Source: Streptomyces phaeolivaceus
Lineage (GTDB): Bacteria > Actinomycetota > Actinomycetes > Streptomycetales > Streptomycetaceae
Assembly: GCF_009184865.1 (NCBI RefSeq)
Contig: NZ_CP045096.1
Location: 6,200,001-6,264,000 of the forward strand
Length of the DNA: 64,000 nt
Direction of reading: 5' to 3'
A program made the position numbers and the translations under genes. Below the pieces are notes generated by a model. That model saw only the letters and a program-made list of their open reading frames with translations. It made no database searches and had not been told where the DNA came from. Shown one piece after another: positions 1-64,000 of the stretch. The first letter of the stretch is position 1; each line of letters opens with the position of its first letter.

Positions 1-9
1 GCGTTCGGG

Positions 10-912
10 TCAGAGGGGCCATTCCGGGGTGGTGTGGGTGGTGTGGAGGGCTTCCAGGAGTACCTGGGCGGGGCGGGAGGCGGGGGGTTTGCCGTGGACC
101 GCGGCCACTACCTGTCTGCGCATGCCGGGGACGCGGGTGAGGGTGACGCCGGGGTGGCGGTTGGCGAGGAGGGTGAGGCCGGGGAGCAGGCTGACGCCGA
201 GGCCGGCGGCCACGAGAGCTTGCACGGCGACGTAGTCGTCGGTCTCGAACTCGACGATCGGGGCGAAGCCCGACCGGCCGCAGGCCGCGATGAGGTGTTC
301 GCGGCAGCGTTCGCAGCCCGCGATCCAGCGGGTCCCGGCGTACGTGGCCAGTTCCTCGCGGGGGCCGTCCCAGGTGCGGTCCACCGGGGTGACCACGTAC
401 AGCGGTTCGTCCAGGAGCGCGGTCATCGTGGTGTCGCGGCGGTCGCCCTGGGGCGGGTCGCCGTGTTCGAAGATCAGGGCCACGTCCACGTCGTTGTTGC
501 GCAGGGCGCTCAGCGCGTCCGGCGGTTCGGCCTCGCGCAGGATGAGTTCGATACCGGGGTGCTCGGCGGCGATACGAGCGGCGGCCAGCGGCACCAGCGT
601 GGCCAGCGCCGACGGGAACGCGGCCAGGCGGACCCGGCCGGTGCGCAGCCCGGCCAGCTCGTCCAGCTCCGCGTGCACCGATTCGACCTGCGCGAGGATC
701 GACTCGGCGCGGTCCACCAGCAGTCGGCCGGCCTCGGTGAGCCGGATACCGCGCCCCATCCGCTGCAACAGCGGTACGCCGACCTCGGTTTCGAGCTTGG
801 CGAGGTGATGGCTCACCGACGGCTGGGCGTAGTGCAGCGCCTCGGCCGCCGCCGTGATCGAACCTTCACGGGCAACGGCCACCAATACACGCAACCGACT
901 CAAGTCGATCAT
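10..912 (-). CDS. LysR-family transcriptional regulator
   Basis: This 300-residue protein has the standard LysR layout. A winged helix-turn-helix at about residues 3-62 reads ITAAAEALHYAQPSVSHHL, and a periplasmic-binding-like effector domain follows from about residue 90. The ATG at 912 gives the canonical start MIDLSRLRVL; longer in-frame starts only add non-conserved residues. The gene is divergent from the encapsulin operon with a 189-bp gap, the usual place for a LysR regulator next to its target. A Cys pair (GCERCREH) lies in the effector domain, which could suit a thiol- or sulfur-responsive sensor. That sensing role is my inference; the LysR call itself is secure. Confidence 0.92.
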   Translation of the reverse strand: MIDLSRLRVLVAVAREGSITAAAEALHYAQPSVSHHLAKLETEVGVPLLQRMGRGIRLTEAGRLLVDRAESILAQVESVHAELDELAGLRTGRVRLAAFPSALATLVPLAAARIAAEHPGIELILREAEPPDALSALRNNDVDVALIFEHGDPPQGDRRDTTMTALLDEPLYVVTPVDRTWDGPREELATYAGTRWIAGCERCREHLIAACGRSGFAPIVEFETDDYVAVQALVAAGLGVSLLPGLTLLANRHPGVTLTRVPGMRRQVVAAVHGKPPASRPAQVLLEALHTTHTTPEWPL

Positions 913-1101
913 TTGTGAATCATAGCCAGCTTCGATGACAGCCTCGAAAACACGCATTGGACCGCTACCGGGGCCGCTGGGAGTGTGAGTGGGAAAGTTC
1001 GTGCGAGTGAGAGATCTCGCGCCGCCCGCGTCGATGATCTCGGTCCCCTCCCATTCGTGATTCATACGTGCCTGTCCCCCGGGCGCGGAAGGAGACGTCG
1101 A
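913..1101. promoter_or_regulatory. Divergent LysR / encapsulin promoter region with paired TGAWTCA motifs
   Basis: The gap holds two near-identical motifs in the same orientation. TTGTGAATCATAG lies at about 914-926, just upstream of the LysR start. TTCGTGATTCATAC lies at about 1054-1067, roughly 38 bp upstream of the shell start. Each centres on the 7-bp palindrome TGAWTCA. Placement at both ends of a divergent LysR promoter fits autorepression plus target control, but binding is inferred. A ribosome-binding site (AAGGAG, near 1089-1094) precedes the shell ATG. Confidence 0.5.
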
Positions 1102-2014
1102 ATGACCACGGTTGTGCATCCACCGTCGCGACCGATGTCGGTGAGCGACAACGCGGCGCGGACCCTGGCGAACGCCACCAAGACCGTTCCGCAGATGGCC
1201 TCGATCACGCCTCGCTGGCTGGTGCATCTGCTCTCCTGGGTGCCCGTCGAGGCCGGTATCTACCGGGTGAACAAGGTCGTTCACCCCGAGTCCGTGCACA
1301 TCGAGTGCGACAACTACGACGAGTCGCCGCTGCCCGACACCTTCGTCGACTACTCGCAGGAGCCTCGGGAGTACCGGCTCAAGGCGGTCCAGACCGTCCT
1401 GGACCTGCACACCCGGATCGCCGACCTGTACTCCAGCCCGCACGACCAGACCGCGCAGCAGCTGCGGCTCACCATCGAGGCGGTGAAGGAGCACCAGGAG
1501 GGTGAGCTGATCAACAGTCCGGAGTACGGGATGCTGAGCAGCGCGGTGCCCGCGCAGCGGATCTCCACGATGACGGGGCCGCCGACACCCGACGACCTGG
1601 ACGCCCTCATCACCAAGGTGTGGAAGCAGCCCGCCTTCTTCCTCACCCACCCGGAAGGGATCGCCGCGTTCGGCCGGGAGTGCACCCGGCGCGGGGTTCC
1701 GCCGGCCACGGTGAGCATGTTCGGCTCGCAGTTCCTGACCTGGCGCGGTCTGCCGATCATTCCGTCGGACAAGGTGCCGCTGGAGAACGGGAAGACCAAG
1801 TTCCTGCTGCTGCGCACGGGCGAGTCGCGGCAGGGCGTGGTCGGACTGTTCCAGCCGGGGCTCGCCGGGGAGCAGGGGATGGGGCTGTCGGTGCGCTTCA
1901 TGCAGATCGACCGCAGCGCCATCGCCTCCTATCTGGTCTCCCTGTACTGCTCGCTCGCGGTGCTCACCGAGGACGCGCTCGCCGTGCTCGACGACGTCGA
2001 CGTGGACAAGTTCC

Positions 2015-2040
<26 letters not shown>
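1102..2040 (+). CDS. Family 2A encapsulin nanocompartment shell protein
   Basis: The 312-residue product matches family 2A encapsulin shells (HK97 capsid fold, SrpI type). Recognisable segments are NSPEYGML, ISTMTGPPTPDDLDAL, FGRECTRRGVPP, TWRGLPIIPSDKVP, LLRTGESRQGVVGL and LSVRFMQIDRSAIASYLVSLY. It lacks the cyclic-nucleotide-binding insertion of family 2B. The ATG at 1102 is 8 nt after AAGGAG and gives MTTVVHPPSR; an upstream in-frame extension has no ribosome-binding site. The coding region overlaps the cargo gene by 26 bp, so the two are translationally coupled. Many subunits should assemble into a cytosolic shell around the desulfurase. Known relatives store elemental sulfur or serve sulfur metabolism; that role is transferred by family here. 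Confidence 0.93.
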
Positions 2041-3826
<1,786 letters not shown>

Positions 3827-3840
3827 CCGAGGTCCGCGGT

Positions 3841-3890
3841 CCGGAGGTCTGTGGCTCGTGGCCTGCGGTCTGCGGTCTGCGGTCTGCGGG
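3841..3890. repeat. Short tandem GCGGTCT repeat
   Basis: The segment between the desulfurase gene and its terminator carries several head-to-tail GCGGTCT units (CTGCGGTCTGCGGTCTGCGG and relatives). It is noncoding and probably arose by slippage. No function is visible. Confidence 0.6.
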
Positions 3891-3953
3891 AAGGGGATTG
3901 GCCGGTACGTCGGAGATCTCGGGCGGGTCTCCGTCGTACCGGCCAATCCCTTT
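3891..3953. terminator. Bidirectional terminator between convergent genes
   Basis: A long inverted repeat has left arm AAGGGGATTGGCCGGTAC and right arm GTACCGGCCAATCCCTT. The stem is about 17 bp with one bulged G and continues imperfectly toward the loop. It lies between the end of the encapsulin operon and the stop codon of the convergent MBL-fold gene, so it probably terminates both transcripts. Confidence 0.85.
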
Positions 3954-4932
3954 ACTGGTGTTGCTCGGGCAGGTGGCTGTCGGGGTGGGCCCACAGGACG
4001 ACGTTGTCCAGGTGTTCGACCGCTCCGCTCGCCAACTCGTGCCGGAAGAAGTCGATGACGTCCCGGTCGGAGTGGCGCAGGCTGAAGTGGGTCAGGACGA
4101 ACAGGGTCTCCGGATGGGCCGCGACGATCGGGCGGAGTTCGCTCCATACCGTGTGGCCGACCTGCCGTGCGCGGGGGAGTCGGGCGTCGTCGAGGTAGGT
4201 GCACTCGGTGATGATGACCGGGTGGTCGAACAGCCATGGGTTCCGTGTGAACACGTCGGGGTGGGTGTCGCCCAGGAAGGCGAAGGCGGGGCGGTGGATC
4301 TCCTGGTCGACCGTGCCGGGGCCGTCCTTGCGCCGCTCGGCGATGATCCGGCCGAACTCACCGGCCCGGCCGGCCGCGACCATCGATGCCTTCAGTTCTT
4401 CGTACTCCGGCTTCAGGACCGTCTTCTTCTCCGCGAAGCAGTAGCCCACGCACGGCACCTTGTGGAGGCACTCGACGACTCGGACCGCGTACTCGCCCCG
4501 GCGGCCCACGGAGAATTCCGCCCCCGCGCGTACGCCGTGCAGACGGCAGTCCGGGGAGAGGGTCGGGTCGAACCCCGCGCCGTGGTTCAGTTCGCTCGTG
4601 GCCCGCAGATAGGCCTCGGCGTACGGTCGCGCGTCGGCCGGTAGGTAGATGTCCACTCCCGCGTCCCTGGCGGCCAGATGGTCGAGGTCCTTGGAGTGGT
4701 CGAGGTGGGTGTGGGTCAGGAGCACCGATTCCGGCTGCCGTCCCTCGGGCAGGCCGGCGTCGAGGGCGCATCGCAGTTCGGGGATGTGGAAGAAGGTCTT
4801 GTCGTTCGCGCGGGAGTAACCGGTCAGGGTCAGGCCGGTCCCGGGTATCCGCCAGGTCTTCCACTGGCGGAACGGGTGGCCCTTGTCGAGCCGTTGGGGG
4901 TGATCGACGCGCTGCTCAGGGGGGTGGGTCAT
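3952..4932 (-). CDS. MBL-fold metallo-hydrolase
   Basis: The 326-residue protein has the metallo-beta-lactamase signature HTHLDH (in LLTHTHLDHSKDLDHL) plus later metal-site candidates in FLGDTHPD and LTHFS. It resembles RNase Z-like or lactonase-like soluble MBL hydrolases, but the substrate is unknown. The ATG at 4932 is preceded by AGGGAGCG at good spacing. It converges on the encapsulin operon and shares its terminator. I see no rhodanese domain or persulfide dioxygenase signature, so a sulfur role from context alone is not supported. Confidence 0.8.
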   Translation of the reverse strand: MTHPPEQRVDHPQRLDKGHPFRQWKTWRIPGTGLTLTGYSRANDKTFFHIPELRCALDAGLPEGRQPESVLLTHTHLDHSKDLDHLAARDAGVDIYLPADARPYAEAYLRATSELNHGAGFDPTLSPDCRLHGVRAGAEFSVGRRGEYAVRVVECLHKVPCVGYCFAEKKTVLKPEYEELKASMVAAGRAGEFGRIIAERRKDGPGTVDQEIHRPAFAFLGDTHPDVFTRNPWLFDHPVIITECTYLDDARLPRARQVGHTVWSELRPIVAAHPETLFVLTHFSLRHSDRDVIDFFRHELASGAVEHLDNVVLWAHPDSHLPEQHQ

Positions 4933-5124
4933 GCCGGTTCGCTCCCTGGCGTCGTCGTCACGGCCGCGCTGACGCACCCGTTGTCGGTGGGGATCACCCG
5001 TATCCGGTGGGGGATCGCGGCTGATCGTACGGGGCCCCACCGGACCGGTCGCGGAAATTTCCGGGCGAGGTGTCGGGCGAGGCGGTCCCGGTCCCGGTGT
5101 CGGTCGAGGTGGTGCCGGTCCCCC

Positions 5125-5475
5125 TCAACGCGCTGTGCGGTCGTCGGGTCGGGGTGGGGGTGGCGGCGTGGGGGCGGGGGTTTCGCGGCTCACCTCGTGG
5201 TGGTGGCCGGTCGGGCCCGGGAGGGGTTTGAGGTCTACCTGGATGCGGTGGGTGGAGTCGTGGCTCACCGAGCCGCCCAGGCGTGCCTCGACCACGCCCA
5301 GGCGGAGGCCCGCTCCGGCCTCGCCGGTGCGGTGGAACTGGACCGCGAACTCCAGGCTGACCTGCTCCACGGTGAAACGCCAGTCGCTCGCGGCGCCCTC
5401 GGCCTGCGCTCGGGCCAGTTCCGCCCGGACCGTGGCGATGGCCTCCGCGAGACCCACCGGTTCGGTATCGCCCAT
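5125..5475 (-). CDS. Trypco2-family protein (trypsin co-occurring domain 2)
   Basis: This 116-residue protein starts MGDTEPVGLAEAIATVRAEL. A central beta-rich segment (VSLEFAVQFHRTGEAGAGLR) is followed by THRIQVDLKP, the pattern of the small trypco2 domain. The domain is named for its habitual neighbourhood to trypsin-like proteases in predicted NTP-dependent conflict or signalling systems. The tail is a Pro-rich low-complexity stretch. The gene is divergent from the trypsin-like gene with only 92 bp between starts, which fits shared control. No signal peptide is visible, so it is probably cytosolic. Its biochemical role is unknown. Confidence 0.78.
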   Translation of the reverse strand: MGDTEPVGLAEAIATVRAELARAQAEGAASDWRFTVEQVSLEFAVQFHRTGEAGAGLRLGVVEARLGGSVSHDSTHRIQVDLKPLPGPTGHHHEVSRETPAPTPPPPPRPDDRTAR

Positions 5476-5567
5476 GTCAACACCTCTTCGGATCGAGTGG
5501 ATCGGCCGAGTCGAGTTGGTTCACGAGTCTAGGGACCCACCATGCCCCGCGCGTAGTGTGAGGTGGC

Positions 5568-6971
5568 ATGGGGGAATTGCGTGCGGACTGGAGGCTCCGG
5601 CTGAGACGCGGGGGCGCGCGGGGACCCGTCTGCGGTGCCGGGGTGCTCGTCGATCAGGACACGGCACTGACCTGTGCGCATGTGGTGCGCGTCCCGGACG
5701 CCGTGATGTGGGTGGAGTTCGCCGAGAACAGTGAGATCGAGGCGGTCTCCGCGCGCGTTCCGCCCGGCGGATGGCTCGTCGAGGGCCATGGCGAGGGCGA
5801 GGGTGGTGAGGACGTCGCCGTGCTGCGGCTCGACAGTCCTCGGCCCCAGGCGCGTCCCGCCCGGCTGGAGACCGCGCTGTGGGGCGGGATGGAGGTGTCC
5901 GCCACCGGGTACGCGGAGGGCTTCGACGACGGGATGAGCCTGTGGGGGCGGATCGGCGGGGTCAGCGGTGAGCGGGTGCAGCTCGACGCCGTCACCAAGG
6001 CCGAGGTGGTGCGCCGGGGGTTCAGCGGGGCCGCCGTGTGCACCCGGCCGGGGGAGGGGCGGCCCGCCCGGGTGGTCGGGCTCGTCGTCAGCTGGCGCGG
6101 TGACATGGGTGAACTGCTGCCCGAGAACAACCGGCTGGCCTTCTCCTATCTGATTCCCGTCGCGCGGATCGCCGAACTCTCGCCGGTGGTTGAGGAGTTG
6201 AGCGGGCCGGATGCCTGGGACCATGGATTCGAGGAGCGGTTGAGCCGGTGGTTCGGGGATCCTGACGAGGAGCCGGTGAAGATCACCGTGGTGCCGCCCG
6301 GGAGCGGGAAGCGCCGCTCCCTGCGGCATCTGCTGCATCGCGCCGACCTCGTCTACCGGGGCGGCGGCTCCAGCAGACCGGACCTCGCCGACCACGCCCT
6401 GGGGCATATCGCGTTCCCGCCGGGTCGGTATCTGGCGTACTGGGACTGGCTGCTCGGCACCGGGCCCCGGCCCGATCGGACGCCCGGCCGGCCCGAACTG
6501 ACGCCCGGCCCCCCGCCCGCCTCCGCCGCCGACCACATCCCCTTCGCGGCCCCCGTCTCCGGCCGCGGCGTCACGGTCGTCGTCGACGGTCTCGACGAAG
6601 AGCCCGAGCCCGGCCCGCTGATCGAACTCCTCGCCCGATTGAGGTCGTTCGGCTTCCGGGCGCTGCTGGTCTTCCGGCACGAGGGCGGTACGGGCTGGAC
6701 CGCCGCCCGGGACGTACTCCTCGGGCCCGCCCTCCTCGCCCACGCCGACGCGCTGCTGGTACGGCTGGAGCGGGCGGAGTTCAGCCGCGCGGTGCGGCAC
6801 GGTGTCGTCGACAGCGCCTCCCTCGGCTCGCTGACCGAGACCGCCGACCGGCGCAGGAGCGAGCGCCGACGCATCGACGAGACCATCGATCCGCAGCAAC
6901 GGCTCGCCCGTTCACGTGAGTTGATCAGAACCCTGCGCGCCGACCTGCGGCGCTCCGGGGACCGGGGATGA
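5568..6971 (+). CDS. Trypsin-like serine protease with C-terminal degenerate NTPase module
   Basis: The 467-residue protein carries an N-terminal trypsin-fold protease with triad H38 (LTCAHVV), D82 (GEDVAVLRL) and S153 (GFSGAAV). There is no signal peptide, so it should act in the cytoplasm. From about residue 238 a second module begins with a P-loop-like VVPPGSGKRRS, lacking the usual GKT/S ending, and a Walker-B-like VTVVVDGLDEE. It ends early for a STAND-type NTPase, so it may be degenerate or regulatory. Its stop overlaps the kinase start (ATGA), making it the first gene of a translationally coupled operon. Divergence from a trypco2 gene supports a conflict-type protease; the substrate is unknown. 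Confidence 0.85.
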   Translation: MGELRADWRLRLRRGGARGPVCGAGVLVDQDTALTCAHVVRVPDAVMWVEFAENSEIEAVSARVPPGGWLVEGHGEGEGGEDVAVLRLDSPRPQARPARLETALWGGMEVSATGYAEGFDDGMSLWGRIGGVSGERVQLDAVTKAEVVRRGFSGAAVCTRPGEGRPARVVGLVVSWRGDMGELLPENNRLAFSYLIPVARIAELSPVVEELSGPDAWDHGFEERLSRWFGDPDEEPVKITVVPPGSGKRRSLRHLLHRADLVYRGGGSSRPDLADHALGHIAFPPGRYLAYWDWLLGTGPRPDRTPGRPELTPGPPPASAADHIPFAAPVSGRGVTVVVDGLDEEPEPGPLIELLARLRSFGFRALLVFRHEGGTGWTAARDVLLGPALLAHADALLVRLERAEFSRAVRHGVVDSASLGSLTETADRRRSERRRIDETIDPQQRLARSRELIRTLRADLRRSGDRG

Positions 6972-9355
6972 ACTCCACCGCCGGGCGCCACGGGCAGGGG
7001 CACGCGGACCGGCAGCGGGTGGAGGGCGGGCGGGCGGCCGTCTGTCCGCATCGGCGGTTCAGCGGTGCCCCCTGCGGTGGTGTCCTGCTGCCCACCGGTC
7101 ACTGTGCCGAGTGCGGTCGCGCGGAGGACGGGCCCCGGTTGCCCGCGCTGCCCCGGGAGGCCCGTGAGTTCGGTCCCGCCGTGCTGCTCGCGCTGCCCGA
7201 GCGGGCGCCGCGTCCCGCGCAGGAGCGGCTCATCCACCCCGAGGCCCCGCTGCGCGTCCGCATGGTCTGCTCGTCCCCGGACTGCGGGATCACCTTCGCG
7301 CCGCCGTACACCGTGGGGCCGGTGCCGGTCGAGGGGTACTGTCCGGCCTGCGGCGAGCCGTACTCGTACCGGCCCGAACTCGCCGAGGGCGATGTGCTGC
7401 GCGACCAGTACCGGATCATGGGGCCCATCGCGCACGGCGGGCAGGGCTGGGTCTATCTCGCCGAGGACACGCATCTCGGTGACGTGGTCGCCGTCAAGGG
7501 CATGCTCAACCGCTACGAGCGGGACGGGGCCCGGCTCGCCGACGTCGAGCGCCGCAACCTCGTCGCCATCCGCCACCCCCGTATCGTCCAGATCCGCGAC
7601 TTCGTCGCCCGGCGCGACGGAAACGGGCAGGTCACCGGCGGCTACATCGTCATGGACGACGTCGGTGACGGCACCCTCGAGAAGGTCGTCAAGGAGACCC
7701 GGCGCGGGGAGTCCGTCCTCGACATCGAGCACGTGGCCGCGTACGGCTGCCAGATCCTCGAAGCGCTCGTCCATCTGCACGCGGGCGGCGAGAAGGGCTT
7801 CGTGTACGGGGACATGAAGCCCTCGAACGTCGTGCACCACGGGGACGGCGTCAAGGTCATCGATCTCGGCGGGATGCGGGAGCGGGGCCAGAGCCGGCCG
7901 CCCGCCCATGTCACGCCCGACTACATGGCGCCCGAGACGGCGTCCGCCGCCATGCCCACCACCGCCCACGACCTCCACACGGTCGGTGTCACCCTGCGGG
8001 AACTCGCCGGCTGGGCCGTCGACGAGGTCCCCGGCCTCGGCACCGCCTCCTTCCGGGGCGTCGTCGACCGGGCCACGCGCGGCGATCCCGGTCTGCGGTT
8101 CGCCGACGCCCGCGAGATGGCGGGCCAACTGCGCGGCGCGCTGCGGGAGATCCGCGCCCTGCGCGGCAAGAGCGACCCGCCCGAACCCTCCGACTACTTC
8201 TGGCCGTCCCCGCAACTGCTCGGCGCCCGGCTCGGCACGGTCCCCGGCATCGAGCACTGGCTCGACCGCCCGCGCCGCGACCGCTACGACCCGCCCCTCG
8301 CCCCCGCCCTCGACCTCGGCGCCCCCACCCTCACCGAGATAGCCCGTCGGCTGCCGGTGCCCCGGCGCTACCCGGGCGATCCGCAGACCGCCCGGTTCGA
8401 GGTCAGCAGCGGTTACGACCCGGACCGGCTCCTCGACCAGGAGGACGGCAGACCGCCCTCGGTGGAGATCCGGCTGCACAACGTACGGGTCCTGCTGGGA
8501 CGGGACACCCGGGACATCCGGGACGACCTGGAGCGGGCGCAGGAGGAACTCGACACCGCCGACTCCATCCCCGGGCCCTCCGCCGTGCGCCGATGGCGGC
8601 TGGAGTGGCATCGCGCGCTGGTCGCGCTGCGCCGGGCCGACCTGGACGACGACCCCCGGCGGGTCGCCGAGGCCAGGGGCCACTTCGCCCGGGTCCGCCT
8701 CGAACTGCCCGGTGAGTACGCGCCCAAGCTGGCCCTCGCCTACTGCGGGGAGCGGCTCGGCGACGACAGTGCCGGGCCCACCGCGAAGGAGCTGTACGAG
8801 GCCGTGTTCGCCCGCAACCCCGCGCATGGCGGCGCCGCCCTCGGGCTCGCACGGCTCGCGCTCCGCGCGGGCGACCGGCGCGCCGCGCTCGACGTCCTCG
8901 GCCGGGTGCGCCCCGGCACCCTGGACCACACCGTCACCCGTATCGCCTCCCTGCGCATCCGCGCGGCCCGGCTGCCCCGGAACGGCGATCCGCTGCCCGA
9001 GCCCGCCGAGGTCGACGCGGCCCTCGCCGAACTGCGCGGCCTCGTCCGCCGGGAGCCGGGGGCGGGTGGGCCGAGCCTGTCGGAGGACGAGGCGCTGCGC
9101 CTCGGTACCGAGCTGCACGAATGGAAGCTCGACGCGCTGTACAGCCGCGACGACCGGCCCGGCCCCCGGGGCGGGGGCGGTGCCGGGCGGCTCGATGTCC
9201 GTGCGCTGCGTGGCCTCGGTGCGCAGGAGCGGCGGCTGCGTGCCCGTATCGAGTCCTACTACCGGCAACTGGCCGCCCGGCACGGGGAGTCGGCCGCCGC
9301 GCATGAGCATCTCGTGGATCTTTCGCTGGCGGTGCGTCCGCAGACGGTGGTGTGA
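6968..9355 (+). CDS. PknG-like serine/threonine protein kinase with zinc ribbons and TPR region
   Basis: The 795-residue protein has an unusual N-terminus with two Cys clusters: CPHRRFSGAPC with CAECG, and CSSPDCG with CPACGEPY. These suggest zinc-ribbon or rubredoxin-like sites as in PknG. A kinase domain follows at about residues 140-395, with Gly-loop AHGGQGWVYLAED, lysine in VVAVKGM, catalytic loop FVYGDMKPSNVV (YGD in place of HRD) and DLGG in place of DFG. Both substitutions are PknG-like. The C-terminal ~400 residues are helical and Ala/Leu-rich, consistent with TPRs. Downstream genes for a four-TM protein and a solute-binding protein mirror mycobacterial glnX-glnH-pknG. The kinase is soluble and probably receives a signal through the membrane partner. 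Confidence 0.88.
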   Translation: MNSTAGRHGQGHADRQRVEGGRAAVCPHRRFSGAPCGGVLLPTGHCAECGRAEDGPRLPALPREAREFGPAVLLALPERAPRPAQERLIHPEAPLRVRMVCSSPDCGITFAPPYTVGPVPVEGYCPACGEPYSYRPELAEGDVLRDQYRIMGPIAHGGQGWVYLAEDTHLGDVVAVKGMLNRYERDGARLADVERRNLVAIRHPRIVQIRDFVARRDGNGQVTGGYIVMDDVGDGTLEKVVKETRRGESVLDIEHVAAYGCQILEALVHLHAGGEKGFVYGDMKPSNVVHHGDGVKVIDLGGMRERGQSRPPAHVTPDYMAPETASAAMPTTAHDLHTVGVTLRELAGWAVDEVPGLGTASFRGVVDRATRGDPGLRFADAREMAGQLRGALREIRALRGKSDPPEPSDYFWPSPQLLGARLGTVPGIEHWLDRPRRDRYDPPLAPALDLGAPTLTEIARRLPVPRRYPGDPQTARFEVSSGYDPDRLLDQEDGRPPSVEIRLHNVRVLLGRDTRDIRDDLERAQEELDTADSIPGPSAVRRWRLEWHRALVALRRADLDDDPRRVAEARGHFARVRLELPGEYAPKLALAYCGERLGDDSAGPTAKELYEAVFARNPAHGGAALGLARLALRAGDRRAALDVLGRVRPGTLDHTVTRIASLRIRAARLPRNGDPLPEPAEVDAALAELRGLVRREPGAGGPSLSEDEALRLGTELHEWKLDALYSRDDRPGPRGGGGAGRLDVRALRGLGAQERRLRARIESYYRQLAARHGESAAAHEHLVDLSLAVRPQTVV

Positions 9356-9403
9356 GGGGGGGAGTGCGGATGGGAGTGCGGATGGGAGTGGGTGGGGGTC
9401 GGG

Positions 9404-9490
9404 TGCGGGTTCGGTGGGGCTTCTCGCGCCCACGCGGCGGAGCCGCATATCGGTACAGCCCCGCGCCCCTTGAGGGCCTGCGGCCCTCTC
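9404..9490. repeat. Variant dispersed repeat inside the kinase operon
   Basis: The 154-bp gap between the kinase and vWA genes holds GTGCGGGTTCGGTGGGGCTT. This matches the outer arm of the full palindromic repeat at 19335 except for one base. It is followed by a different core with GCGGCGGAGCCGC and GCCCCGCGCCCCTT. Just upstream are short GGGAGTGCGGAT repeats. This is a variant of the dispersed intergenic element and can fold into hairpins that might lower readthrough into the rest of the operon. Confidence 0.65.
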
Positions 9491-9509
9491 AGCCGACGCG
9501 GGAGGAACC

Positions 9510-10970
9510 GTGACCGACGACATGAGCGGGCATGACGGTGGGCAGCTCGGTGCGGACGGGGGTGGGCGTGTCGGTAGCCGGGCGCGCGGTCGGGGCCGGG
9601 CGGTGCTGCCCGAGATTCGGTTGCGGGTCGATCTCGGGGGTGATCTGCGGCCGCATCGCAGTGCGAAGATCGAGGCGCATCTGCGGGTGGACGTCACCGC
9701 CGGGGGCGCGCCCGCCGAGCTGCCCGCGATCGAACTCGCGGTGATCATCGCGGTCGATGTGGCGGAGCCCCTGCGGGCGGCCGTCCGGCACGCGCTGCCG
9801 GCCGCGTTGCGGGCGCTGCCCGACGGCATCTCCTTCACCGTGCTCGGCGCCGGGCCCGAGCCCGTCCGCTGCCATCCGGGGGACGACGCCGAGTGGGCCG
9901 TCGCCGACGGGCGCGAGAAGCGGCGGGCCGCCTTCGCCGCCGGGGCGCTCCCGCTGCACCGGGACGGTCCGCGCCCCGCCGGATACGCCGTCTGGGCCGC
10001 CGGAGCGCGCGCCCTGCTCGCCGCGCGCCCGTTGTCCGTACGGCATCTGCTGCTGATCACCGACGGCAGCAGCGCGCCCGGCGAGACCCGGCTCGACGAG
10101 GAACTCGACCTCTGCGCCGGGCACTTCACCTGCGATGTGCTCGCCGTGGGCGCGGACTGGACCCCGGAGCCGCTGCTGACGCTCGCGGAACGGCTGCACG
10201 GCACCGCCGAGTTCGTGGACGACGGCCTCGGCGCCGCGATCACCGCCGCGATCCGGCGGCTGCGCCGCGTGCACGCCCCGCAGCTGCCGATCGAGGTGAC
10301 CGTCCGGCCCTCGGTGCGGCAGGTCGCGCTGAACGAGAAGGCGCCCCGGCCGCACCGGCTCGGCGGGCTGCCCCAGCCGGGCCGGCCGCACCGCTGGAGC
10401 TTTCCGACGTACCAGTGGGAGGAGGGCGGGCGCGACTATCTGCTCACGCTCGTCGCCGACGCCGACCACGATCCGCTGGAGACGTATCTGCAGTTCGCCA
10501 TGGTCTCCGTCGGCGATGTCCACGCGGCCGTCACCGCCCGCTGGCACCGCCCCGAGCTGCCGCCGCCCGACCTGCCGGCGGGCGCCGCCAGCGTGCGCGA
10601 CCAGAAGTCCACCACCGTGATGCGGGAGGCCCTGCGCCGGGGGCTCGTGGCGCTCGGGGAGGAGCGACGGGACGCCGCCCAGGGGCACTTGGGGCGCGCC
10701 GCGCGCCTGGCGGACCGGTTCGGCACGGACTGGGTGCTGGACGAGATCCGCGCGGTCGCCGACATCGAGGACGCGCCCGCGGGGCGGGTCCGGCTGCGGT
10801 CCGCCGTCGCCGCCGACACGCTCGGGCCGATGATCCTGCGGGCCGGCTCCCGGCCCGTGCCCCTGACCGACACCGGCGGTCCGCGACCGGGCCCGCGCTG
10901 CGTCCGCTGCGCCACCCCGGCCGGGGGCGAGGCGCGCTACTGCATCGCCTGCGGGGAGAAGCTGCTGTGA
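9510..10970 (+). CDS. vWA domain protein with C-terminal zinc ribbon
   Basis: The 486-residue product starts at a GTG with GGAGGAA just upstream. A von Willebrand A fold lies at about residues 70-260. The MIDAS DxSxS position reads IIAVDVAEPLR, so it is degenerate, while LLLITDGSS is kept. A beta-rich domain and helical segment follow. The end is a zinc ribbon, CVRCATPAGGEARYCIACG. The N-terminus is Gly/Arg-rich. It is a probable scaffold between the soluble kinase and the membrane parts, since zinc ribbons also occur on the kinase. It overlaps the next gene by GTGA. Confidence 0.82.
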   Translation: MTDDMSGHDGGQLGADGGGRVGSRARGRGRAVLPEIRLRVDLGGDLRPHRSAKIEAHLRVDVTAGGAPAELPAIELAVIIAVDVAEPLRAAVRHALPAALRALPDGISFTVLGAGPEPVRCHPGDDAEWAVADGREKRRAAFAAGALPLHRDGPRPAGYAVWAAGARALLAARPLSVRHLLLITDGSSAPGETRLDEELDLCAGHFTCDVLAVGADWTPEPLLTLAERLHGTAEFVDDGLGAAITAAIRRLRRVHAPQLPIEVTVRPSVRQVALNEKAPRPHRLGGLPQPGRPHRWSFPTYQWEEGGRDYLLTLVADADHDPLETYLQFAMVSVGDVHAAVTARWHRPELPPPDLPAGAASVRDQKSTTVMREALRRGLVALGEERRDAAQGHLGRAARLADRFGTDWVLDEIRAVADIEDAPAGRVRLRSAVAADTLGPMILRAGSRPVPLTDTGGPRPGPRCVRCATPAGGEARYCIACGEKLL

Positions 10971-12079
10971 CGGCCCCACGTCCGGCCCCACGTCCGGCCC
11001 CACGCGAGGCCCCACGTGCGACGTCACGCCGCCGACTCCCGCGCTCCCCCGGGCGTGGGCGTGGGCTCGGGCTCGCGCGCTCCCTCGGTCTCGGCGCGTT
11101 CTGGCGGGCGCGGCTGAGCGGGTGGCGGACCCGGCGGCTGCTGGAGGCGCATCTGCTGATCCTGACGGTGTGCGCGCTCGTGGCGGCCGGCGCCCTGTTC
11201 GTGTCGTGCCGGCAGATCCAGGGCGGCGCCGGGGCGCTCGCCGACGAGGAGGCCCCGGCCGTGCAGGGGCTCGCCGCCACCCGGCTCGCGGTGCTGCGCG
11301 CCGACCACGAGGCCCGTGTCCTCGGCAAGTTGGAGCTGGTCGACGTGGCGGGCTCCGGCGAGACCTACCGGGCCCAGCTCTCCGCGGCCGACCAGGGGCT
11401 GTCCAGGATCGCGGACCGTACGGACCAGGACCTCGGCACCGTCAACGGGCTGCTCGCCACCTACAGCAACTCCCTCAACCTCGGCACGGCGATGTACCGG
11501 GACCAGCCCCTCATGCGGAAGCAGAAGCTCGCCGAGGCGCGCTCGCTGCTCGTCCGGCCGGGTGTGGGACTGGTGCCCCGGCTGCACGACATGCAGCGGG
11601 TCCAGCTGAGGCACGCCGAGGCCACCGCCACCGAGGGGTGGTTGCAGCGGAGCGGCTGGTGGCTCGCGGAACTCGCCCTGGCCGCGCTGGCGTTGACCCT
11701 GCTCTCCGCGCTGTTCGTGCTGCGCGACCGCTGTGGCCGCGACTGGAACCCGTATCTGCTCGCGGCCTTCGCCCTGACCGTGCTGCTCGCCGTCGTCCCG
11801 CTGCTGACGATGGCGTCGGCGCAGGACGACCTGGACAGGGTGGTCGCGGATCTGGGGGAGATCACCGAGGCGTCCCGGCAGCGCTGCTGCGACGAGGGGC
11901 TGGCCGCCGCGCAGCAGAGCGTCACGGAGCGGTCCGAGGACGTGCGGCGCGTCCTGGCCGACGACACCTGGACCGACCGGGTCTACCAGGGCACCCTGAC
12001 CGGCGGCCTGCTGATCGTCGTCCTGCCCGCGCTGGGGCTCGGCCTCCGGCTCGACAGCGACTACTGGAGGCGGCGATGA
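10967..12079 (+). CDS. Four-TM membrane protein, GlnX-like sensor partner
   Basis: This 370-residue protein begins with a GTG overlapping the vWA stop. Its N-terminus is rich in Arg/Pro repeats (TAPRPAPRPAPREAPR). Transmembrane segments are visible at LLILTVCALVAAGALFV, LAELALAALALTLLSALFV, LLAAFALTVLLAVVPLL and GTLTGGLLIVVLPALGLGL. A large loop of about 140 residues lies between TM1 and TM2 and a shorter Cys-containing loop (EASRQRCCDEG) between TM3 and TM4. A membrane protein between a PknG-like kinase and a solute-binding protein matches GlnX of mycobacteria in position and general form. I infer it relays ligand binding inward; sequence homology to GlnX was not tested. Confidence 0.72.
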   Translation: MTAPRPAPRPAPREAPRATSRRRLPRSPGRGRGLGLARSLGLGAFWRARLSGWRTRRLLEAHLLILTVCALVAAGALFVSCRQIQGGAGALADEEAPAVQGLAATRLAVLRADHEARVLGKLELVDVAGSGETYRAQLSAADQGLSRIADRTDQDLGTVNGLLATYSNSLNLGTAMYRDQPLMRKQKLAEARSLLVRPGVGLVPRLHDMQRVQLRHAEATATEGWLQRSGWWLAELALAALALTLLSALFVLRDRCGRDWNPYLLAAFALTVLLAVVPLLTMASAQDDLDRVVADLGEITEASRQRCCDEGLAAAQQSVTERSEDVRRVLADDTWTDRVYQGTLTGGLLIVVLPALGLGLRLDSDYWRRR

Positions 12080-13374
12080 CCCGGCGGTTCAAGGTGCTGG
12101 TGCTGCTGGTGGCGTTGGTGCTGGTCTCGGCCGGCAGCATGGTGGCGGTCTGGTCGGAGCGGGACGACGCGCCGGTGACCATTCTCGGGCCGTGGACCGA
12201 CGAGCAGGGCGAGCAGTTCGAGGAGGTGCTGCGGGGCTTCGGCATCCCCTTCGAGTACCAGGGCACCGCGGCCCAGCGCGAGGTGCTGCTGTCCAAGGTG
12301 CAGTCGGGGGAACCCCCGGACATCGCGATCATGCCGGGCGTCGGCGAACTCGCCGAGTACGCCGGCCAGAACCGCCTCAAGCCGCTCAACGACCTCTACG
12401 CGCGGGAGGAGTACGGCGCCCCCTGGAACCCGGTGAGCGAGTCCTCCGAGGACGCGGACGGGAACGCCGACGGGAACGCCGACGGGAATGCCGACGAGGA
12501 CGCGTACTGGGTCCCGGTCAAGGCGGACCTGAAAAGCATCGTCTGGTATCGCGAGGGCGAGCGCCCGGCGAACTCGCCTGCCCCGTTGGAGAGTTGGTGC
12601 ATCGGGATGGGGGACGACGGCGCCTCCGGCTGGCCCGGCAGCGACTGGATCGAGGACCTCGTCCTGCAGCGGGAGGGCCCGGACGTCTACGAGGGGTGGG
12701 CACGCGGCGACGCCGAGGTGCCCTGGACCGGCGACTCCGTGCGCGGCGCCTGGGAGGCGTGGGCCGGGCTGCTCAGGCAGGACCGGAAGTCGGCCCGGCG
12801 CGCCCTGCTCACCGACCACCGCGGCGAACCCGACGGACACGGCCTCCTCTTCGACGCGCCGGACGGCTGCGCCCTGGAACACCAGGGTTCCTTCGCCCGC
12901 TCCTTCTACGGCACACAACGGCGGCAGGCGGGCCTGATGGACTCCGCCCCGCTGCTGCCGGGCGGCGGCTACCGGGTCCGGGCCCACGAGGTGACCGGCG
13001 ACTTCGCCGCGCTGTTCGGCGACCGCCCCCGGGCCCGCGACCTCATCGAACGGCTGGCCTCCAGGGCGGGCCAGCAGAAGTGGGCCGACGCGGCGGACGT
13101 CTTCTCGGCGAACCGCCGGGTACGACCGGGGGACAGCCCCCTCGAACAGGAGATCGCCCGACGACTCACCGGCACGGGGCGCCGCTGCCTCGACGCCTCC
13201 GACGTCATGCCCCCCGCCGTCCGCGACGCCTTCTACGAGGCCGTCCTCCTCACCATCGCCCGCGCGGCGGCCGGGGAGGACCTCGACGTGGCGGCACTGC
13301 TGACGGACGTACAGAACGTGGCCGCGGCACAGCCGGACCGGGGGCCGGCCTTGCGGACGGTGTGCAGCGCGTAG
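12076..13374 (+). CDS. Extracytoplasmic solute-binding protein, GlnH-like role
   Basis: The 432-residue protein has an N-terminal hydrophobic segment (VLVLLVALVLVSAGSMVAVW) without a lipobox cysteine, so it is secreted or membrane-anchored rather than lipidated. The rest resembles a class II/extracellular solute-binding fold (VTILGPWTDEQGEQFEEVL, then DIAIMPGVGELAEYA). An acidic tandem repeat (DGNADGNADGNADED, about residues 134-148) sits in a loop and looks like a metal-binding stretch. It overlaps the four-TM gene by ATGA and ends the operon. No ABC permease or ATPase is nearby, so sensing rather than import is likely. The ligand is unknown. Confidence 0.8.
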   Translation: MTRRFKVLVLLVALVLVSAGSMVAVWSERDDAPVTILGPWTDEQGEQFEEVLRGFGIPFEYQGTAAQREVLLSKVQSGEPPDIAIMPGVGELAEYAGQNRLKPLNDLYAREEYGAPWNPVSESSEDADGNADGNADGNADEDAYWVPVKADLKSIVWYREGERPANSPAPLESWCIGMGDDGASGWPGSDWIEDLVLQREGPDVYEGWARGDAEVPWTGDSVRGAWEAWAGLLRQDRKSARRALLTDHRGEPDGHGLLFDAPDGCALEHQGSFARSFYGTQRRQAGLMDSAPLLPGGGYRVRAHEVTGDFAALFGDRPRARDLIERLASRAGQQKWADAADVFSANRRVRPGDSPLEQEIARRLTGTGRRCLDASDVMPPAVRDAFYEAVLLTIARAAAGEDLDVAALLTDVQNVAAAQPDRGPALRTVCSA

Positions 13375-13380
13375 GCGGGG

Positions 13381-13629
13381 ACTACTTCTCCGGTGCCGGT
13401 GCCGGTGCCGGTGCCGGTGTCGGTGCCGGGGGCCCGGCCGGGGTCCCCGGGATGATCAGGCCCGTCTCGTAGGCGACCACGACGGCCTGGGCAAGGTCGC
13501 GGAGGCGGAGTTTGGCGAGGATGCGGGCGACATGGGTCTTGACCGTGGCCTCGCTGAGGCGGAAGTGGGCGGCCAGTTCGGTGTTGCTCAGGCCGGGGTC
13601 ACGGGTGCGACGACCGTCGTGGGCTCGGC
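13381..13629 (-). pseudogene. Remnant of a NarL/LuxR-type response regulator (C-terminal HTH only)
   Basis: The minus strand encodes a reading frame with LSNTELAAHFRLSEATVKTH followed by VARILAKLRLRDLAQAV and VVAYETGLI. This is the last three-quarters of a LuxR-type HTH, followed by a Pro/Ala tail and a stop at about 13382. The usual LTPRE start of the HTH and the whole receiver domain are missing; upstream the frame runs into unrelated sequence. It is a truncated gene abutting an FtsX permease remnant on the other strand, which suggests a deletion that removed most of a two-component/ABC locus. Confidence 0.72.
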
Positions 13630-13782
13630 ATGACCCTCCCGACCACCGACCTCGCCGTGTACGACGTCCCCGTACTCACCGCCCTCACCCTCGGCGGCCT
13701 CCTCATCGCGACCACGGGCGCCCTCCTCCCCGCCCTCTGGGCGGCCCGCACGACCACGACGACGGCCCTGAGGACGGAGTAG
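13630..13782 (+). pseudogene. Remnant of an FtsX-like ABC permease (C-terminal end)
   Basis: A 50-codon frame begins with an ATG and holds one hydrophobic segment (LTALTLGGLLIATTGALLPA) followed by LWAARTTTTTALRTE and a stop. That is how FtsX-family permeases end: last TM helix, then PAxxAARxxxxxALRxE. No ribosome-binding site precedes it and the other TM helices are absent. It abuts the LuxR remnant, so the junction near 13625 is probably a deletion endpoint. Confidence 0.7.
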
Positions 13783-13822
13783 CCAAGAAGAATGAGGAAG
13801 AAGAGGAAGCCCCGCCCCCCAA

Positions 13823-13839
13823 CCCCGGGCCGCCCGGGG
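13823..13839 (-). terminator. Short GC hairpin after the LacI-type gene
   Basis: CCCCGGG-CCG-CCCGGGG forms a 7-bp all-GC stem with a 3-nt loop, 2 bp beyond the stop codon of the minus-strand gene. There is no T-run, as is common in Streptomyces. Confidence 0.55.
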
Positions 13840-13840
13840 C

Positions 13841-14857
13841 TCAGCCTCCGGCACGCGGCCGGTCCGGGTGCTGCCGTGCCGTGTCGGGCTCCAGCAGGTC
13901 CGGGAAGTGGTCCAGGTCCGGGAAGTCCCGTTCGGGGAGGGTGCCGGGGGGTGGGTGGTGGGGGCCGGTGCTGGCGTGGAGGGCGATCAGGGGTTTGAGA
14001 AGGATGTGGCGGGGCGGGGCGGCCGGTGCGGTGAGGCGGCGGAGGAGGAGGTCGACGGCGACCCGGCTCATCTCCTTGGCGGGGATCTCGGCGGCGGTGA
14101 GCCGTGGCGTCAGGTGTTCCGCCCAGCGGCCGGCGGCGACACCGACCACCGAGAAGTCGCGCGGGACGTTCAGACCGCGCCGCAGGAGGCCGCGGTAGAG
14201 GCCCTCCAGAGCGGCCTCGTTCATGGTGACCAGGGACGTGGTCGCCGGGTCGTCCCGGAGGATCCCCTCCAGGATCTCCTCGCCCGCGGTCACCTCGTCG
14301 TCGCAGAGGTACGCGTGCGGGGTGAGCGTCTGTTCCGCCATGGCCTTGGTGTAGCCCTCCAGCCCGAGATGGGTGGAGCCGTACCCGCTCCGGAAGAGCT
14401 GCTCGGACCTGTTCACGAAGGCGATCCTGCGATGGCCGAGGTCGGCCAGGTGGTACACACACCCCCGGGCCAGCCCCGCGAAGTCCAGGTCGACCCAGCT
14501 CGTCTCCTCCGCCCTGCTGTTCCGCCCGATCGTCACGAACGGGAACCCGGCCCCGGCGAGGCGCTCCACCCGGTCGTCCTCCAGCCTGACCTCCATCACG
14601 ATCACCCCGTCGACCCGCCGCCCCCCGCTGCCGCCCCCACCCCCACTCCCACCCCCACGTCCACGTCCACGTCCGCCTCCTTCCACCATCCGCCGGAACG
14701 AGCCGTCGCCCGCCCGGTCGGCCGGCGACACCCGCACATCGCAGTCGTACGCCGTCGCCGCCTCCACCACCCCACCGATGAACGCCAGTTGCGTATCGGT
14801 GTAGACGCGGTTCCGGCCCGCCGGGGCGCAGACGAGACCGAGCGTGCGGCCGGTCAT
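13841..14857 (-). CDS. LacI-type ligand-binding protein lacking the DNA-binding domain
   Basis: The 338-residue protein is a LacI/GalR effector domain: TLGLVCAPAGRNRVYTDTQL at the start, then VVEAATAYDCDV, RRVDGVIVMEVRL, DLGHRRIAFVNRSEQ and FSVVGVAAGRWAEHLTPRLT. The usual ~60-residue N-terminal HTH and hinge helix are missing. Upstream sequence belongs to the phosphatase gene, so the HTH is not hidden in another frame. A Gly/Arg low-complexity insert (GGGRGRGRGGGSGGGGG) interrupts the domain at about residue 60. The start overlaps the phosphatase stop (ATGA), so it is co-translated with it. It may act as a ligand-binding partner of the phosphatase or be a decayed regulator. Confidence 0.75.
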   Translation of the reverse strand: MTGRTLGLVCAPAGRNRVYTDTQLAFIGGVVEAATAYDCDVRVSPADRAGDGSFRRMVEGGGRGRGRGGGSGGGGGSGGRRVDGVIVMEVRLEDDRVERLAGAGFPFVTIGRNSRAEETSWVDLDFAGLARGCVYHLADLGHRRIAFVNRSEQLFRSGYGSTHLGLEGYTKAMAEQTLTPHAYLCDDEVTAGEEILEGILRDDPATTSLVTMNEAALEGLYRGLLRRGLNVPRDFSVVGVAAGRWAEHLTPRLTAAEIPAKEMSRVAVDLLLRRLTAPAAPPRHILLKPLIALHASTGPHHPPPGTLPERDFPDLDHFPDLLEPDTARQHPDRPRAGG

Positions 14858-17379
14858 CGGGCGGTCGCCGGAAGCGGCTGTTCGGCCCAGATGGTCTTGC
14901 CGGTGGACGTCTGCCGGGTGCCCCAGCCCTGGGTGAGCCGGGCCACCATGTGCAGCCCCCGGCCGCCCTCGTCGTAGGCACGGGCGCGGCGCAGATGGGG
15001 CGCGGTGGAACTGGCGTCGGACACCTCGCAGATGAGGGTGCGGTCACGGATCAGCCGGAGCCCGATGGGGACGGCGCCGTACCGGATGGCGTTGGTGACC
15101 AGCTCGCTCACCACCAACTCCGTGACGAACGCCGCCTCCTGCAGCCCCCAGAGGGCCAGTTGGCGGGAGGCCTGCGCGCGGGCGTCCGCGACGATCGCCG
15201 GATCGGACGGCAGCGACCACGCGGCGACCTGGTCCGTGTGCAGCGCGCGGGTGCGGGCGAGCAGCAGCGCCACGTCGTCGGCCGCCGGGCTGTCGGGCAG
15301 CAGCGCTTCGAGCACCGTGTCGCAGGCGGCCTCCAGGGAGGGCACGGGGGAGGCGAGGGCCTCGCACAGCCGCCGCTGGCCCAGCCCGATGTCGTGGTCG
15401 CGGGCCCCGACCAGCCCGTCGGTGTAGAACGCGAGCAGGCTGCCCTCGGGCAGTTCCACCTCGGTCGACTCGAACGGCAGACCACCGACCCCCAGCAGCG
15501 GCCCCGGCGACAGCTTCACCACCTCGACCGTGCCGTCCGGGTACAGCACCGCCGGAGGCGGATGGCCCGCGCCGGCCAGGGTGCAGATCCGTGAGACCGG
15601 GTCGTAGACGGCGTACAGACAGGTCGCGCCGATCTCGGCGGCGGACGGCATCTCCAGGTCCTCGGGGACGCTCTCGTCGTCGTAGGTGAGGTGGGTGACC
15701 AGGTCGTCGAGGTGGGTGAGCAGCTCGTCCGGCGGGAGGTCGACATCGGCGAGCGTACGGACCGCCGTACGCAGCCGCCCCATGGTCGCGGAGGCGTGCA
15801 GACCGTGTCCGACGACATCGCCGACGACCAGGGCGACCCGGGTGCCGGAGAGCGGCACCACGTCGAACCAGTCGCCGCCGACCCCCGCCCCCGAACCGGC
15901 CGGCAGATAGCGGTACGCCACCTCGACCGCCGCCTGCTTCGGCAGCTCGCGGGGGAGCAGACTGCGTTGCAGGGTGAGCGCGTTGGTGCGTTCCCGGGTG
16001 TACCGGCGTGCGTTGTCCACGCCCACGGCAGCCCGGCCCGCGAGTTCCTCGGCGAGCACCAGATCGTCCCGCTCGAAGGGCTTCGAGCCGCTGCGCCGGG
16101 CGAAGAACGCCACCCCGAGCGTGATCCCCCGGGCCCGCAGCGGGGTGGCCATGACCGAGTGGAAGCCGAACCGCCGGACATGGTCCCGGCGCGTCCCGTC
16201 CTCGGTGACCCACCGCTGGTAGTCGGGGTCGTCGACGCCGCTGATCAGCGGTTCCCCGGTGATGAGGGCGCGGGCGGGCGGGGAGAACGGCGGATAGGCG
16301 TCGAGCCCGCCGAGCGGTACGGCGGCCTCCGGGACGCTCTCGTACGTCGACTGGTGGGCGGCCCGCCGCAGCGCGACGGCGGTGTCGAGCGGGCCCGGCG
16401 TCGGTTCCCGGCCGCGCAGCACCGAGTCGAGGAGGTCCACACTGACGAAGTCGGCGAGCCGGGGGACCGCCAGATCCGCCAGTTCCTGGGCCGTGCGCAT
16501 CACGTCCAGGGTGCTGCCGACCCGGCTGCCGGCCTCGTTCAGCAGGGCCAGCCGCTGTCTCGCCCAGTGCTCCTCGCTGTTGTCGAAGGTCGCCGTGCCG
16601 ACCCCGCACACCTGGCCGGTGACGGGGTCCCTGACCGGCCACATCTCGGTGATCCAGGCCTGCTGACGCGAGGAGAACGGGCCGGGCGCGGTGTGTTCAT
16701 GACGCATCGGCCGCGCCTCTTCGGCCACCCGCCGCACAAGCTCCGCGAACCCCGCCTCGGCCGCGTCGCCCGGGGGTCCCCCGGACAGCCCGGGGTCCCT
16801 CCGCCACCCCTCCGGCCCCTCGGTGAACATCGCCATGCGCAACGGCGACTGGGTCTGCGACCACGCGAGCGTTCGACGGCGGCGAACCGCCCCGGTGGAC
16901 CCGGTCGCGGCGCTCAGCGAGTCCGGGGCGGTCGCCGTGACGACGTACCCCCGCGCCTTCCCGTCGGCGCCCAGCGAGGGCGACCAGCTCAGGGCGAGCC
17001 GTACGGGGTGGCCGTCCCGGTGGCGGAGCACCGCCGTACCGCCGCCGCCCCGCTCCGCGCGAAGCCCCGGTCCGTCGTACCCGGCCACCAGCTCGGCCGC
17101 GGCCCGCCCCACCACCTCGGCGGCACGGTGGCCCAGCAGCCGCCGGGCGCCCTCGCTCCAGCCCGTGACGAGGCCCTCGGCGTCGACGGTCGCCGTGACG
17201 GGCTCGTCCGTGTCCGCGGAGCGACCGGATGTCCGAGCAGATGTCCGAGCCGATGTCCGGGCCGATGTCCGGGCCGATGTCTGGGCCGATGTCTGGGCGG
17301 ATGCCCGAGCCGATGTCCGCGCGGACGACTGGACGGAAGCCGGACCGGCCCTGTCCGTCCCCGATCCGTCCCCGCTCAC
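14854..17379 (-). CDS. PAS/GAF/SpoIIE-type PP2C phosphatase with HATPase_c domain
   Basis: The 841-residue protein starts at a GTG. Residues ~15-50 are a tandem SART tetrapeptide repeat encoded by a 12-bp minisatellite. PAS-like regions follow (TATVDAEGLVTGWSEGARRL), then a GAF domain at about residues 290-450, then a PPM/SpoIIE phosphatase with VGGDWFDVVPL, VVGDVVGHGLHAS, AGAGHPPPAVL and YTDGLVGARD. The C-terminal HATPase_c, anti-sigma type, has ELVVSELVTNAIRYG and DEGGRGLHMV. Such proteins usually dephosphorylate anti-sigma-factor antagonists and can also phosphorylate them. No anti-anti-sigma gene is adjacent. The HTH-less LacI-like gene is translationally coupled downstream. Confidence 0.9.
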   Translation of the reverse strand: MSGDGSGTDRAGPASVQSSARTSARASAQTSAQTSARTSARTSARTSARTSGRSADTDEPVTATVDAEGLVTGWSEGARRLLGHRAAEVVGRAAAELVAGYDGPGLRAERGGGGTAVLRHRDGHPVRLALSWSPSLGADGKARGYVVTATAPDSLSAATGSTGAVRRRRTLAWSQTQSPLRMAMFTEGPEGWRRDPGLSGGPPGDAAEAGFAELVRRVAEEARPMRHEHTAPGPFSSRQQAWITEMWPVRDPVTGQVCGVGTATFDNSEEHWARQRLALLNEAGSRVGSTLDVMRTAQELADLAVPRLADFVSVDLLDSVLRGREPTPGPLDTAVALRRAAHQSTYESVPEAAVPLGGLDAYPPFSPPARALITGEPLISGVDDPDYQRWVTEDGTRRDHVRRFGFHSVMATPLRARGITLGVAFFARRSGSKPFERDDLVLAEELAGRAAVGVDNARRYTRERTNALTLQRSLLPRELPKQAAVEVAYRYLPAGSGAGVGGDWFDVVPLSGTRVALVVGDVVGHGLHASATMGRLRTAVRTLADVDLPPDELLTHLDDLVTHLTYDDESVPEDLEMPSAAEIGATCLYAVYDPVSRICTLAGAGHPPPAVLYPDGTVEVVKLSPGPLLGVGGLPFESTEVELPEGSLLAFYTDGLVGARDHDIGLGQRRLCEALASPVPSLEAACDTVLEALLPDSPAADDVALLLARTRALHTDQVAAWSLPSDPAIVADARAQASRQLALWGLQEAAFVTELVVSELVTNAIRYGAVPIGLRLIRDRTLICEVSDASSTAPHLRRARAYDEGGRGLHMVARLTQGWGTRQTSTGKTIWAEQPLPATAR
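17228..17330. repeat. 12-bp minisatellite encoding SART repeats
   Basis: About eight imperfect head-to-tail copies of GATGTCCGGGCC lie in the N-terminal coding part of the phosphatase gene. The period is a multiple of three, so copy-number change would keep the frame. Confidence 0.85.
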
Positions 17380-17535
17380 CGCGCGCCGGCCGTGTCACTC
17401 ATAGACCTCAGCCTGCGCGCTGCGTCAAAAACGGACAACTCGGACCGATCCCCGCTCGGTGGGGGCACGCGGACCGAAAGTTGTACGCGCTCTTACCGAG
17501 GCTGTCCCTCCGCTGTCCCTCCCCTGTCCCCGCGT

Positions 17536-17554
17536 TGTTCGACCGGATCGAACA
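17536..17554. promoter_or_regulatory. Inverted repeat, candidate operator
   Basis: TGTTCGACCGGATCGAACA has perfect 7-bp arms around a 5-nt spacer. It sits about 157 bp upstream of the phosphatase start. The form fits a dimeric repressor site; the regulator is unknown. Confidence 0.4.
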
Positions 17555-17583
17555 GTGGGGGTGCGGTACCGCCGAACCCCCAC
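17555..17583. other. GC-rich stem-loop
   Basis: Arms GTGGGGG and CCCCCAC enclose the inner palindrome GCGGTACCGC. It directly follows the inverted repeat at 17536. It could be a transcriptional stop on either strand or a structured leader. Confidence 0.4.
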
Positions 17584-17791
17584 CACCGGTCGGCCCGGCC
17601 GGCCGGGGTCCGCGTCGCGGAGTCCGCGTACCGGGGCCCGGGTCCCGCACGGCGTCCCGCGCACCCACGAGGCGCGCGGGACGCCCACGCTCTCCGCCCG
17701 CCCCGGCGCTCTCCTCACTCTTCGATCGGCAGCGGCGGCAAGGGCGTTGACCCGCCCCGGGCGCACCAGCAGAATGAGCGCGCATCGCGCT

Positions 17792-17805
17792 TGAGAGCGC
17801 TCTCA
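17792..17805. promoter_or_regulatory. LacI-type operator
   Basis: TGAGAGCGCTCTCA is a perfect 14-bp palindrome with the central CG typical of LacI/GalR sites. It closely resembles the streptomycete CebR site TGGGAGCGCTCCCA. It lies 81 bp upstream of the Tat-secreted enzyme, suggesting sugar-responsive repression. The regulator is probably not the neighbouring LacI-like protein, which has no HTH. Confidence 0.65.
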
Positions 17806-17885
17806 GAACGCCGCTCCGGCGCGCGCCCCCGGTATTCCGGCACTCCGGCAGTCCCGTACGCGCACCGCACCTCCCAAGGAGACCC

Positions 17886-19310
17886 ATGACCGGCAGACAA
17901 GGCAGCAGCCCGGCGTTCGGCCGCCGTACCCTCCTCGGCACCGGCCTCGGGGCCGCGGCGGCGCTCGCCGTCGCCGGCGCGAGCCCGGCGCACGCGGCGG
18001 CCGAGACGGCGGCCCGGACCTCCGGCACCCCCGCCCGGCGGCGCGGACAGGCCTTCCTCGCCGCCGCCATGGACGCCTACCCCGACCATGGCGCCGTCCG
18101 GCTGACCCAGAGCTACACCGACCAGGCGGGCCTGTTCAGCACGGCCTTCACCTACGACAACGCCCTCGCCGTCCTCGCCCACCTCGCCGTGGGAACGGCG
18201 GACGGCCGGGCCAGGGCGGTGGCGCTCGGGGACGCGCTGATCTACGCCCAGGAGCACGACCCGGCGTACGACGACGGCCGACTGCGCCAGGCGTACAACG
18301 TCGGGCCGTACGTCTACTACGACGGCGTACCGCAGCCCGACGGGTTCGTGCGGGCGGACGGGACGGCCAACGTCGGCACCCAGTTCGGCTTCACGGGGAC
18401 GGCTGTCGGCGACATGGCCTGGGCGGGGATCGCGCTGAGCGCGCTGGCCCGGCGGACCGGGGCCCGGCGGTTCCTCGCCGCCGCCGTGCGGATCGGGGAG
18501 TGGATCGAGCGGACCGGCCGTACGGACGAGCCCCTCGGCGGCTACAAGTTCGGGGTGAACGGGGCGAACGAGAGGTTGCCGTTCACCTCGACCGAGCACA
18601 ACACCGACCTGATCTGTCTGTTCGGGCGCCTCGCCCGGCTCACCGGCGACCGGGTGTGGGCGGAGCGGCGGGCACGGGCCGAGGCCTTCGTGAAGCGGAT
18701 GTGGGCCCCGACCCAGGGGCAGGGACAGAGCCTGTCCGGCGGCTTTTTCTACACCGGCACCAACGACGGTGTGACCGTCAACAAGTCGCCCATCCCCGAG
18801 GACACCCAGACCTGGACCCACCTCGCGCTCGACTCCGCGCGCGACTCCCGCTCCCTGGACTGGGCGGCCCGGGAGCTGGCCGTCCTCGACCACGCCGAGC
18901 GCCGCAACAGCACGGTCCCCGCCGGGCAGTCGTACGAGGGAGTCACCTTCAGCTCCGCCAGTCTGCTGGCGAACGAGGACGCCCCCATCGCCGAGTTCCA
19001 GCCGAAGCCGAACCGCAACGGCGTCTGGTTCGAGGGCACCGCCCACCTCGCGCTCGCCCTGCGCGACCGGGGCGCACGCGGCGATGAGAAGCGCGCCGGG
19101 CGGCTCCTCGCCTCCCTCGAACGCGCCCAGGACCTCCTCGGCGCCGACCAGACTGTCGGCGGCCGGGCCCTCCCCGCCCGCTCCGGCGTCGTCTCGGCCA
19201 GCAGCCCCCTCGACACGGGCTTCGGCTTCGGCTACTACCCGTACCGCCACACGGGCGCCACGGCCTGGTACCTGATGGCGGCGGTGCGCGCGAACCCGCT
19301 CCGGGCCTGA
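17886..19310 (+). CDS. Tat-secreted protein, probable (alpha/alpha)-barrel glycan-active enzyme
   Basis: The 474-residue protein has a twin-arginine signal (FGRRTLLGTGLGAAAALAVA, then SPAHAAA as a cleavage region). The mature part has repeated helical hairpins and aromatic/Gly motifs (FTYDNALAVLAHLA, FGFTGTAVGDMAWAGIALSA, GVWFEGTAHLALALRDRG, FGFGYYPYRHTGATAWYLMA). This recalls (alpha/alpha)6-barrel glycoside hydrolases or lyases, but I cannot name a family. The ATG at 17886 follows AAGGAG. A LacI-type operator upstream supports a carbohydrate role. Export is well supported; the catalytic activity is inference. Confidence 0.7.
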   Translation: MTGRQGSSPAFGRRTLLGTGLGAAAALAVAGASPAHAAAETAARTSGTPARRRGQAFLAAAMDAYPDHGAVRLTQSYTDQAGLFSTAFTYDNALAVLAHLAVGTADGRARAVALGDALIYAQEHDPAYDDGRLRQAYNVGPYVYYDGVPQPDGFVRADGTANVGTQFGFTGTAVGDMAWAGIALSALARRTGARRFLAAAVRIGEWIERTGRTDEPLGGYKFGVNGANERLPFTSTEHNTDLICLFGRLARLTGDRVWAERRARAEAFVKRMWAPTQGQGQSLSGGFFYTGTNDGVTVNKSPIPEDTQTWTHLALDSARDSRSLDWAARELAVLDHAERRNSTVPAGQSYEGVTFSSASLLANEDAPIAEFQPKPNRNGVWFEGTAHLALALRDRGARGDEKRAGRLLASLERAQDLLGADQTVGGRALPARSGVVSASSPLDTGFGFGYYPYRHTGATAWYLMAAVRANPLRA

Positions 19311-19334
19311 CGCCGAGGGCCGGCCAGGTCCCCC

Positions 19335-19482
19335 GTGCGGGTCCGGTGGGGCTTCTCGCGCAGTTCCCCGCGCTCCTGAAAAGCGAAGCAGGGGCTGCGC
19401 CCCGCTTCGCCTTTCGGCCCGAAAGGGCCGTAGGCCCTAGGGGTGCGGGGAACTGCGCGACCAGCCCCCACCGGACCCGCAC
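19335..19482. repeat. Full-length palindromic dispersed repeat, copy 1
   Basis: A 148-bp element is bounded by inverted arms: GTGCGGGTCCGGTGGGGCTT on the left, and GGTGCGGGGAACTGCGCGAC running to CCACCGGACCCGCAC on the right. Inside are smaller hairpins (AGCAGGGGCTGCGCCCCGCT and CTTTCGGCCCGAAAG). It follows a + strand gene end and could fold into one long cruciform. Half copies with the core GGGCGCGGGGAACTGCGCGA occur elsewhere in the window. Confidence 0.85.
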
Positions 19483-19496
19483 CCGAAGAGCGCACC

Positions 19497-19543
19497 CCGG
19501 TCCGGATCAGGCCGGGGCGCACCCCGGTCCGGATCAGGCCGGG
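19497..19543. repeat. Tandem 24-bp duplication
   Basis: CCCCGGTCCGGATCAGGCCG is present twice in direct succession at the 3' end of the DUF6000 remnant; the second copy contains the stop codon of that frame. Confidence 0.7.
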
Positions 19544-20166
19544 GTCGACCAGCCGTCGGCGAAGTCGCAGAGCCGGCTCATGAGGGCGAGTCGCTGGTCG
19601 GGGGCGTACGCGTCGCGGTCCGACTCGTGGATGACGGCGTCCACCCAGCGCCGGTAGGGGCCGCCGGGCGCGGTGTACGGCGCCGCGTGGGCCGAGCCGA
19701 GGCGGCTGTCGACGTAACAGGAGGGCGCCCAGGACGACGGGTTGGTCGTGGCGGAGGTCCGTGCGGGGCAGACAGCGGTCGAGGTGGGCGGTGAGGATCG
19801 CGGCGTCCTCGTCGGTGCCGAAGCGGGCCAGGGCGAAGCTGTGGCCGATGCCCGCGTACATCGTCCGGCTCTCCAGCGGCAGGGCGCCGAGGCGGGCCCG
19901 GTACGAGGTCCGCCGGGACACGCCGATCAGCCATGAGGCCGTGAGACGTTGGCGCCAGCCTTCGAAGAGCAGGGCGTCGAGCTCGGCGTCCGTGATCGAC
20001 GCGGCGTCGACGAGGAGCGGGTTCAGGAAGCGCCTGAGGGTGGCTCCCTCGAACCGCAGGAACCGGCCGCTGCGCAACTGCCGTACCGGCCGATGCCCCG
20101 CCGGTAGGCGCGCGGCTGGACGTACCGCTTGACGGCGTTCCACCGGACGACCTCCTCCGGCGTCAT
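19534..20166 (-). pseudogene. DUF6000-family gene with two frameshifts
   Basis: Joining three minus-strand frames gives a protein of about 210 residues resembling DUF6000. It starts MTPEEVVRWNAVKRYVQP, continues in another frame with RFLRFEGATLRRFLNPLLVD, ITDAELDALLFEGWRQRLTA and ALARFGTDEDAAILTAHLD, and ends in a third frame with YTAPGGPYRRWVDAVIHESD and SRLCDFADGWSTPA. The shifts fall near 20085 and near 19720. At 19720 an extra base seems to interrupt CTCCTGTTAC. Two independent frameshifts suggest decay, although sequencing error cannot be excluded. Confidence 0.7.
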
Positions 20167-20485
20167 GTCCGGCACGCGCAACTCCCACGACCTGCGCCGT
20201 ACGAGCAGAGGGAGTAGAGGGAAAGGCCGGGAACGACCGGTCCGGGCGGGGGCCCGGGTGCGTATCCAAGGGCGTACGGAAGGGGGGTTGGGCGGCGTAC
20301 ATGAGGAGGCGGTGCGAAGTCTCCGAAATGAACGACTAGCATCCCGGCCGTAAACAGTCGGTGGAAAATGGGATGAGGGCCGGCGGCCGTCGGCTCTGCT
20401 GGACGTCGTCCGTACACCGTCCGTACCTGGGTGGTACGGCGCTCGTACGTCGTCGGCGGTCCGTGGACGGGATGGGGTTGGTGTC
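20167..20485. other. Intergenic region, nothing recognised
   Basis: This 319-bp gap lies between the DUF6000 remnant and the glycosyltransferase gene and contains both divergent promoter regions. No conserved site, hairpin or small gene stood out. Confidence 0.6.
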
Positions 20486-21385
20486 GTGGTGGAGGCCGGG
20501 CCTCGGGTGGCTGTCGCCGTGGTGACGATGGGCAATCGGCCCACCGAGGTGGACGCGCTGCTCGCCTCCGTGGCCAAGCAGGACCTCGCGCCCGAGCGGA
20601 TCGTCGTCGTCGGGAACGGCTGCCCCCTCCCCGAGTTCGCCGAACGGCTCGGTCTGCCCGGCGAGGTCACCCTCGTCGAAGTGGACGAGAACCTGGGCTG
20701 CCCCGGCGGCCGGAACGTGGCCATCGATCGGCTGCGGGAGTTCGGGGACGTGGATGTCGTCGTCGAGTTGGACGACGACGGTCTGCTCGTCGACGCCGAT
20801 GTGCTGCGCCGCGTACGGGACTTGTACGCCGCCGACCCCCGCCTCGGCATCGTCGGCTTCCGGATCGCCGACGAGCACGGCGAGACCCAGCGGCGGCATG
20901 TGCCGAGGGTCGGGGCCAAGGACCCGATGCGCGGCGGCCCGGTCACCGGGTTCCTCGGCGGCGGACACGCCCTCTCCATGGCCATGCTCGGCGAGACGGG
21001 CGACTGGGCCGCCGAGTTCTTCTTCGCGCACGAGGAGACGGACCTCGCCTGGCGGGCGCTCGACGCGGGCTGGACCGTGCTGTACGCCCCCGAACTGCTC
21101 CTCCAGCACCCGAAGACCTCACCCGCCCGGCACGCGATCTACTACCGCGTCAACGCCCGCAACCGCGTCTGGCTCGCCCGCCGCCGCCTCCCGCTCGCGC
21201 TCGTCCCCGTCCACCTGGGGGTGTGGGTCCTCATCACCCTGCTGCGAACGCGCTCGGCGGGCGGCCTGAAGGCGTGGTTCAGCGGCTTCGTGGAAGGCTG
21301 GCGCGAGTCGGGCGGCGAGCGTCGGCCCATGAGCTGGCGGACGGTGTGGCGCCTGACGCGCCTGGGACGACCGCCGATCCTGTAG
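20486..21385 (+). CDS. Family 2 glycosyltransferase
   Basis: The 299-residue protein has a GT-A fold typical of GT2: VAVAVVTMGNRPTEVDALLA at the start, VENLGCPGGRN-type nucleotide-sugar loop (DENLGCPGGRNVAID), the acidic metal motif VVELDDDGLLVD, then GGGHALSMAML and FFFAHEETDLAWRAL. A C-terminal hydrophobic segment (LALVPVHLGVWVLITLL) may anchor it to the membrane. It starts at GTG without a strong ribosome-binding site. The acceptor is unknown and no polysaccharide cluster surrounds it. Confidence 0.87.
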   Translation: MVEAGPRVAVAVVTMGNRPTEVDALLASVAKQDLAPERIVVVGNGCPLPEFAERLGLPGEVTLVEVDENLGCPGGRNVAIDRLREFGDVDVVVELDDDGLLVDADVLRRVRDLYAADPRLGIVGFRIADEHGETQRRHVPRVGAKDPMRGGPVTGFLGGGHALSMAMLGETGDWAAEFFFAHEETDLAWRALDAGWTVLYAPELLLQHPKTSPARHAIYYRVNARNRVWLARRRLPLALVPVHLGVWVLITLLRTRSAGGLKAWFSGFVEGWRESGGERRPMSWRTVWRLTRLGRPPIL

Positions 21386-21447
21386 TCGGCCGCCGATGCT
21401 GTGGCCGGCCGCCGATCCTGTGGCAGGGCGCCGATCCTGTGGCCGGG
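21368..21447. repeat. About four imperfect 20-bp direct repeats
   Basis: The unit GCCGCCGATCCTGTGGCCG recurs from the last codons of the glycosyltransferase gene into the gap. The stop codon TAG lies in the first unit, so later units are noncoding. Confidence 0.75.
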
Positions 21448-21765
21448 CGGTCGGAATCAGGTGGGAGAGTCCGTCCCACCGGCGGGAGTCGCGCAACGCG
21501 AGCGCCCCGGTCGTTCACCCCCGTGGACCGGGGCACAGCGCGTTGCGCGGTTCTCGGATCCGGCGGCGGCGGCGTCACTCCCCCGAGCTACGCGTACCAC
21601 GCGTGCGCCGTCGTCGCCGGATCCGATGAAGTGATCACATCAGGTCCCGCCAACGGATCGCTAACATGAGCCCAACGGTTCCACGGGGAGCCGTACGGGA
21701 GGCGGCGTCAGGTCGCCGCGGGGCGGGCCCGGAACGACGGTGCGGGAAGGCAACGGACGGGTTCT
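21386..21765. other. Intergenic region upstream of the AfsR-like gene
   Basis: The 380-bp gap holds the 20-bp repeats, an inverted repeat with 19-bp arms (21556-21574 and 21606-21624, two mismatches, arms starting GGATCCGGCG) and a 16-bp near-palindrome TGAAGTGATCACATCA at 21627-21642. The last is 124 bp before the AfsR-like start and is a candidate operator. No gene was seen. Confidence 0.55.
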
Positions 21766-24700
21766 ATGCGGGACGGGCTGCGGTTCGGACTGCTCGGTCC
21801 GCCGGTTCTGTACGGGGCCGGCGACATCGTGAGTTCTGTCGGCGGCGCACGGTCCGTCGGCAGCGGCAAGATGCGCGCCCTGTTCGTCGCACTGCTGCTC
21901 GAACCCGGGCGGGTCGTCTCCGTCGACACCCTCAAGGACGTCCTGTGGGACGCGGCGCCACCACCCTCCGCACAGGCCTCCCTGCAGAACCACGTGACCC
22001 GGCTGCGCAGGCTGCTGGACGACCCGGAGCGGCTGCGCGCGATCCCGCCGGGCTATCTGCTGCGGGTCGACGAGGGCGAGTTGGACGTCCGTGTCTTCGA
22101 GGCGCACGCCCGCGCCGCCCGCACCGCGCACGCCGCGCGGGACTGGGCCCGCACACTGCGCGAGTCCGCCGCCGCGCTCGCCCTGTGGCGGGGGGCACCG
22201 CTCGGTGGCCTGGCGGTCGAGGGGTTCCGCGCCCAGGCCTTCGTCCAACGCCTGCAGGAGGCCCGGCTGTTGCTCCTGGAGCGACGGTACGACGCCGAAC
22301 TCCACCTCGCGGCGGGCCTGGTGGAGGAGGAGGGGACCGGCGGCGCGGGCGGCGAGACCGACGGCCCGCACGCGCTGGGCCCGCATGCCATGGGCTCGCA
22401 CGCGCTGGGCGCACTCGCCCCCGAACTCGCGGCCCTGGTCGCCGAACACCCGCTCCGCGAGGCCTTCCACCGCCTCCTGATGCTCGTCCTCCACCGCACC
22501 GGCCGCCAGGCAGAGGCCCTCGCCGTCCACCGCGACCTCCGCGCCCGCCTCCTCGACGAACTCGGCGTGGAACCGGGCCCGGCGGTACGCGAGGCCCACG
22601 TACAGATCCTGCGGGAGCCTGACGAACACCCCCAGGGGACCTCACCCGAGGCCACCCCCGCCGACCCTCCCCTCCGCCCGGCCCAACTTCCGCCACCACC
22701 GGCCCATTTCACGGGCAGGGCAGAGGCACTGGCGGAGCTGCGGCAAGCGCTGAACGCGGGAACGTACGAAGCAACCCGTACCCCCACCCACCCAGGGGCG
22801 CGGGGAACTGCGCGACAGGCCACGACGAGCCCTCACCCGCCCACGCACCCGAACTCCCGAGCTACTAGGCGCCCCCTGCCACCAAAGGGGACCGCCGTCG
22901 CAGTCATCAGCGGCATGGCCGGCGTGGGCAAAAGCGCCCTGGCCCTCCACCTCGCCCACGACCTCGCCGACCACTTCCCCGACGGCCAGCTGTACATCAA
23001 CCTCCACGGCGCCACCCCGGGCATGACCCCCCTCACCCCCGCCCAGGCACTGGCCTCGCTCCTGCGAGATCTCGGCACCGCCCCCCGCCGCATCCCCGAA
23101 CACCCCGACGCCGCCGCCGCGTTTCTCCGCTCGACCCTCGCCCCGACCCGCACCCTGATGGTCCTGGACGACGCCGCCAACGCCGCCCAGGTGCGCCCCC
23201 TGCTCCCGGCCGGCCCCGGCTGCGCGGTCATCGTGACGAGCCGTTCCCCGCTCACCGCCCTGGACGGCGCCCACCGCTTCCCGCTCGCGCCCCTCTCGGA
23301 CGACGAGAGCGCGGCGCTGCTGCGGGCCGCGTCGGGCCGGGCGGCGGGCCTGGACGCCGCGCACCCCCTCGTCGCGCTCACCGGCCGCCTCCCGCTCGCC
23401 CTCCGTGTCGTCGCGGCCCGCCTGGCCGCCCGCCGGGCACTCACCCCGGACGCGCTGGCCGGTCAACTGGCCGCCACGGAAGGGCGGTTGCACCACCTCG
23501 AATACGACGACCTGAGTGTCCGCCGCTCCCTCGGCGTCGCCCACGAGGCCCTGCGCGCCTCCGACCGCGACGCCGACCGCGACGCCGCCGACACCCTCCG
23601 CCGCATCGGCGCCCTGGACCTGCCCGGGTACGGCGCCCCCCTCCTCGCCCGCCTCACCGGCACCGACGAGTTCCGCGCCGAGGCCGCCCTCGACCGCCTC
23701 GTCGACGTCGCCCTGCTGGAGGAGACGACGTACGGCCGATACGTCCCGCACGACCTGGTACGCCACTTCGCCCGCGAACTCGCGAGCCCGGCCGACACCA
23801 CCGAGGCAGTCGGACAGGCCCTGCGCTGGTACGCCGGACGCGCCCGCCAGAGCCTGCTGGTGATACTCCCGCCCGGCTACGAGCGCGACGAACGCCTGCG
23901 GACGACGGCGCTCACCCCGGATCCACACCCCCCGGAACTCACCACCGCCGAGAAGGCCTTCGCCTGGGGCGACCGCGAACTCCCCAACATCGTCGCCCTG
24001 GTGGAACGCTGCGTCCGGGAACACGGCGACGGAGACACGGGCGGCGCGGGGAGCGGCCCCGGCGGTGTGAACGGTGGCGGTGGCGGCGGCCCGGCGGCGG
24101 TCGCACTCGTCCCCACCCTCGTCCGCCACCTCTTCCCCTACCTCCACCGGGGCGGCCGGCTCGCCGAGCTGGACGTGCTCGGGCGGCTCGCCCTGGACGT
24201 GGCGAGGTCGCTCGGCGACGACGAGGCCGAGGCGTTCGCGCTCACCGACCGGGCCGGGCTGCACTTCATGTCCGGCCGGGCCTCGGAGGCGCTCGCCCTC
24301 AACGACGAGGGCCTGACCCTGTGGCGGCGCCTCGGGGTCGTGTCGTGCGTACGGCGGTGCCTGAACAACAGGGGGCTCGTGCTGGAGAGCCTCGGCCGCT
24401 ACGAGGAGAGCGAGGAGACACTCCGGCAGAGCCTGGAACTGTCCCGGCAGCTCGGCGACCCGTACGGCGAGGCGGTGACCTTCAGCCACCTCGGCAACCT
24501 GTACAAGCACACCGACGCGCGGGCCGCCATCGCCCACCACGAACGGAGCCTGGCGCTGGGCGAGATCGCCGACAGCCTCGTCGTACGCCACACCGCGCAC
24601 TGCAACATCGGCTACGCCCGCCTCCGCCTCGGTGAACCGGCCGCCGCCGTACGCCACTTCGAGCAGAGCCTGCGGATACTCGGCGCCGACGAGGACTGGC

Positions 24701-25005
24701 AGGGCGAGTCCAAGTCCCGGCTCGGCCTGGTGCGGGCGCTGCGCGAACTGGGCCGCACGGACCGGGCCTCCGACGAGTGCGCCGTCCTCCTCGACCTCGC
24801 CGAACGCCGCGCCGACCAGTACGCCATCGGCCTCGCCCGCCACCAACGGGGCCTGCTCCTGCGCGCCGACGGCCACGAGGAGGAGGCCCACCGCGAATGG
24901 CAACGCGCCCAGGAAATCCTGGACGACACGGACTCGACGGTGGCGATAGACCTGAGAGAACTACTGAAGGACCGCGCCCCGAATGGCGGCGCAGCCGCCC
25001 CCTAG
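21766..25005 (+). CDS. AfsR/SARP-type regulator: BTAD, NB-ARC and TPR domains
   Basis: The 1079-residue protein follows the AfsR plan. An OmpR-like winged helix lies at residues 1-100 (FGLLGPPVLYGAG, ALLLEPGRVVSVDTLKDVLW, SLQNHVTRLRRLLDD). A BTAD helical domain runs to about 285. An NB-ARC ATPase has its P-loop at about 385-392 (GMAGVGKSAL), Walker B TLMVLDDAANAAQV and CAVIVTSRSPLTAL. TPRs occupy about 760-1060 (LNNRGLVLESLGRYEESEE). The linker before the ATPase contains a dispersed repeat translated as HPGARGTARQATTS and onward. The gene end also coincides with a copy of the same repeat. It probably activates secondary metabolism or a local pathway; no target is evident. Confidence 0.9.
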   Translation: MRDGLRFGLLGPPVLYGAGDIVSSVGGARSVGSGKMRALFVALLLEPGRVVSVDTLKDVLWDAAPPPSAQASLQNHVTRLRRLLDDPERLRAIPPGYLLRVDEGELDVRVFEAHARAARTAHAARDWARTLRESAAALALWRGAPLGGLAVEGFRAQAFVQRLQEARLLLLERRYDAELHLAAGLVEEEGTGGAGGETDGPHALGPHAMGSHALGALAPELAALVAEHPLREAFHRLLMLVLHRTGRQAEALAVHRDLRARLLDELGVEPGPAVREAHVQILREPDEHPQGTSPEATPADPPLRPAQLPPPPAHFTGRAEALAELRQALNAGTYEATRTPTHPGARGTARQATTSPHPPTHPNSRATRRPLPPKGTAVAVISGMAGVGKSALALHLAHDLADHFPDGQLYINLHGATPGMTPLTPAQALASLLRDLGTAPRRIPEHPDAAAAFLRSTLAPTRTLMVLDDAANAAQVRPLLPAGPGCAVIVTSRSPLTALDGAHRFPLAPLSDDESAALLRAASGRAAGLDAAHPLVALTGRLPLALRVVAARLAARRALTPDALAGQLAATEGRLHHLEYDDLSVRRSLGVAHEALRASDRDADRDAADTLRRIGALDLPGYGAPLLARLTGTDEFRAEAALDRLVDVALLEETTYGRYVPHDLVRHFARELASPADTTEAVGQALRWYAGRARQSLLVILPPGYERDERLRTTALTPDPHPPELTTAEKAFAWGDRELPNIVALVERCVREHGDGDTGGAGSGPGGVNGGGGGGPAAVALVPTLVRHLFPYLHRGGRLAELDVLGRLALDVARSLGDDEAEAFALTDRAGLHFMSGRASEALALNDEGLTLWRRLGVVSCVRRCLNNRGLVLESLGRYEESEETLRQSLELSRQLGDPYGEAVTFSHLGNLYKHTDARAAIAHHERSLALGEIADSLVVRHTAHCNIGYARLRLGEPAAAVRHFEQSLRILGADEDWQGESKSRLGLVRALRELGRTDRASDECAVLLDLAERRADQYAIGLARHQRGLLLRADGHEEEAHREWQRAQEILDDTDSTVAIDLRELLKDRAPNGGAAAP
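22786..22880. repeat. Dispersed repeat half-copy inside the AfsR-like gene
   Basis: GGGCGCGGGGAACTGCGCGA and the typical downstream stretch ending CGAGCTACTAGGCGC are present within the linker-coding region. The reading frame stays open through it, adding about 30 low-complexity residues. Confidence 0.85.
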
Positions 25006-25096
25006 GGGCGCGGGGAACTGCGCGACCAGCCAGGACGATCCCGCGGTCGCAAGCTCACAGAACCCCCCAACCCAGAAGGCGCCCCCCCCGCCCCCT
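25003..25096. repeat. Dispersed repeat half-copy after the AfsR-like gene
   Basis: The stop codon TAG leads straight into GGGCGCGGGGAACTGCGCGA, followed by CCAGCCAGGACG. It lies between convergent genes and may serve as a terminator. Confidence 0.85.
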
Positions 25097-26872
25097 TTAC
25101 TTCGCATCGCCGTAGCACTCCACCACCGCCGTAGTAAAAGGAAACCGCACCGGCGTCTCCCCGAACGTCAGCCGCCCCGACAGCTCGGACGCCTCCCGGA
25201 TCGCCGCCACCACCGCCTCCGCCTCCGCCTCCGGACAGTGCACGATCACCTCGTCGTGCTGGAAGAAGACCAGCTCCGCGGCCATCCCGTCGAGCGCACG
25301 GCGGAGCGCGGCGAGCAGCAGCAGCGTCCAGTCGGCGGCGCTGCCCTGGACGACGAAGTTACGGGCGAACCGGCCCCGGGCCCGGGAGTCGGTGGAGGCG
25401 TACCCAGGCACCCACTCGTCACCCTGCTCCTGTCCCTGTCCCTGTCCCTGTCCCTGTCTCTGCCCAGACCCCCGCCTCCGGGGGTCGAGGTCGGCGTCGC
25501 CCTGGGGGATGCCCGCCTCCTCGCCCGCCGCTTCCGACGCCCCGGCCGCCGGTGGGCACGTACGCCCGAGCCAGGTCCGTACGAGCCGGCCCTCCTCGCC
25601 CGCGCGGGCCGCGTCGTCGACGTACTGGACGGCACGCGGGAAGCGTCGGCGCAGCGCGGCGAGGTTCTTGAGGCCGTCCCCGGAGGTCTGTCCGTACACC
25701 GCGCCCAGCACGGCGAGTTTGGCGTGCTCGCGGTTTCCGGCGAAGGCGCGGTCGGAGACGGACTGGTAGAGGTCGCCGGGGCGTCCCGCGACCTCCATGA
25801 GCCCGGGATCGCGGGAGACGGCGGCCAGCACCCTCGGTTCCATCTGGTCGGCGTCGGCGACGACGAGCCGCCAGCCCGGGTCGGCGACACAGGCGCGGCG
25901 GATCACCTTGGGGATCTGGAGCGCGCCCCCGCCGTTGGTGACCCAGCGCCCGGTGACGGTGCCGTGCGCGAGGAACTCGGGCCGGAAGCGGCCGTCCCGG
26001 ACCCAGTCCTGCAGCCAGGACCAGCCGTGGGCGACCCAGATGCGGTACAGCCGCTTGTATTCGAGGAGGGGCTTCACGGCGGGATGGTCGACACTCTCGA
26101 TCTCCCACCGGCGGGTGGAGCGCACCCGCACCCCCGCCTGCGCGAAGGCCTTGACGACATCGGCGGGCAGATCGGGCCGCACGCGCCGCCCGAAGGCCCG
26201 CGACACGTCGTCGGCGAGTTCGGCGAGCCGGCGCGGCTCGCCCCCGCCCGCGTATCTCTCGCCGAGCAGTTCGCGCAGTACCTCCCGGTGGGTGTCGGCC
26301 CGCCAGGGCAGCCCCGCCCGGTTCATCTCGGCGGCGACGAGCATCCCGGCCGACTCGGCGGCGGTGAGCAGCCGCATCCGGTCCGGGTGGGCGGTGCTGT
26401 CGTGCCGCCGCCGCTGGTCCGCGTACACCTCGACGAGGTCGGTGAGCGGTACGTGCATGGGGCGGGGCTCGAACAGGGACGGCTGGGCGCCGGGGTCGGC
26501 CGCGCGGAGGGGCGGGTCCGGCGGCACGGGGGCGCGGCGGAGCCGGGCGAGGGCCGCGGCGGCGGAGCGGGGTTCCCCGAGGCGCCCCTCGTACCCCAGC
26601 AGCAGACTCTCGGCGTCCTCGATGTCGTAGCACCGCTCGACCCGCACCCCCGAGGCGAGCAGCCGCGGATACACCTCCCCGGTGGCCCGCCACACCCAAC
26701 GCCCCACCTCGGGCCGCCGCCGCACGGCTTCCGCGACATCCGGCTCCCGCACCACCTGCCCCGCGAGCAGCCCGTCACCCCCGAGCGGGGCAACCTCCAC
26801 ACCCCCGTCCTCGGCCATCGCGAGCGCCCACCGGTCGACCATGGGTGCGAGTGTGGCAGGGGGGTCTGACAT
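25097..26872 (-). CDS. Family A DNA polymerase (bifunctional 3'-5' exonuclease/DNA polymerase type)
   Basis: The 591-residue protein has family A polymerase motifs: motif A VVADADQMEPRVLAAVS, motif B REHAKLAVLGAVYGQTSGDG and motif C FFQHDEVIVHC. The N-terminal half would hold the exonuclease-like domain, but I cannot see intact DEDD residues. There is no 5' nuclease domain, so this is a short Pol I paralogue. A Gln/Gly dipeptide run (GQGQGQGQEQG) from a 6-bp microsatellite interrupts the region between motifs B and C. The start is uncertain: 26872 (MSDPP) or 26842 (MVDRWALAM), neither with a good ribosome-binding site. It is probably a repair polymerase. Confidence 0.88.
   Translation of the reverse strand: MSDPPATLAPMVDRWALAMAEDGGVEVAPLGGDGLLAGQVVREPDVAEAVRRRPEVGRWVWRATGEVYPRLLASGVRVERCYDIEDAESLLLGYEGRLGEPRSAAAALARLRRAPVPPDPPLRAADPGAQPSLFEPRPMHVPLTDLVEVYADQRRRHDSTAHPDRMRLLTAAESAGMLVAAEMNRAGLPWRADTHREVLRELLGERYAGGGEPRRLAELADDVSRAFGRRVRPDLPADVVKAFAQAGVRVRSTRRWEIESVDHPAVKPLLEYKRLYRIWVAHGWSWLQDWVRDGRFRPEFLAHGTVTGRWVTNGGGALQIPKVIRRACVADPGWRLVVADADQMEPRVLAAVSRDPGLMEVAGRPGDLYQSVSDRAFAGNREHAKLAVLGAVYGQTSGDGLKNLAALRRRFPRAVQYVDDAARAGEEGRLVRTWLGRTCPPAAGASEAAGEEAGIPQGDADLDPRRRGSGQRQGQGQGQGQEQGDEWVPGYASTDSRARGRFARNFVVQGSAADWTLLLLAALRRALDGMAAELVFFQHDEVIVHCPEAEAEAVVAAIREASELSGRLTFGETPVRFPFTTAVVECYGDAK
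25427..25462. repeat. GTCCCT microsatellite within the polymerase gene
   Basis: About five tandem CTGTCC/GTCCCT hexamers encode the Gly-Gln run of the polymerase. The period preserves frame. Confidence 0.8.
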
Positions 26873-26929
26873 TGAGGGCGCCGGCGGGGCCGCGTCGAAC
26901 CGGCCGCCCGACGGCGAGGGCCGGATCGG

Positions 26930-27700
26930 TCACCATGACCCCACCATTCCGTACAAGGGGTGGCGGAACACGGACATCAGGGCGGCGGTGGTGAAGACGA
27001 CGATGTCGTAGAGGATGTGAACGGTGATCGCCGCCCACAGCCCGTAGTTGAACAACAGGTAGAAAAGCAGCATCCCGATGAACCATGAGTTCACCAGGCG
27101 AAAGATGCCCGCAAGGCCTCTCTGGTCGTTGTGCGAGGCGCGGAAGCCGCCGTTCACCGAGACGATCGCCGCGCCGACCAGCCACTCGCTGCCGGTGAGC
27201 TGGGGGGCGAGGATTCCGAGCGTGACCGTGTCGGCCAGTGGCACGAGCACGACCGTGTACAACCACTCCACCAGCCCGAACGTGATCAGGTTCAGGAGCG
27301 CGAGACCCGGTGGCGCGCTCAGCAGGAAGAGCCACCGGAACCGGAGTTCCTCGAAGAATCCCGCGTTCACGCTGTCCCAGAGTCCCAGGCCCACGGCGGT
27401 GCCGGGTGGGAGGAGGCGGGGTATGCCCTGCACGATCGCGATGACGCTGAACAGCAACGTGACAGCCAAGCCCCAGACGAGGAGGTACCACGTGCCGGCG
27501 ATCCCACCCAGGACGTCGTTGGGTATCCGCCACACCTCCCAGAACCCGAACGGCTGGTCGATCCAGATCGATCCCAGGAAGTAGAGGGCCGTCACGGAAG
27601 CCATGGCGCCCGCCGTGAGCCGGGCCTGGACGAAGATGACGCCGAGGCCGACGAAGTGGGTCGGCGGGGGTTCCGAGTGCGGATTGTCGATCCAGGCCAT
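26930..27700 (-). CDS. CPBP-family intramembrane metalloprotease
   Basis: The 256-residue protein is highly hydrophobic with about six TM helices and carries the CPBP motifs EELRFRWLF (EExxxR), GGFRASH (FxxxH) and HILYD (HxxxD). These residues form the catalytic metal site of the Abi/CAAX-protease family. The ATG at 27700 has GAGAGGA at good spacing; a longer frame to 27811 lacks such support. It acts in the membrane; the substrate is unknown. Family members process prenylated proteins or confer bacteriocin immunity in other taxa, which I do not extend to this one. Confidence 0.85.
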   Translation of the reverse strand: MAWIDNPHSEPPPTHFVGLGVIFVQARLTAGAMASVTALYFLGSIWIDQPFGFWEVWRIPNDVLGGIAGTWYLLVWGLAVTLLFSVIAIVQGIPRLLPPGTAVGLGLWDSVNAGFFEELRFRWLFLLSAPPGLALLNLITFGLVEWLYTVVLVPLADTVTLGILAPQLTGSEWLVGAAIVSVNGGFRASHNDQRGLAGIFRLVNSWFIGMLLFYLLFNYGLWAAITVHILYDIVVFTTAALMSVFRHPLYGMVGSW

Positions 27701-27885
27701 GGCGTCCTCTCGGATGGACAGGTCCGGAGATCGCCAACGCAACTGCGGCACACCACGGTCAGCCGCCGAAGACGTCCCCCTCTCGGCCCTTCCAGGGTAG
27801 GAGGCGGGCACCGGGGAGGCGAGCGTTCCGGACCTGCCGTTCCCGGCTGCCGAAATGCCTCAACTCCTTTGGGGAAAAGGGCGGT

Positions 27886-28611
27886 TCACTCTTTTGTCAC
27901 TGCGATCTCGGCGAGCATCGTGGTGATGTTCTCCTCCACCGCGGACTTGCCGACACCGAGGCCCGACAGCACGCCCTCCCCGTTCTCGAACTCCAGCAGG
28001 GCGAGCAGGATGTGTTCCGTGCCGATGTGGTTGTGGCCGAGGCGGAGGGCCTCGCGGAAGGTGAGTTCGAGGACCTTCTTGGCCTCGGGGTTGTAGGGGA
28101 TCAGCTCGGGGACCTCGGCGGCGGCCGGGGGCAGCACGGCGGTGGCGGCCTCCCGTACGGCCTCGGGGGAGACGCCCTGGGCCGCGAGCGCCTTGGCCGC
28201 GAGGCCCTCCGGCTCGGCGAGGAGACCGAGGACGAGGTGGGCGGGGACGCCCTCGACGGCGCCGGCCGCCTTGCCCTCGTTGTGGGCGGCGGCGACCACG
28301 TTCCGGGCGCGGGGGGTGAACCGGCTGAACCCCTGGCTGGCGTCGAGATCGTTCTCGCCCTTCGGCACGAACCGCTTCTGCGCGGCCTGCCGTGTCACCC
28401 CCATGCTCTTCCCGATCTCCGTCCAGGACGCGCCCGAACGCCGTGCCTGGTCCACGAAGTGTCCGATCAGATGATCGGCCACCTCGCCGAGATGATCCGC
28501 GGCGATCACCGCGTCCTGCAACTGGTCGAGCGGTTCCGGATGAACCTTCTTGATGGCCTCGATCAGCTCGTCGAGACGGATGGAGGCACTGACTCGCGGA
28601 TTCGTCGTCAT
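27886..28611 (-). CDS. HTH protein with Clp N-terminal repeats
   Basis: The 241-residue protein has an N-terminal helical part with an HTH-like segment (SWTEIGKSMGVTRQAAQKRF), then a double Clp-N domain (FTPRARNVVAAAHNEGKAA with HLVLGLL; and ALRLGHNHIGTEHILLALL). Clp-N domains bind substrates or adaptors of ClpC/ClpA ATPases, so this stand-alone version could be an adaptor or a stress-linked regulator. Its promoter overlaps two TGTCAAC-GTTGACA operators, which its own HTH might bind. The start codon lies at the end of the promoter, so the mRNA is probably leaderless. Confidence 0.85.
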   Translation of the reverse strand: MTTNPRVSASIRLDELIEAIKKVHPEPLDQLQDAVIAADHLGEVADHLIGHFVDQARRSGASWTEIGKSMGVTRQAAQKRFVPKGENDLDASQGFSRFTPRARNVVAAAHNEGKAAGAVEGVPAHLVLGLLAEPEGLAAKALAAQGVSPEAVREAATAVLPPAAAEVPELIPYNPEAKKVLELTFREALRLGHNHIGTEHILLALLEFENGEGVLSGLGVGKSAVEENITTMLAEIAVTKE

Positions 28612-28612
28612 G

Positions 28613-28631
28613 TGTCAACCTTAGGTTGACA
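28613..28631 (-). promoter_or_regulatory. Operator 1 and -10 region of the Clp-N gene
   Basis: TGTCAACCTTAGGTTGACA is a perfect 19-bp palindrome ending 2 bp before the start codon. On the minus strand it contains TAAGGT, a plausible -10 placed 17 bp after TTGACA of operator 2. Confidence 0.75.
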
Positions 28632-28639
28632 GTGGGAGA

Positions 28640-28660
28640 GTGTCAACCCGAAGTTGACAC
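28640..28660 (-). promoter_or_regulatory. Operator 2 and -35 region of the Clp-N gene
   Basis: GTGTCAAC-N5-GTTGACAC has perfect 8-bp arms. On the minus strand it supplies a consensus -35 (TTGACA). Both operators share the half-site TGTCAAC and are about 28 bp apart centre to centre. Confidence 0.75.
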
Positions 28661-28709
28661 TCCGGGTGCTCGGGCCCCCGTCGGGGGCGCCGGGAAAGGC
28701 GCCCCCACC

Positions 28710-30797
28710 TCACCCCCACCCGCCCAACACCTCCAACGCCCCCACCACCCCCGCGAGGTTCACCACAGCGACCCCCACCCCCAACAGCACCCCCACCACA
28801 CCCGCGACCACGGCCTCCCCCACCAGAACCCCCCGCACCTGCCCCCGCGTAGCCCCGGCCAGCCGCAACGCCCGCAGCTCCGCGCCCCGCGCCGACGTGG
28901 CCATCAACAGCGTCCCGGCCAGCGAGATCCCCGCGTACACGAGGGCGATCCCCAGCACCACGAGGAACCCGAGCCGGGTGTGCGCCTTGGTGCCGGGCCG
29001 GTTCGCCGCGAGCCACTCCTCCACCGACCGCACCGTCCCCCCGCGCCCCGCCGCCCGCTCCAGCGCCGCCGCGACCCCCGCCCGGTCCACCCCGCGCCCG
29101 ACCCGCACGTCGACCCGGTCCACGGCCGCGCCCCCGGCGTTCGCGGCCGTCACATACGCCCCGTTGTCCCCGGTCCCCCGCGCGAGCACCGCCACGATCC
29201 GCAGCCGTACCGACCGCCCGTCCCCGAGCCACACCCGCACGCTCCGCCCGACCTCGTGCCGCTCCCACTCCTCGTTCACGACGATCGACCGGTCGTCGAG
29301 ATCCCGCACGTCACCGGCGACCACCGGCAGCCGCGACACCGCCGCGAAGGCCGCCACATCCGTCACCGCCCGCGCCTCGGACCGCACCAGCGCGCTCTCC
29401 TCCTCCACGGTGTACACGGCGGTGGCGGCGGACCGGGCCACCGTCGCCCCGGCCGCAGCCGGCGCGGTCGACCGGAACCCTTCCCCCACCTCACCCGTGA
29501 CCACGAAGTCCGCCCGGGTCCGCGCCTCCGCCTCGGCGCCCTTCGCCGCCGCGATCGTCCCCGAGGCCCCCAGCAGCGACCCGGCCAGCGCGACGGTCAC
29601 CAGCACCGGCGCGGCGACGGCGGCGGTACGGCGTACGGACGTGGCCGCGTTCTCCCGGATCAGCAGTCCGGTGGCCCCGGGCAGCACCGCGCCCACCAGC
29701 CGTACGAGGGGACGCACGAGCAGCGGTGCCAGCGCGGCCACCGCCGTGATCAGGACCATGGGCTGGGTGGTGTACGTCTTCCGCTTCAGCAGTTCGGCGG
29801 GTCCGGTCCCCAACTTCCAGGCCAGCAGCCCGAGTCCGCCCGCCAGCAGGGCGAAGCCGATCACCCGGCGCGACCGTGGCAGCACCCCCGTGTCCACGGA
29901 CGCCTCGCGCAACGCCGCCACGGGCCCGATCCGCCCGGCCCGCCGGGCGGCGGCCCACGCCCCCGCGAGCGCCACCGACACACCCGTCCAACAGGCCACG
30001 TGATACGGCCACTTCACCGTGTCCGGCACCGCGAACCACGTCGGCGCGACCCCGCCGTCCACCAACTCCCGTACGAGCAGAGGCGCCCCCCACGCCCCCA
30101 GCGCACACCCGGCGGCGGACGCCACGACCCCGACCGCCAGGGCCTCCCCGAGCAGCATCCGCCGCACCTGGCCCGGAGTCGCGCCCGCCATCCGCAGCAG
30201 CCCGAACTCCCGCCTGCGCAGCGCCACCACGAAGGCGAACGTCGACGCCGTCACGAACACCGACACGAACGTGGTGACCCCGCCCGCCGTCCCCAGCAGC
30301 GAGTTCACGGCGACCAGCGCCTCCGCGTCCCGCTCGTACGCCGGGTCCACCCGCCGACGCGCGTCACCGGTCAGCACCCGCGCCCGGTCCCCGACCACCG
30401 CGCGGACATCGGCGACGGAAGCGTCCACCCCGACCGCGTCCGGGCCCCCCGCACCGCCCGCCCCGCCGGCACTTCCCGCTCCGCCCGTCCCGTCCGTCGT
30501 CACCGGTCCCAGCTTCCGCAGCTCGGCCGGCAGTTCTTCGTCCACAGGGTGTGGATACGCCAGCCGCTGTGACACCCGGGCCGTCCTCGGCCCCCGGCGC
30601 ACCTCCACCGTCAGCCGGTCCTGGCCCGCCACCACGACGGGGGAGGAGCCGAAACGCTCCGGCGCACGCGCGGGCGGGTCGAGCGTCGCCGCGAGCCCGA
30701 GCCCCATGGCCGTCATCACCCCGACCCCCAACGCCACCGCGACGAACGACCCGAGCAACGCGGCCCACCGCGTACGCAACGACGACAGCGTCAGCAC
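28710..30797 (-). CDS. FtsX-like ABC transporter permease
   Basis: The 695-residue protein has an N-terminal TM helix (WAALLGSFVAVALGVGVM), a periplasmic domain, a three-helix FtsX block (VVALRRREFGLLRMAGATPG, then LGEALAVGVVASAAGCALGAW), further helices, a second extracellular domain and a C-terminal FtsX block (RALRLAGATRGQVRGVLVGE). This is the MacB/BceB-like eight-helix plan with two FtsX domains. The GTG at 30797 overlaps the ATPase stop by 7 bp. With the ATPase it forms an exporter or mechanotransmission complex. No adjacent two-component system was found. Confidence 0.88.
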   Translation of the reverse strand: MLTLSSLRTRWAALLGSFVAVALGVGVMTAMGLGLAATLDPPARAPERFGSSPVVVAGQDRLTVEVRRGPRTARVSQRLAYPHPVDEELPAELRKLGPVTTDGTGGAGSAGGAGGAGGPDAVGVDASVADVRAVVGDRARVLTGDARRRVDPAYERDAEALVAVNSLLGTAGGVTTFVSVFVTASTFAFVVALRRREFGLLRMAGATPGQVRRMLLGEALAVGVVASAAGCALGAWGAPLLVRELVDGGVAPTWFAVPDTVKWPYHVACWTGVSVALAGAWAAARRAGRIGPVAALREASVDTGVLPRSRRVIGFALLAGGLGLLAWKLGTGPAELLKRKTYTTQPMVLITAVAALAPLLVRPLVRLVGAVLPGATGLLIRENAATSVRRTAAVAAPVLVTVALAGSLLGASGTIAAAKGAEAEARTRADFVVTGEVGEGFRSTAPAAAGATVARSAATAVYTVEEESALVRSEARAVTDVAAFAAVSRLPVVAGDVRDLDDRSIVVNEEWERHEVGRSVRVWLGDGRSVRLRIVAVLARGTGDNGAYVTAANAGGAAVDRVDVRVGRGVDRAGVAAALERAAGRGGTVRSVEEWLAANRPGTKAHTRLGFLVVLGIALVYAGISLAGTLLMATSARGAELRALRLAGATRGQVRGVLVGEAVVAGVVGVLLGVGVAVVNLAGVVGALEVLGGWG

Positions 30798-31684
30798 GTC
30801 ACACCCCCGACGATCCCGCTCCCCGCCACACCGGCCACACCAGCCACACCGGCCGCGCCGACCGCACCGGCCTCGTCGGCTGTTCCCTCGGCTGTTCCCT
30901 CGGCTGTTCCCTCGGCTCTGCCGTCCGCCCCGGCATCCCGCTCCAGCCCCGCCATCCGTGCCGCCACCCCCTCCACCGAGGGCCGGACCAGCTCCCCGCT
31001 CACCCGTCCGTCGACCAGGAACACCACCCGGTCCGCGTACGACGCGGCCACCGGATCGTGCGTGACCATTACCGTGGTCTGGCCCTCCCGGTCCACCAAC
31101 TCCCGGAGCAGGCACAGCACTTCACGGCTGGTCGTGGTGTCCAGCGCCCCGGTCGGCTCGTCGCCGAAGAGGACCGCCGGGCGGGTGAACAGCGCCCGTG
31201 CGAGCGCGACCCGCTGCTGCTGTCCGCCGGACAGCTGGGCCGGCCGGTGTCCGGTCCGCTCGGCCAGCCCCACCCGGGCCAGGGCCTCGCGCACCGCCCG
31301 GTGCGAGGGCCGCCGCCCGGCGAGCCGCAGCGGCAGGGCGACGTTCTGCGCGGCGGTGAGGGAGGGGAGCAGATTGAACGCCTGGAACACGAACCCGATC
31401 CGCTCCCGCCGCAGCAGTGTCAGCCGCCGCTCGCTCAGCCCCGCCAGCTCCACCCCGTCGACCCGCACCGCCCCGCCCGACGGCCGGTCCAGCCCCGCCG
31501 CGCACTGCAGCAGCGTCGACTTCCCCGATCCCGACGGCCCCATCACCGCCGTGAAGGTCCCCGCCCCGAAGTCGAGATCCACCCCGTCGAGGGCGACGAC
31601 CTCCCCGTACGACCGCCGCAGGCCCCGTACGCGTACGGCCGCGAGCCCCGTCCCCTGTGCCTCTGTCACCGCTGTCCTGGTCAT
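30791..31684 (-). CDS. ABC transporter ATP-binding protein (MacB/LolD type)
   Basis: The 297-residue ATPase has Walker A GPSGSGKST, Q-loop FVFQAFNLLP, signature LSGGQQQRVALARAL, Walker B AVLFGDEPTGALD and H-loop VTHDP, typical of the ATPases partnered with FtsX permeases. The C-terminus is an unusual low-complexity tail with AEGT triplicates and GVA repeats. The ATG at 31684 (MTRTAVTEAQ) is preferred over a longer frame. It is the first gene of the operon with the permease. Confidence 0.9.
   Translation of the reverse strand: MTRTAVTEAQGTGLAAVRVRGLRRSYGEVVALDGVDLDFGAGTFTAVMGPSGSGKSTLLQCAAGLDRPSGGAVRVDGVELAGLSERRLTLLRRERIGFVFQAFNLLPSLTAAQNVALPLRLAGRRPSHRAVREALARVGLAERTGHRPAQLSGGQQQRVALARALFTRPAVLFGDEPTGALDTTTSREVLCLLRELVDREGQTTVMVTHDPVAASYADRVVFLVDGRVSGELVRPSVEGVAARMAGLERDAGADGRAEGTAEGTAEGTADEAGAVGAAGVAGVAGVAGSGIVGGVTC
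30875..30915. repeat. 12-bp minisatellite in the ATPase gene
   Basis: Three tandem copies of CTGTTCCCTCGG encode the AEGT repeats near the C-terminus of the ABC ATPase. Confidence 0.8.
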
Positions 31685-31738
31685 GCCCCAAGCGAACCGT
31701 CCGCGCCCCGCCCGCACACGACCACTGGAGGGCGTCCC

Positions 31739-31762
31739 GGGGGTAGGGCCGGCCCTACCCCC
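31739..31762. promoter_or_regulatory. 24-bp perfect palindrome in a divergent promoter
   Basis: GGGGGTAGGGCC is followed immediately by its exact reverse complement. It lies 55 bp upstream of the ABC operon and 26 bp upstream of the DUF2786 gene. It is a strong candidate operator for a dimeric regulator, or a cruciform. Confidence 0.65.
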
Positions 31763-31788
31763 CGCCGCCCCATGACACGATCGAACAC

Positions 31789-32991
31789 GTGAGTACGACC
31801 AGCACGGTGGACCGCGCCTTCGAGGCCGCCCTCTACGCCGACACCGACGCCGCCCTCGACACCGGCGCCTCCCTGCTCGCCGCCGACCCGGCGGCCGACG
31901 CGGAACTCGCCCGGCGCGGGCGGGAGTTCGTCGCCGGGGCCTGGCGGCGGCACTGGCAGCCCGCCGACGTCGTACGGTTCACGCGGCGCGAGCTGGCGGA
32001 CGAGCACGTACGCCTCCTCGCCCGGCTCGTCGTCGAGGAGCACGAGGACGAGCGGGCGGATGCCCGTCGGCAGGCGGCCCCCGGCCCCCGCTGGGCCGCC
32101 CAGCTCGACGAGATCGCGGAACTCGCCGCACACCCCACCCGCGCGGACCGTTTCACGCACGCCACCACCGCCCTGGAGCTGTACCGCCTCCTCCTGAGCC
32201 TGCCGAGCCTCGAACCCCTGGACCGCCCACAGACGCCCGGCGGCGCGAAGAACGCGCCCCACCCCGAGTCCCGCATGCTCGGCCGGATCCGCGGGCTCCT
32301 CGCCAAGGCGGAGGCGACCGGGTTCCCGGAGGAGGCGGAGGCGCTCAGCGCGAAGGCGCAGGAGCTGATGGCGCGGTACAGCATCGACGAGGCGCTGCTC
32401 GCGGCCCGTACGCACGACGCGCACACGCCCGGCGCGTGCCGGATCGGCGTGGACGCGCCGTACGAGACGGCCAAGGCGGTGCTCCTGGACGCCGTGGCAC
32501 GGGCCAACCGGTGCGAGGCCGTCTGGAGCGAGGCCCTCGGCTTCTCGACGGTCGTCGGTTTCGAGGCCGATCTGGAGGTGGTCGAGCTGCTGTACACCTC
32601 GCTGCTCGTGCAGGCCACCACCGCCATGACCAAGGCGGAGGCGGCCCAGCGCAAGGGCGGCCGCAAGCGGACCAAGACCTTCCGGCAGTCCTTCCTGGCC
32701 GCCTACGCCCATCGCATAGGGGATCGGCTGGCCGAGGTCGCGGAGGCCCAGATCGCCGAGGCGGAGGCGGAGGCGAGAGGCACGGGTACGCGCGGGGCGG
32801 GCGCCCCGGAGCCGGATCTGCTGCCGGTTCTCGCCGCCCGCGGTGTCGCCGTCCGTGAGCAGTTCACCCGGATGTTCCCGGACACGGTCACCACCCGCGT
32901 CCGGGGCGTCAGCGACCTGGCGGGCTGGCAGCAGGGAGCCGAGGCCGCGGACCGCGCCCAGGTCCGGGCCCGGCCCCGACTGCCGTCCTGA
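31789..32991 (+). CDS. DUF2786 domain-containing protein
   Basis: The 400-residue protein contains the DUF2786 core at about residues 160-205 (MLGRIRGLLAKAEATGFPEE with ALSAKAQELMARYSIDEALL). A helical domain follows (YETAKAVLLDAVARANRCEA and FRQSFLAAYAHRIGDRLAEV). It starts at GTG. Charged helices and absence of TM segments suggest a cytosolic, possibly nucleic-acid-associated protein; the function is unknown. It is divergent from the ABC operon across a 24-bp palindrome. Confidence 0.85.
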   Translation: MSTTSTVDRAFEAALYADTDAALDTGASLLAADPAADAELARRGREFVAGAWRRHWQPADVVRFTRRELADEHVRLLARLVVEEHEDERADARRQAAPGPRWAAQLDEIAELAAHPTRADRFTHATTALELYRLLLSLPSLEPLDRPQTPGGAKNAPHPESRMLGRIRGLLAKAEATGFPEEAEALSAKAQELMARYSIDEALLAARTHDAHTPGACRIGVDAPYETAKAVLLDAVARANRCEAVWSEALGFSTVVGFEADLEVVELLYTSLLVQATTAMTKAEAAQRKGGRKRTKTFRQSFLAAYAHRIGDRLAEVAEAQIAEAEAEARGTGTRGAGAPEPDLLPVLAARGVAVREQFTRMFPDTVTTRVRGVSDLAGWQQGAEAADRAQVRARPRLPS

Positions 32992-33052
32992 ACGGGGCCC
33001 GGCACCGGTCCGCTGTCCTGACGCGGGCGCGACCCCGTCGTGCCGCCGTGGC

Positions 33053-33613
33053 TCAGTCGCCCGCGGGCAGGAACGGCCCCACCGTCGCGTCCAGCGTGCT
33101 CTCGGACTTGACCGCGACCTCGGGGTCCGGCCACTTGAAGCTGTTGACCTCGCTGTCTCCGGGCAGGGTGAACTTCAGCTCGTCCACCGCGGCGCTCTTC
33201 TCCGTGTCGCCCTCGGCCCCGCGCACATACGCGATGGTGAAGGTCACCGACTGACCGCCCGCCAGCGTCACCTCGGTGTCCTGGGACGCGCCCTCCTGGG
33301 GCCGCAGCGCCCAGGACTTGTCGCCCGCGAACAGATCGACCCCGGCGAGTCCCTTCAGCGCGCAGGCGGTGTCGCCCTTGTTGACGACGGTGACCGGTAC
33401 GGCCCCCTCGTCACCGGCGGCCGGCGCGGCGCTGCTGGGCCCCACCTCGAAGCCGGCCTGCGCGGCCGTACAGGCGCCGCCCTTCCCGCTGTCGGCGGTG
33501 GCCGCGCCGGTCTTGCCGTCGTCACCCCCGTCACCCCCGTCGCTCCCGCCACAGGCGGTCAGGGTGAGGGCCGCGAGGAGGGCGGCGGCGATGGCGGTCG
33601 GAGCGGTGCGCAT
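33053..33613 (-). CDS. DUF4232 lipoprotein
   Basis: The 186-residue protein has a lipoprotein signal (AIAAALLAALTLTACGGSDG, lipobox LTAC), a Gly/Asp-rich linker and a beta-sandwich of the DUF4232 type (AVPVTVVNKGDTACALKG and GVDLFAG; later TVTFTIAYV). It should be anchored to the outer face of the membrane. The role is unknown. Confidence 0.85.
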   Translation of the reverse strand: MRTAPTAIAAALLAALTLTACGGSDGGDGGDDGKTGAATADSGKGGACTAAQAGFEVGPSSAAPAAGDEGAVPVTVVNKGDTACALKGLAGVDLFAGDKSWALRPQEGASQDTEVTLAGGQSVTFTIAYVRGAEGDTEKSAAVDELKFTLPGDSEVNSFKWPDPEVAVKSESTLDATVGPFLPAGD

Positions 33614-33775
33614 GGAGTTCCCGGTGGATTTCGTGGCTGCCAGAGCACAGCCGAGGGCGGTGTGAAGTACGAACGGGCCACGAAACCCGGAGGTTCCGCG
33701 ACCCGCCCCACACATGATCCACGACCCGGGCCCCGAGCGGGACCGGTTCCCCGCCCACCACCCGAACACGGGTCC

Positions 33776-33885
33776 ACGACCCCGCACACACGGGCCTACG
33801 ACCCCGCACACACGGGCCTACGACCCGGCACACACGGGCCCACGACCCCGCACACACGGGCCTACGACTCGAACACGGGCGCCTA
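33776..33885. repeat. 22-bp minisatellite between two lipoprotein genes
   Basis: Four near-perfect tandem copies of a 22-bp unit (beginning ACGACCCCGCACACACGGGC) are followed by a degenerate copy. The stop codon of the next minus-strand gene (33883-33885) lies at its end, so repeat changes could alter that C-terminus. Confidence 0.85.
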
Positions 33886-34464
33886 CGACCCGGCGCCGGC
33901 CGTCGGCAGGTCCGTCGGGAGCCCGGACGGCAGCGATCCCTCGGCCTTCTGGAACGTCTCCTCGCCGACGCCGCCCTCCCAGGTGATCGTGAGGGACTTG
34001 GCGCTGACCTTGTCCACCATGCCCTCGGTGCGGTCGTCGCTGCCGTCCTGGCACTTGAGGGCGATCATCTGCATGTTCGCCGCGTCGGAGACCTTGCCGC
34101 TGCACACCGAGGTGCCCACGAAGACGGCGACCTCGGCCCCGTTGACGAACAGGGCGACCGGCTTGCCACCGGTCGTGGCCAGCCAGTTGCCCTGCAGTTC
34201 GGTCTCGGCGCCGGAGGAGTCCCCGGAGCCGCCGCCGTCCGCGCTGTCCGACGGCGCGGCCGACGAGTCCTTCGTCGCGGAGTCGCCGTCTCCGCCGTCA
34301 CCGCTGCACCCGGTCAGCATGAGCGCGGCCGTGAGCCCGGCCACCCCGGCCGCGACGCGTATGCGCCGGCGCACGGAGAACGCCCCGCCCACGGCCTTCG
34401 TCGGCACCGCCGCAGTCTCCGTCATCGACGTGCTCGCCGTAGTCGCCGTAGTCGCCGTAGTCAC
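33883..34464 (-). CDS. Putative lipoprotein
   Basis: The 193-residue protein has a long N-region (VTTATTATTAS, from a 9-bp repeat), then a signal segment with lipobox (VAGLTAALMLTGCSGDG), an Asp/Ser/Gly linker and a small beta domain (ELQGNWLATTGGKPVALFVN with CSGKVSDAANMQMIALKC). Two cysteines in that domain could pair. The GTG at 34464 has GGGAGA upstream; an internal ATG at 34425 lacks one. I do not recognise the family. It follows the DUF4232 lipoprotein locus only loosely. Confidence 0.75.
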   Translation of the reverse strand: MTTATTATTASTSMTETAAVPTKAVGGAFSVRRRIRVAAGVAGLTAALMLTGCSGDGGDGDSATKDSSAAPSDSADGGGSGDSSGAETELQGNWLATTGGKPVALFVNGAEVAVFVGTSVCSGKVSDAANMQMIALKCQDGSDDRTEGMVDKVSAKSLTITWEGGVGEETFQKAEGSLPSGLPTDLPTAGAGS

Positions 34465-34575
34465 TGGAGGTCTCCCAAAGCTGTGGCCGGATCAGGTCGC
34501 CGCGGCGACAGCGGCAAGCTACCAGCCACGGCCCTGCGGAAGACGGCCGGGAACTGTGAGAACCCCGAGGACAAC

Positions 34576-34620
34576 GGGGACGAGGGGGGGACGAGGGGGG
34601 GACGAGGGGGGACGACGGGG
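34576..34620 (+). other. G-rich tract with G-quadruplex potential
   Basis: Five runs of four to seven G are separated by ACGA or ACGAC (for example GGGGACGAGGGGGGGACGAG). This fits a G-quadruplex pattern with short loops. It lies on the + strand just downstream of the minus-strand S14 gene. Confidence 0.6.
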
Positions 34621-34642
34621 AAGCCCCACCCCGGTCCACCCC

Positions 34643-34948
34643 CTACCAGGACGACTTGCGCACCCCCGGCAGGAACCCCGCGTGCGCCTGCTCCCGCAGA
34701 CTCACCCGGGACAGCCCGAACGTCCGGAAGTACCCCCGGGGCCGCCCGTCCACCTGGTCCCGGTTGCGGACCCGGGTCGCGCTGGCGTCGCGCGGCTGGG
34801 CGCGCAACTCCCGCTCGGCGGCCTCGCGTTCGGCCTCCGTCGCGGACGGCCGCCGGATGATCTCCTTCAGCTCGGCCCGCCGCTCGGCGTACCGCGCGAC
34901 GATCACCCGCCGCCTCTCGTTCTTCGCGATCTTGCTCTTCTTCGCCAT
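34643..34948 (-). CDS. rpsN: 30S ribosomal protein S14, zinc-independent form
   Basis: The 101-residue protein starts [20 protein letters not shown] and ends [20 protein letters not shown]. It lacks the CxxC-CxxC zinc ribbon of short S14 and is the longer C-minus type. It overlaps L28 by one base (TGATG). In Streptomyces this gene belongs to the zinc-starvation set, allowing zinc-free S14 to replace the zinc form. The Zur-box candidate at 35218 controls the pair. Confidence 0.95.
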
Positions 34949-35184
34949 CAGACCCGCACCCCCCGGGCGCGGATCCGCGCGACCGCGGCCTCGACGCCGA
35001 TGACGTCCACGGTCTTGATCCCCTTCGTGCTCAGCCGGAGCCGCACATGGCGGTTCTCGGCGGCCAGCCAGTAGCGCTTGGACTGGATGTTCGGGTCGAA
35101 GCGCCGGGACGTGCGCCGGTGGGAGTGCGAGATGCGGTTGCCGAAGCCGGGCCGGGCGCCGGTCAGCATGCAGTGGGCGGACAA
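34948..35184 (-). CDS. rpmB: 50S ribosomal protein L28, zinc-independent form
   Basis: The 78-residue protein reads [20 protein letters not shown] onward to [14 protein letters not shown] ends ([13 protein letters not shown]). The paired CxxC motifs of the zinc form are absent. The start is a TTG at 35184 with GAGAGG upstream; no in-frame ATG precedes it. First gene of a divergent operon driven from the Zur-box region. Confidence 0.93.
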
Positions 35185-35217
35185 GGTGATGCACCTCTCT
35201 CGATCTGGTGATGCAAA

Positions 35218-35232
35218 TGGAAGTCGTTTTCA
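35218..35232. promoter_or_regulatory. Zur-box candidate
   Basis: TGGAAGTCGTTTTCA lies between the divergent ribosomal operons and fits the Streptomyces Zur consensus approximately (TGNNAANNNNTTNCA-like inverted form). Zinc-loaded Zur would repress both sides. Confidence 0.65.
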
Positions 35233-35245
35233 GTAAGGTATCAGC

Positions 35246-35410
35246 ATGGCACGCAACGAACTCCGCCCGGTCGTCAAACTCCGGTCCACGGCCGGCACCG
35301 GTTACACCTACGTCACCCGCAAGAACCGCCGGAACGACCCGGACCGGCTGACGCTGCGCAAGTTCGACCCGAGGGTCGGCCGCCACGTCGACTTCCGAGA
35401 GGAGCGCTGA
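35246..35410 (+). CDS. rpmG: 50S ribosomal protein L33, zinc-independent form
   Basis: The 54-residue protein reads [20 protein letters not shown], then [20 protein letters not shown]. It lacks the four zinc-binding cysteines. It starts 14 bp past the Zur box and leads the operon L33-L31-COG0523-S18. Confidence 0.95.
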
Positions 35411-35415
35411 CCGCG

Positions 35416-35739
35416 ATGAAGAAGGACATCCACCCGTCGTACGGCCCCGTCGTCTTCCGGGACCGCGCCGCGAACCACACCTTCCTCACCCGCTCGACGA
35501 TGACGAGCGAGATGGCGAACGGGAAGACGATCGAGTGGGAGGACGGCAACACCTACCCCGTGGTCGACGTCGAGATCTCGAACGTCAGCCACCCCTTCTA
35601 CACCGGCACCGCCCGCGTCCTGGACACGGCGGGCCGCGTCGAGAAGTTCGAGAAGCGGTACGGCGCCAAGAGCGCCGGAGCGGCCGGAGCGGCCCGGCCG
35701 ACCGAAGCGACCGCATCGACCGGAAAGAAGCGGGGCTGA
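35416..35739 (+). CDS. rpmE2: 50S ribosomal protein L31 type B
   Basis: The 107-residue protein starts [20 protein letters not shown] and lacks the L31 type A zinc cysteines. It contains [20 protein letters not shown] and [20 protein letters not shown]. It is 5 bp from L33 and carries an Ala/Thr-rich tail. The protein replaces zinc L31 during zinc limitation. Confidence 0.95.
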
Positions 35740-35744
35740 CCGAC

Positions 35745-36983
35745 GTGACCCAGCTGTCTGTCGCGATCGTCGGCGGGCTGCACGCCGACGCCCGGCGGGC
35801 CGCCGTCGAGGCGCTGCTCGCCGGGGTCCCGGGCAGCGTCGCGCTGCACCACGACCTCTCCACCGCCGTCGACGGTCCGGACGCCAAGGTCGTCCGGACC
35901 GTCCGGGACGCCGCGGGGCTCATCTCCACCGGTGAGACCCCGCTCGTCAACGACTGCGCCTGCTGCGCCCTGCGCGAGGACCTCGTCCCCGAACTGGAGC
36001 GCTTCGCCGACGCGGGCCTGACCCGCCTCGCCGTCGTCGAACTCTGGGACTCGGTCGAACCGAAGGCGATGGCCGAGGTGGTCGCCGCGAGCGGCCTCCG
36101 CCTCACCTCGGTGATCACGGCCGTCGACCCGGCCCTCCTCCTGCCCTGCCTCGGCAACGGCGACGACCTCGCCGACCGCGGCCTCGCCGCCGCCTCCACC
36201 GACCAGCGCACGGTCGCCGACACCTTCGCCCGCCAACTCGAATACGCCCCGATCCTGGCCGTACTCGACTCGGCGGAGGCGGACGACGAGGACCGAGCCC
36301 TGTTGGCCCAACTCCACCCGACGGCCCAGCGGGTGCCCATCGAGAGCCAGGGGGCGCCCCCAGTTCCTGAGGGGCGCGGGGAACTGCGCGACCAGCCACG
36401 ACGCACCCGCACTCCGCAACGCACCACCACCTCCATGGCGCATCCCGGTTCTCTGCTCACGGCAGCGTTCGCCGGCTTCGACGTGGAAGCCGCCGCGGCA
36501 GCCCAGCACCCGGCGTCCGCCCTCCTCCCCACCGACGCCGACGAACACGGCGTCACCACCCTCGTCTGGCACCGCCACCGCCCCTTCCACCCGGAACGCC
36601 TCTACGCCGCCCTCGAAGACCTCTGCTGTGCGGCGGCCCGCAGCCGCGGCAGGTTCTGGCTGGCCGAGCGTCCCGACACCCTGCTGCACTGGGACGCGGC
36701 CGGCGGCGCCCTGTGCGTGGAGTCGGTCGGCCCCTGGCTCGCCTCGCTCCCGGACGCCGCCTGGGACCTGGTCCCCCCGGTCCGCCGGGCCGCCGCCGCC
36801 CTCGACTGGCACCCGGAGCACGGCGACCGCTGCCAGCACCTCGTCTTCACCTCCCCGGGCCTGGACCGCGACGGACTCGAACGGCTCCTGGAGTCCTGCC
36901 TGCTCACCGACGCCGAGTACGCCGCCGGACGCGCCGCCTGGGAACGGCTGCCGCGCCCCTTCGACACCTTCCTGGAGGTCTGA
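35745..36983 (+). CDS. COG0523/CobW-type GTPase of the zinc-starvation cluster
   Basis: The 412-residue protein has the family CxCC motif in NDCACCALREDLVPEL and a CobW C-terminal domain (RFWLAERPDTLLHWDAAGG, WDLVPPVRRAAAALDW). The N-terminal loop reads IVGGLHADARRAA, so the usual GKT Walker A is degenerate and GTPase activity is doubtful. Start GTG at 35745. A dispersed repeat has entered the region between the two domains, read as PEGRGELRDQPRRTRT. The family delivers zinc to client enzymes when zinc is scarce; location among C-minus ribosomal genes supports that role. Confidence 0.88.
   Translation: MTQLSVAIVGGLHADARRAAVEALLAGVPGSVALHHDLSTAVDGPDAKVVRTVRDAAGLISTGETPLVNDCACCALREDLVPELERFADAGLTRLAVVELWDSVEPKAMAEVVAASGLRLTSVITAVDPALLLPCLGNGDDLADRGLAAASTDQRTVADTFARQLEYAPILAVLDSAEADDEDRALLAQLHPTAQRVPIESQGAPPVPEGRGELRDQPRRTRTPQRTTTSMAHPGSLLTAAFAGFDVEAAAAAQHPASALLPTDADEHGVTTLVWHRHRPFHPERLYAALEDLCCAAARSRGRFWLAERPDTLLHWDAAGGALCVESVGPWLASLPDAAWDLVPPVRRAAAALDWHPEHGDRCQHLVFTSPGLDRDGLERLLESCLLTDAEYAAGRAAWERLPRPFDTFLEV
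36353..36425. repeat. Dispersed repeat copy inside the COG0523 gene
   Basis: CAGTTCCTGA precedes GGGCGCGGGGAACTGCGCGA and then CCAGCCACGACGCACCCGCA. This is a compact copy of the dispersed element, with the two palindrome arms almost joined. The reading frame continues through it, adding about 25 residues. Confidence 0.85.
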
Positions 36984-36989
36984 ACCGCC

Positions 36990-37223
36990 ATGCCCCGCAA
37001 GCCGGAGCGCAAGCCCGCCAAGTCCCGCCCCAACCCGCTGGACCAGGCGAAGATCACCTACATCGACTACAAGGACACCGACCTGCTGCGCCGGTTCATC
37101 TCCGACCGGGGCAAGATCCGCAGCCGCCGCGTCACCCGGGTCACCGCCCGGCAGCAGCGGCAGCTCGCCCGCGCCGTCAAGAACGCCCGCGAGATGGCCC
37201 TCCTGCCCTACGCCACCCGCTGA
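36990..37223 (+). CDS. rpsR: 30S ribosomal protein S18, second copy
   Basis: The 77-residue protein starts [20 protein letters not shown] and contains [20 protein letters not shown] and [20 protein letters not shown]. It lacks cysteines. It closes the zinc-starvation operon, 6 bp after the COG0523 gene, and is followed by a strong hairpin. Confidence 0.95.
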
Positions 37224-37233
37224 CACCCCCCAC

Positions 37234-37277
37234 CCGGCCCCGGGGAGGCTCCACCGCCCCCCGGGGCCGGTCGTTTT
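37234..37277 (+). terminator. Terminator of the zinc-starvation operon
   Basis: CCGGCCCCGGGG pairs with CCCCGGGGCCGG across a short loop, followed by TCGTTTTCC. Stem of 12 GC pairs with a short T-run. Confidence 0.85.
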
Positions 37278-37481
37278 CCGCCATTCCGCGCACACCGGAC
37301 TCCCGGCCCTGAACCACCCGGATCCCCACCCCGTACGGAGAGACAGGGGCCCCGGACGGAACAGGATCGGCCTGTCGTACGTCTCACCGGTGCTGTAACC
37401 ACGGCGATACCCCGCGTGCACGTGCATCCGCTCATGCATCAGCACATGAACAAAGCTATGATCCGGGGCAGTTGACTACTG

Positions 37482-37544
37482 CATCACTGGCATCACTGGC
37501 ATCACTGGCATCACTGGCATCACTGGCATCACTGGCATCACTGG
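37482..37544. repeat. Seven exact copies of CATCACTGG
   Basis: A perfect 9-bp tandem array begins 6 bp after TTGACT, a possible -35, and ends about 57 bp before the DUF397 start. Copy-number change would alter promoter spacing or leader length. Confidence 0.9.
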
Positions 37545-37601
37545 CCACACCAGTGCCCATGCGCACCAAGCGCATCACTGCACCACCCCGGGGAGCGACC
37601 T

Positions 37602-37868
37602 GTGGACCACGACGTGTACGGCGTGGATGACGTGTACAACGGCATGGCCGCGACGGAGCTGACCCGGCTCCACGCGGTGGCCTGGCAGAAGAGCCGGCAC
37701 AGCAACTCGCAGGGCAACTGCGTGGAGTTCGCCCGGCTGCCCGGCGGTGAGGTGGCGGTGCGCAACTCCCGCTTCCCGGACGGTCCGGCGCTCGTCTACA
37801 CCCGCGCCGAGATCGAGGCGATGCTCCTGGGCGTCAAGGACGGCGAGTTCGACCATCTGGTCGGATGA
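37602..37868 (+). CDS. DUF397 protein
   Basis: The 88-residue acidic protein has the DUF397 core VAWQKSRHSNSQGNCVEFAR, then LPGGEVAVRNSRFPDGPALV and YTRAEIEAML. Start GTG at 37602 with GGGGAG upstream. DUF397 genes in Streptomyces accompany XRE-DUF5753 regulators (WhiJ-like sets), here two genes away. They modulate development or antibiotic production in studied cases; the role here is inferred by family. Confidence 0.9.
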   Translation: MDHDVYGVDDVYNGMAATELTRLHAVAWQKSRHSNSQGNCVEFARLPGGEVAVRNSRFPDGPALVYTRAEIEAMLLGVKDGEFDHLVG

Positions 37869-37928
37869 CACCCGCCAACCCCCGCCCGGCGGCGGGGAGT
37901 CGGTGGGCCTGATGATGTGACACGCGTA

Positions 37929-37958
37929 GAACCGCGGCGCCGAAAAGCGCCGCGGTTC
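37929..37958. terminator. Bidirectional terminator
   Basis: GAACCGCGGCGC and its exact reverse complement flank the loop CGAAAA. The perfect 12-bp stem sits between the convergent DUF397 and ATP-binding genes. Confidence 0.88.
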
Positions 37959-37959
37959 A

Positions 37960-38475
37960 TCAGTGGGCGGACGACAGGCCCGGTCCCGCGGGCACCTGGA
38001 ACAGTGCCCACACCACCTTGCCGCTGAGCGAGCCGCCCAGCGGATGCCAGCCCCAGCTGTCCGTGAACGAGTCGACCAGGAACAGCCCGCGCCCGGACTC
38101 CGCCGAGAAGTCCTCGGAGCCGCCGGCGACCGGACTGTCGTGACTGGGGTCGCGCACCGCGCACACCAGCCGCTCGGTCCAGCGCATCAAGTGCAGCCGT
38201 ACCGGCGGGTCCTGGGCCGGGCGGAGCCCGTTCGAGGTGGGCAGGCCGTGCCGCAGGGCGTTGGTGACGAGTTCCGAGACCACGAGACAGACGTCGTCGA
38301 AGCGGTCCGCCAGCTGCCACTGGTCGAGCGTGCCTCGGGTGAACTGCCGCGCCTCGCGCACCGCTTCGTAGCGGGGTGGCAGCGCGCAGGACGCGGAGTC
38401 GGACACGGTCGCGGGATCAAGTGGCGGAAGTCCCTGCCGTAAGGGTTCGAGCATGGTCGATCCATTCGTCCCCAT
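37960..38475 (-). CDS. ATP-binding regulatory protein (RsbW/anti-sigma-type HATPase)
   Basis: The 171-residue protein carries a GHKL fold: CLVVSELVTNALRHGLP (N box) and SGRGLFLVDSFTDSWGW (G box). It matches stand-alone HATPase proteins abundant in Streptomyces. The ATG at 38475 has GGGAG upstream. It forms a trio with DUF397 and XRE-DUF5753 genes, the WhiJ/AbaA-like arrangement. Kinase activity on an anti-sigma partner is possible but not shown by the sequence. Confidence 0.88.
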   Translation of the reverse strand: MGTNGSTMLEPLRQGLPPLDPATVSDSASCALPPRYEAVREARQFTRGTLDQWQLADRFDDVCLVVSELVTNALRHGLPTSNGLRPAQDPPVRLHLMRWTERLVCAVRDPSHDSPVAGGSEDFSAESGRGLFLVDSFTDSWGWHPLGGSLSGKVVWALFQVPAGPGLSSAH

Positions 38476-38762
38476 GCGAGGCACTCCCGAGAGTTCGCGG
38501 TCGTTGCGATGCAGCGGTGGCGCGGGACCATGGTTTCTGATGCGTACAGCAGATGCAAGGGCAGATGCACGTGCACGCGCCCGAAATGGACCTCCCCATA
38601 CCGCTTGCTCAACATTTCTTCTCTCGCCCCGCACCGGGTACTCCCTCGCCTCATACGTCTCAGATGTTGAAGACTTTCCATTTCTGTAACCGGGCGAGTG
38701 CGGATCGGAGTGGTTTAGTGGCAGACTGCGGCCCTTGAAGAAGTCGGGGAGGCTGGACGAAC

Positions 38763-39626
38763 GTGGGCGCCGGTGAATCGAGTGGGTCGGTGGTGAGGCG
38801 GATGCTGCTGGGCTCGCATCTCAGGCGGCTGCGCGAGTCGCAGGGGATCACCCGTGAGAAGGCCGGGTACTCGATCCGCTCCTCGGAGTCGAAGATCAGT
38901 CGGATGGAACTCGGCCGGGTCAGCTTCAAGACCCGTGACGTGGAGGACCTGTTGACCCTCTACGGCGTCACCGGCGACACCGAGCGCACCTCGCTGCTCT
39001 CCCTGGCCAAGGAGGCCAATGTCGCCGGCTGGTGGCACAGCTACTCGGACGTGCTGCCGAGCTGGTTCCCCACCTATGTCGGCCTCGAAGCGGCGGCCCA
39101 TCTCATCCGCAGCTACGAAGTCCAGTTCGTGCACGGCCTGTTGCAGACCGAGGCGTACGCCCACGCGGTGGTCTCCCGGGGCATGAAGGGCGCGAGCGAG
39201 GCCGAGATCGACAAGCGGGTGGCGCTGCGCATGGAGCGCCAGAAGTATCTGGTGGCCGAGAGCGCCCCGGAGTTCCACTGCGTCCTCGACGAGGCCGCGC
39301 TGCGCCGGCCGTACGGCGACCGTGAGGTGATGCGCGGTCAGCTCCAGCATCTGATCGAGATCTCGGAGCGCCCGAACGTCCGGCTCCAGGTCATGCCGTT
39401 CAGCTTCGGCGGCCACTCCGGCGAGAGCGGCGCCTTCACGGTGCTGAGCTTCGCCGAGTCCGACCTCACCGACGTCGTCTATCTCGAACAGCTCACCAGC
39501 GCGCTCTATCTGGACAAGCGCGAGGACATCGCCCAGTACGAGCGGGCGATCCGGCAGCTCCAGGACGACAGCCCGTCCCCGTCCGAGAGCCGCGACCTGT
39601 TGCGGGGCCTGCTCCAGCTCTCCTGA
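38763..39626 (+). CDS. XRE-family regulator with DUF5753 domain (WhiJ-like)
   Basis: The 287-residue protein has an N-terminal XRE HTH (LGSHLRRLRESQGITREKAG, SESKISRMELG) and a C-terminal DUF5753 domain (EVQFVHGLLQTEAYAHAVVS, LDEAALRRPYG, LQVMPFSFGGH). Start GTG with GGGGAGG upstream. It is divergent from the ATP-binding gene across 287 bp. WhiJ-type regulators repress development until countered by their DUF397 partner. Confidence 0.92.
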   Translation: MGAGESSGSVVRRMLLGSHLRRLRESQGITREKAGYSIRSSESKISRMELGRVSFKTRDVEDLLTLYGVTGDTERTSLLSLAKEANVAGWWHSYSDVLPSWFPTYVGLEAAAHLIRSYEVQFVHGLLQTEAYAHAVVSRGMKGASEAEIDKRVALRMERQKYLVAESAPEFHCVLDEAALRRPYGDREVMRGQLQHLIEISERPNVRLQVMPFSFGGHSGESGAFTVLSFAESDLTDVVYLEQLTSALYLDKREDIAQYERAIRQLQDDSPSPSESRDLLRGLLQLS

Positions 39627-39709
39627 CGCTCACCGGCTTCCCTGAGAGTCTTCACAGAGTCTCCCGAGTCGCTCTCCAACTCCCTTTACCCACCAGTACG
39701 ATGACGAGT

Positions 39710-39723
39710 GATCAATCTTGATC
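39710..39723. promoter_or_regulatory. Inverted repeat upstream of aldehyde dehydrogenase
   Basis: GATCAATCTTGATC has perfect 6-bp arms around TC, 24 bp before the start. It is a candidate repressor site; the regulator is unknown. Confidence 0.45.
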
Positions 39724-39746
39724 GACGCCGACTGATTGAGGATCAC

Positions 39747-41216
39747 ATGTCGTCCAACTCGTCCTACTTCACCGACCTGGCCCAGCAGTACATCGGCGGC
39801 GAGTGGCGCCCGGGCTCGGGCTCCTGGGACATCATCGACTTCAACCCGTACGACGACGCGAAGCTCGCGTCGATCACCATCGCCACGGTCGATGAGGTGG
39901 ACGAGGCCTACAAGGCCGCGCAGACGGCCCAGAAGGCATGGGCCGAGGTCAACGCCTACGCGCGGCGCGCGGTCTTCGAGAAGGCCCTCAAGGTCATCGA
40001 GGAGCGCGAGCAGGAGATCACCGAGGTGATCATCGCCGAGCTGGGCGGCACGCACCTGAAGGCCGGGTTCGAACTGCACCTCGCCAAGGAGTTCCTGCGC
40101 GAATCGATTCAGCTCGCGCTGCGCCCCGAGGGCCGGATCCTCCCGTCGCCGACCGACGGCAAGGAGAACCGCCTCTACCGCGTACCGGTCGGTGTCGTGG
40201 GCGTCATCAGCCCCTTCAACTTCCCCTTCCTGCTCTCCCTCAAGTCGGTCGCCCCGGCCCTCGCCCTCGGCAACGGCGTGGTGCTGAAGCCGCACCAGAA
40301 CACCCCGATCGCCGGTGGCACCCTGGTCGCGAAGATCTTCGAGGAGGCCGGCCTGCCCGGCGGGCTGCTGAACGTCGTCGTCACCGACATCGCCGAGATC
40401 GGCGACGCCTTCATCGCGCACCCCATCCCCAAGCTGATCTCCTTCACCGGCTCCGACAAGGTCGGCCGCCATGTCGCCACCGTCGCCGCCTCGACCTTCA
40501 AGCGCACCATCCTCGAACTGGGCGGCAACAGCGCCCTCGTGGTCCTGGACGACGCGGACATCGACTACGCCGTCGACGCGGCCGTCTTCTCCCGCTACGT
40601 CCACCAGGGCCAGGTCTGCATGGCCGCCAACCGTGTGCTGGTGGACCGCTCGATCCAGGCCGAGTTCACCGAGAAGTTCGTCGCCAAGGTGAAGTCCCTG
40701 AAGGTCGGCGACCCGAGCGACCCGCAGACGGTCATCGGTCCGGTCATCAACTCCTCCCAGGCGGACTCCCTCAAGGCCGTCGTCGAGCAGGCCCTCGCCG
40801 AGGGCGCCACCGCGCTCGTGCACGGCACCACGACCGACAACCTGGTCTCGCCGTCCGTCCTCACCGACGTCCCCGCCGGCTCCGCCCTCCTCCGGCAGGA
40901 GGTCTTCGGTCCCGTCGCCTTCCTCATCCCCTTCGACGGCGAGGAGGAGGCCGTCCGCCTCGTCAACGACACCCCGTACGGCCTCAGCGGCGCCGTGCAC
41001 ACGGGCGACATCGAGCGGGGCGTCGCGTTCGCCAAGCAGATCGACACCGGCATGTTCCACGTCAACGACGGCACGGTCCACGACGAGCCGCTCGTCCCCT
41101 TCGGCGGCGAGAAGCACTCCGGCATCGGCCGCCTCAACGGCGAGACCACGGTGGACGCCTTCACCACCCAGAAGTGGATCTCGGTCCAGCACGGGCGGAG
41201 CTTCTTCCCGTTCTAG
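39747..41216 (+). CDS. Aldehyde dehydrogenase family protein
   Basis: The 489-residue enzyme has the ALDH catalytic glutamate in ILELGGNSALVV and nucleophile cysteine in QGQVCMAANRVLVD. The NAD-binding segment reads GVVGVISPFNFPFLLSLKSV and FTGSDKVGRHV. It resembles benzaldehyde/vanillin-type dehydrogenases, but substrate choice cannot be read here. The ATG at 39747 follows GAGGAT; an earlier in-frame start at 39708 would cross the inverted repeat. It should oxidise aldehydes to acids with NAD(P)+ in the cytosol. Confidence 0.92.
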   Translation: MSSNSSYFTDLAQQYIGGEWRPGSGSWDIIDFNPYDDAKLASITIATVDEVDEAYKAAQTAQKAWAEVNAYARRAVFEKALKVIEEREQEITEVIIAELGGTHLKAGFELHLAKEFLRESIQLALRPEGRILPSPTDGKENRLYRVPVGVVGVISPFNFPFLLSLKSVAPALALGNGVVLKPHQNTPIAGGTLVAKIFEEAGLPGGLLNVVVTDIAEIGDAFIAHPIPKLISFTGSDKVGRHVATVAASTFKRTILELGGNSALVVLDDADIDYAVDAAVFSRYVHQGQVCMAANRVLVDRSIQAEFTEKFVAKVKSLKVGDPSDPQTVIGPVINSSQADSLKAVVEQALAEGATALVHGTTTDNLVSPSVLTDVPAGSALLRQEVFGPVAFLIPFDGEEEAVRLVNDTPYGLSGAVHTGDIERGVAFAKQIDTGMFHVNDGTVHDEPLVPFGGEKHSGIGRLNGETTVDAFTTQKWISVQHGRSFFPF

Positions 41217-41556
41217 GGCCGCCGGGCGCGTCGTAGCTCGGGGGTGGGGGTTATTTGGCGGGTGCGGGTGCGGGTGCGGGTGCGGGTGCGGGTGCGTCGT
41301 GGTTGCTCGCGCAGTTCCCCGCGCCCCTGAAAAAGCGGGGCTGCGCCCCTGCTCTTTCGGCCCGAAAGGGCCGTAGGCCCTTAAGGGGCGCGGGGAACTG
41401 CGCGAGAAGCCCCACCGGACCCGCACCCGCCAACGAACCCCCACCCCCGAGCCACGAGGCACTCTTGCGGACAGAACCTGACCGCAAGGGCCAGTAGCTT
41501 CGTCGGTGTCAGAGGGACTCGCCCGGAGCCCCCGACCCGACGAGAGGCAGCCGGCC
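41217..41556. other. Intergenic region dominated by a dispersed repeat
   Basis: The 340-bp gap contains a GGGTGC hexamer array (41260-41296) and a full copy of the palindromic element. Only the last 100 bp is left for the DinB promoter. Confidence 0.75.
41260..41430. repeat. Full-length palindromic dispersed repeat, copy 2
   Basis: Left arm TCGCGCAGTTCCCCGCGCCC at 41307-41326 and right arm GGGCGCGGGGAACTGCGCGA at 41386-41405 are exact reverse complements. Inner hairpins and flanking CCCCACCGGACCCGCACCC match copy 1. The outer left arm is replaced by about six GGGTGC hexamers. Confidence 0.88.
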
Positions 41557-42105
41557 ATGGTCATGCACGTGCGCGCGGAGGACACCGTCGACGAGCGCGG
41601 AGCGCTCCTCGCCTTCCTGGCGGAGCAGCGCGGCGGTCTGCGCCGTTCGGTGCTCGGCCTCACCGACGAGCAGGCGTCGGGCAAGCCCAGCGCCAGTGAC
41701 CTCTCCCTCGCCGGACTCGTCAAGCACGTGGCCGAGACCGAGCAGTGGTGGGTGGCCATGGCCAAGGGCGAGGAACCGGCCGTACGCCGGGACCCGTCGA
41801 ACTGGCACGAGTGTTTCGTCCTGGTCGGCGACGAGACCGTGGAGTCCCAGCTCGCGTACTGGGAGAAGGTCGCCGCCGAGACGGAGGCCTTCCTCCGCAC
41901 GGCGCCCAGCCTCGACGACACCTTCGGGCTGCCGGACATGCCGTGGTTCCCCCCGAACGAGCGGGTCTCCCTGCGCTGGCTGGGCCTCCACCTCATCCGC
42001 GAGACCGCCCGGCACGCGGGCCACGCCGACGTCATCCGCGAGTCCCTGGACGGCGCCACCGCCTTCGAACTGGTGGCCAAGGAGCAGGGCACGAGCGGGG
42101 GCTGA
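41557..42105 (+). CDS. DinB-family protein
   Basis: The 182-residue four-helix protein has likely metal ligands in GLVKHVAETEQWW and LIRETARHAGHADVIRE, the DinB/DUF664 pattern. In actinobacteria this family often uses mycothiol in transferase reactions. The ATG at 41557 gives MVMHVRAEDT. The substrate is unknown; it is 24 bp upstream of the PadR gene and may share its transcript. Confidence 0.88.
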   Translation: MVMHVRAEDTVDERGALLAFLAEQRGGLRRSVLGLTDEQASGKPSASDLSLAGLVKHVAETEQWWVAMAKGEEPAVRRDPSNWHECFVLVGDETVESQLAYWEKVAAETEAFLRTAPSLDDTFGLPDMPWFPPNERVSLRWLGLHLIRETARHAGHADVIRESLDGATAFELVAKEQGTSGG

Positions 42106-42129
42106 CGTCAAGGGTCCTACGCTGGCCCC

Positions 42130-42771
42130 ATGTCAGCGATCCGTCTTCTCGTGCTGGGCGCGGTGCGCCAGCACGGGCGGGCCCACGGCTACCAGGTGCG
42201 CAACGACCTGGAGTACTGGGGCGCGCACGAGTGGTCCAACGCCAAGCCCGGCTCGATCTACCACGCCCTGAAGCAGATGGCGAAACAGGGGCTGCTGCTC
42301 GCGCACGAGATCGCCCCCTCCACGGCCGGCGGGCCGCCCCGCACGGAGTACGAGATCACGGAGAAGGGCACCGAGGAGTACCTCAGGCTGGTGCGCGAGT
42401 CCCTCACGGACTACGACCAGAAGCCGGACATCCTCTCCGCCGGGCTCGGCTGCATGGTCGACCTCGGCCGGGAGGAGGTCCTCGGGCTGCTGGAGGAGCG
42501 CGTGCGGTCCATCGAGCAGTGGCGCAGGGCCGTCACCGACTACTACATCCCCGAGGACGGCCCCGGCCAACTCGGTCACATCGGCGAGATCATGAACTTC
42601 TGGGTCCACTCCGCGGACTCCGGCGCCGAGTGGACCCGCGGCCTCGTCGAGCGCATCCGCGGCGGCGCCTACACCTTCGCGGGGGAGGGCGAACCCTTCG
42701 TCGGCGTCCTCGGGCAGGGCCAGAAGAACCCGTACGCGACGGGGGAGCGGCACCCGGGAGACGACCGCTAG
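42130..42771 (+). CDS. PadR-family transcriptional regulator
   Basis: The 213-residue protein has the PadR winged helix (IRLLVLGAVRQHGRAHGYQV, PGSIYHALKQMAKQGLL, RTEYEITEKGTEEYL) and a C-terminal dimerisation region. Two TCAAGTTTGA sites lie between it and the ABC genes, so it most likely represses that exporter. Ligand unknown. Confidence 0.92.
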   Translation: MSAIRLLVLGAVRQHGRAHGYQVRNDLEYWGAHEWSNAKPGSIYHALKQMAKQGLLLAHEIAPSTAGGPPRTEYEITEKGTEEYLRLVRESLTDYDQKPDILSAGLGCMVDLGREEVLGLLEERVRSIEQWRRAVTDYYIPEDGPGQLGHIGEIMNFWVHSADSGAEWTRGLVERIRGGAYTFAGEGEPFVGVLGQGQKNPYATGERHPGDDR

Positions 42772-42775
42772 CCGC

Positions 42776-42791
42776 TAATCAAGTTTGACCA
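42776..42791. promoter_or_regulatory. PadR operator candidate 1
   Basis: TAATCAAGTTTGACCA shares the core TCAAGTTTGA with operator 2; its arms are imperfect. It begins 5 bp after the PadR stop. Confidence 0.6.
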
Positions 42792-42827
42792 TCCGGCTGG
42801 GAGGGGTTACTTTCATTCGAGGCAAGG

Positions 42828-42843
42828 TAGTCAAGTTTGACTA
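42828..42843. promoter_or_regulatory. PadR operator candidate 2
   Basis: TAGTCAAGTTTGACTA has perfect 7-bp arms around GT. It lies 28 bp before the ABC ATPase start and its centre is 52 bp (about five helical turns) from the centre of operator 1. Confidence 0.72.
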
Positions 42844-42871
42844 ATGTGATGTGCTGGCGAGGGAGATCTCC

Positions 42872-43894
42872 ATGGCCGATCAGGCGATCACTGTCGAAGG
42901 GGTCCGCAAGAAATACGGCGGCAAGGTCGGGAAGGGCGGCAAGGTCGGGAAGGGCGGGAAGGGCGGCAAAGTAGCCCTCGACGGGCTCGACCTCCAGGTG
43001 GCGCGCGGCACCGTGCACGGGGTGCTCGGGCCCAACGGCGCGGGCAAGACGACCCTGGTCAGGATTCTGGCCACGCTGCTGCGGCCGGACGCGGGCCGGG
43101 TCGAGGTGGCGGGGCACGACGTGGTGGCACGCGCGCGTGAGGTGCGGTTCCGGATCGGCCTCCTCGGCCAGCACGCCGCGCTCGACGAGGAGCTCGGCGG
43201 CCGGCAGAACCTGGAGATGTTCGGCCGCCTCTACCACCTGGGCGCCCGCCCCGCGCGCGTGCGGGCCGGCGAACTCCTGGCCCGGTTCGGCCTCGCCGAC
43301 ACCGGCCGCAAGGCCGTCAAGCAGTACAGCGGCGGTATGCGGCGCCGCCTGGACCTCGCCGCGTCGCTCATCACCGAACCTGAGGTGCTGTTCCTGGACG
43401 AGCCGACGACCGGCCTCGACCCCCGTGGCCGCACCGAGGTCTGGGACTCCGTCCGCTCCCTGGTCGGCGGCGGTACGACGGTCCTGCTCACCACCCAGTA
43501 CCTGGAGGAGGCCGACCAACTCGCCGACCGTATCTCGGTCGTCGACGGCGGCCGGGTCGTCGCCGACGGCACGGCGGACGAGCTGAAGCGGCGGACCGGC
43601 GGCGACCGTATCGACGTCGTCCTGCGCGACGCGGGCCAACTGGGCTCGGCCGTGGCCCTGTTGCCCGTCCCCAAGGACGACATCACGGTCGACACGGACC
43701 GCCGCCGCCTCAGCGCCCCGGTCACCGACCGCATGACGGCCCTCACCGCGGTCGTCCGCACCCTCGCGGACGCCGGCATCGAGGCCGAGGACATAGCCCT
43801 GCGCCGCCCGACCCTGGACGAGGTGTTCCTGCACCTCACCGGCGACGACAGGACACCCGGGGACGACCGTACGAAGGAGGCCGTACGAGCATGA
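42872..43894 (+). CDS. ABC transporter ATP-binding protein, DrrA type
   Basis: The 340-residue ATPase has Walker [10 protein letters not shown], signature [12 protein letters not shown], Walker [13 protein letters not shown] and the DrrA-like C-terminal domain ([16 protein letters not shown]). An insert of Gly/Lys repeats ([19 protein letters not shown]), from a 15-bp minisatellite, lies between the first strands. The ATG at 42872 has GGGAGA upstream. It overlaps the permease start (ATGA). DrrAB exporters pump hydrophobic drugs; the substrate here is unknown. Confidence 0.92.
42918..42972. repeat. 15-bp minisatellite in the DrrA-like gene
   Basis: About three copies of GGCAAGGTCGGGAAG encode the Gly/Lys insert; frame is preserved. 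Confidence 0.8.
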
Positions 43895-44277
43895 CGACCA
43901 CGACCACGACCGCGACCTCGTCCACGACCTCGACGACGCCCCCGCGCACCGCCGCGGGCGCGCACGCCCTCACCGACTCCTGGACCATGACCCGCCGCGA
44001 ACTCGCCCACTGGGCAAGGCAACCGGTGCAACTGCTCGTGGGGCTGGTCTTCCCCGTGATGCTGCTGCTGATGTTCGGCTATCTGATCGGCGGCGGTCGC
44101 GGGGTGACCGGCGACTATCTCGACTACCTGGTCCCCGGCATGCTCGCGCTCACCATGGCCTTCGGCCTGGAGGGCACGATGCTCGCCGTCACCCAGGACC
44201 TCAACAAAGGGGTGATCGACCTCCCCCACTCTCGACTTCGCTCGACCGGGGGGACCCCCATCGCTCGATGCCGATGA
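43891..44277 (+). pseudogene. DrrB-like ABC-2 permease, N-terminal half (broken by repeat insertion)
   Basis: The frame encodes a Thr-rich N-terminus, then ABC-2 permease sequence ([68 protein letters not shown]). After the D it runs into a short repeat, giving [18 protein letters not shown] and a stop at 44277. Homologous permeases continue with RFRSMPMTN. The remaining permease lies in the next frame. The end ATGCCGATGA overlaps the second half, so re-initiation could still make a two-part permease. Confidence 0.85.
44221..44267. repeat. Short G/C-rich repeat inserted in the permease gene
   Basis: A CCCCCACTCTCGACTTCGCT segment followed by CGACCGGGGGGACCCCCAT replaces about two codons. The net gain is about 35 bp and the frame changes. 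The C5 and G6 runs can pair. I recognise this as a short element common in Streptomyces genomes, from memory. Confidence 0.75.
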
Positions 44278-44750
44278 CCAACGGGGCGGTCCTGGTGGGC
44301 CGTTCGGTCGCGGACATGCTCCAGTCGGCGGTGGGCCTGGCGGTCCTCCTCGCCGTCGCGTTCGCGCTCGGCTGGCGCGCGCACGACGGCCCGGCCGCCT
44401 TCCTGGGCGCGGTCGGCCTGCTGCTCCTCTTCCGCTTCGCCATGCTGTGGATCGGCATCCACCTCGCGATGGTGGCGGGCAGACCCGAACTCCTCACCGC
44501 CGTACAGATCCTGGTCTGGCCGGTCGGTTTCCTCTCCAACGCCCTGGCCACCCCCGACTCCATGCCGGCCTGGCTCGGCACGGTCGTCGAATGGAACCCG
44601 ATGTCCCACACGGCCACGGCCGTACGCGACCTCTTCGGCACCCCGGGCGCCGAAACGGACCACCTCTGGACGGCGATCGCCTGGCCCCTGGCCCTGCTGG
44701 CGGTCTTCTTCCCACTGGCGATCCGCAGATTCGCCCGCCTGAGCAAGTGA
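44268..44750 (+). pseudogene. DrrB-like ABC-2 permease, C-terminal half
   Basis: The frame starts [20 protein letters not shown] and holds four TM segments ([65 protein letters not shown]). It includes the ABC-2 motif [20 protein letters not shown]. It is the natural continuation of the upstream half. Its ATG lies 10 bp inside the upstream frame, so coupled translation is possible; otherwise the exporter is dead. Confidence 0.85.
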
Positions 44751-44761
44751 CCCCCGGCCGC

Positions 44762-44786
44762 CTAGGGTCCATCAGAAGGACCCTAG
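44762..44786. terminator. Bidirectional terminator overlapping the gad stop codon
   Basis: CTAGGGTCC-ATCAGAA-GGACCCTAG forms a perfect 9-bp stem. It separates the permease from convergent glutamate decarboxylase; the right arm contains that gene's stop codon (44783-44785). Confidence 0.82.
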
Positions 44787-46222
44787 TGATGAAACCCGGT
44801 GGCCGCCCCTTTGTCCCGAACCGCCGGCCCCGACTGCCGCCGGAGTTCGGGCAGCAGCAGCCCGAGATCCTCCAGGAAGAGTTCCGCGAGATCGGACGTG
44901 AACCCGTTCCGGCACACCACCCGGATCACGGACAGGTCCTCCCGGTTCTCCGGGAAGGTGTACGCGGGCACCAGCCACCCCTTCTCCCGCATCCGCCGCG
45001 CCACATCGAACACGTCGTACGCGGTCACCCCCTCCTCCGTGGTGAACGCGAACACCGGCAACTCGTCCCCGCGCGTGAGCATCCGGAAGTCCCCGAACTT
45101 CCCGACCTCCTCCGCGAGCCCGATCGCCACGTCCCGCGTCGACTGCTGCACCGCCCGATACCCCTCCCGCCCGAGCCGCAGGAACGTGTAGTACTGCGCC
45201 ACGACCTGCGCCCCGGGCCGGGAGAAGTTCAGCGCGAAGGTGGGCATGTCCCCGCCCAGATAGTTCACCCGGAACACCAGCTCCTCCGGCAGCTCCGCGG
45301 CGGACCGCCACAGCGCCCAGCCCACCCCCGGATACACCAGCCCGTACTTGTGCCCGGAGGTGTTGATGGACGCCACCCGGGGCAGCCGGAAGTCCCACAC
45401 CAGCTCCTCGTCGAGGAACGGCGCGACCATGGCGCCGGACGCGCCGTCCACGTGCACGGGCACATCGAGACCCGTACGCCCCTGAAGCTCGTCGAGCGCC
45501 GCGCACAACTCCGCGATCGGCTCGTACGACCCGTCGAAGGTCGACCCGAGCACCCCCACGACCCCGATGGTGTTCTCGTCGCACAGCGCCGCTGCCGCCG
45601 CCGGGTCGAGATGGAACCGGTCGCCCTCCATGGGCACCTGCCGGGCCTCCACCTCCCAGAAGTTGCAGAACTTCTCCCAGCAGACCTGGACGTTGACCCC
45701 CATGACCAGATTGGGCCGGGCGCCCGGCGAGGGATACCGGTCGGCGTTCCGCTTCGCCCACCGCCGCTTGAGGGCCATCCCGGCGAGCATGCAGGCCTCG
45801 CTGGACCCGGTGGTCGAGCAGCCGACGGCGGCGGCCGGGTCCGGGGCGTTCCACAGATCGGCGAGGATCGCCACACAGCGCCGCTCCAACTCGGCGGTCC
45901 GCGGGTACTCGTCCTTGTCGATCATGTTCTTGTCACGGCACTCGCCCATCAGGACCCCGGCCTCGGGCTCCATCCAGGTGGTGACGAAGGTGGCCAGGTT
46001 CAGCCGCGAGTTGCCGTCCAGCATCAGTTCGTCGTGCACGACCTGGTACGCCGTGGAAGGGGCCAGCGGCGCGTTCGGGAGCCGGTGCTTGGGCGGGGCC
46101 TCGGTCATGTCGCCGACCGGGTTGGCCTGGCCGTAGAAGGGGTTCACGGCGAGCCGGTGCCCGCCGTTCCGGTCACGCCCGGCGTCCTGCGGGGCGTCGC
46201 TGTCCCATCGGTGCAGTGGCAT
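44783..46222 (-). CDS. gadB: Glutamate decarboxylase
   Basis: The 479-residue PLP enzyme has the PLP lysine in SINTSGHKYGLVYPGVGW, plus VGCSTTGSSEACMLAGMALK and VHVDGASGAMVAPFLD, all hallmarks of group II glutamate decarboxylases. It should convert L-glutamate to GABA and CO2 in the cytosol, consuming a proton. The ATG at 46222 (MPLHRWDSD) is preferred over a longer GTG/ATG frame. No GABA antiporter gene is adjacent. It diverges from a PucR-type regulator. Confidence 0.95.
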   Translation of the reverse strand: MPLHRWDSDAPQDAGRDRNGGHRLAVNPFYGQANPVGDMTEAPPKHRLPNAPLAPSTAYQVVHDELMLDGNSRLNLATFVTTWMEPEAGVLMGECRDKNMIDKDEYPRTAELERRCVAILADLWNAPDPAAAVGCSTTGSSEACMLAGMALKRRWAKRNADRYPSPGARPNLVMGVNVQVCWEKFCNFWEVEARQVPMEGDRFHLDPAAAAALCDENTIGVVGVLGSTFDGSYEPIAELCAALDELQGRTGLDVPVHVDGASGAMVAPFLDEELVWDFRLPRVASINTSGHKYGLVYPGVGWALWRSAAELPEELVFRVNYLGGDMPTFALNFSRPGAQVVAQYYTFLRLGREGYRAVQQSTRDVAIGLAEEVGKFGDFRMLTRGDELPVFAFTTEEGVTAYDVFDVARRMREKGWLVPAYTFPENREDLSVIRVVCRNGFTSDLAELFLEDLGLLLPELRRQSGPAVRDKGAATGFHH

Positions 46223-46340
46223 GTCTTCGACGGTAGGTCCGCCGCCGGGGACTCGCACCTCGCACGTGTGCGCGAGGAGCGCGAGGGGCTCATGAGGATG
46301 ATGTGCTGTTCACGTCATCGGTCCACTACCCTGCCGAAGG

Positions 46341-46353
46341 CGCACCAGGTGCG
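46341..46353. promoter_or_regulatory. Short palindrome in the gad / PucR gap
   Basis: CGCACCAGGTGCG has 6-bp arms around A and lies between the divergent genes. Weak candidate operator. Confidence 0.3.
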
Positions 46354-46418
46354 ACAAGAGCGAACACGGCAGGTGGAGTTGAGCGACCGGTGGACCCGCG
46401 CGCGGTGACCGGGGAGGG

Positions 46419-48458
46419 ATGGCGAAAGTGCCCACCCTTGACTACCTGATCAACGACCGGCCGGCGCTGGGCCTGCGATTCCTGCAGCCGGGCCATGTCT
46501 CCCGGCACGGCGCGACCCGGGTCACCGAGGTCGTCACCCGGCCCCTGGCCGAGCCGCCCCCCACGCTCGACACCCCGTTCGAAAACGGGACGCTGTACCT
46601 GGCCGTCCTGCCCACCCCGGACGCGCCCCTTCCGTCACCCCCCGACATCCGGGCCCCCGACATCCGGGCCCTCGACATCCGGGCCCTCGACCACCTGATC
46701 CGCCTCCTGGCCAGGCACAAGGCGGCCGGCCTGGTCCTCGCCACCCCCGGCCACGACCTCCACACCCTCCCCGACGGCCCCCTCACCACCGCGAACCGCC
46801 TGGAACTCCCCCTCCTGACGACCTCCGCCGAGCCCACCGCCTGGGACGACGTCAACGAGGACCTCCGCCTGCGCCGCGCCCAGTACGCCGAACGCCAGGT
46901 CGAACACCTCGAAGGCCTCCTCAACCGCCTCCCGACCCGCCTCGCCGACCCCACGGCGGCCCACCGCATCGCCGACTGGCTCTCCAGGGCCCTGGACGCC
47001 GAGGTCACCGTCACCTCCCCGCACCACGGCACTCTCGCCACCGCCCCCGACAACACCCCCACGGACCCGTCCCGCACCACCCGCCCGGACGCCCCCGCGC
47101 ACACCCGGATCGTCGCCATCGCCTCGGGAGCACCGGAGGCCCCGGGCGGCCGGGGGCACCCGGGCGCGGGCGCCGAGGCCCGGCTCGCCGTCGTCTCCCG
47201 TGCGCCCTTCGACAGCGCCGGCGCGACCCTGATCCAGCACGCGGCGAAGCTTCTCGGGCTGTGCGACCAGGCCCGCCGGGAGCACCAGGTGCGGACGGAG
47301 ACACCGCGGGCGGTCCGGCACGCCGCGTTCCAGTTGCTCATGCGGGGCGAGACGGTGCTGGCGCAGGTGGTCTACACGGGCGCCGCCCAGGCCCTGCTGG
47401 ACACCGACACGGCCCGGGTCTACGTCGTCGACACGGGCCCCGAGGAGCGCGAGGCCACCCTCGGCTGGTGCGAGCGGGCCCTGGCCGACCGGGCCATCGT
47501 GTCCGCCTGTCCGGGCAAGCCGAAGCACATCCTGATCCTCGACCCCGCCCGGGAGAGCGACCGGGTGGAGGCGGTCCTCAAGGAGATGATCGCCGCCCGC
47601 CGGGGTCATCTGCTGGGCCAGAGCCGCCCGCACCCGCTCGCCGAGACGGCCGTCGGCTATCTGGAGGCGCTGACGGCGGTGGGCGACGCGGCCGGGACCC
47701 CGCACCGCATCGGGCTGGGCGGCGCCAGGGCCAAGTTCGCGCCCCTGCTCCCCAGACGGCAGGCGAAGGCCTGGGCCGCCGCCCTGATGTCCCCGCTCCT
47801 CGACGACTTCCCGGGCCGGGGCGACGAGCGGAAACTGCTGCTGGAGACCCTCCCGACCGCCCTCAGCTTCAAGCACACGGAAGCCGCCGGCGGCCTCGGC
47901 GTCCATCGCAACACCATCACCCAGCGCCTCGACCGAGCGAGCCGGATCCTCACCCTCGATCTGCGCGGCTCGGCCAACGACCGCGTCCTGACCCTCCTCG
48001 CCCTCGACATCCTGGCCCTGCCGAACCCACCCACCGAAGCCCCCGAGCCCGCACGGTCCGCTGAGCCCGCTGAGCCCGCTGAGCCCGCCGAGGCCTCCCC
48101 GCCCACCGACTTCGCCGCGCTGATCGCCGCCGGAGCCGCCGACGGCGGCCCCACGGCCTGGGCGGAGGAGCGGCTGCGCCCCGTACGGGCCGATCAACGC
48201 GACCTCGTCGAGACGCTCTGCGTCTGGCTGGAGAACGACCTGAGCACCAGGGAGACCGCCCGCACCCTGGGCCTGTCCGAGGCCACCGTCCGCAACCACA
48301 CCCGGGACGCCGCCGCCCTGCTCGGCATGGACTTCTCCACCAAGATGGTCGGCATCACCGACACCGACGTGGTGACCGTCGCCGACATCGCCCTCGCCCT
48401 GCACGTCCTGCTGGGCCGCCCGGCCCTGACCCAGCCGCCCCGCCACCGCACGGGCTGA
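46419..48458 (+). CDS. PucR-type transcriptional regulator with two C-terminal HTH segments
   Basis: The 679-residue protein starts with a purine-catabolism-regulator-like region (LDYLINDRPALGLRFLQPGH, VVTRPLAE). It then has a GGDEF-like/CdaR middle and PucR HTH regions: LPTALSFKHTEAAGGLGVHR with NTITQRLDRA, and VETLCVWLENDLSTRETART with LGLSEATVRNHTRDAA. The second HTH is unusual. Tandem repeats occur at ~75-90 (DIRAPDIRALDIRALD) and ~545 (AEPAEPAEPAE). The start may be ATG 46419 or GTG 46428, the latter better spaced from GGGGAGGG. Divergence from gad makes GABA/glutamate control possible. Confidence 0.8.
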   Translation: MAKVPTLDYLINDRPALGLRFLQPGHVSRHGATRVTEVVTRPLAEPPPTLDTPFENGTLYLAVLPTPDAPLPSPPDIRAPDIRALDIRALDHLIRLLARHKAAGLVLATPGHDLHTLPDGPLTTANRLELPLLTTSAEPTAWDDVNEDLRLRRAQYAERQVEHLEGLLNRLPTRLADPTAAHRIADWLSRALDAEVTVTSPHHGTLATAPDNTPTDPSRTTRPDAPAHTRIVAIASGAPEAPGGRGHPGAGAEARLAVVSRAPFDSAGATLIQHAAKLLGLCDQARREHQVRTETPRAVRHAAFQLLMRGETVLAQVVYTGAAQALLDTDTARVYVVDTGPEEREATLGWCERALADRAIVSACPGKPKHILILDPARESDRVEAVLKEMIAARRGHLLGQSRPHPLAETAVGYLEALTAVGDAAGTPHRIGLGGARAKFAPLLPRRQAKAWAAALMSPLLDDFPGRGDERKLLLETLPTALSFKHTEAAGGLGVHRNTITQRLDRASRILTLDLRGSANDRVLTLLALDILALPNPPTEAPEPARSAEPAEPAEPAEASPPTDFAALIAAGAADGGPTAWAEERLRPVRADQRDLVETLCVWLENDLSTRETARTLGLSEATVRNHTRDAAALLGMDFSTKMVGITDTDVVTVADIALALHVLLGRPALTQPPRHRTG

Positions 48459-48646
48459 GCGCCCTCGCCGGACCGTCGACAAAACGCCTGGCCCGCACCC
48501 CCGTGCCGGGCCGAGCGTCTCGTCCACGGAGCCACCGTAGGGAGATCCCCGGCGGCGGGCCATCGCACAAATGCACAGTCCACGCGCCACGGCTTCGCGT
48601 TGTGCACAGTGGGACGCGTGCGACCGGCCGGAGGCGAGGACTTGCA

Positions 48647-48663
48647 CCTCACGCCACGTGAGG
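48647..48663. promoter_or_regulatory. TipA operator in the tipA promoter
   Basis: CCTCACG-CCA-CGTGAGG is a perfect 7-bp inverted repeat. It nearly equals the operator I recall for the S. lividans tipA promoter, where thiopeptide-bound TipAL activates transcription. It lies 57 bp before the gene. Confidence 0.8.
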
Positions 48664-48719
48664 CCCCAGCCTGGAACACGTACCGAGAAAGGGACACGCA
48701 AGGGAAAGGGAGCCGAAGC

Positions 48720-49481
48720 ATGGGCCACACCGTGGGACAGGTCGCGGGCTTCGCCGGCATCACGGTGCGCACACTGCACCACTACGACGAGATCGGCCTG
48801 CTCGTACCGAGCGAGCGCACCCACGCGGGTCACCGCCGCTACGGCGACGGCGACCTCGACCGGCTCCAGCAGGTCCTGTTCTACCGGGAACTCGGCTTTC
48901 CCCTCGACGAGGTCGCGACCCTGCTCGACGACCCGGAAGCGGACCCGCGGGCGCATCTGCGCCGCCAGCACGAACTGCTGACCGCCCGGATCGAGAAGCT
49001 GCGGAAGATGGCCGCGGCCGTGGAACACGCCATGGAGGCAAGGAAGATGGGCATCAACCTCACCCCCGAGGAACGGTTCGAGGTCTTCGGTGACAAGGAC
49101 CCCGAGCAGTACGCGGAGGAGGCGGAACAGCGCTGGGGCGGCACGGAGGCGTACGCCGAGTCGCGGCGCCGCACCGCCACGTACACCAAGGACGACTGGA
49201 AGCGCATGCAGGACGAGGTGGCCGACTGGGGCGCGCGCTACGCCGCCCTGATGGCCGCCGGAGAGGAGCCGACCGGCGAGGCGGCCATGAACATGGCCGA
49301 GGAGCACCGGCAGCACATCAACACCTGGTTCTACGACTGCCCGTACGAGATGCACCAGGGCCTCGGCGAGATGTACGTCTCCGACGAGCGCTTCAAGGCT
49401 TTCTACGACGCCACGCGCCCCGGACTCGCCGAGCATCTGCGGGACGCGATCAACGCGAACGCGGACCGGCGGCGCCCCTGA
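48720..49481 (+). CDS. tipA: MerR-family thiopeptide-responsive regulator TipAL, with internal TipAS
   Basis: The 253-residue protein equals TipAL in length. A MerR HTH lies at residues 1-70 (HTVGQVAGFAGITVRTLHHY, DEIGLLVPSERTHAGHRRY), then a coiled coil, then the TipAS domain from residue 110 (MGINLTPEERFEVFGDKDPE, ending PGLAEHLRDAINANA). The Cys in YDCPYEMHQGLGEMYV is the site that binds thiopeptides covalently. An internal ATG at 49047, preceded by GGAGGCAAGG, would give the 144-residue TipAS that sequesters drug. A matching operator lies upstream, so it is autoregulated. Confidence 0.95.
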   Translation: MGHTVGQVAGFAGITVRTLHHYDEIGLLVPSERTHAGHRRYGDGDLDRLQQVLFYRELGFPLDEVATLLDDPEADPRAHLRRQHELLTARIEKLRKMAAAVEHAMEARKMGINLTPEERFEVFGDKDPEQYAEEAEQRWGGTEAYAESRRRTATYTKDDWKRMQDEVADWGARYAALMAAGEEPTGEAAMNMAEEHRQHINTWFYDCPYEMHQGLGEMYVSDERFKAFYDATRPGLAEHLRDAINANADRRRP

Positions 49482-49666
49482 CCCCACCGCCGCCCCACGG
49501 CCGACGGCCCCGCTGACCACACAGCTTGGTCTCAGTGCGGCCACAGGGCACTCTGGAGGAGCCGGTGGAACCTAGTGGGGTGACCGTGCGTTGATAGCTT
49601 TGGTCACCCCTATGGGTCCTCACCCACAGGCCCTCACTTTCTCTCACCCCCCAGGAGCCCGGAACC

Positions 49667-50656
49667 GTGCAGACGATCGCCCTCGGACCGAGTTGGCTGG
49701 ATCCGGACTATCTGCTCAACTCGTTCGGTATCTGGGGCCTGCTCCTGATCGTTTTCGCCGAGTCCGGCCTGCTCATCGGCTTCTTCCTGCCGGGTGACTC
49801 GCTGCTGTTCACGGCGGGCATGCTGATCGCCACCGATGTGCTGGACTTCCCGCTCTGGGCGGCCATCGTCCTGATCTGCGTCTCCGCGATCCTGGGCGAC
49901 CAGGCGGGCTACATGTTCGGCAAGAAGGTCGGCCCCTCGCTCTTCAAGCGGCCCGACTCCCGCCTGTTCAAGCAGGAGAACGTCACCAAGGCCCACGAGT
50001 TCTTCGAGAAGCACGGCCCGAAGTCCCTGGTCCTGGCCCGCTTCGTGCCCATCGTGCGGACGTTCACGCCGATCATCGCGGGCGTCAGCGGCATGCGGTA
50101 CCGCACCTTCCTCATCTTCAACGTCGTCGGCGGCATCCTCTGGGGCGCGGGCGTCACCCTCCTCGGCTCCTGGCTCGGGCAGATCGAGTTCGTCAGGACC
50201 AACATCGAGGCGATGCTGCTCCTGATCGTCTTCATCTCGGTGCTGCCGATCATCGTCGAACTCCTCAAGGCGAGGAAGGCGAAGGAGAACCAGCCCCAGC
50301 AGCAGACCCCGGCCGCGACCCCCCCGGTCATGGACGACGCCACCACCCAGCTCCGCCGCATCCCCCCGACCGACCCCCAGCAGCAGCCGTACGACCCGAA
50401 CCAGGGCTACGACAACCAGGGCTACGACAACCAGGGCTACGACAACCAGGGCTACGACAACCAGGGCTACGACAACCAGGGCTACGACAACCAGGGTTAC
50501 GGCAACCAGCAGCAGGGCTACCAGGACACCTACGGCTACCAGCAGCCTCACCACCAACAGCAGCAGCCGTACGCCCAGCAGTACCCCCAGCCCGACCAGT
50601 ACCCCCAGAACACCAACCAACAGGGCTACCAGGGCCAGGACTACCCGCAGTACTGA
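49667..50656 (+). CDS. DedA-family membrane protein with prion-like C-terminal tail
   Basis: The 329-residue protein has DedA/SNARE-associated sequence: LLIVFAESGLLIGFFLPGDS, LGDQAGYMFGKKVGPSLF, ARFVPIVRTFTPIIAGVSGM and VGGILWGAGVTLLGSWLG. DedA proteins are linked to lipid scrambling and membrane homeostasis. From about residue 205 the tail is cytosolic, Gln/Tyr/Asn/Pro-rich, with about six tandem NQGYD units from a 15-bp minisatellite, then a Q/Y/P-rich stretch. That tail is not part of the usual DedA domain and resembles phase-separating low-complexity regions. Start GTG with AGGAG. Confidence 0.92.
   Translation: MQTIALGPSWLDPDYLLNSFGIWGLLLIVFAESGLLIGFFLPGDSLLFTAGMLIATDVLDFPLWAAIVLICVSAILGDQAGYMFGKKVGPSLFKRPDSRLFKQENVTKAHEFFEKHGPKSLVLARFVPIVRTFTPIIAGVSGMRYRTFLIFNVVGGILWGAGVTLLGSWLGQIEFVRTNIEAMLLLIVFISVLPIIVELLKARKAKENQPQQQTPAATPPVMDDATTQLRRIPPTDPQQQPYDPNQGYDNQGYDNQGYDNQGYDNQGYDNQGYDNQGYGNQQQGYQDTYGYQQPHHQQQQPYAQQYPQPDQYPQNTNQQGYQGQDYPQY
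50399..50505. repeat. 15-bp minisatellite encoding YDNQG repeats
   Basis: About six near-perfect copies of CAGGGCTACGACAAC lie in the dedA tail-coding region; the frame is preserved by the period. Confidence 0.9.
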
Positions 50657-50715
50657 CCGCCCAGCCCGACTCACCCGCGCTCCTGTCACCGGGGGCGCGG
50701 GTGCTTTTGCTTTTG

Positions 50716-50797
50716 AGGGGCGCGGGGAACTGCGCGAGAAGCCCCACCGGGCCCGCACCGGCCAACAAGCCGGCAGCCCCGAGCTATCAGGCGCTCA
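50716..50797. repeat. Dispersed repeat half-copy after dedA
   Basis: GGGCGCGGGGAACTGCGCGA is followed by GAAGCCCCACCGGGCCCGCA and CCCCGAGCTATCAGGCGC. It lies between convergent dedA and ThrE-type genes. Confidence 0.85.
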
Positions 50798-52447
50798 GAA
50801 GCCCCGAGTCCTCTTCGCCGACTTACGCCCCGCCCGCGCAGCCCCCGGCAGGAACAACCGGAACAGCTCCGACCCCAGGTTCACCCCGATCGCGATGGCC
50901 ATCGCAAGCGCCGCCGCCTTCGTCAGCGACACCAACCCCGCGTCCACATCGTTCTGCGCGAACCCCAACAGCCCGAAATACGTGGCCGACCCCGGCAACA
51001 GGGGACCGATCGCCGCCGTCGTGTACGGCAGCGCGGAGGCGAACCGGTACCGCGACAGCAGCTGCCCGAACAGCCCCACCAGGCCCGCCGCCACCGCCGT
51101 GGAGGCCACCGGCGAGATCTCGCCCACCTCGTGCATCGCCCCGTAGACGGCCCACGCCACACCCCCGTTGAGGGTCACCGCGAGCACGGTGGATCGTTCC
51201 TGCTGAAGCAGTACCGCGAAGGTCAGCGCCAGCAGCATCGACGCCCCGAGCTGCAGCAGCGGCCGGTCCGCGCTGCCGAGCGCCGCGTCCGGGTTCAGCT
51301 CGGCGCCCAGCTTCACGCCGAAGTACAGGACCAGCAGCACCCCCACCACGATGCCCACGAAGAGGTACATGACCTCCAGGAGCCGGGCGGAGGCGGTGAT
51401 GTAGAAGCCGGTCAGCCCGTCCTGCACCCCGGCCACCAGCGCCCGCCCCGGCAGCAGCGCGAAAAGCCCACCGGTGATCACGGCGGACGCCTCCACGTCC
51501 ACGTGCGTCACGGTCAGCGCCACCCCGATCGCCGCCGGCGGCATCGCCGCCACCAGGAACTGGTAGAACTCCGGCAGCCCCCGCCCCGAGCAGAGCCACG
51601 CCAGCCGGTCGCCGAGCATCGCGCCCAGCGCGGCGGCGACGAAGACGACGACCCCACCGCCGACCAGCACGGACGCCGCGCCCGCCAGCAGCCCGCTGGC
51701 CACGGTCAGCGCCCAGCCGGGGTACGGGTGCCGGTTGCGCCGCATCTCCGCGAGCCGCCGATAGGCCTCCTCCAGCGAGATCGCGCTCTCCGGGTCGCTG
51801 AGGTCGTCCACCAGATGGAAGACGGCCGCGAGCCGGGTGTAGTCGGTGACCCGGCGCCGGACGATCCGGGACGCCGTGACCGGGTCGTCCACCAGCGAGG
51901 GCTGATAGGTGACCGACAACTGGGTGAAGGTCACCGTCGGCTCGCAGCGGTCGAGGCCGTAGGACCGGCACACGGCGAACATCGCCGCCTCCACGTCCTC
52001 CGCGCCCTCGCCGCCCGCGAGCAGCAGTTCGCCGATCCGCAGGGTGAGGTCGAGCACACGCGGCACGGCGGGCCCCGTATCGCCCTCCGCGCGCGCCGGC
52101 GGCTCCGGCGCGGGCCGCTCCGCCACCGGCATCCGCAGCATCGTGCGCATCCGGTCCTGCCAGGGCACGTCCTTGGTCAGACTGACGACCGGGATCCCGC
52201 TGGGCGGCGTGAACGCCACCGGCGCGTGCCGCGCGCTGTAGGTCCGCGGCACGCTGAACGCGGACCCCTCCTGCTCCGTCACCACCGGCTCGGGCGGCGC
52301 CAGCCCCTCGGGCAGCGCGAACTCGGAGGTCGTCTGCGCCTCGGTCTCCGTCGGCGCGGCGGGCATGTCCAGCCCGGCCGGGATCGCGAACTCCGACGTC
52401 ACCGACCCGTCACCGTCGACGCCCAGGGCGTTCTCGGACTCCGTCAC
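50795..52447 (-). CDS. Threonine/serine exporter family protein (ThrE type)
   Basis: The 550-residue protein has an N-terminal extension with two SEFA[IL]PxGL repeats. A ThrE N-terminal domain follows (GELLLAGGEGAEDVEAAMFA, CEPTVTFTQLSVTYQ, MRRNRHPYPGWALTVASGLL), then about ten TM helices. A C-terminal ThrE domain ends GVNLGSELFRLFLPG. It should export small hydroxy amino acids across the membrane. The GTG at 52447 has GGAG upstream. No coupling partner is nearby. Confidence 0.9.
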   Translation of the reverse strand: MTESENALGVDGDGSVTSEFAIPAGLDMPAAPTETEAQTTSEFALPEGLAPPEPVVTEQEGSAFSVPRTYSARHAPVAFTPPSGIPVVSLTKDVPWQDRMRTMLRMPVAERPAPEPPARAEGDTGPAVPRVLDLTLRIGELLLAGGEGAEDVEAAMFAVCRSYGLDRCEPTVTFTQLSVTYQPSLVDDPVTASRIVRRRVTDYTRLAAVFHLVDDLSDPESAISLEEAYRRLAEMRRNRHPYPGWALTVASGLLAGAASVLVGGGVVVFVAAALGAMLGDRLAWLCSGRGLPEFYQFLVAAMPPAAIGVALTVTHVDVEASAVITGGLFALLPGRALVAGVQDGLTGFYITASARLLEVMYLFVGIVVGVLLVLYFGVKLGAELNPDAALGSADRPLLQLGASMLLALTFAVLLQQERSTVLAVTLNGGVAWAVYGAMHEVGEISPVASTAVAAGLVGLFGQLLSRYRFASALPYTTAAIGPLLPGSATYFGLLGFAQNDVDAGLVSLTKAAALAMAIAIGVNLGSELFRLFLPGAARAGRKSAKRTRGF

Positions 52448-52521
52448 TCCCACTCCGCCGCGCTCCCTGTACGACACCTCGGTACGCCTCAGTATGCGCA
52501 CCGGCACGCACTGGTACGCGA

Positions 52522-52558
52522 ACGGGCCGCGCAACCCTCAAGGGGTCGCGCGGCCCGT
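52522..52558 (-). terminator. Pyrophosphatase terminator
   Basis: ACGGGCCGCGC and GCGCGGCCCGT form an 11-bp perfect stem with a small inner hairpin, directly after the pyrophosphatase stop in its transcription direction. Confidence 0.82.
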
Positions 52559-52593
52559 GGGCGGAGACAGACCCGGCCGGAGCCGGACGCGGC

Positions 52594-53085
52594 TCAGTGG
52601 CCGCCCTGCTCCTTGAAGCGCTTGTACGACTTCTCGACCTCGGCCTCCGCCTCGGAACGGCCGACCCAGTCGGCGCCCTCGACGGACTTGCCGGGCTCCA
52701 GGTCCTTGTAGACCTCGAAGAAGTGCTGGATCTCCAGGCGGTCGAACTCCGAGACGTGGTGGATGTCACGCAGGTGCTCCTGGCGCGGATCCGTCGCCGG
52801 CACGCAGAGCAGCTTGTCGTCGCCGCCGGCCTCGTCCGTCATCCGGAACATACCGATCGCACGGCACTTGATGAGGCAGCCCGGGAAGGTCGGCTCGTCC
52901 AGGATGACCAGCGCGTCCAACGGGTCGCCGTCCTCGCCGAGGGTGTTCTCGACGAAGCCGTAGTCGGTCGGGTAGGCGGTCGAGGTGAAGAGGCGACGGT
53001 CCAGGCGGATCCGACCGGTCTCGTGGTCCACCTCGTACTTGTTCCGTGAACCCTTCGGAATCTCGATCGTGACGTCGAACTCCAC
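52594..53085 (-). CDS. ppa: Inorganic pyrophosphatase
   Basis: The 163-residue enzyme is a family I soluble pyrophosphatase: [40 protein letters not shown] (the DxDPxD-like active site), [16 protein letters not shown] and [12 protein letters not shown]. It hydrolyses pyrophosphate and pulls biosynthetic reactions forward. GTG start at 53085 with GGAGGAG. It diverges from the D,D-carboxypeptidase gene. Confidence 0.96.
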
Positions 53086-53164
53086 CGGTGACTCCTCCAT
53101 GATCAACACATAGTTCTGGTGGTTAAGTGTCCCTCACGCAGGTGTGTGATCGCGAAAGGGGCTG

Positions 53165-54814
53165 GTGGTCGTGCGGGAGCCGAAGGTCTGGCGGGCCGCG
53201 AGACCGCGTGTGGCGCGGGTGGTGCACGGCGTGAAACCGGGGATCGCGCGCGTCACGCGCGCCGTGAAGCCCGGTGCCGCGCGCGCCGCGCAGGTCGTGA
53301 AACCCGGCGTCGTACGCGTCACGAGCGCCGTCACGGCACGCTCTTCGCAGCTCGCGAGGAGCACGAAGAAGCTCACGACCCTCCAGTTCACCGCCGGCGC
53401 GGCCACCCTGGGGCTGGTGTTCTCGGCCGGGGCGGTGGCCGCCGCCGGACCCTGGGACTCCTCCGGTCAGCGTACGGCCGAGCGCGACTGGGCGGCATCG
53501 CGCGACGGCCGAGGTGGCGCAGATCACGGACGTAATTCCGGTACGTCGTCCGGCACGGCGGGGGCGCTCAAACCCGCGCCGAGCGCCCCCTCGGTGCTCG
53601 CCGGCCTCGGCGCAACCGCGGGCGCGGACACCACGCCCGAGTCCGCCGCCCTCGCGGCGGCCCTCGACCCGTATCTGAACTCACCCGTCCTGGGCCCCCG
53701 CCGCGCCGCCGCCGTCGTGGACGTCGAGACCGGCGAGCGGCTGTACTCCCAGAACGCGGACGAGGCCCTGACCCCCGCCTCCACCACCAAGATCGCCACG
53801 GCCGTCGCGGCGCTCTCGGCGCTCGGCCCCGACCACCGCGTCGAGACCCGCGCGGTCCTGGACCCCGACTCCGCCGAGGTCGTCCTCGTCGGCGGCGGCG
53901 ACCCGACCCTCACCGCCCACAAGGACACCGGCGGGTACGCGAGCCTGCGCACTCTCGCCGACCGGACGGCCGCCGCCCTCGACAAGCGTCACCTGAACGA
54001 GATCACCCTCACCTACGACACCTCCCTGTACGAGGGCCCCGAGCAGCACACCATCGGCGTGAACCCCAACCTCGCCCTGGTCGTCCCCCTCATGGCCGAC
54101 GAGGGCCGCCTCGACGACTCGTCCAGCGGCAGCGCGGACCGCGACCCGGATCCGGCTGCGGCGGCGACCGCGAAGTTCGCGGACCTCCTGGAGGACCGGG
54201 GCATCAAGGCGAGGACCGGGGGCTCCGCAGAGGCCGCCAAGAACGCCAAGGAACTCGCCGCCGTCTCCTCCCCGCCCCTCTCCACCCTGGTGGAGCGCAT
54301 GCTCACCGAGAGCGACAACGACATCGCCGAGGCCCTCGCCCGGCAGATCGCGCTCGCGACGGGGGAGGCGCCGAGCTTCGAGGGCGGCGCGGCGGCCATC
54401 AGGAAAGAACTCAGGAAGCTCGAAGTCCCCCTCGACGGCGTCGAGTTCGCGGACGGCAGCGGCCTCAGCCGGGGCAACCGCCTCACCCCCGCCCTGCTCA
54501 CCACCCTCCTGGCCAAGTCCGCCGCCCCCTCCCACCCCGAACTCCGCCCCGTCCTCACCGGCCTCCCCGTGGCCGGCTTCACCGGCACCCTCCGCACCCG
54601 CTACGCCGACGACGCCACCGGCACCGGCCTCGTCCGCGCCAAGACCGGCACCCTGAGCAACGTGAACACCCTCGCCGGCACGGTCGTAGACGCCGACGGC
54701 CGCCTCCTCGCCTTCGCCTTCCTCGCCACGGAGACGGACACCGCCAACACGGACCCGGCAAAGAAGGCCCTGACAGACGCCACCTCGACCCTGGCTACAT
54801 GCGGCTGCCGCTGA
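53165..54814 (+). CDS. dacB: D-alanyl-D-alanine carboxypeptidase/endopeptidase (PBP4, DacB type)
   Basis: The 549-residue protein has class C penicillin-binding motifs: SxxK in TPASTTKIATAV, SxN in LTESDNDIAEAL, and KTG in VRAKTGTLSNVNT. A hydrophobic segment (FTAGAATLGLVFSAGAVAAA) at about residues 75-94 exports or anchors it. Before it lies a basic cytosolic part with three VKPGxxR repeats (VKPGIARVTRA, VKPGAARAAQV, VKPGVVRVTSA), unusual for this family. It trims or hydrolyses peptidoglycan cross-links outside the membrane. Start GTG at 53165. Confidence 0.93.
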   Translation: MVVREPKVWRAARPRVARVVHGVKPGIARVTRAVKPGAARAAQVVKPGVVRVTSAVTARSSQLARSTKKLTTLQFTAGAATLGLVFSAGAVAAAGPWDSSGQRTAERDWAASRDGRGGADHGRNSGTSSGTAGALKPAPSAPSVLAGLGATAGADTTPESAALAAALDPYLNSPVLGPRRAAAVVDVETGERLYSQNADEALTPASTTKIATAVAALSALGPDHRVETRAVLDPDSAEVVLVGGGDPTLTAHKDTGGYASLRTLADRTAAALDKRHLNEITLTYDTSLYEGPEQHTIGVNPNLALVVPLMADEGRLDDSSSGSADRDPDPAAAATAKFADLLEDRGIKARTGGSAEAAKNAKELAAVSSPPLSTLVERMLTESDNDIAEALARQIALATGEAPSFEGGAAAIRKELRKLEVPLDGVEFADGSGLSRGNRLTPALLTTLLAKSAAPSHPELRPVLTGLPVAGFTGTLRTRYADDATGTGLVRAKTGTLSNVNTLAGTVVDADGRLLAFAFLATETDTANTDPAKKALTDATSTLATCGCR

Positions 54815-54845
54815 GGGGAAGACAGGGGCGCAGCCCCAAGCCTTC

Positions 54846-54895
54846 AGGGGCGCGGGGAACTGCGCGAGAAGCCCCACCCACCCGCACGTACCCAC
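54846..54895. repeat. Dispersed repeat half-copy after dacB
   Basis: GGGCGCGGGGAACTGCGCGA is followed by GAAGCCCCACCCACCCGCAC, 34 bp after the dacB stop. Confidence 0.85.
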
Positions 54896-54963
54896 CGGCC
54901 CCAAGGCGCCCCCCACCTGTCACGGCCTGCCCCAAGCGGCAGCGCTCCCGTACGGTTGACAAC

Positions 54964-56088
54964 ATGACTCGTATCGGTGGTGCCGAGATGGTCGACTGGA
55001 ATCTCGCGGTGGCGACCGCGACCCGGCTCGTGCGGCCGGGCCCCGAGGTGAGCCGCGACGAGGCCAGGGCCATCGTCGCCGAGCTCCGCCGGCACGCGAA
55101 GGCGTCGGAGGAACACGTCCGCGCCTTCACCCGGATGCTGCCCGACACCGGTGACGACACCCCCGTGCTGGTCGTGGACCGGCCCGGCTGGGTCCGGGCC
55201 AACGTCGCCGGTTTCCGGGAGTTGCTGAAGCCGCTGCTGGACAAGATGCAGGAACGTCGCGGCAACACCCCGGGCGGGGCCGTCCTCGGCGCGGTCGGCG
55301 GCAAGGTCACCGGCGTCGAACTGGGCATGCTCCTGTCGTTCCTGTCCTCCCGGGTGCTGGGCCAGTACGAGACGTTCGCCCCGGCGACCCGTGAACTCCC
55401 GGCGGGCGAGAACGGCGGCGGCCGACTCCTCCTCGTCGCGCCGAACATCGTGCACGTGGAGCGCGAACTCGACGTACAGCCCCACGACTTCCGCCTCTGG
55501 GTCTGTCTGCACGAGGAGACGCACCGCACGCAGTTCACGGCGGTCCCCTGGCTGCGGGACCACCTGGAGGGCGAGATCCAGTCGTTCCTGGGGGAGACCG
55601 AGGTCGACCCCACGACCTTCCTGGAGCGCATCCGGGAGGCCGCCCAGTCACTCGCGGGTGGCAGGCCCGAGGGAGAGGTGGGCGACGACGGTCACTCGAT
55701 CGTGGAGTTGGTGCAGACCCCCGCCCAGCGCGAGATCCTCGGCCGGCTGACCGCCGTCATGTCCCTCCTGGAGGGTCACGCCGACTTCGTGATGGACGGC
55801 GTCGGCCCGGCCGTCGTGCCCTCGGTCGCCGAGATCCGGGAGAAGTTCCAGCAGCGCCGGGCGAAGGGCGCCTCAAGGCTGGACCTTGCGCTGCGCAAAC
55901 TGCTGGGCCTGGACGCCAAGCTCAGGCAGTACAGGGACGGTGAGCGGTTCGTACGGGCGGTCGTCGAACAGGTCGGCATGGACGGTTTCAACCGGGTGTG
56001 GACCTCCCCGAACACCCTGCCGACCAAGGCGGAGATCGCCAAACCGGCGGACTGGGTCGCGCGGGTGCATCGCAAGGCGGAGTCGTGA
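54964..56088 (+). CDS. Zinc-dependent metalloprotease-like protein (DUF2342)
   Basis: The 374-residue protein carries HEETHRTQFTAVPWLRDHL, a modified HExxH site, and later LEGHADFVMDGVG, a likely third ligand. It matches the actinobacterial DUF2342 / F420-biosynthesis-associated family. No signal peptide or TM segment is visible, so it is cytosolic. It lies just upstream of tilS, as is usual in Streptomyces. Protease activity is inferred from the motif only. Confidence 0.88.
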   Translation: MTRIGGAEMVDWNLAVATATRLVRPGPEVSRDEARAIVAELRRHAKASEEHVRAFTRMLPDTGDDTPVLVVDRPGWVRANVAGFRELLKPLLDKMQERRGNTPGGAVLGAVGGKVTGVELGMLLSFLSSRVLGQYETFAPATRELPAGENGGGRLLLVAPNIVHVERELDVQPHDFRLWVCLHEETHRTQFTAVPWLRDHLEGEIQSFLGETEVDPTTFLERIREAAQSLAGGRPEGEVGDDGHSIVELVQTPAQREILGRLTAVMSLLEGHADFVMDGVGPAVVPSVAEIREKFQQRRAKGASRLDLALRKLLGLDAKLRQYRDGERFVRAVVEQVGMDGFNRVWTSPNTLPTKAEIAKPADWVARVHRKAES

Positions 56089-56279
56089 GCCGCGCGTGAG
56101 CGTGGTGAACGAATCCGGCCGACGGCAGGCAAACGCTCCTCCAATCACCCGTCCGAGGGACCGTGAGCGAGGGGTAGGCGTGCAATGCTCGGGGAACGGC
56201 CCGGTTCTGTCACCATCTACACACTCTGCGTGACCGAACTCGGGCTCACCCCCCGACAATTTCATGAAGGGAACCGGAC

Positions 56280-57458
56280 ATGGGTCCCCACCCCGCGGTC
56301 GCGGCGATACGCCTGGCGGTCCGCCGCGTACTCCACGACCTCCTCACCGAACACCACACGAACACCACCCCTCACGCGCCCGCCCGCGCGACCTCTGGCA
56401 CGCCGTCCGGCGCGCCCTCGGTCGCGGGCGCACAACTGGTGCCCACGCCCCCCACGGCCGTACCCCCCGCGGCCGTGTCCGTCGATGTCAGGCTCGGCGT
56501 GTCCGCGCGCGCGGGTGTCGCGCACCCCGGGTCCGCCGCGCACGAGCGGCCCCTCGTGCTCGTGGCGTGCTCCGGCGGCGCCGACTCCATGGCGCTCGCC
56601 TCCGCCCTCGCCTTCGAGGCGCCCAAGCTCGGCGTCCGGGCCGGCGGCATCACCGTCGACCACGGACTGCAGCCCGGCTCCGATCTGCGCGCCGAGGAAG
56701 TCGCCCTGCGCCTGAGGGAACTCGGCCTCGACCCGGTCGAGTCCGTCGCCGTGACCGTCGGCCGCGACGGCGGCCCCGAGGCCGCCGCCCGGGACGCCCG
56801 CTACGGCGCCCTGGACGACGCGCTGCAACGCCACGGCGGCACCGCCGTCCTGCTCGGCCACACCCGCGACGACCAAGCCGAAACCGTCCTGCTCGGTCTC
56901 GCCCGCGGCTCCGGCATCCGCTCCCTGTCCGGTATGGCCGCGGTCTCGGGGGCCGACGGCCGTTACCGCCGCCCCTTCCTCGGGCTCGACCGGCAGACCG
57001 CCCGCAAGGCCTGCATGGTCCAGTCGCTGCCCGTGTGGGACGACCCGCACAACGCCGATCCCGCCTACACCCGGTCCCGGCTCCGGCACGAGGGCCTGCC
57101 CGCCCTGGAGAAGGCGCTCGGCAAGGGCGTCGTCGAGGCACTCGCCCGTACGGCCCAGCTCTCCCGGGACGACGCCGACGCCCTCGACACCTGGGCCCGC
57201 CAGGCCGAGGCGTCCGTGCGCGACGCCGCGGGCCTGCTGGAGTGCGCGAAGCTCTACGCCCTGCCGCCCGCCGTACGCCGCCGGATCCTGCGCCGGGCCG
57301 CCATCGAGGCCGGTGCCCCGGCCGGTTCGCTCTTCGCCCGGCACATCGAGGAGGTCGACCGCCTCATCACCGGCTGGCGCGGCCAGGGGGCCATCAATCT
57401 CCCCGGCCGGGTCGTCGCCCAGCGCCAGGGTGGCAGACTGGTGATTCGGCAAGGCTGA
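56280..57458 (+). CDS. tilS: tRNA(Ile)-lysidine synthetase
   Basis: The 392-residue enzyme has the PP-loop [18 protein letters not shown] and [19 protein letters not shown]. It modifies C34 of the CAU anticodon tRNA-Ile with lysine, using ATP, so AUA is decoded correctly. Residues ~30-88 form a Pro/Ala/Thr-rich insert before the PP-loop, absent from compact homologues. The C-terminal domain is short, as in actinobacteria. The hpt gene follows closely, a common pair. Confidence 0.95.
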
Positions 57459-57549
57459 ATCCGGACGCCGAAAGGGGCCCTCACAAGGGCCCCGAACCCC
57501 CGCACGGGACGCGGGCGTCCGGGAGCGGCCCTGGGACGACCGACCGAAA

Positions 57550-58113
57550 GTGATGCGGGTGGACGCGAAAGACATGGGTGCCGACCTCAAAGAGGTGCTC
57601 ATCACCAAGGAAGAGATCGACGCGAAGCTGGTCGAGCTGGCCGCGAAGATCGACGCGGAGTACGCGGGCAAGGACCTGCTGATCGTCGGAGTCCTCAAGG
57701 GCGCGGTGATGGTCATGGCGGACCTCGCCCGTGCGCTGTCCACCCCGGTCACCATGGACTGGATGGCCGTGTCCTCCTACGGCGCGGGCACCCAGTCCTC
57801 GGGTGTGGTGCGGATCCTCAAGGACCTCGACACCGACATCAAGGGCAAGCACGTCCTGATCGTCGAGGACATCATCGACTCGGGGCTGACGCTGTCGTGG
57901 CTGATCTCCAACCTCGGCTCCCGCGAGCCCGAGTCCCTGAAGATCTGCACCCTGCTGCGCAAGCCCGACGCCGCCAAGGTCGCCATCGACGTGGAGTGGG
58001 TCGGCTTCGACATCCCCAACGAGTTCGTCGTGGGCTACGGCCTCGACTTCGCCGAGAAGTACCGCAACCTCCCGTTCGTCGGTACGCTCGCGCCCCACGT
58101 CTACGGCGGTTGA
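57550..58113 (+). CDS. hpt: Hypoxanthine phosphoribosyltransferase
   Basis: The 187-residue enzyme has the PRPP motif [14 protein letters not shown] and substrate region [20 protein letters not shown]. It salvages hypoxanthine and guanine with PRPP. Two possible starts exist: GTG 57550 (MMRVDAKDM) or ATG 57574 (MGADLKEVL). It sits between tilS and ftsH, the standard order. Confidence 0.95.
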
Positions 58114-58302
58114 ACCGGTTCCGGCCGACCCCCGTAAGACGCTCGGGAACCCCAGCGGGTTTCGCGCCGTTGGAGCATGCGAGGACGGGATTGCCGACAG
58201 TCCCCTGCGGCTTCGGGTGACAAAGCTGGGGTACCGTCCGAAGAACAGTCCTTTATCAAACTCACTATGGCAGGAGGGACGGGGCGGCACCGCTCCGTAT
58301 GG

Positions 58303-60318
58303 ATGGACGTGAAGCGATACTTCCGTGGGCCAGTCATGTGGATCGTGCTGGCCGTCCTTGCCGTGGTCGTGTTGATGCAGGTCGTCGGCTCGTCCGGCGG
58401 CTACAAGACGGTGGACACCGGCCAGGTGGTCCAGGCGATCAATGACAACAAGGTCAAAGAGGCCAAGCTGACCACCGGCGAGGAGCAGCTCCTCAAGGTG
58501 CAGCTCAAGGACGGCCAGAAGATCGAGGACAGCTCGAAGATCCAGGCGAGCTACATCGGCGACCAGGGCGTCACCCTCGCCAACACCCTTCAGGACAAGT
58601 TCCAGAACAAGCAGATCCCCGACGGCTACACGGTCTCCCCGACCAAGCAGAACGCTTTCGTCGGCATCCTGCTGTCCCTGCTCCCCTTCGTCCTGATCGT
58701 GGTCGTCTTCCTGTTCCTGATGAACCAGATGCAGGGCGGCGGCTCCCGGGTCATGAACTTCGGGAAGTCCAAGGCCAAGCTCATCACCAAGGACACCCCG
58801 AAGACGACGTTCTCGGACGTCGCCGGCGCGGACGAGGCGGTCGAGGAACTCCACGAGATCAAGGAGTTCCTCCAGGAGCCCGCCAAGTTCCAGGCCGTCG
58901 GCGCCAAGATCCCGAAGGGTGTGCTGCTGTACGGCCCGCCCGGTACGGGCAAGACGCTGCTGGCGCGCGCCGTCGCCGGCGAGGCGGGCGTCCCCTTCTA
59001 CTCGATCTCCGGTTCCGACTTCGTCGAGATGTTCGTCGGTGTCGGTGCCTCCCGGGTCCGTGACCTCTTCGAGCAGGCCAAGGCGAACGCCCCGGCGATC
59101 GTCTTCGTCGACGAGATCGACGCGGTCGGCCGCCACCGCGGCGCCGGCCTCGGCGGTGGTCACGACGAGCGCGAGCAGACGCTGAACCAGCTGCTCGTCG
59201 AGATGGACGGCTTCGACGTCAAGGGCGGCGTGATCCTCATCGCCGCGACGAACCGGCCGGACATCCTCGACCCGGCGCTGCTGCGTCCGGGCCGTTTCGA
59301 CCGTCAGATCGCCGTCGACCGCCCGGACATGCAGGGCCGTCTGGAGATCCTGAAGGTCCACCAGAAGGGCAAGCCGGTCGCGCCCGACGTCGACCTCGGC
59401 GCCGTCGCCCGCCGCACCCCCGGTATGACGGGTGCCGATCTCTCCAACGTCCTGAACGAGGCCGCGCTCCTGACGGCCCGCAGCGACAAGAAGCTGATCG
59501 ACAACCACATGCTGGACGAGGCGATCGACCGCGTGATCGCGGGCCCGCAGAAGCGGACCCGGATCATGTCGGACAAGGAGAAGAAGATCACCGCGTACCA
59601 CGAGGGCGGACACGCCCTGGTCGCGGCGGCCTCGCCGAACTCCGACCCGGTCCACAAGATCACGATCCTGTCGAGAGGCCGTGCCCTCGGGTACACGATG
59701 GTCCTGCCGGACGAGGACAAGTACTCGACCACCCGTAACGAGATGCTCGACCAGCTCGGCTACATGATGGGTGGCCGCGCCGCCGAGGAACTGGTCTTCC
59801 ACGACCCGACCACCGGCGCCGCGAACGACATCGAGAAGGCCACCGGTCTGGCCCGCGCGATGGTCACGCAGTACGGCATGACCGAGCGTCTCGGCGCCAT
59901 CAAGTTCGGCGGCGACAACACCGAGCCGTTCCTCGGACGTGAGATGGCTCACCAGCGCGACTACTCGGAAGAGGTCGCCGCGCTGGTGGACGAGGAAGTC
60001 AAGAAGCTCATCGAGAACGCGCACAACGAGGCCTGGGAGATCCTGGTCGAGAACCGCGACGTCCTCGACAACCTGGTGCTTCAGCTGTTGGAGAAGGAGA
60101 CGCTGGGCAAGGAGCAGATCGCCGAGATCTTCGCCTCCATCGTCAAGCGCCCGGCCCGGCCCGCCTGGACCGGCTCCTCCCGCCGCACCCCCTCCACCCG
60201 TCCGCCGGTGCTCTCCCCCCGGGAGCTCGCACTGACGAACGGCGCCAACGGCGCGACGCCGGCGATCACCACCAAGGCGCCCGTCGACGCGACCCCGGAG
60301 GAAAGCCCGGAGAGCTGA
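58303..60318 (+). CDS. ftsH: ATP-dependent zinc metalloprotease FtsH
   Basis: The ~671-residue membrane AAA+ protease has TM1 ([17 protein letters not shown]), a small extracytoplasmic domain, TM2 ([18 protein letters not shown]), Walker A GPPGTGKT, Walker [12 protein letters not shown] region [18 protein letters not shown], and zinc site HEGGH. Starts at 58303 ([10 protein letters not shown]) or 58267 are possible; the first fits the family. It degrades unstable membrane and cytosolic proteins. A perfect hairpin terminator follows. Confidence 0.96.
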
Positions 60319-60391
60319 CGCCAGACCGCAGAGAACCGGCCATCGGGAGCCCCGGCTCCCGGCCCCGGCTGCCTCATCGGTCCCGGAATGG

Positions 60392-60434
60392 ATGCCGCGC
60401 CCCCCTGGATTTAGCCTGGGGGGCGCGGCATTTT
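60392..60434 (+). terminator. ftsH terminator
   Basis: ATGCCGCGCCCCCC pairs with GGGGGGCGCGGCAT and is followed by TTTT, a classical intrinsic terminator. Confidence 0.92.
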
Positions 60435-60508
60435 CATATGGCCGGAACATGGCCGAAAGTTGAGACGTGTAGTCCGTACGCGTCGCAGGCTCAGGAGCGA
60501 GGCACGAC

Positions 60509-61114
60509 ATGACCGACCCCGTGACGCTGGACGGCGACGGCAGCATCGGCGAGTTCGACGAGAAGCGGGCCGAGAACGCCGTACGGGAGCTGTTGATCGC
60601 GGTCGGTGAGGATCCCGACCGGGAGGGGCTCAAGGAGACGCCGGCGCGGGTGGCGCGGGCGTACAAGGAGATCTTCGCGGGGCTGTGGCAGCGGCCGGAG
60701 GACGTGCTGACCACGACGTTCGACCTCGGGCACGACGAGATGGTGCTGGTGAAGGACATCGAGGTGTACAGCACCTGCGAACACCATCTGGTGCCGTTCC
60801 GGGGCGTCGCCCATGTCGGGTACATCCCGTCGACCAGCGGCAAGATCACCGGTCTGTCGAAGCTGGCGCGGCTCGTGGACGTCTACGCCCGGCGCCCGCA
60901 GGTGCAGGAGCGGATGACGACGCAGATAGCCGACTCGCTGATGGAGATCCTGGAGCCGCGCGGGGTGATCGTGGTCGTGGAGTGCGAGCACATGTGCATG
61001 TCGATGCGGGGCATCCGCAAGCCCGGCGCGAAGACCATCACGTCGGCGGTCCGCGGCCAGCTGAGGGACGCCGCCACCCGCAACGAGGCGATGAGCCTCA
61101 TCATGGCCCGCTGA
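60509..61114 (+). CDS. folE: GTP cyclohydrolase I
   Basis: The 201-residue enzyme has [20 protein letters not shown] (zinc Cys/His), [20 protein letters not shown] and [20 protein letters not shown]. It converts GTP to 7,8-dihydroneopterin triphosphate, the first folate step. It leads the fol gene group after the ftsH terminator. Confidence 0.97.
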
Positions 61115-61185
61115 CCGCCCCCTTGCCCCACCCGTTGCCCGGGAGCGGCTCATCCCTCCCGCCGCCGTGGGCCTAGGCTTGACGC

Positions 61186-62055
61186 ATGAGTAAGCAGAAC
61201 CGGCGTGGGCAGGTGGCCGGAATGCCCCGGTGGGACCGTTGTGCGGTGATGGGTGTCGTCAATGTCACCCCGGACTCCTTCTCCGACGGTGGCCGCTGGT
61301 TCGACACCACGGCCGCGGTCAAGCACGGCCTGGACATGGTCGCGGAGGGCGCGGACCTGGTGGACGTGGGCGGGGAGTCGACCCGTCCCGGTGCCACCCG
61401 TGTCGACGAGGCCGAGGAACTCCGGCGGGTCGTCCCCGTCGTACGAGGACTGGCCTCCGAGGGTGTCACCGTCTCCGTGGACACCGTGCGCGCCGCCGTC
61501 GCCGAGCGGGCGCTCGCGGCCGGCGCGACCCTCGTCAACGACGTCAGCGGCGGCCTCGCCGACCCCGCGATGATCCCGGTGGTCGCCGACGCGGGCGCCC
61601 CCTTCGTCGTGATGCACTGGCGGGGCTTCATGCAGGGCGGCGCCAACGTCGAGGGCCTCTACGAGGACGTCGTCACCGAGGTGCTGGAGGAGCTGCACGC
61701 GCGCGTGGCGGCCGTTCTGGAGGGCGGTGTCGCGGCGGACCGCGTCATCGTCGACCCGGGCCTCGGCTTCTCCAAGAACGCCGAGCACGACCTCACCCTC
61801 CTCGCCCATCTCGACCGGCTGCACGGCCTCGGCCACCCGCTGCTGGTCGCAGCCTCCCGCAAACGGTTCCTCGGCCGGGTGCTGGCGGGCCCGGAGGGCG
61901 CCCCGCCGCCCGCGCGGGAACGGGACGCCGCCACGGCCGCCGTGTCGGCCCTCGCCGCCCAGCAGGGCGCCTGGGCGGTCCGGGTGCACGAGGTCCGCGC
62001 CACCGCCGACGCGGTCCGGGTGACCCGCGCGATCGAAGGGGCCCGGGAGCGGTGA
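61186..62055 (+). CDS. folP: Dihydropteroate synthase
   Basis: The 289-residue enzyme has VMGVVNVTPDSFSDGGRWFD, DVGGESTRPGATRV, LVNDVSGG and VDPGLGFSKN, all DHPS motifs. It joins pterin pyrophosphate to p-aminobenzoate and is the sulfonamide target. Stop overlaps the NTF2-like gene start (GTGA). Confidence 0.97.
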   Translation: MSKQNRRGQVAGMPRWDRCAVMGVVNVTPDSFSDGGRWFDTTAAVKHGLDMVAEGADLVDVGGESTRPGATRVDEAEELRRVVPVVRGLASEGVTVSVDTVRAAVAERALAAGATLVNDVSGGLADPAMIPVVADAGAPFVVMHWRGFMQGGANVEGLYEDVVTEVLEELHARVAAVLEGGVAADRVIVDPGLGFSKNAEHDLTLLAHLDRLHGLGHPLLVAASRKRFLGRVLAGPEGAPPPARERDAATAAVSALAAQQGAWAVRVHEVRATADAVRVTRAIEGARER

Positions 62056-62552
62056 GCGCTCCCCACCTCGACGTCGAACAGGTCGAGCTCGCCAACCGCG
62101 CCTTCTACGAGGCCATGGAGCAGGGCGACTTCGAGACGCTCTCCGGGCTCTGGCTGACCCCGGCCGACGTGGGTGTGGACGAGGAGTTCCACGACCCCGC
62201 CGAGACCGGTGTGATCTCCTGCGTCCACCCCGGCTGGCCGGTCCTCACGGGGCGCGGCGAGGTGCTGCGGTCGTACGCGCTGATCATGGCGAACACGGAG
62301 TACATCCAGTTCTTCCTCACCGATGTGCATGTGTCGGTCACCGGCGACACGGCGCTCGTCACCTGCACCGAGAACATCCTCAGCGGGGGTCCCGCGCCGG
62401 ACGGCGACGAGCTGGGGCCGCTCGTGGGACAGCTGGTGGTCGCCACGAATGTGTTCCGCCGCACATCCGACGGCTGGAAGCTCTGGTCGCACCACGGTTC
62501 CCCGGTGCTGACCGAATCCGACGAGGACGAGGGGGACGACTCGCCCACCTGA
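62052..62552 (+). CDS. NTF2-like (SnoaL-type) protein within the folate operon
   Basis: The 166-residue protein has a cone-shaped NTF2/SnoaL-like fold pattern: VELANRAFYEAMEQGDFETL, VISCVHPGWPVLTGRGEVLR and VVATNVFRRTSDGWKLWSHH. It overlaps folP by 4 bp, so it is co-translated. This gene is regularly found here in Streptomyces but has no defined role in folate synthesis. It ends with an acidic tail. Confidence 0.85.
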   Translation: MSAPHLDVEQVELANRAFYEAMEQGDFETLSGLWLTPADVGVDEEFHDPAETGVISCVHPGWPVLTGRGEVLRSYALIMANTEYIQFFLTDVHVSVTGDTALVTCTENILSGGPAPDGDELGPLVGQLVVATNVFRRTSDGWKLWSHHGSPVLTESDEDEGDDSPT

Positions 62553-62682
62553 GTGGGTAGGCGACGGAAACGCCCGGTGAACCCTGCCGGTACGTGGGGG
62601 GACGCGAGCCGCCGTGGGTGAGCTCTGTCGGTGCTCGCAGGTAGATTCGAAACCGTCGTCGACGATTGCAGGAGTGATTCGC

Positions 62683-63042
62683 GTGGATCGTGTCGCGCTG
62701 CGCGGCCTCAGGGCCCGCGGGTACCACGGGGTGTTCCCGCACGAGCGGGCGGAGGGCCAGACGTTCGTCGTGGACCTCACCCTCGGGCTGGACACGCGCC
62801 CGGCCGCGGCCGACGACGATCTGGCGAAGACCGTGCACTACGGGATCGTGGCGGAGGAGGTCGTCGCCATCGTCGAGGGCGAGCCGGTGAACCTCATCGA
62901 GACGCTCGCCGAGCGCATCGCCCAGGCCTGCCTGAAGTACGACGGGGTCCAGGAGGTCGAGGTCGGCGTCCACAAGCCGAACGCGCCGATCACCGTCCCC
63001 TTCGACGACGTGACCGTCACCATCACCCGGAGCCGAGTATGA
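62683..63042 (+). CDS. folB: Dihydroneopterin aldolase
   Basis: The 119-residue enzyme has VALRGLRARGYHGVFPHERA, VDLTLGLDTRPAAADDDLAK and VHYGIVAEEVVAIVEGEPVN plus LIETLAERIA. It makes 6-hydroxymethyl-dihydropterin. The GTG at 62683 has AGGAG upstream and its stop overlaps folK (ATGA). Confidence 0.95.
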   Translation: MDRVALRGLRARGYHGVFPHERAEGQTFVVDLTLGLDTRPAAADDDLAKTVHYGIVAEEVVAIVEGEPVNLIETLAERIAQACLKYDGVQEVEVGVHKPNAPITVPFDDVTVTITRSRV

Positions 63043-63650
63043 CCGCGTTCTTCACCGAGGGTCAGAGCGACCCGACCGTACAGCCGGTGCCCGCCTCCGT
63101 CGTGCGGAAGGTGGACGAGGCGGACACGACCCTGCAGAACCCGCGCCGGGCCGTGCTCTCCCTCGGCTCCAACCTGGGCAACCGGCTGGAGAACCTCCAG
63201 GGCGCCATCGACGCGCTGGAGGACACCCCCGGCGTCCGCGTCAAGGCCGTGTCGCCGGTGTACGAGACCGAGCCGTGGGGGGTGGCGCCGGGCAGCCAGC
63301 CCTCGTACTTCAACGCGGTGGTCGTCCTGAAGACCACCCTGCCGCCGTCCTCGCTGCTGGAGCGGGCCCAGGCCGTCGAGGAGGCCTTCCACCGGGTGCG
63401 GGACGAGCGCTGGGGGCCGCGCACGCTGGACGTCGACATCGTGGCGTACGCGGACGTCGTCTCCGACGATCCGGAGCTGACCCTGCCGCACCCGCGCGCG
63501 CACGAGCGGGCCTTCGTCCTCGCCCCCTGGTACGACGTCGAGCCGGCGGCCCAGCTCGCCGGCCGGGGCCCGGTCGCCGCGCTGCTGGACGACGTCACCG
63601 GCGAGGGTGTGGCTCCCCGCGCCGACCTGGAACTCCACCTGCCCGAGTAG
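63039..63650 (+). CDS. folK: 2-amino-4-hydroxy-6-hydroxymethyldihydropteridine diphosphokinase
   Basis: The 203-residue enzyme has VLSLGSNLGNRLENLQGAID, SPVYETEPWGV, RWGPRTLDVDIVAYADVVSD and LTLPHPRAHERAFVLAPW, all HPPK motifs. It carries a ~35-residue N-terminal extension. It pyrophosphorylates the pterin for folP. It overlaps folB. Confidence 0.96.
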   Translation: MTAFFTEGQSDPTVQPVPASVVRKVDEADTTLQNPRRAVLSLGSNLGNRLENLQGAIDALEDTPGVRVKAVSPVYETEPWGVAPGSQPSYFNAVVVLKTTLPPSSLLERAQAVEEAFHRVRDERWGPRTLDVDIVAYADVVSDDPELTLPHPRAHERAFVLAPWYDVEPAAQLAGRGPVAALLDDVTGEGVAPRADLELHLPE

Positions 63651-63770
63651 TCGTTAAGGTCTACCGGGTCGGGATCATCCCCGACGCCGTCGGGATCACC
63701 GGCCGGGCGGACCACCCGGCGCCCGGGGATCCCGGCTTCCGTGGACCATCGGGCTCGTCGAAGGGGCATC

Positions 63771-64000
63771 GTGAAAGAGCTGCGCATCAGGACGCTGGCC
63801 GCGGTGTTCGTCGTGGCGGGGGTGCTGTCCTGGGCCGGGGCCAGGCTGTGGAACTCGGTGGGCACGCTGCCGAGCGTCCCGCTGGCCGCCCCCATCGTGC
63901 TCGCCCTGATCGCCGCCGTCCTGACGGCCACCGCGCTGTCCCTGCGGAACCGGCTCAAGGCCCAGCGGGAGCGCCGGCCCGACGCCAAGGGCGTGGAGCC
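63771..64000 (+). CDS. DUF3180 membrane protein, truncated by the window end
   Basis: A GTG start with AAGGGG upstream gives KELRIRTLAAVFVVAGVLSW and then PLAAPIVLALIAAVLTATAL, two TM helices. This fits DUF3180, which regularly follows folK in actinobacteria. At least 76 codons are present and the rest lies beyond the window. Confidence 0.8.
   Translation, partial: MKELRIRTLAAVFVVAGVLSWAGARLWNSVGTLPSVPLAAPIVLALIAAVLTATALSLRNRLKAQRERRPDAKGVE

Follow-up and report, generated by a model that had tools for sequence, protein, structure and literature searches.

PknG is a much-studied kinase whose substrate is an FHA protein (OdhI/GarA). The kinase is found in mycobacteria, corynebacteria and, in a Streptomyces form, in an operon with the membrane receptor GlnX and the solute-binding protein (SBP) GlnH, a set that senses amino acids for metabolism according to three studies (PMC6069109, PMC8546545, PMC9769921). 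One of these also links Streptomyces kinase genes to SBP genes (SGR_4432, SCO1468; PMC6069109). In the literature examined, the roles of PknG operon partners beyond GlnH and GlnX have largely gone unasked. Here we describe an operon of a new type within the window, the whole stretch of 64,000 nucleotides of Streptomyces phaeolivaceus DNA that was analysed. A canonical operon is also retained in this genome, in the order GlnX-GlnH-coiled coil-PknG-PP2C-vWA-FHA, and many Streptomyces carry the new operon as a spare copy of this known nutrient-sensing kinase operon; no description of the new type was found in the open-licence literature. This locus probably represents a re-plumbed PknG operon, whose kinase would be driven by a ligand outside the cell (perhaps a glycan) and would in turn control a protease in the cytosol.

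The gene set and positions of a preliminary description of this DNA are borne out by profile matches and coordinates (Table 1). Five co-directional genes make four junctions, and three of these rather than the four first described are 4-bp overlaps (6968-6971, 10967-10970 and 12076-12079), the remaining one being the gap between the kinase and vWA genes. The repeat in this gap has 45 genomic copies at three or fewer mismatches, against 0 for a reversed control. The sensor had been called "fused in context" with protease parts; there is no fusion within the window, and fusions between neighbours are found in relatives. Transporter genes are absent from the operon, and no defence island was seen among the ten flanking window proteins scanned. 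Among the matches listed from PADLOC-DB (25 of 30 kinase families) nothing specific was found, these being kinase-domain matches of the kinase and, for the trypsin, weak RT-protease matches.

Table 1. Features of the new-type operon and its divergent neighbour in the window.
Feature	Position	Strand	Evidence and remarks
trypco2 (trypsin-co-occurring domain 2)	5125..5475	-	PF19631 91.8 bits, cut-off 24.2
Divergent intergenic region, 92 bp	5476..5567	.	Between two start codons; both promoters expected there (predicted)
Trypsin-like protease	5568..6971	+	Trypsin_2 40.8 bits
PknG-like Ser/Thr kinase	6968..9355	+	PknG_TPR 96.6 bits; Pkinase 80.1 bits
Kinase-vWA gap, 154 bp	9356..9509	.	One dispersed-repeat copy at 9435-9469
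vWA protein	9510..10970	+	VWA_3 123.2 bits; degenerate MIDAS; C-terminal zinc ribbon-like CxxC pair
Four-TM helical receptor-like protein	10967..12079	+	Remote GlnX relative
Solute-binding protein (SBP), membrane-anchored, family 1 (sugar type)	12076..13374	+	SBP_bac_1 27.8 bits

The kinase consists of an N-terminal Cys cluster, a rubredoxin-like C-x4-C / C-x2-C arrangement, the kinase domain and a TPR domain of the PknG type. Both domains that mark PknG score far above their cut-offs (27 bits for PknG_TPR, 31.7 for Pkinase), and the closest solved relative is MtbPknG (2pzi, 2.6e-60). The rubredoxin family PF16919 reaches 19.8 bits (25.3 in another search) against a cut-off of 28.5. The window protein has all four Cys; across relatives they are kept in 76-77 of 96 rows, with gaps in 18-20, and the catalytic residues are kept in all 95 readable rows. 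The tree separates the PknG group from seven outgroup kinases with an SH-aLRT of 100. The window kinase falls within this group, the outcome on which the preliminary description had staked its PknG-like assignment, and the match to 2pzi agrees. A new Streptomyces kinase clade (28 rows) has a support of 97, and all 32 "new" rows form one side with a support of only 31 in this quick tree.

The four-TM protein is, as first proposed, GlnX-like, in the sense of a remote relative. The GlnX family NF058618 matches residues 132-291 only, at 23.2 bits against a cut-off of 250, but profile comparison with GlnX gives a probability of 97.4 (E 1.2e-11), and the structural model (pLDDT 85.6) is all helical with four hydrophobic segments; the protein is therefore termed GlnX-like and not filed as GlnX. 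A fold search of the PDB returned nothing at or below E 0.001. The GlnH-like identity originally given to the SBP had to be abandoned, as the protein belongs to SBP_bac_1 and not SBP_bac_3, and hhalign against canonical GlnH yields a probability of 0.1. Its N-terminus is a hydrophobic anchor with no lipobox match, and its profile matches in the PDB are sugar and chito-oligosaccharide binders (best 1.5e-6). A glycan or sugar is perhaps the ligand, a guess made at the level of the family.

The window protease has no hydrophobic leader by eye and is presumably cytosolic. Its predicted triad, His38-Asp82-Ser153, is kept in relatives (His 67/67, Asp 68/68, Ser 68/69). C-terminal to the trypsin domain lies an alpha/beta region whose Walker-like motif lacks conservation. 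The motifs PPGSGK and VVVDGLDE in the middle of the protein, together with two trypsin-NACHT proteins beside the other trypco2 genes of this genome, prompted the idea of a decayed STAND/NACHT NTPase. The Walker A Lys is present in 16 of 70 rows, NPHP3_N matches the window protein at E 0.28, and comparison of the mid-region with 121 NACHT pieces gives a probability of 1.9, the best of nine comparisons and not significant. A VIA/Foldseek fold search, which covered just the trypsin part, returned trypsin matches only. No AAA/MoxR family was detected in any of the six window proteins up to E 1, and the operon does not have the MoxR ATPase with vWA and VMAP that defines the MoxR-vWA ternary (VMAP) system.

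The trypco2 gene had been described as divergent from the operon, which is true of the window. In the family a divergent trypco2 accompanies 37 of the 91 distinct relatives described below; trypco2 is on the operon strand in 0 of 100 loci and undergoes 11 changes on the tree. It is an optional family part. The genome has three trypco2 matches in all, each adjoining a trypsin-domain gene. The vWA protein has indeed lost its MIDAS residues and carries a CxxC pair, but it is a standing member of PknG operons and not a part taken from conflict systems, since the canonical operon of the same genome includes a vWA as well. The DxSxS motif is kept in the canonical vWA and in relatives of the L047-L063 type and is absent in the window's subclade, a distribution by which MIDAS loss is a derived state of that subclade. 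A degenerate vWA was considered as a hallmark of the operon and rejected, the metal site being intact in other subclades and in the canonical protein.

The survey of the operon covered 91 distinct relatives for which sufficient upstream sequence was available; a phylum-wide search drew mostly small genomes without PknG. Within the genus the SBP sensor is patchy (115 of 295 genomes). Trypsin and PknG-like kinase occur together in 77 of the 91 loci, and a receptor was detected in 74 of these. Separate trypsin, kinase, vWA, receptor and SBP genes are present in 69; in a further three of the 77 trypsin loci the receptor has diverged beyond the reach of the profile, four have trypsin fused to the kinase and no vWA, and one (L224) has runs of N at the vWA. 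The prediction that the genes travel together outside the window strain, on which the preliminary description likewise rested, thus holds in the 69 loci and in the three with profile-missed receptors. GlnH lies near the SBP in 0 of 91 loci, and PP2C in three only, each adjoining a canonical operon. An origin of the new operon by recent tandem duplication of the canonical one was rejected: L045, L046 and L184 adjoin a canonical operon yet nest inside the new clade, so adjacency does not mark origin. In one locus, L041, the genes immediately upstream are the glycan-degrading GH101 and PL8. The relatives of the kinase include one in S. viridosporus ATCC 14672.

Neighbouring genes are also fused in relatives. 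Trypsin is joined to kinase in four distinct loci, which the tree places as a single event, vWA to receptor in one, and receptor to SBP in eight, all of the last with a fifth hydrophobic segment that would place the SBP outside. Separate trypsin and vWA genes co-vary in 87 of 87 tree rows (72 with both, 15 with neither), each with three changes, in step (sign test p 0.25); three independent changes are too few for significance. The seeming exceptions to the trypsin-vWA rule are L179 and L224, both with runs of N where the gene would lie. L179 was left out of this count for that reason. The tree does not include L224, whose kinase piece is short, L150, whose kinase had not been called as a gene, or L183, which has no kinase. 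Of the 91 loci, 14 lack trypsin (in one of these the site falls in a run of N), and 12 consist of kinase, receptor and SBP only; the sensor part therefore does not need the protease. The fetched DNA lacks the kinase in L139-L141 (SBP and receptor) and in L142 and L183 (SBP), and L138 ends at a contig end.

It could be argued from these absences, and from the optional trypco2, that the trypsin/trypco2 pair merely adjoins a PknG paralogue as a chance or hitch-hiking cluster. The detected parts, however, are in identical order in 91 of 91 relatives although SBP identity falls as low as 34%, genes are fused, and the slot protein has a domain in common with its canonical counterpart. A chance cluster would need one recent transfer of the loci, which the tree does not show, and we regard it as very improbable.

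The shared domain was recognized in the slot directly upstream of the kinase, occupied in canonical operons by the coiled-coil protein. Trypsin tails of more than 110 residues (45 rows, counting duplicates) match this protein with a probability of 98.2 (E 5.4e-14), against at most 0.3 in eight controls. A profile of canonical sequences only finds 28 of 79 trypsin proteins over 15 bits. A joint profile, built partly from trypsin tails chosen by the canonical profile, places the domain next to the kinase in 43 of the 77 loci with trypsin, where it forms the C-terminal end of the trypsin protein, and in 0 of the four trypsin-kinase fusions; matches in the adjoining canonical operon of L045 and L046, and a far match in L200, are excluded from this count. 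Profile searches find no such domain in the window protease or its subclade, which by this measure has lost it, and with the vWA metal site gone as well the proposed docking is unreadable from the window copy. In two genomes of another family, f85, the slot contains EAD1 with the same adaptor domain (55.0 and 44.8 bits, cut-off 24.2). These genomes have 18 and 26 EAD1 matches, with TIR and STAND-type proteins among the partners; two trypsin-slot genomes searched have 0.

What is kept, then, is the PknG-type kinase, the GlnX-type four-helix receptor and the vWA of PknG operons, and what has changed is the sensor and the output: GlnH is exchanged for a family-1 SBP, PP2C and FHA are missing, and a trypsin-like protease sits in the slot. 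With both ends exchanged, an outside signal may switch on protein cutting inside the cell, and the path from outside sensor through membrane protein and kinase to protease, already sketched in the first description, gains support from the fusions and the slot comparison. Here, an extracellular ligand, perhaps a glycan, would bind the anchored SBP, the SBP-receptor unit would change conformation, and the kinase, docked through its TPR domain, would be switched. Kinase, vWA and slot protein may constitute one complex, with the C-terminal adaptor domain, where present, tying protease to kinase; kinase activity would then release or activate the protease to cut cytosolic targets, and trypco2 probably restrains or positions it.

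Alternatively, the protease may act on its own pathway, cutting the kinase, vWA or receptor to start or end signalling while kinase output lies elsewhere. The trypsin gene is translationally coupled in the window, one clade has it fused with the kinase gene, and vWA domains bind peptides according to Kaur et al. (PMC7159879). Replacement of trypsin by EAD1 in the two f85 genomes points instead to an output slot and not to an internal regulator, and we hold this alternative to be rather unlikely.

A second question is what purpose a ligand-driven protease would serve. The locus may be a glycan or nutrient switch for regulated proteolysis in metabolism, with the protease trimming an enzyme or regulator and no role in defence, analogous to the way PknG-OdhI controls the TCA cycle. 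The amino-acid sensing of the canonical system, the sugar-binder profile of the SBP, the glycan-degrading genes upstream in L041 and the lack of a defence island among the ten flanking proteins scanned are all consistent with this. The patchy distribution, the trypco2 adjoining trypsin, the missing FHA gene (no FHA family among the six window proteins, but all 6 canonical vWA genes scanned are followed by an FHA gene) and a slot that also takes EAD1, a conflict adaptor with TIR and STAND-type partners, argue against it, and the metabolic switch is left as a sizeable minority possibility. We lean towards conflict over regulated growth because the alternative slot tenant is EAD1; a defence or cell-death role is plausible. 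More tentatively, PknG-type operons could be the modular core of an envelope-facing conflict system, in which the SBP and its receptor together sense a molecule outside the cell (a competitor glycan, phage-released wall or the products of own lysis), the kinase relays and a swappable adaptor-domain slot protein delivers a protease or an EAD1-bearing effector (TIR, STAND). Such a circuit would resemble a bacterial death receptor, with its trigger outside rather than an intracellular invader.

If the re-plumbed operon is correctly read, the PknG operon is a general chassis in which sensor and output are exchangeable and the kinase, receptor, vWA and unnamed adaptor domain tend to stay, and sensing by solute-binding proteins is linked to proteolysis and EAD1 effector networks. 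The adaptor domain, present in canonical operons too, is a candidate link between PknG and its upstream partner.

The closest described system is the GlnH-GlnX-PknG operon, which has in common with the new operon a PknG-type kinase with TPR, a four-TM GlnX-like receptor, an orphan SBP, a vWA adjoining the kinase and, for 43 of the 77 relatives with trypsin, the adaptor domain of the slot protein. The new operon differs in its SBP family (1, not 3), the protease in place of the coiled coil, the lack of the PP2C and FHA found in canonical Streptomyces operons, its gene order and its separate kinase clade. Several predicted conflict systems of Kaur et al. 2020 (PMC7159879), the main text of which contains neither "PknG" nor "solute", are similar in part. 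An actinobacterial GAP1-N2 kinase-PP2C-vWA module likewise has a zinc-ribbon kinase beside a standalone vWA, but the new operon has no GAP1, GTPase or PP2C. In some variants of their System 4 a TM helix is followed by an extracellular periplasmic-binding-protein domain, which gives SBP-type sensing in predicted conflict systems a precedent, although the core of System 4 is EACC1 and caspase, with PknG kinase and GlnX-like receptor both absent. As in the trypco2-trypsin conflict proteins described there, and in the two trypsin-NACHT proteins noted here, trypco2 adjoins a trypsin-like domain; unlike these, the window protease has no recognised NTPase, the operon has no MoxR, VMAP or GTPase, and the protease is proposed to be under an outside-sensing kinase chain. 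The EAD1-coupled systems are approached most directly by the two f85 genomes, with EAD1 in the trypsin slot before kinase, vWA, receptor and SBP; the window itself is without EAD1, and the core in both cases is, unlike that of the described EAD1-coupled systems, a PknG-type kinase operon.

The operon of the window (5125-13374) belongs to a trypsin-containing form of the PknG operon whose parts and their order are constant, whose neighbouring genes occur as fusions, and in which the gene immediately preceding the kinase (the slot) is exchanged. All six genes named in the preliminary description were found at its coordinates: a divergent trypco2 gene and plus-strand genes for a trypsin-like protease, PknG-like kinase, vWA protein, four-TM GlnX-like receptor and family-1 solute-binding protein (SBP). 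It had also counted four 4-bp overlaps beside a 154-bp gap; the gap stands, but the four plus-strand junctions comprise this gap and three overlaps, so the count was too high by one. The gap differs among relatives, and the dispersed repeat lying in it has 45 copies genome-wide at up to three mismatches (reversed control, 0). The remnants to the right of the operon are perhaps an old rearrangement scar, and the encapsulin pair to its left is presumably a known kind of encapsulin operon. The genome's other two trypco2 genes (L236, L237) each precede a trypsin-NACHT protein.

Features of the window and of the canonical PknG operon of the same genome
Feature	Location	Remark
SrpI-like type 2A encapsulin shell gene, then class-V aminotransferase (cysteine desulfurase-like)	window 1135-3826 (+)	
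Kinase-vWA gap	window 9356-9509	
Dispersed repeat copy	window 9435-9469	inside the gap
Two abutting gene remnants	window 13380-13783	just right of operon; by eye, LuxR-type HTH end (-) and permease-like C-terminus (+)
Canonical PknG operon	G000:C2:3130000-3149000	
Canonical GlnX		471.4 bits, cut-off 250
Canonical GlnH		SBP_bac_3
Canonical coiled-coil protein		in the slot, like trypsin in the new form
Canonical PknG		rubredoxin 100.8 bits
Canonical PP2C		with zinc ribbon
Canonical vWA and FHA protein		gene called after vWA is FHA

The SBP is found in 115 of 295 Streptomyces genomes (E 1e-65 or better), and among 345 genomes of the class it scores at least 284 bits in 19 (seven outside the genus), the next score being 214. 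The 116 loci gathered (115 with SBP, 106 distinct, 91 distinct with at least 9 kb upstream) were sampled by way of the SBP, and loci that lost it are uncounted. The detected parts keep an identical order in 91/91 loci. Trypsin, kinase, vWA and receptor occur together in 69 of the 91, 33 of these with divergent trypco2, and three more (L154-L156) have the same set with the receptor missed by the profile; four have trypsin and kinase fused, alongside trypco2 and receptor, and lack vWA, 12 have only kinase and receptor beside the SBP, and three are odd (L179 and L224, with runs of N where a gene is missing, and L183, SBP alone). The trypco2 gene is present in 37/91 loci and lies on the operon strand in 0/100 (before duplicates were removed). 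PP2C occurs in only 3/91, each time beside a canonical operon, and no GlnH was found across the 91. Against a fixed unit stand L139-L141, outside the genus, with SBP and receptor, and L142, with SBP; no kinase was seen in the fetched DNA of these four. L138 ends at a contig end.

Two quick kinase trees were built. The first used an outgroup of seven other kinases; in it the PknG sequences stay together (support 100) and a single clade (97) unites 28 Streptomyces rows of the new type. The whole set of 32 new rows, among them the long L137 and L154-L156, is joined with support of only 31, and L143, from another family (f85), has no placement. The second, with 88 new and nine canonical rows, splits new from canonical at 100. 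On it the trypsin-kinase fusion (L068, L070, L153, L203) is one change and the receptor-SBP fusion (L043, L052, L182, L197, L216, L223, L226, L228) three, L182 and L197 being absent; on the outgroup-rooted tree L197 is read as a putative fourth place. A vWA-receptor fusion occurs in L229. In 8/8 receptor-SBP fusion proteins a fifth hydrophobic stretch precedes the SBP, which would thus sit on the outer side.

The vWA protein is not a conflict part: it also adjoins the kinase in the same genome's canonical operon, and is therefore regarded as inherited from PknG operons. FHA is the next called gene after vWA in 6/6 canonical loci scanned (nine looked at); in six f85 PknG operons (L270, L271, L273-L276) a GlnX/GlnH pair lies downstream of vWA in reverse orientation. 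Across 87 rows, separate trypsin and vWA are both present in 72 and both absent in 15, changing together at three places on the tree (p 0.25, not significant because three changes are too few); this is read as a sign that a separate protease may depend on vWA to be held, a need that falls away once protease and kinase form a single chain.

The slot is the variable gene of the operon. The last 100 residues of the canonical coiled-coil protein have a counterpart in the long trypsin tails (45 rows; probability 98.2, E 5.4e-14), against at most 0.3 for eight unrelated control profiles; the 32 short tails, including that of the window, show no such match (0.4). A canonical-only profile of this adaptor domain exceeds 15 bits in 28/79 trypsin proteins. 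A joint profile, built in part from trypsin tails, places the domain next to the kinase in 43/77 trypsin loci; the other 34 lack it (26 from the window's subclade, the four in which trypsin and kinase are fused, and L045, L046, L184 and L200), as do all 14 loci without trypsin and the window itself. It matches in 98/394 genomes of the class, and in 20 fetched loci, mainly f85, its gene adjoins PknG, PP2C or vWA genes of PknG-operon type. This C-terminal domain (xELRGRL...PCDL...AExAV; L003:6800-8125, alignment A7), carried in many actinobacteria by the gene immediately before PknG, has no name in Pfam.

The slot gene of two f85 genomes (L143, L268), whose kinase-vWA-receptor-SBP operon is complete, encodes EAD1 together with the adaptor domain (55.0 and 44.8 bits; threshold 24.2); five other f85 slot proteins have no Pfam match. 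These genomes hold 18 and 26 EAD1 matches; the window's genome and G632, another trypsin-slot genome, hold none. Among five scanned EAD1 proteins, TIR accompanies EAD1 in two, a STAND-type region in two (one below cut-off) and EAD2 in one. Two called genes upstream of the L143 slot gene, a single protein combines TIR, kinase and NMT1-type solute-binding domains (L143:2589-5294).

Most probably, a ligand would bind outside the cell, the receptor would pass the signal on, and the kinase, switched via its TPR, would bring the protease under control of the kinase chain. The sugar-type SBP points to a glycan as ligand and keeps a metabolic role alive, as do the genes for glycan degradation (GH101 and PL8) that immediately precede the operon in a relative from a sister subclade (L041:679-6919); EAD1 and trypco2 point to a role in conflict. 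The canonical GlnH-GlnX-PknG model, too, is a proposal, one that genetic evidence supports (passages of PMC6069109, PMC8546545, PMC9769921). The main text of Kaur et al. (PMC7159879) has 0 occurrences of 'PknG' and 'solute' and mentions periplasmic-binding-protein domains for another system. It describes EAD1 as an adaptor that recruits effectors in cases without a direct fusion, and the EAD1 and trypsin slots here show this pattern between them.
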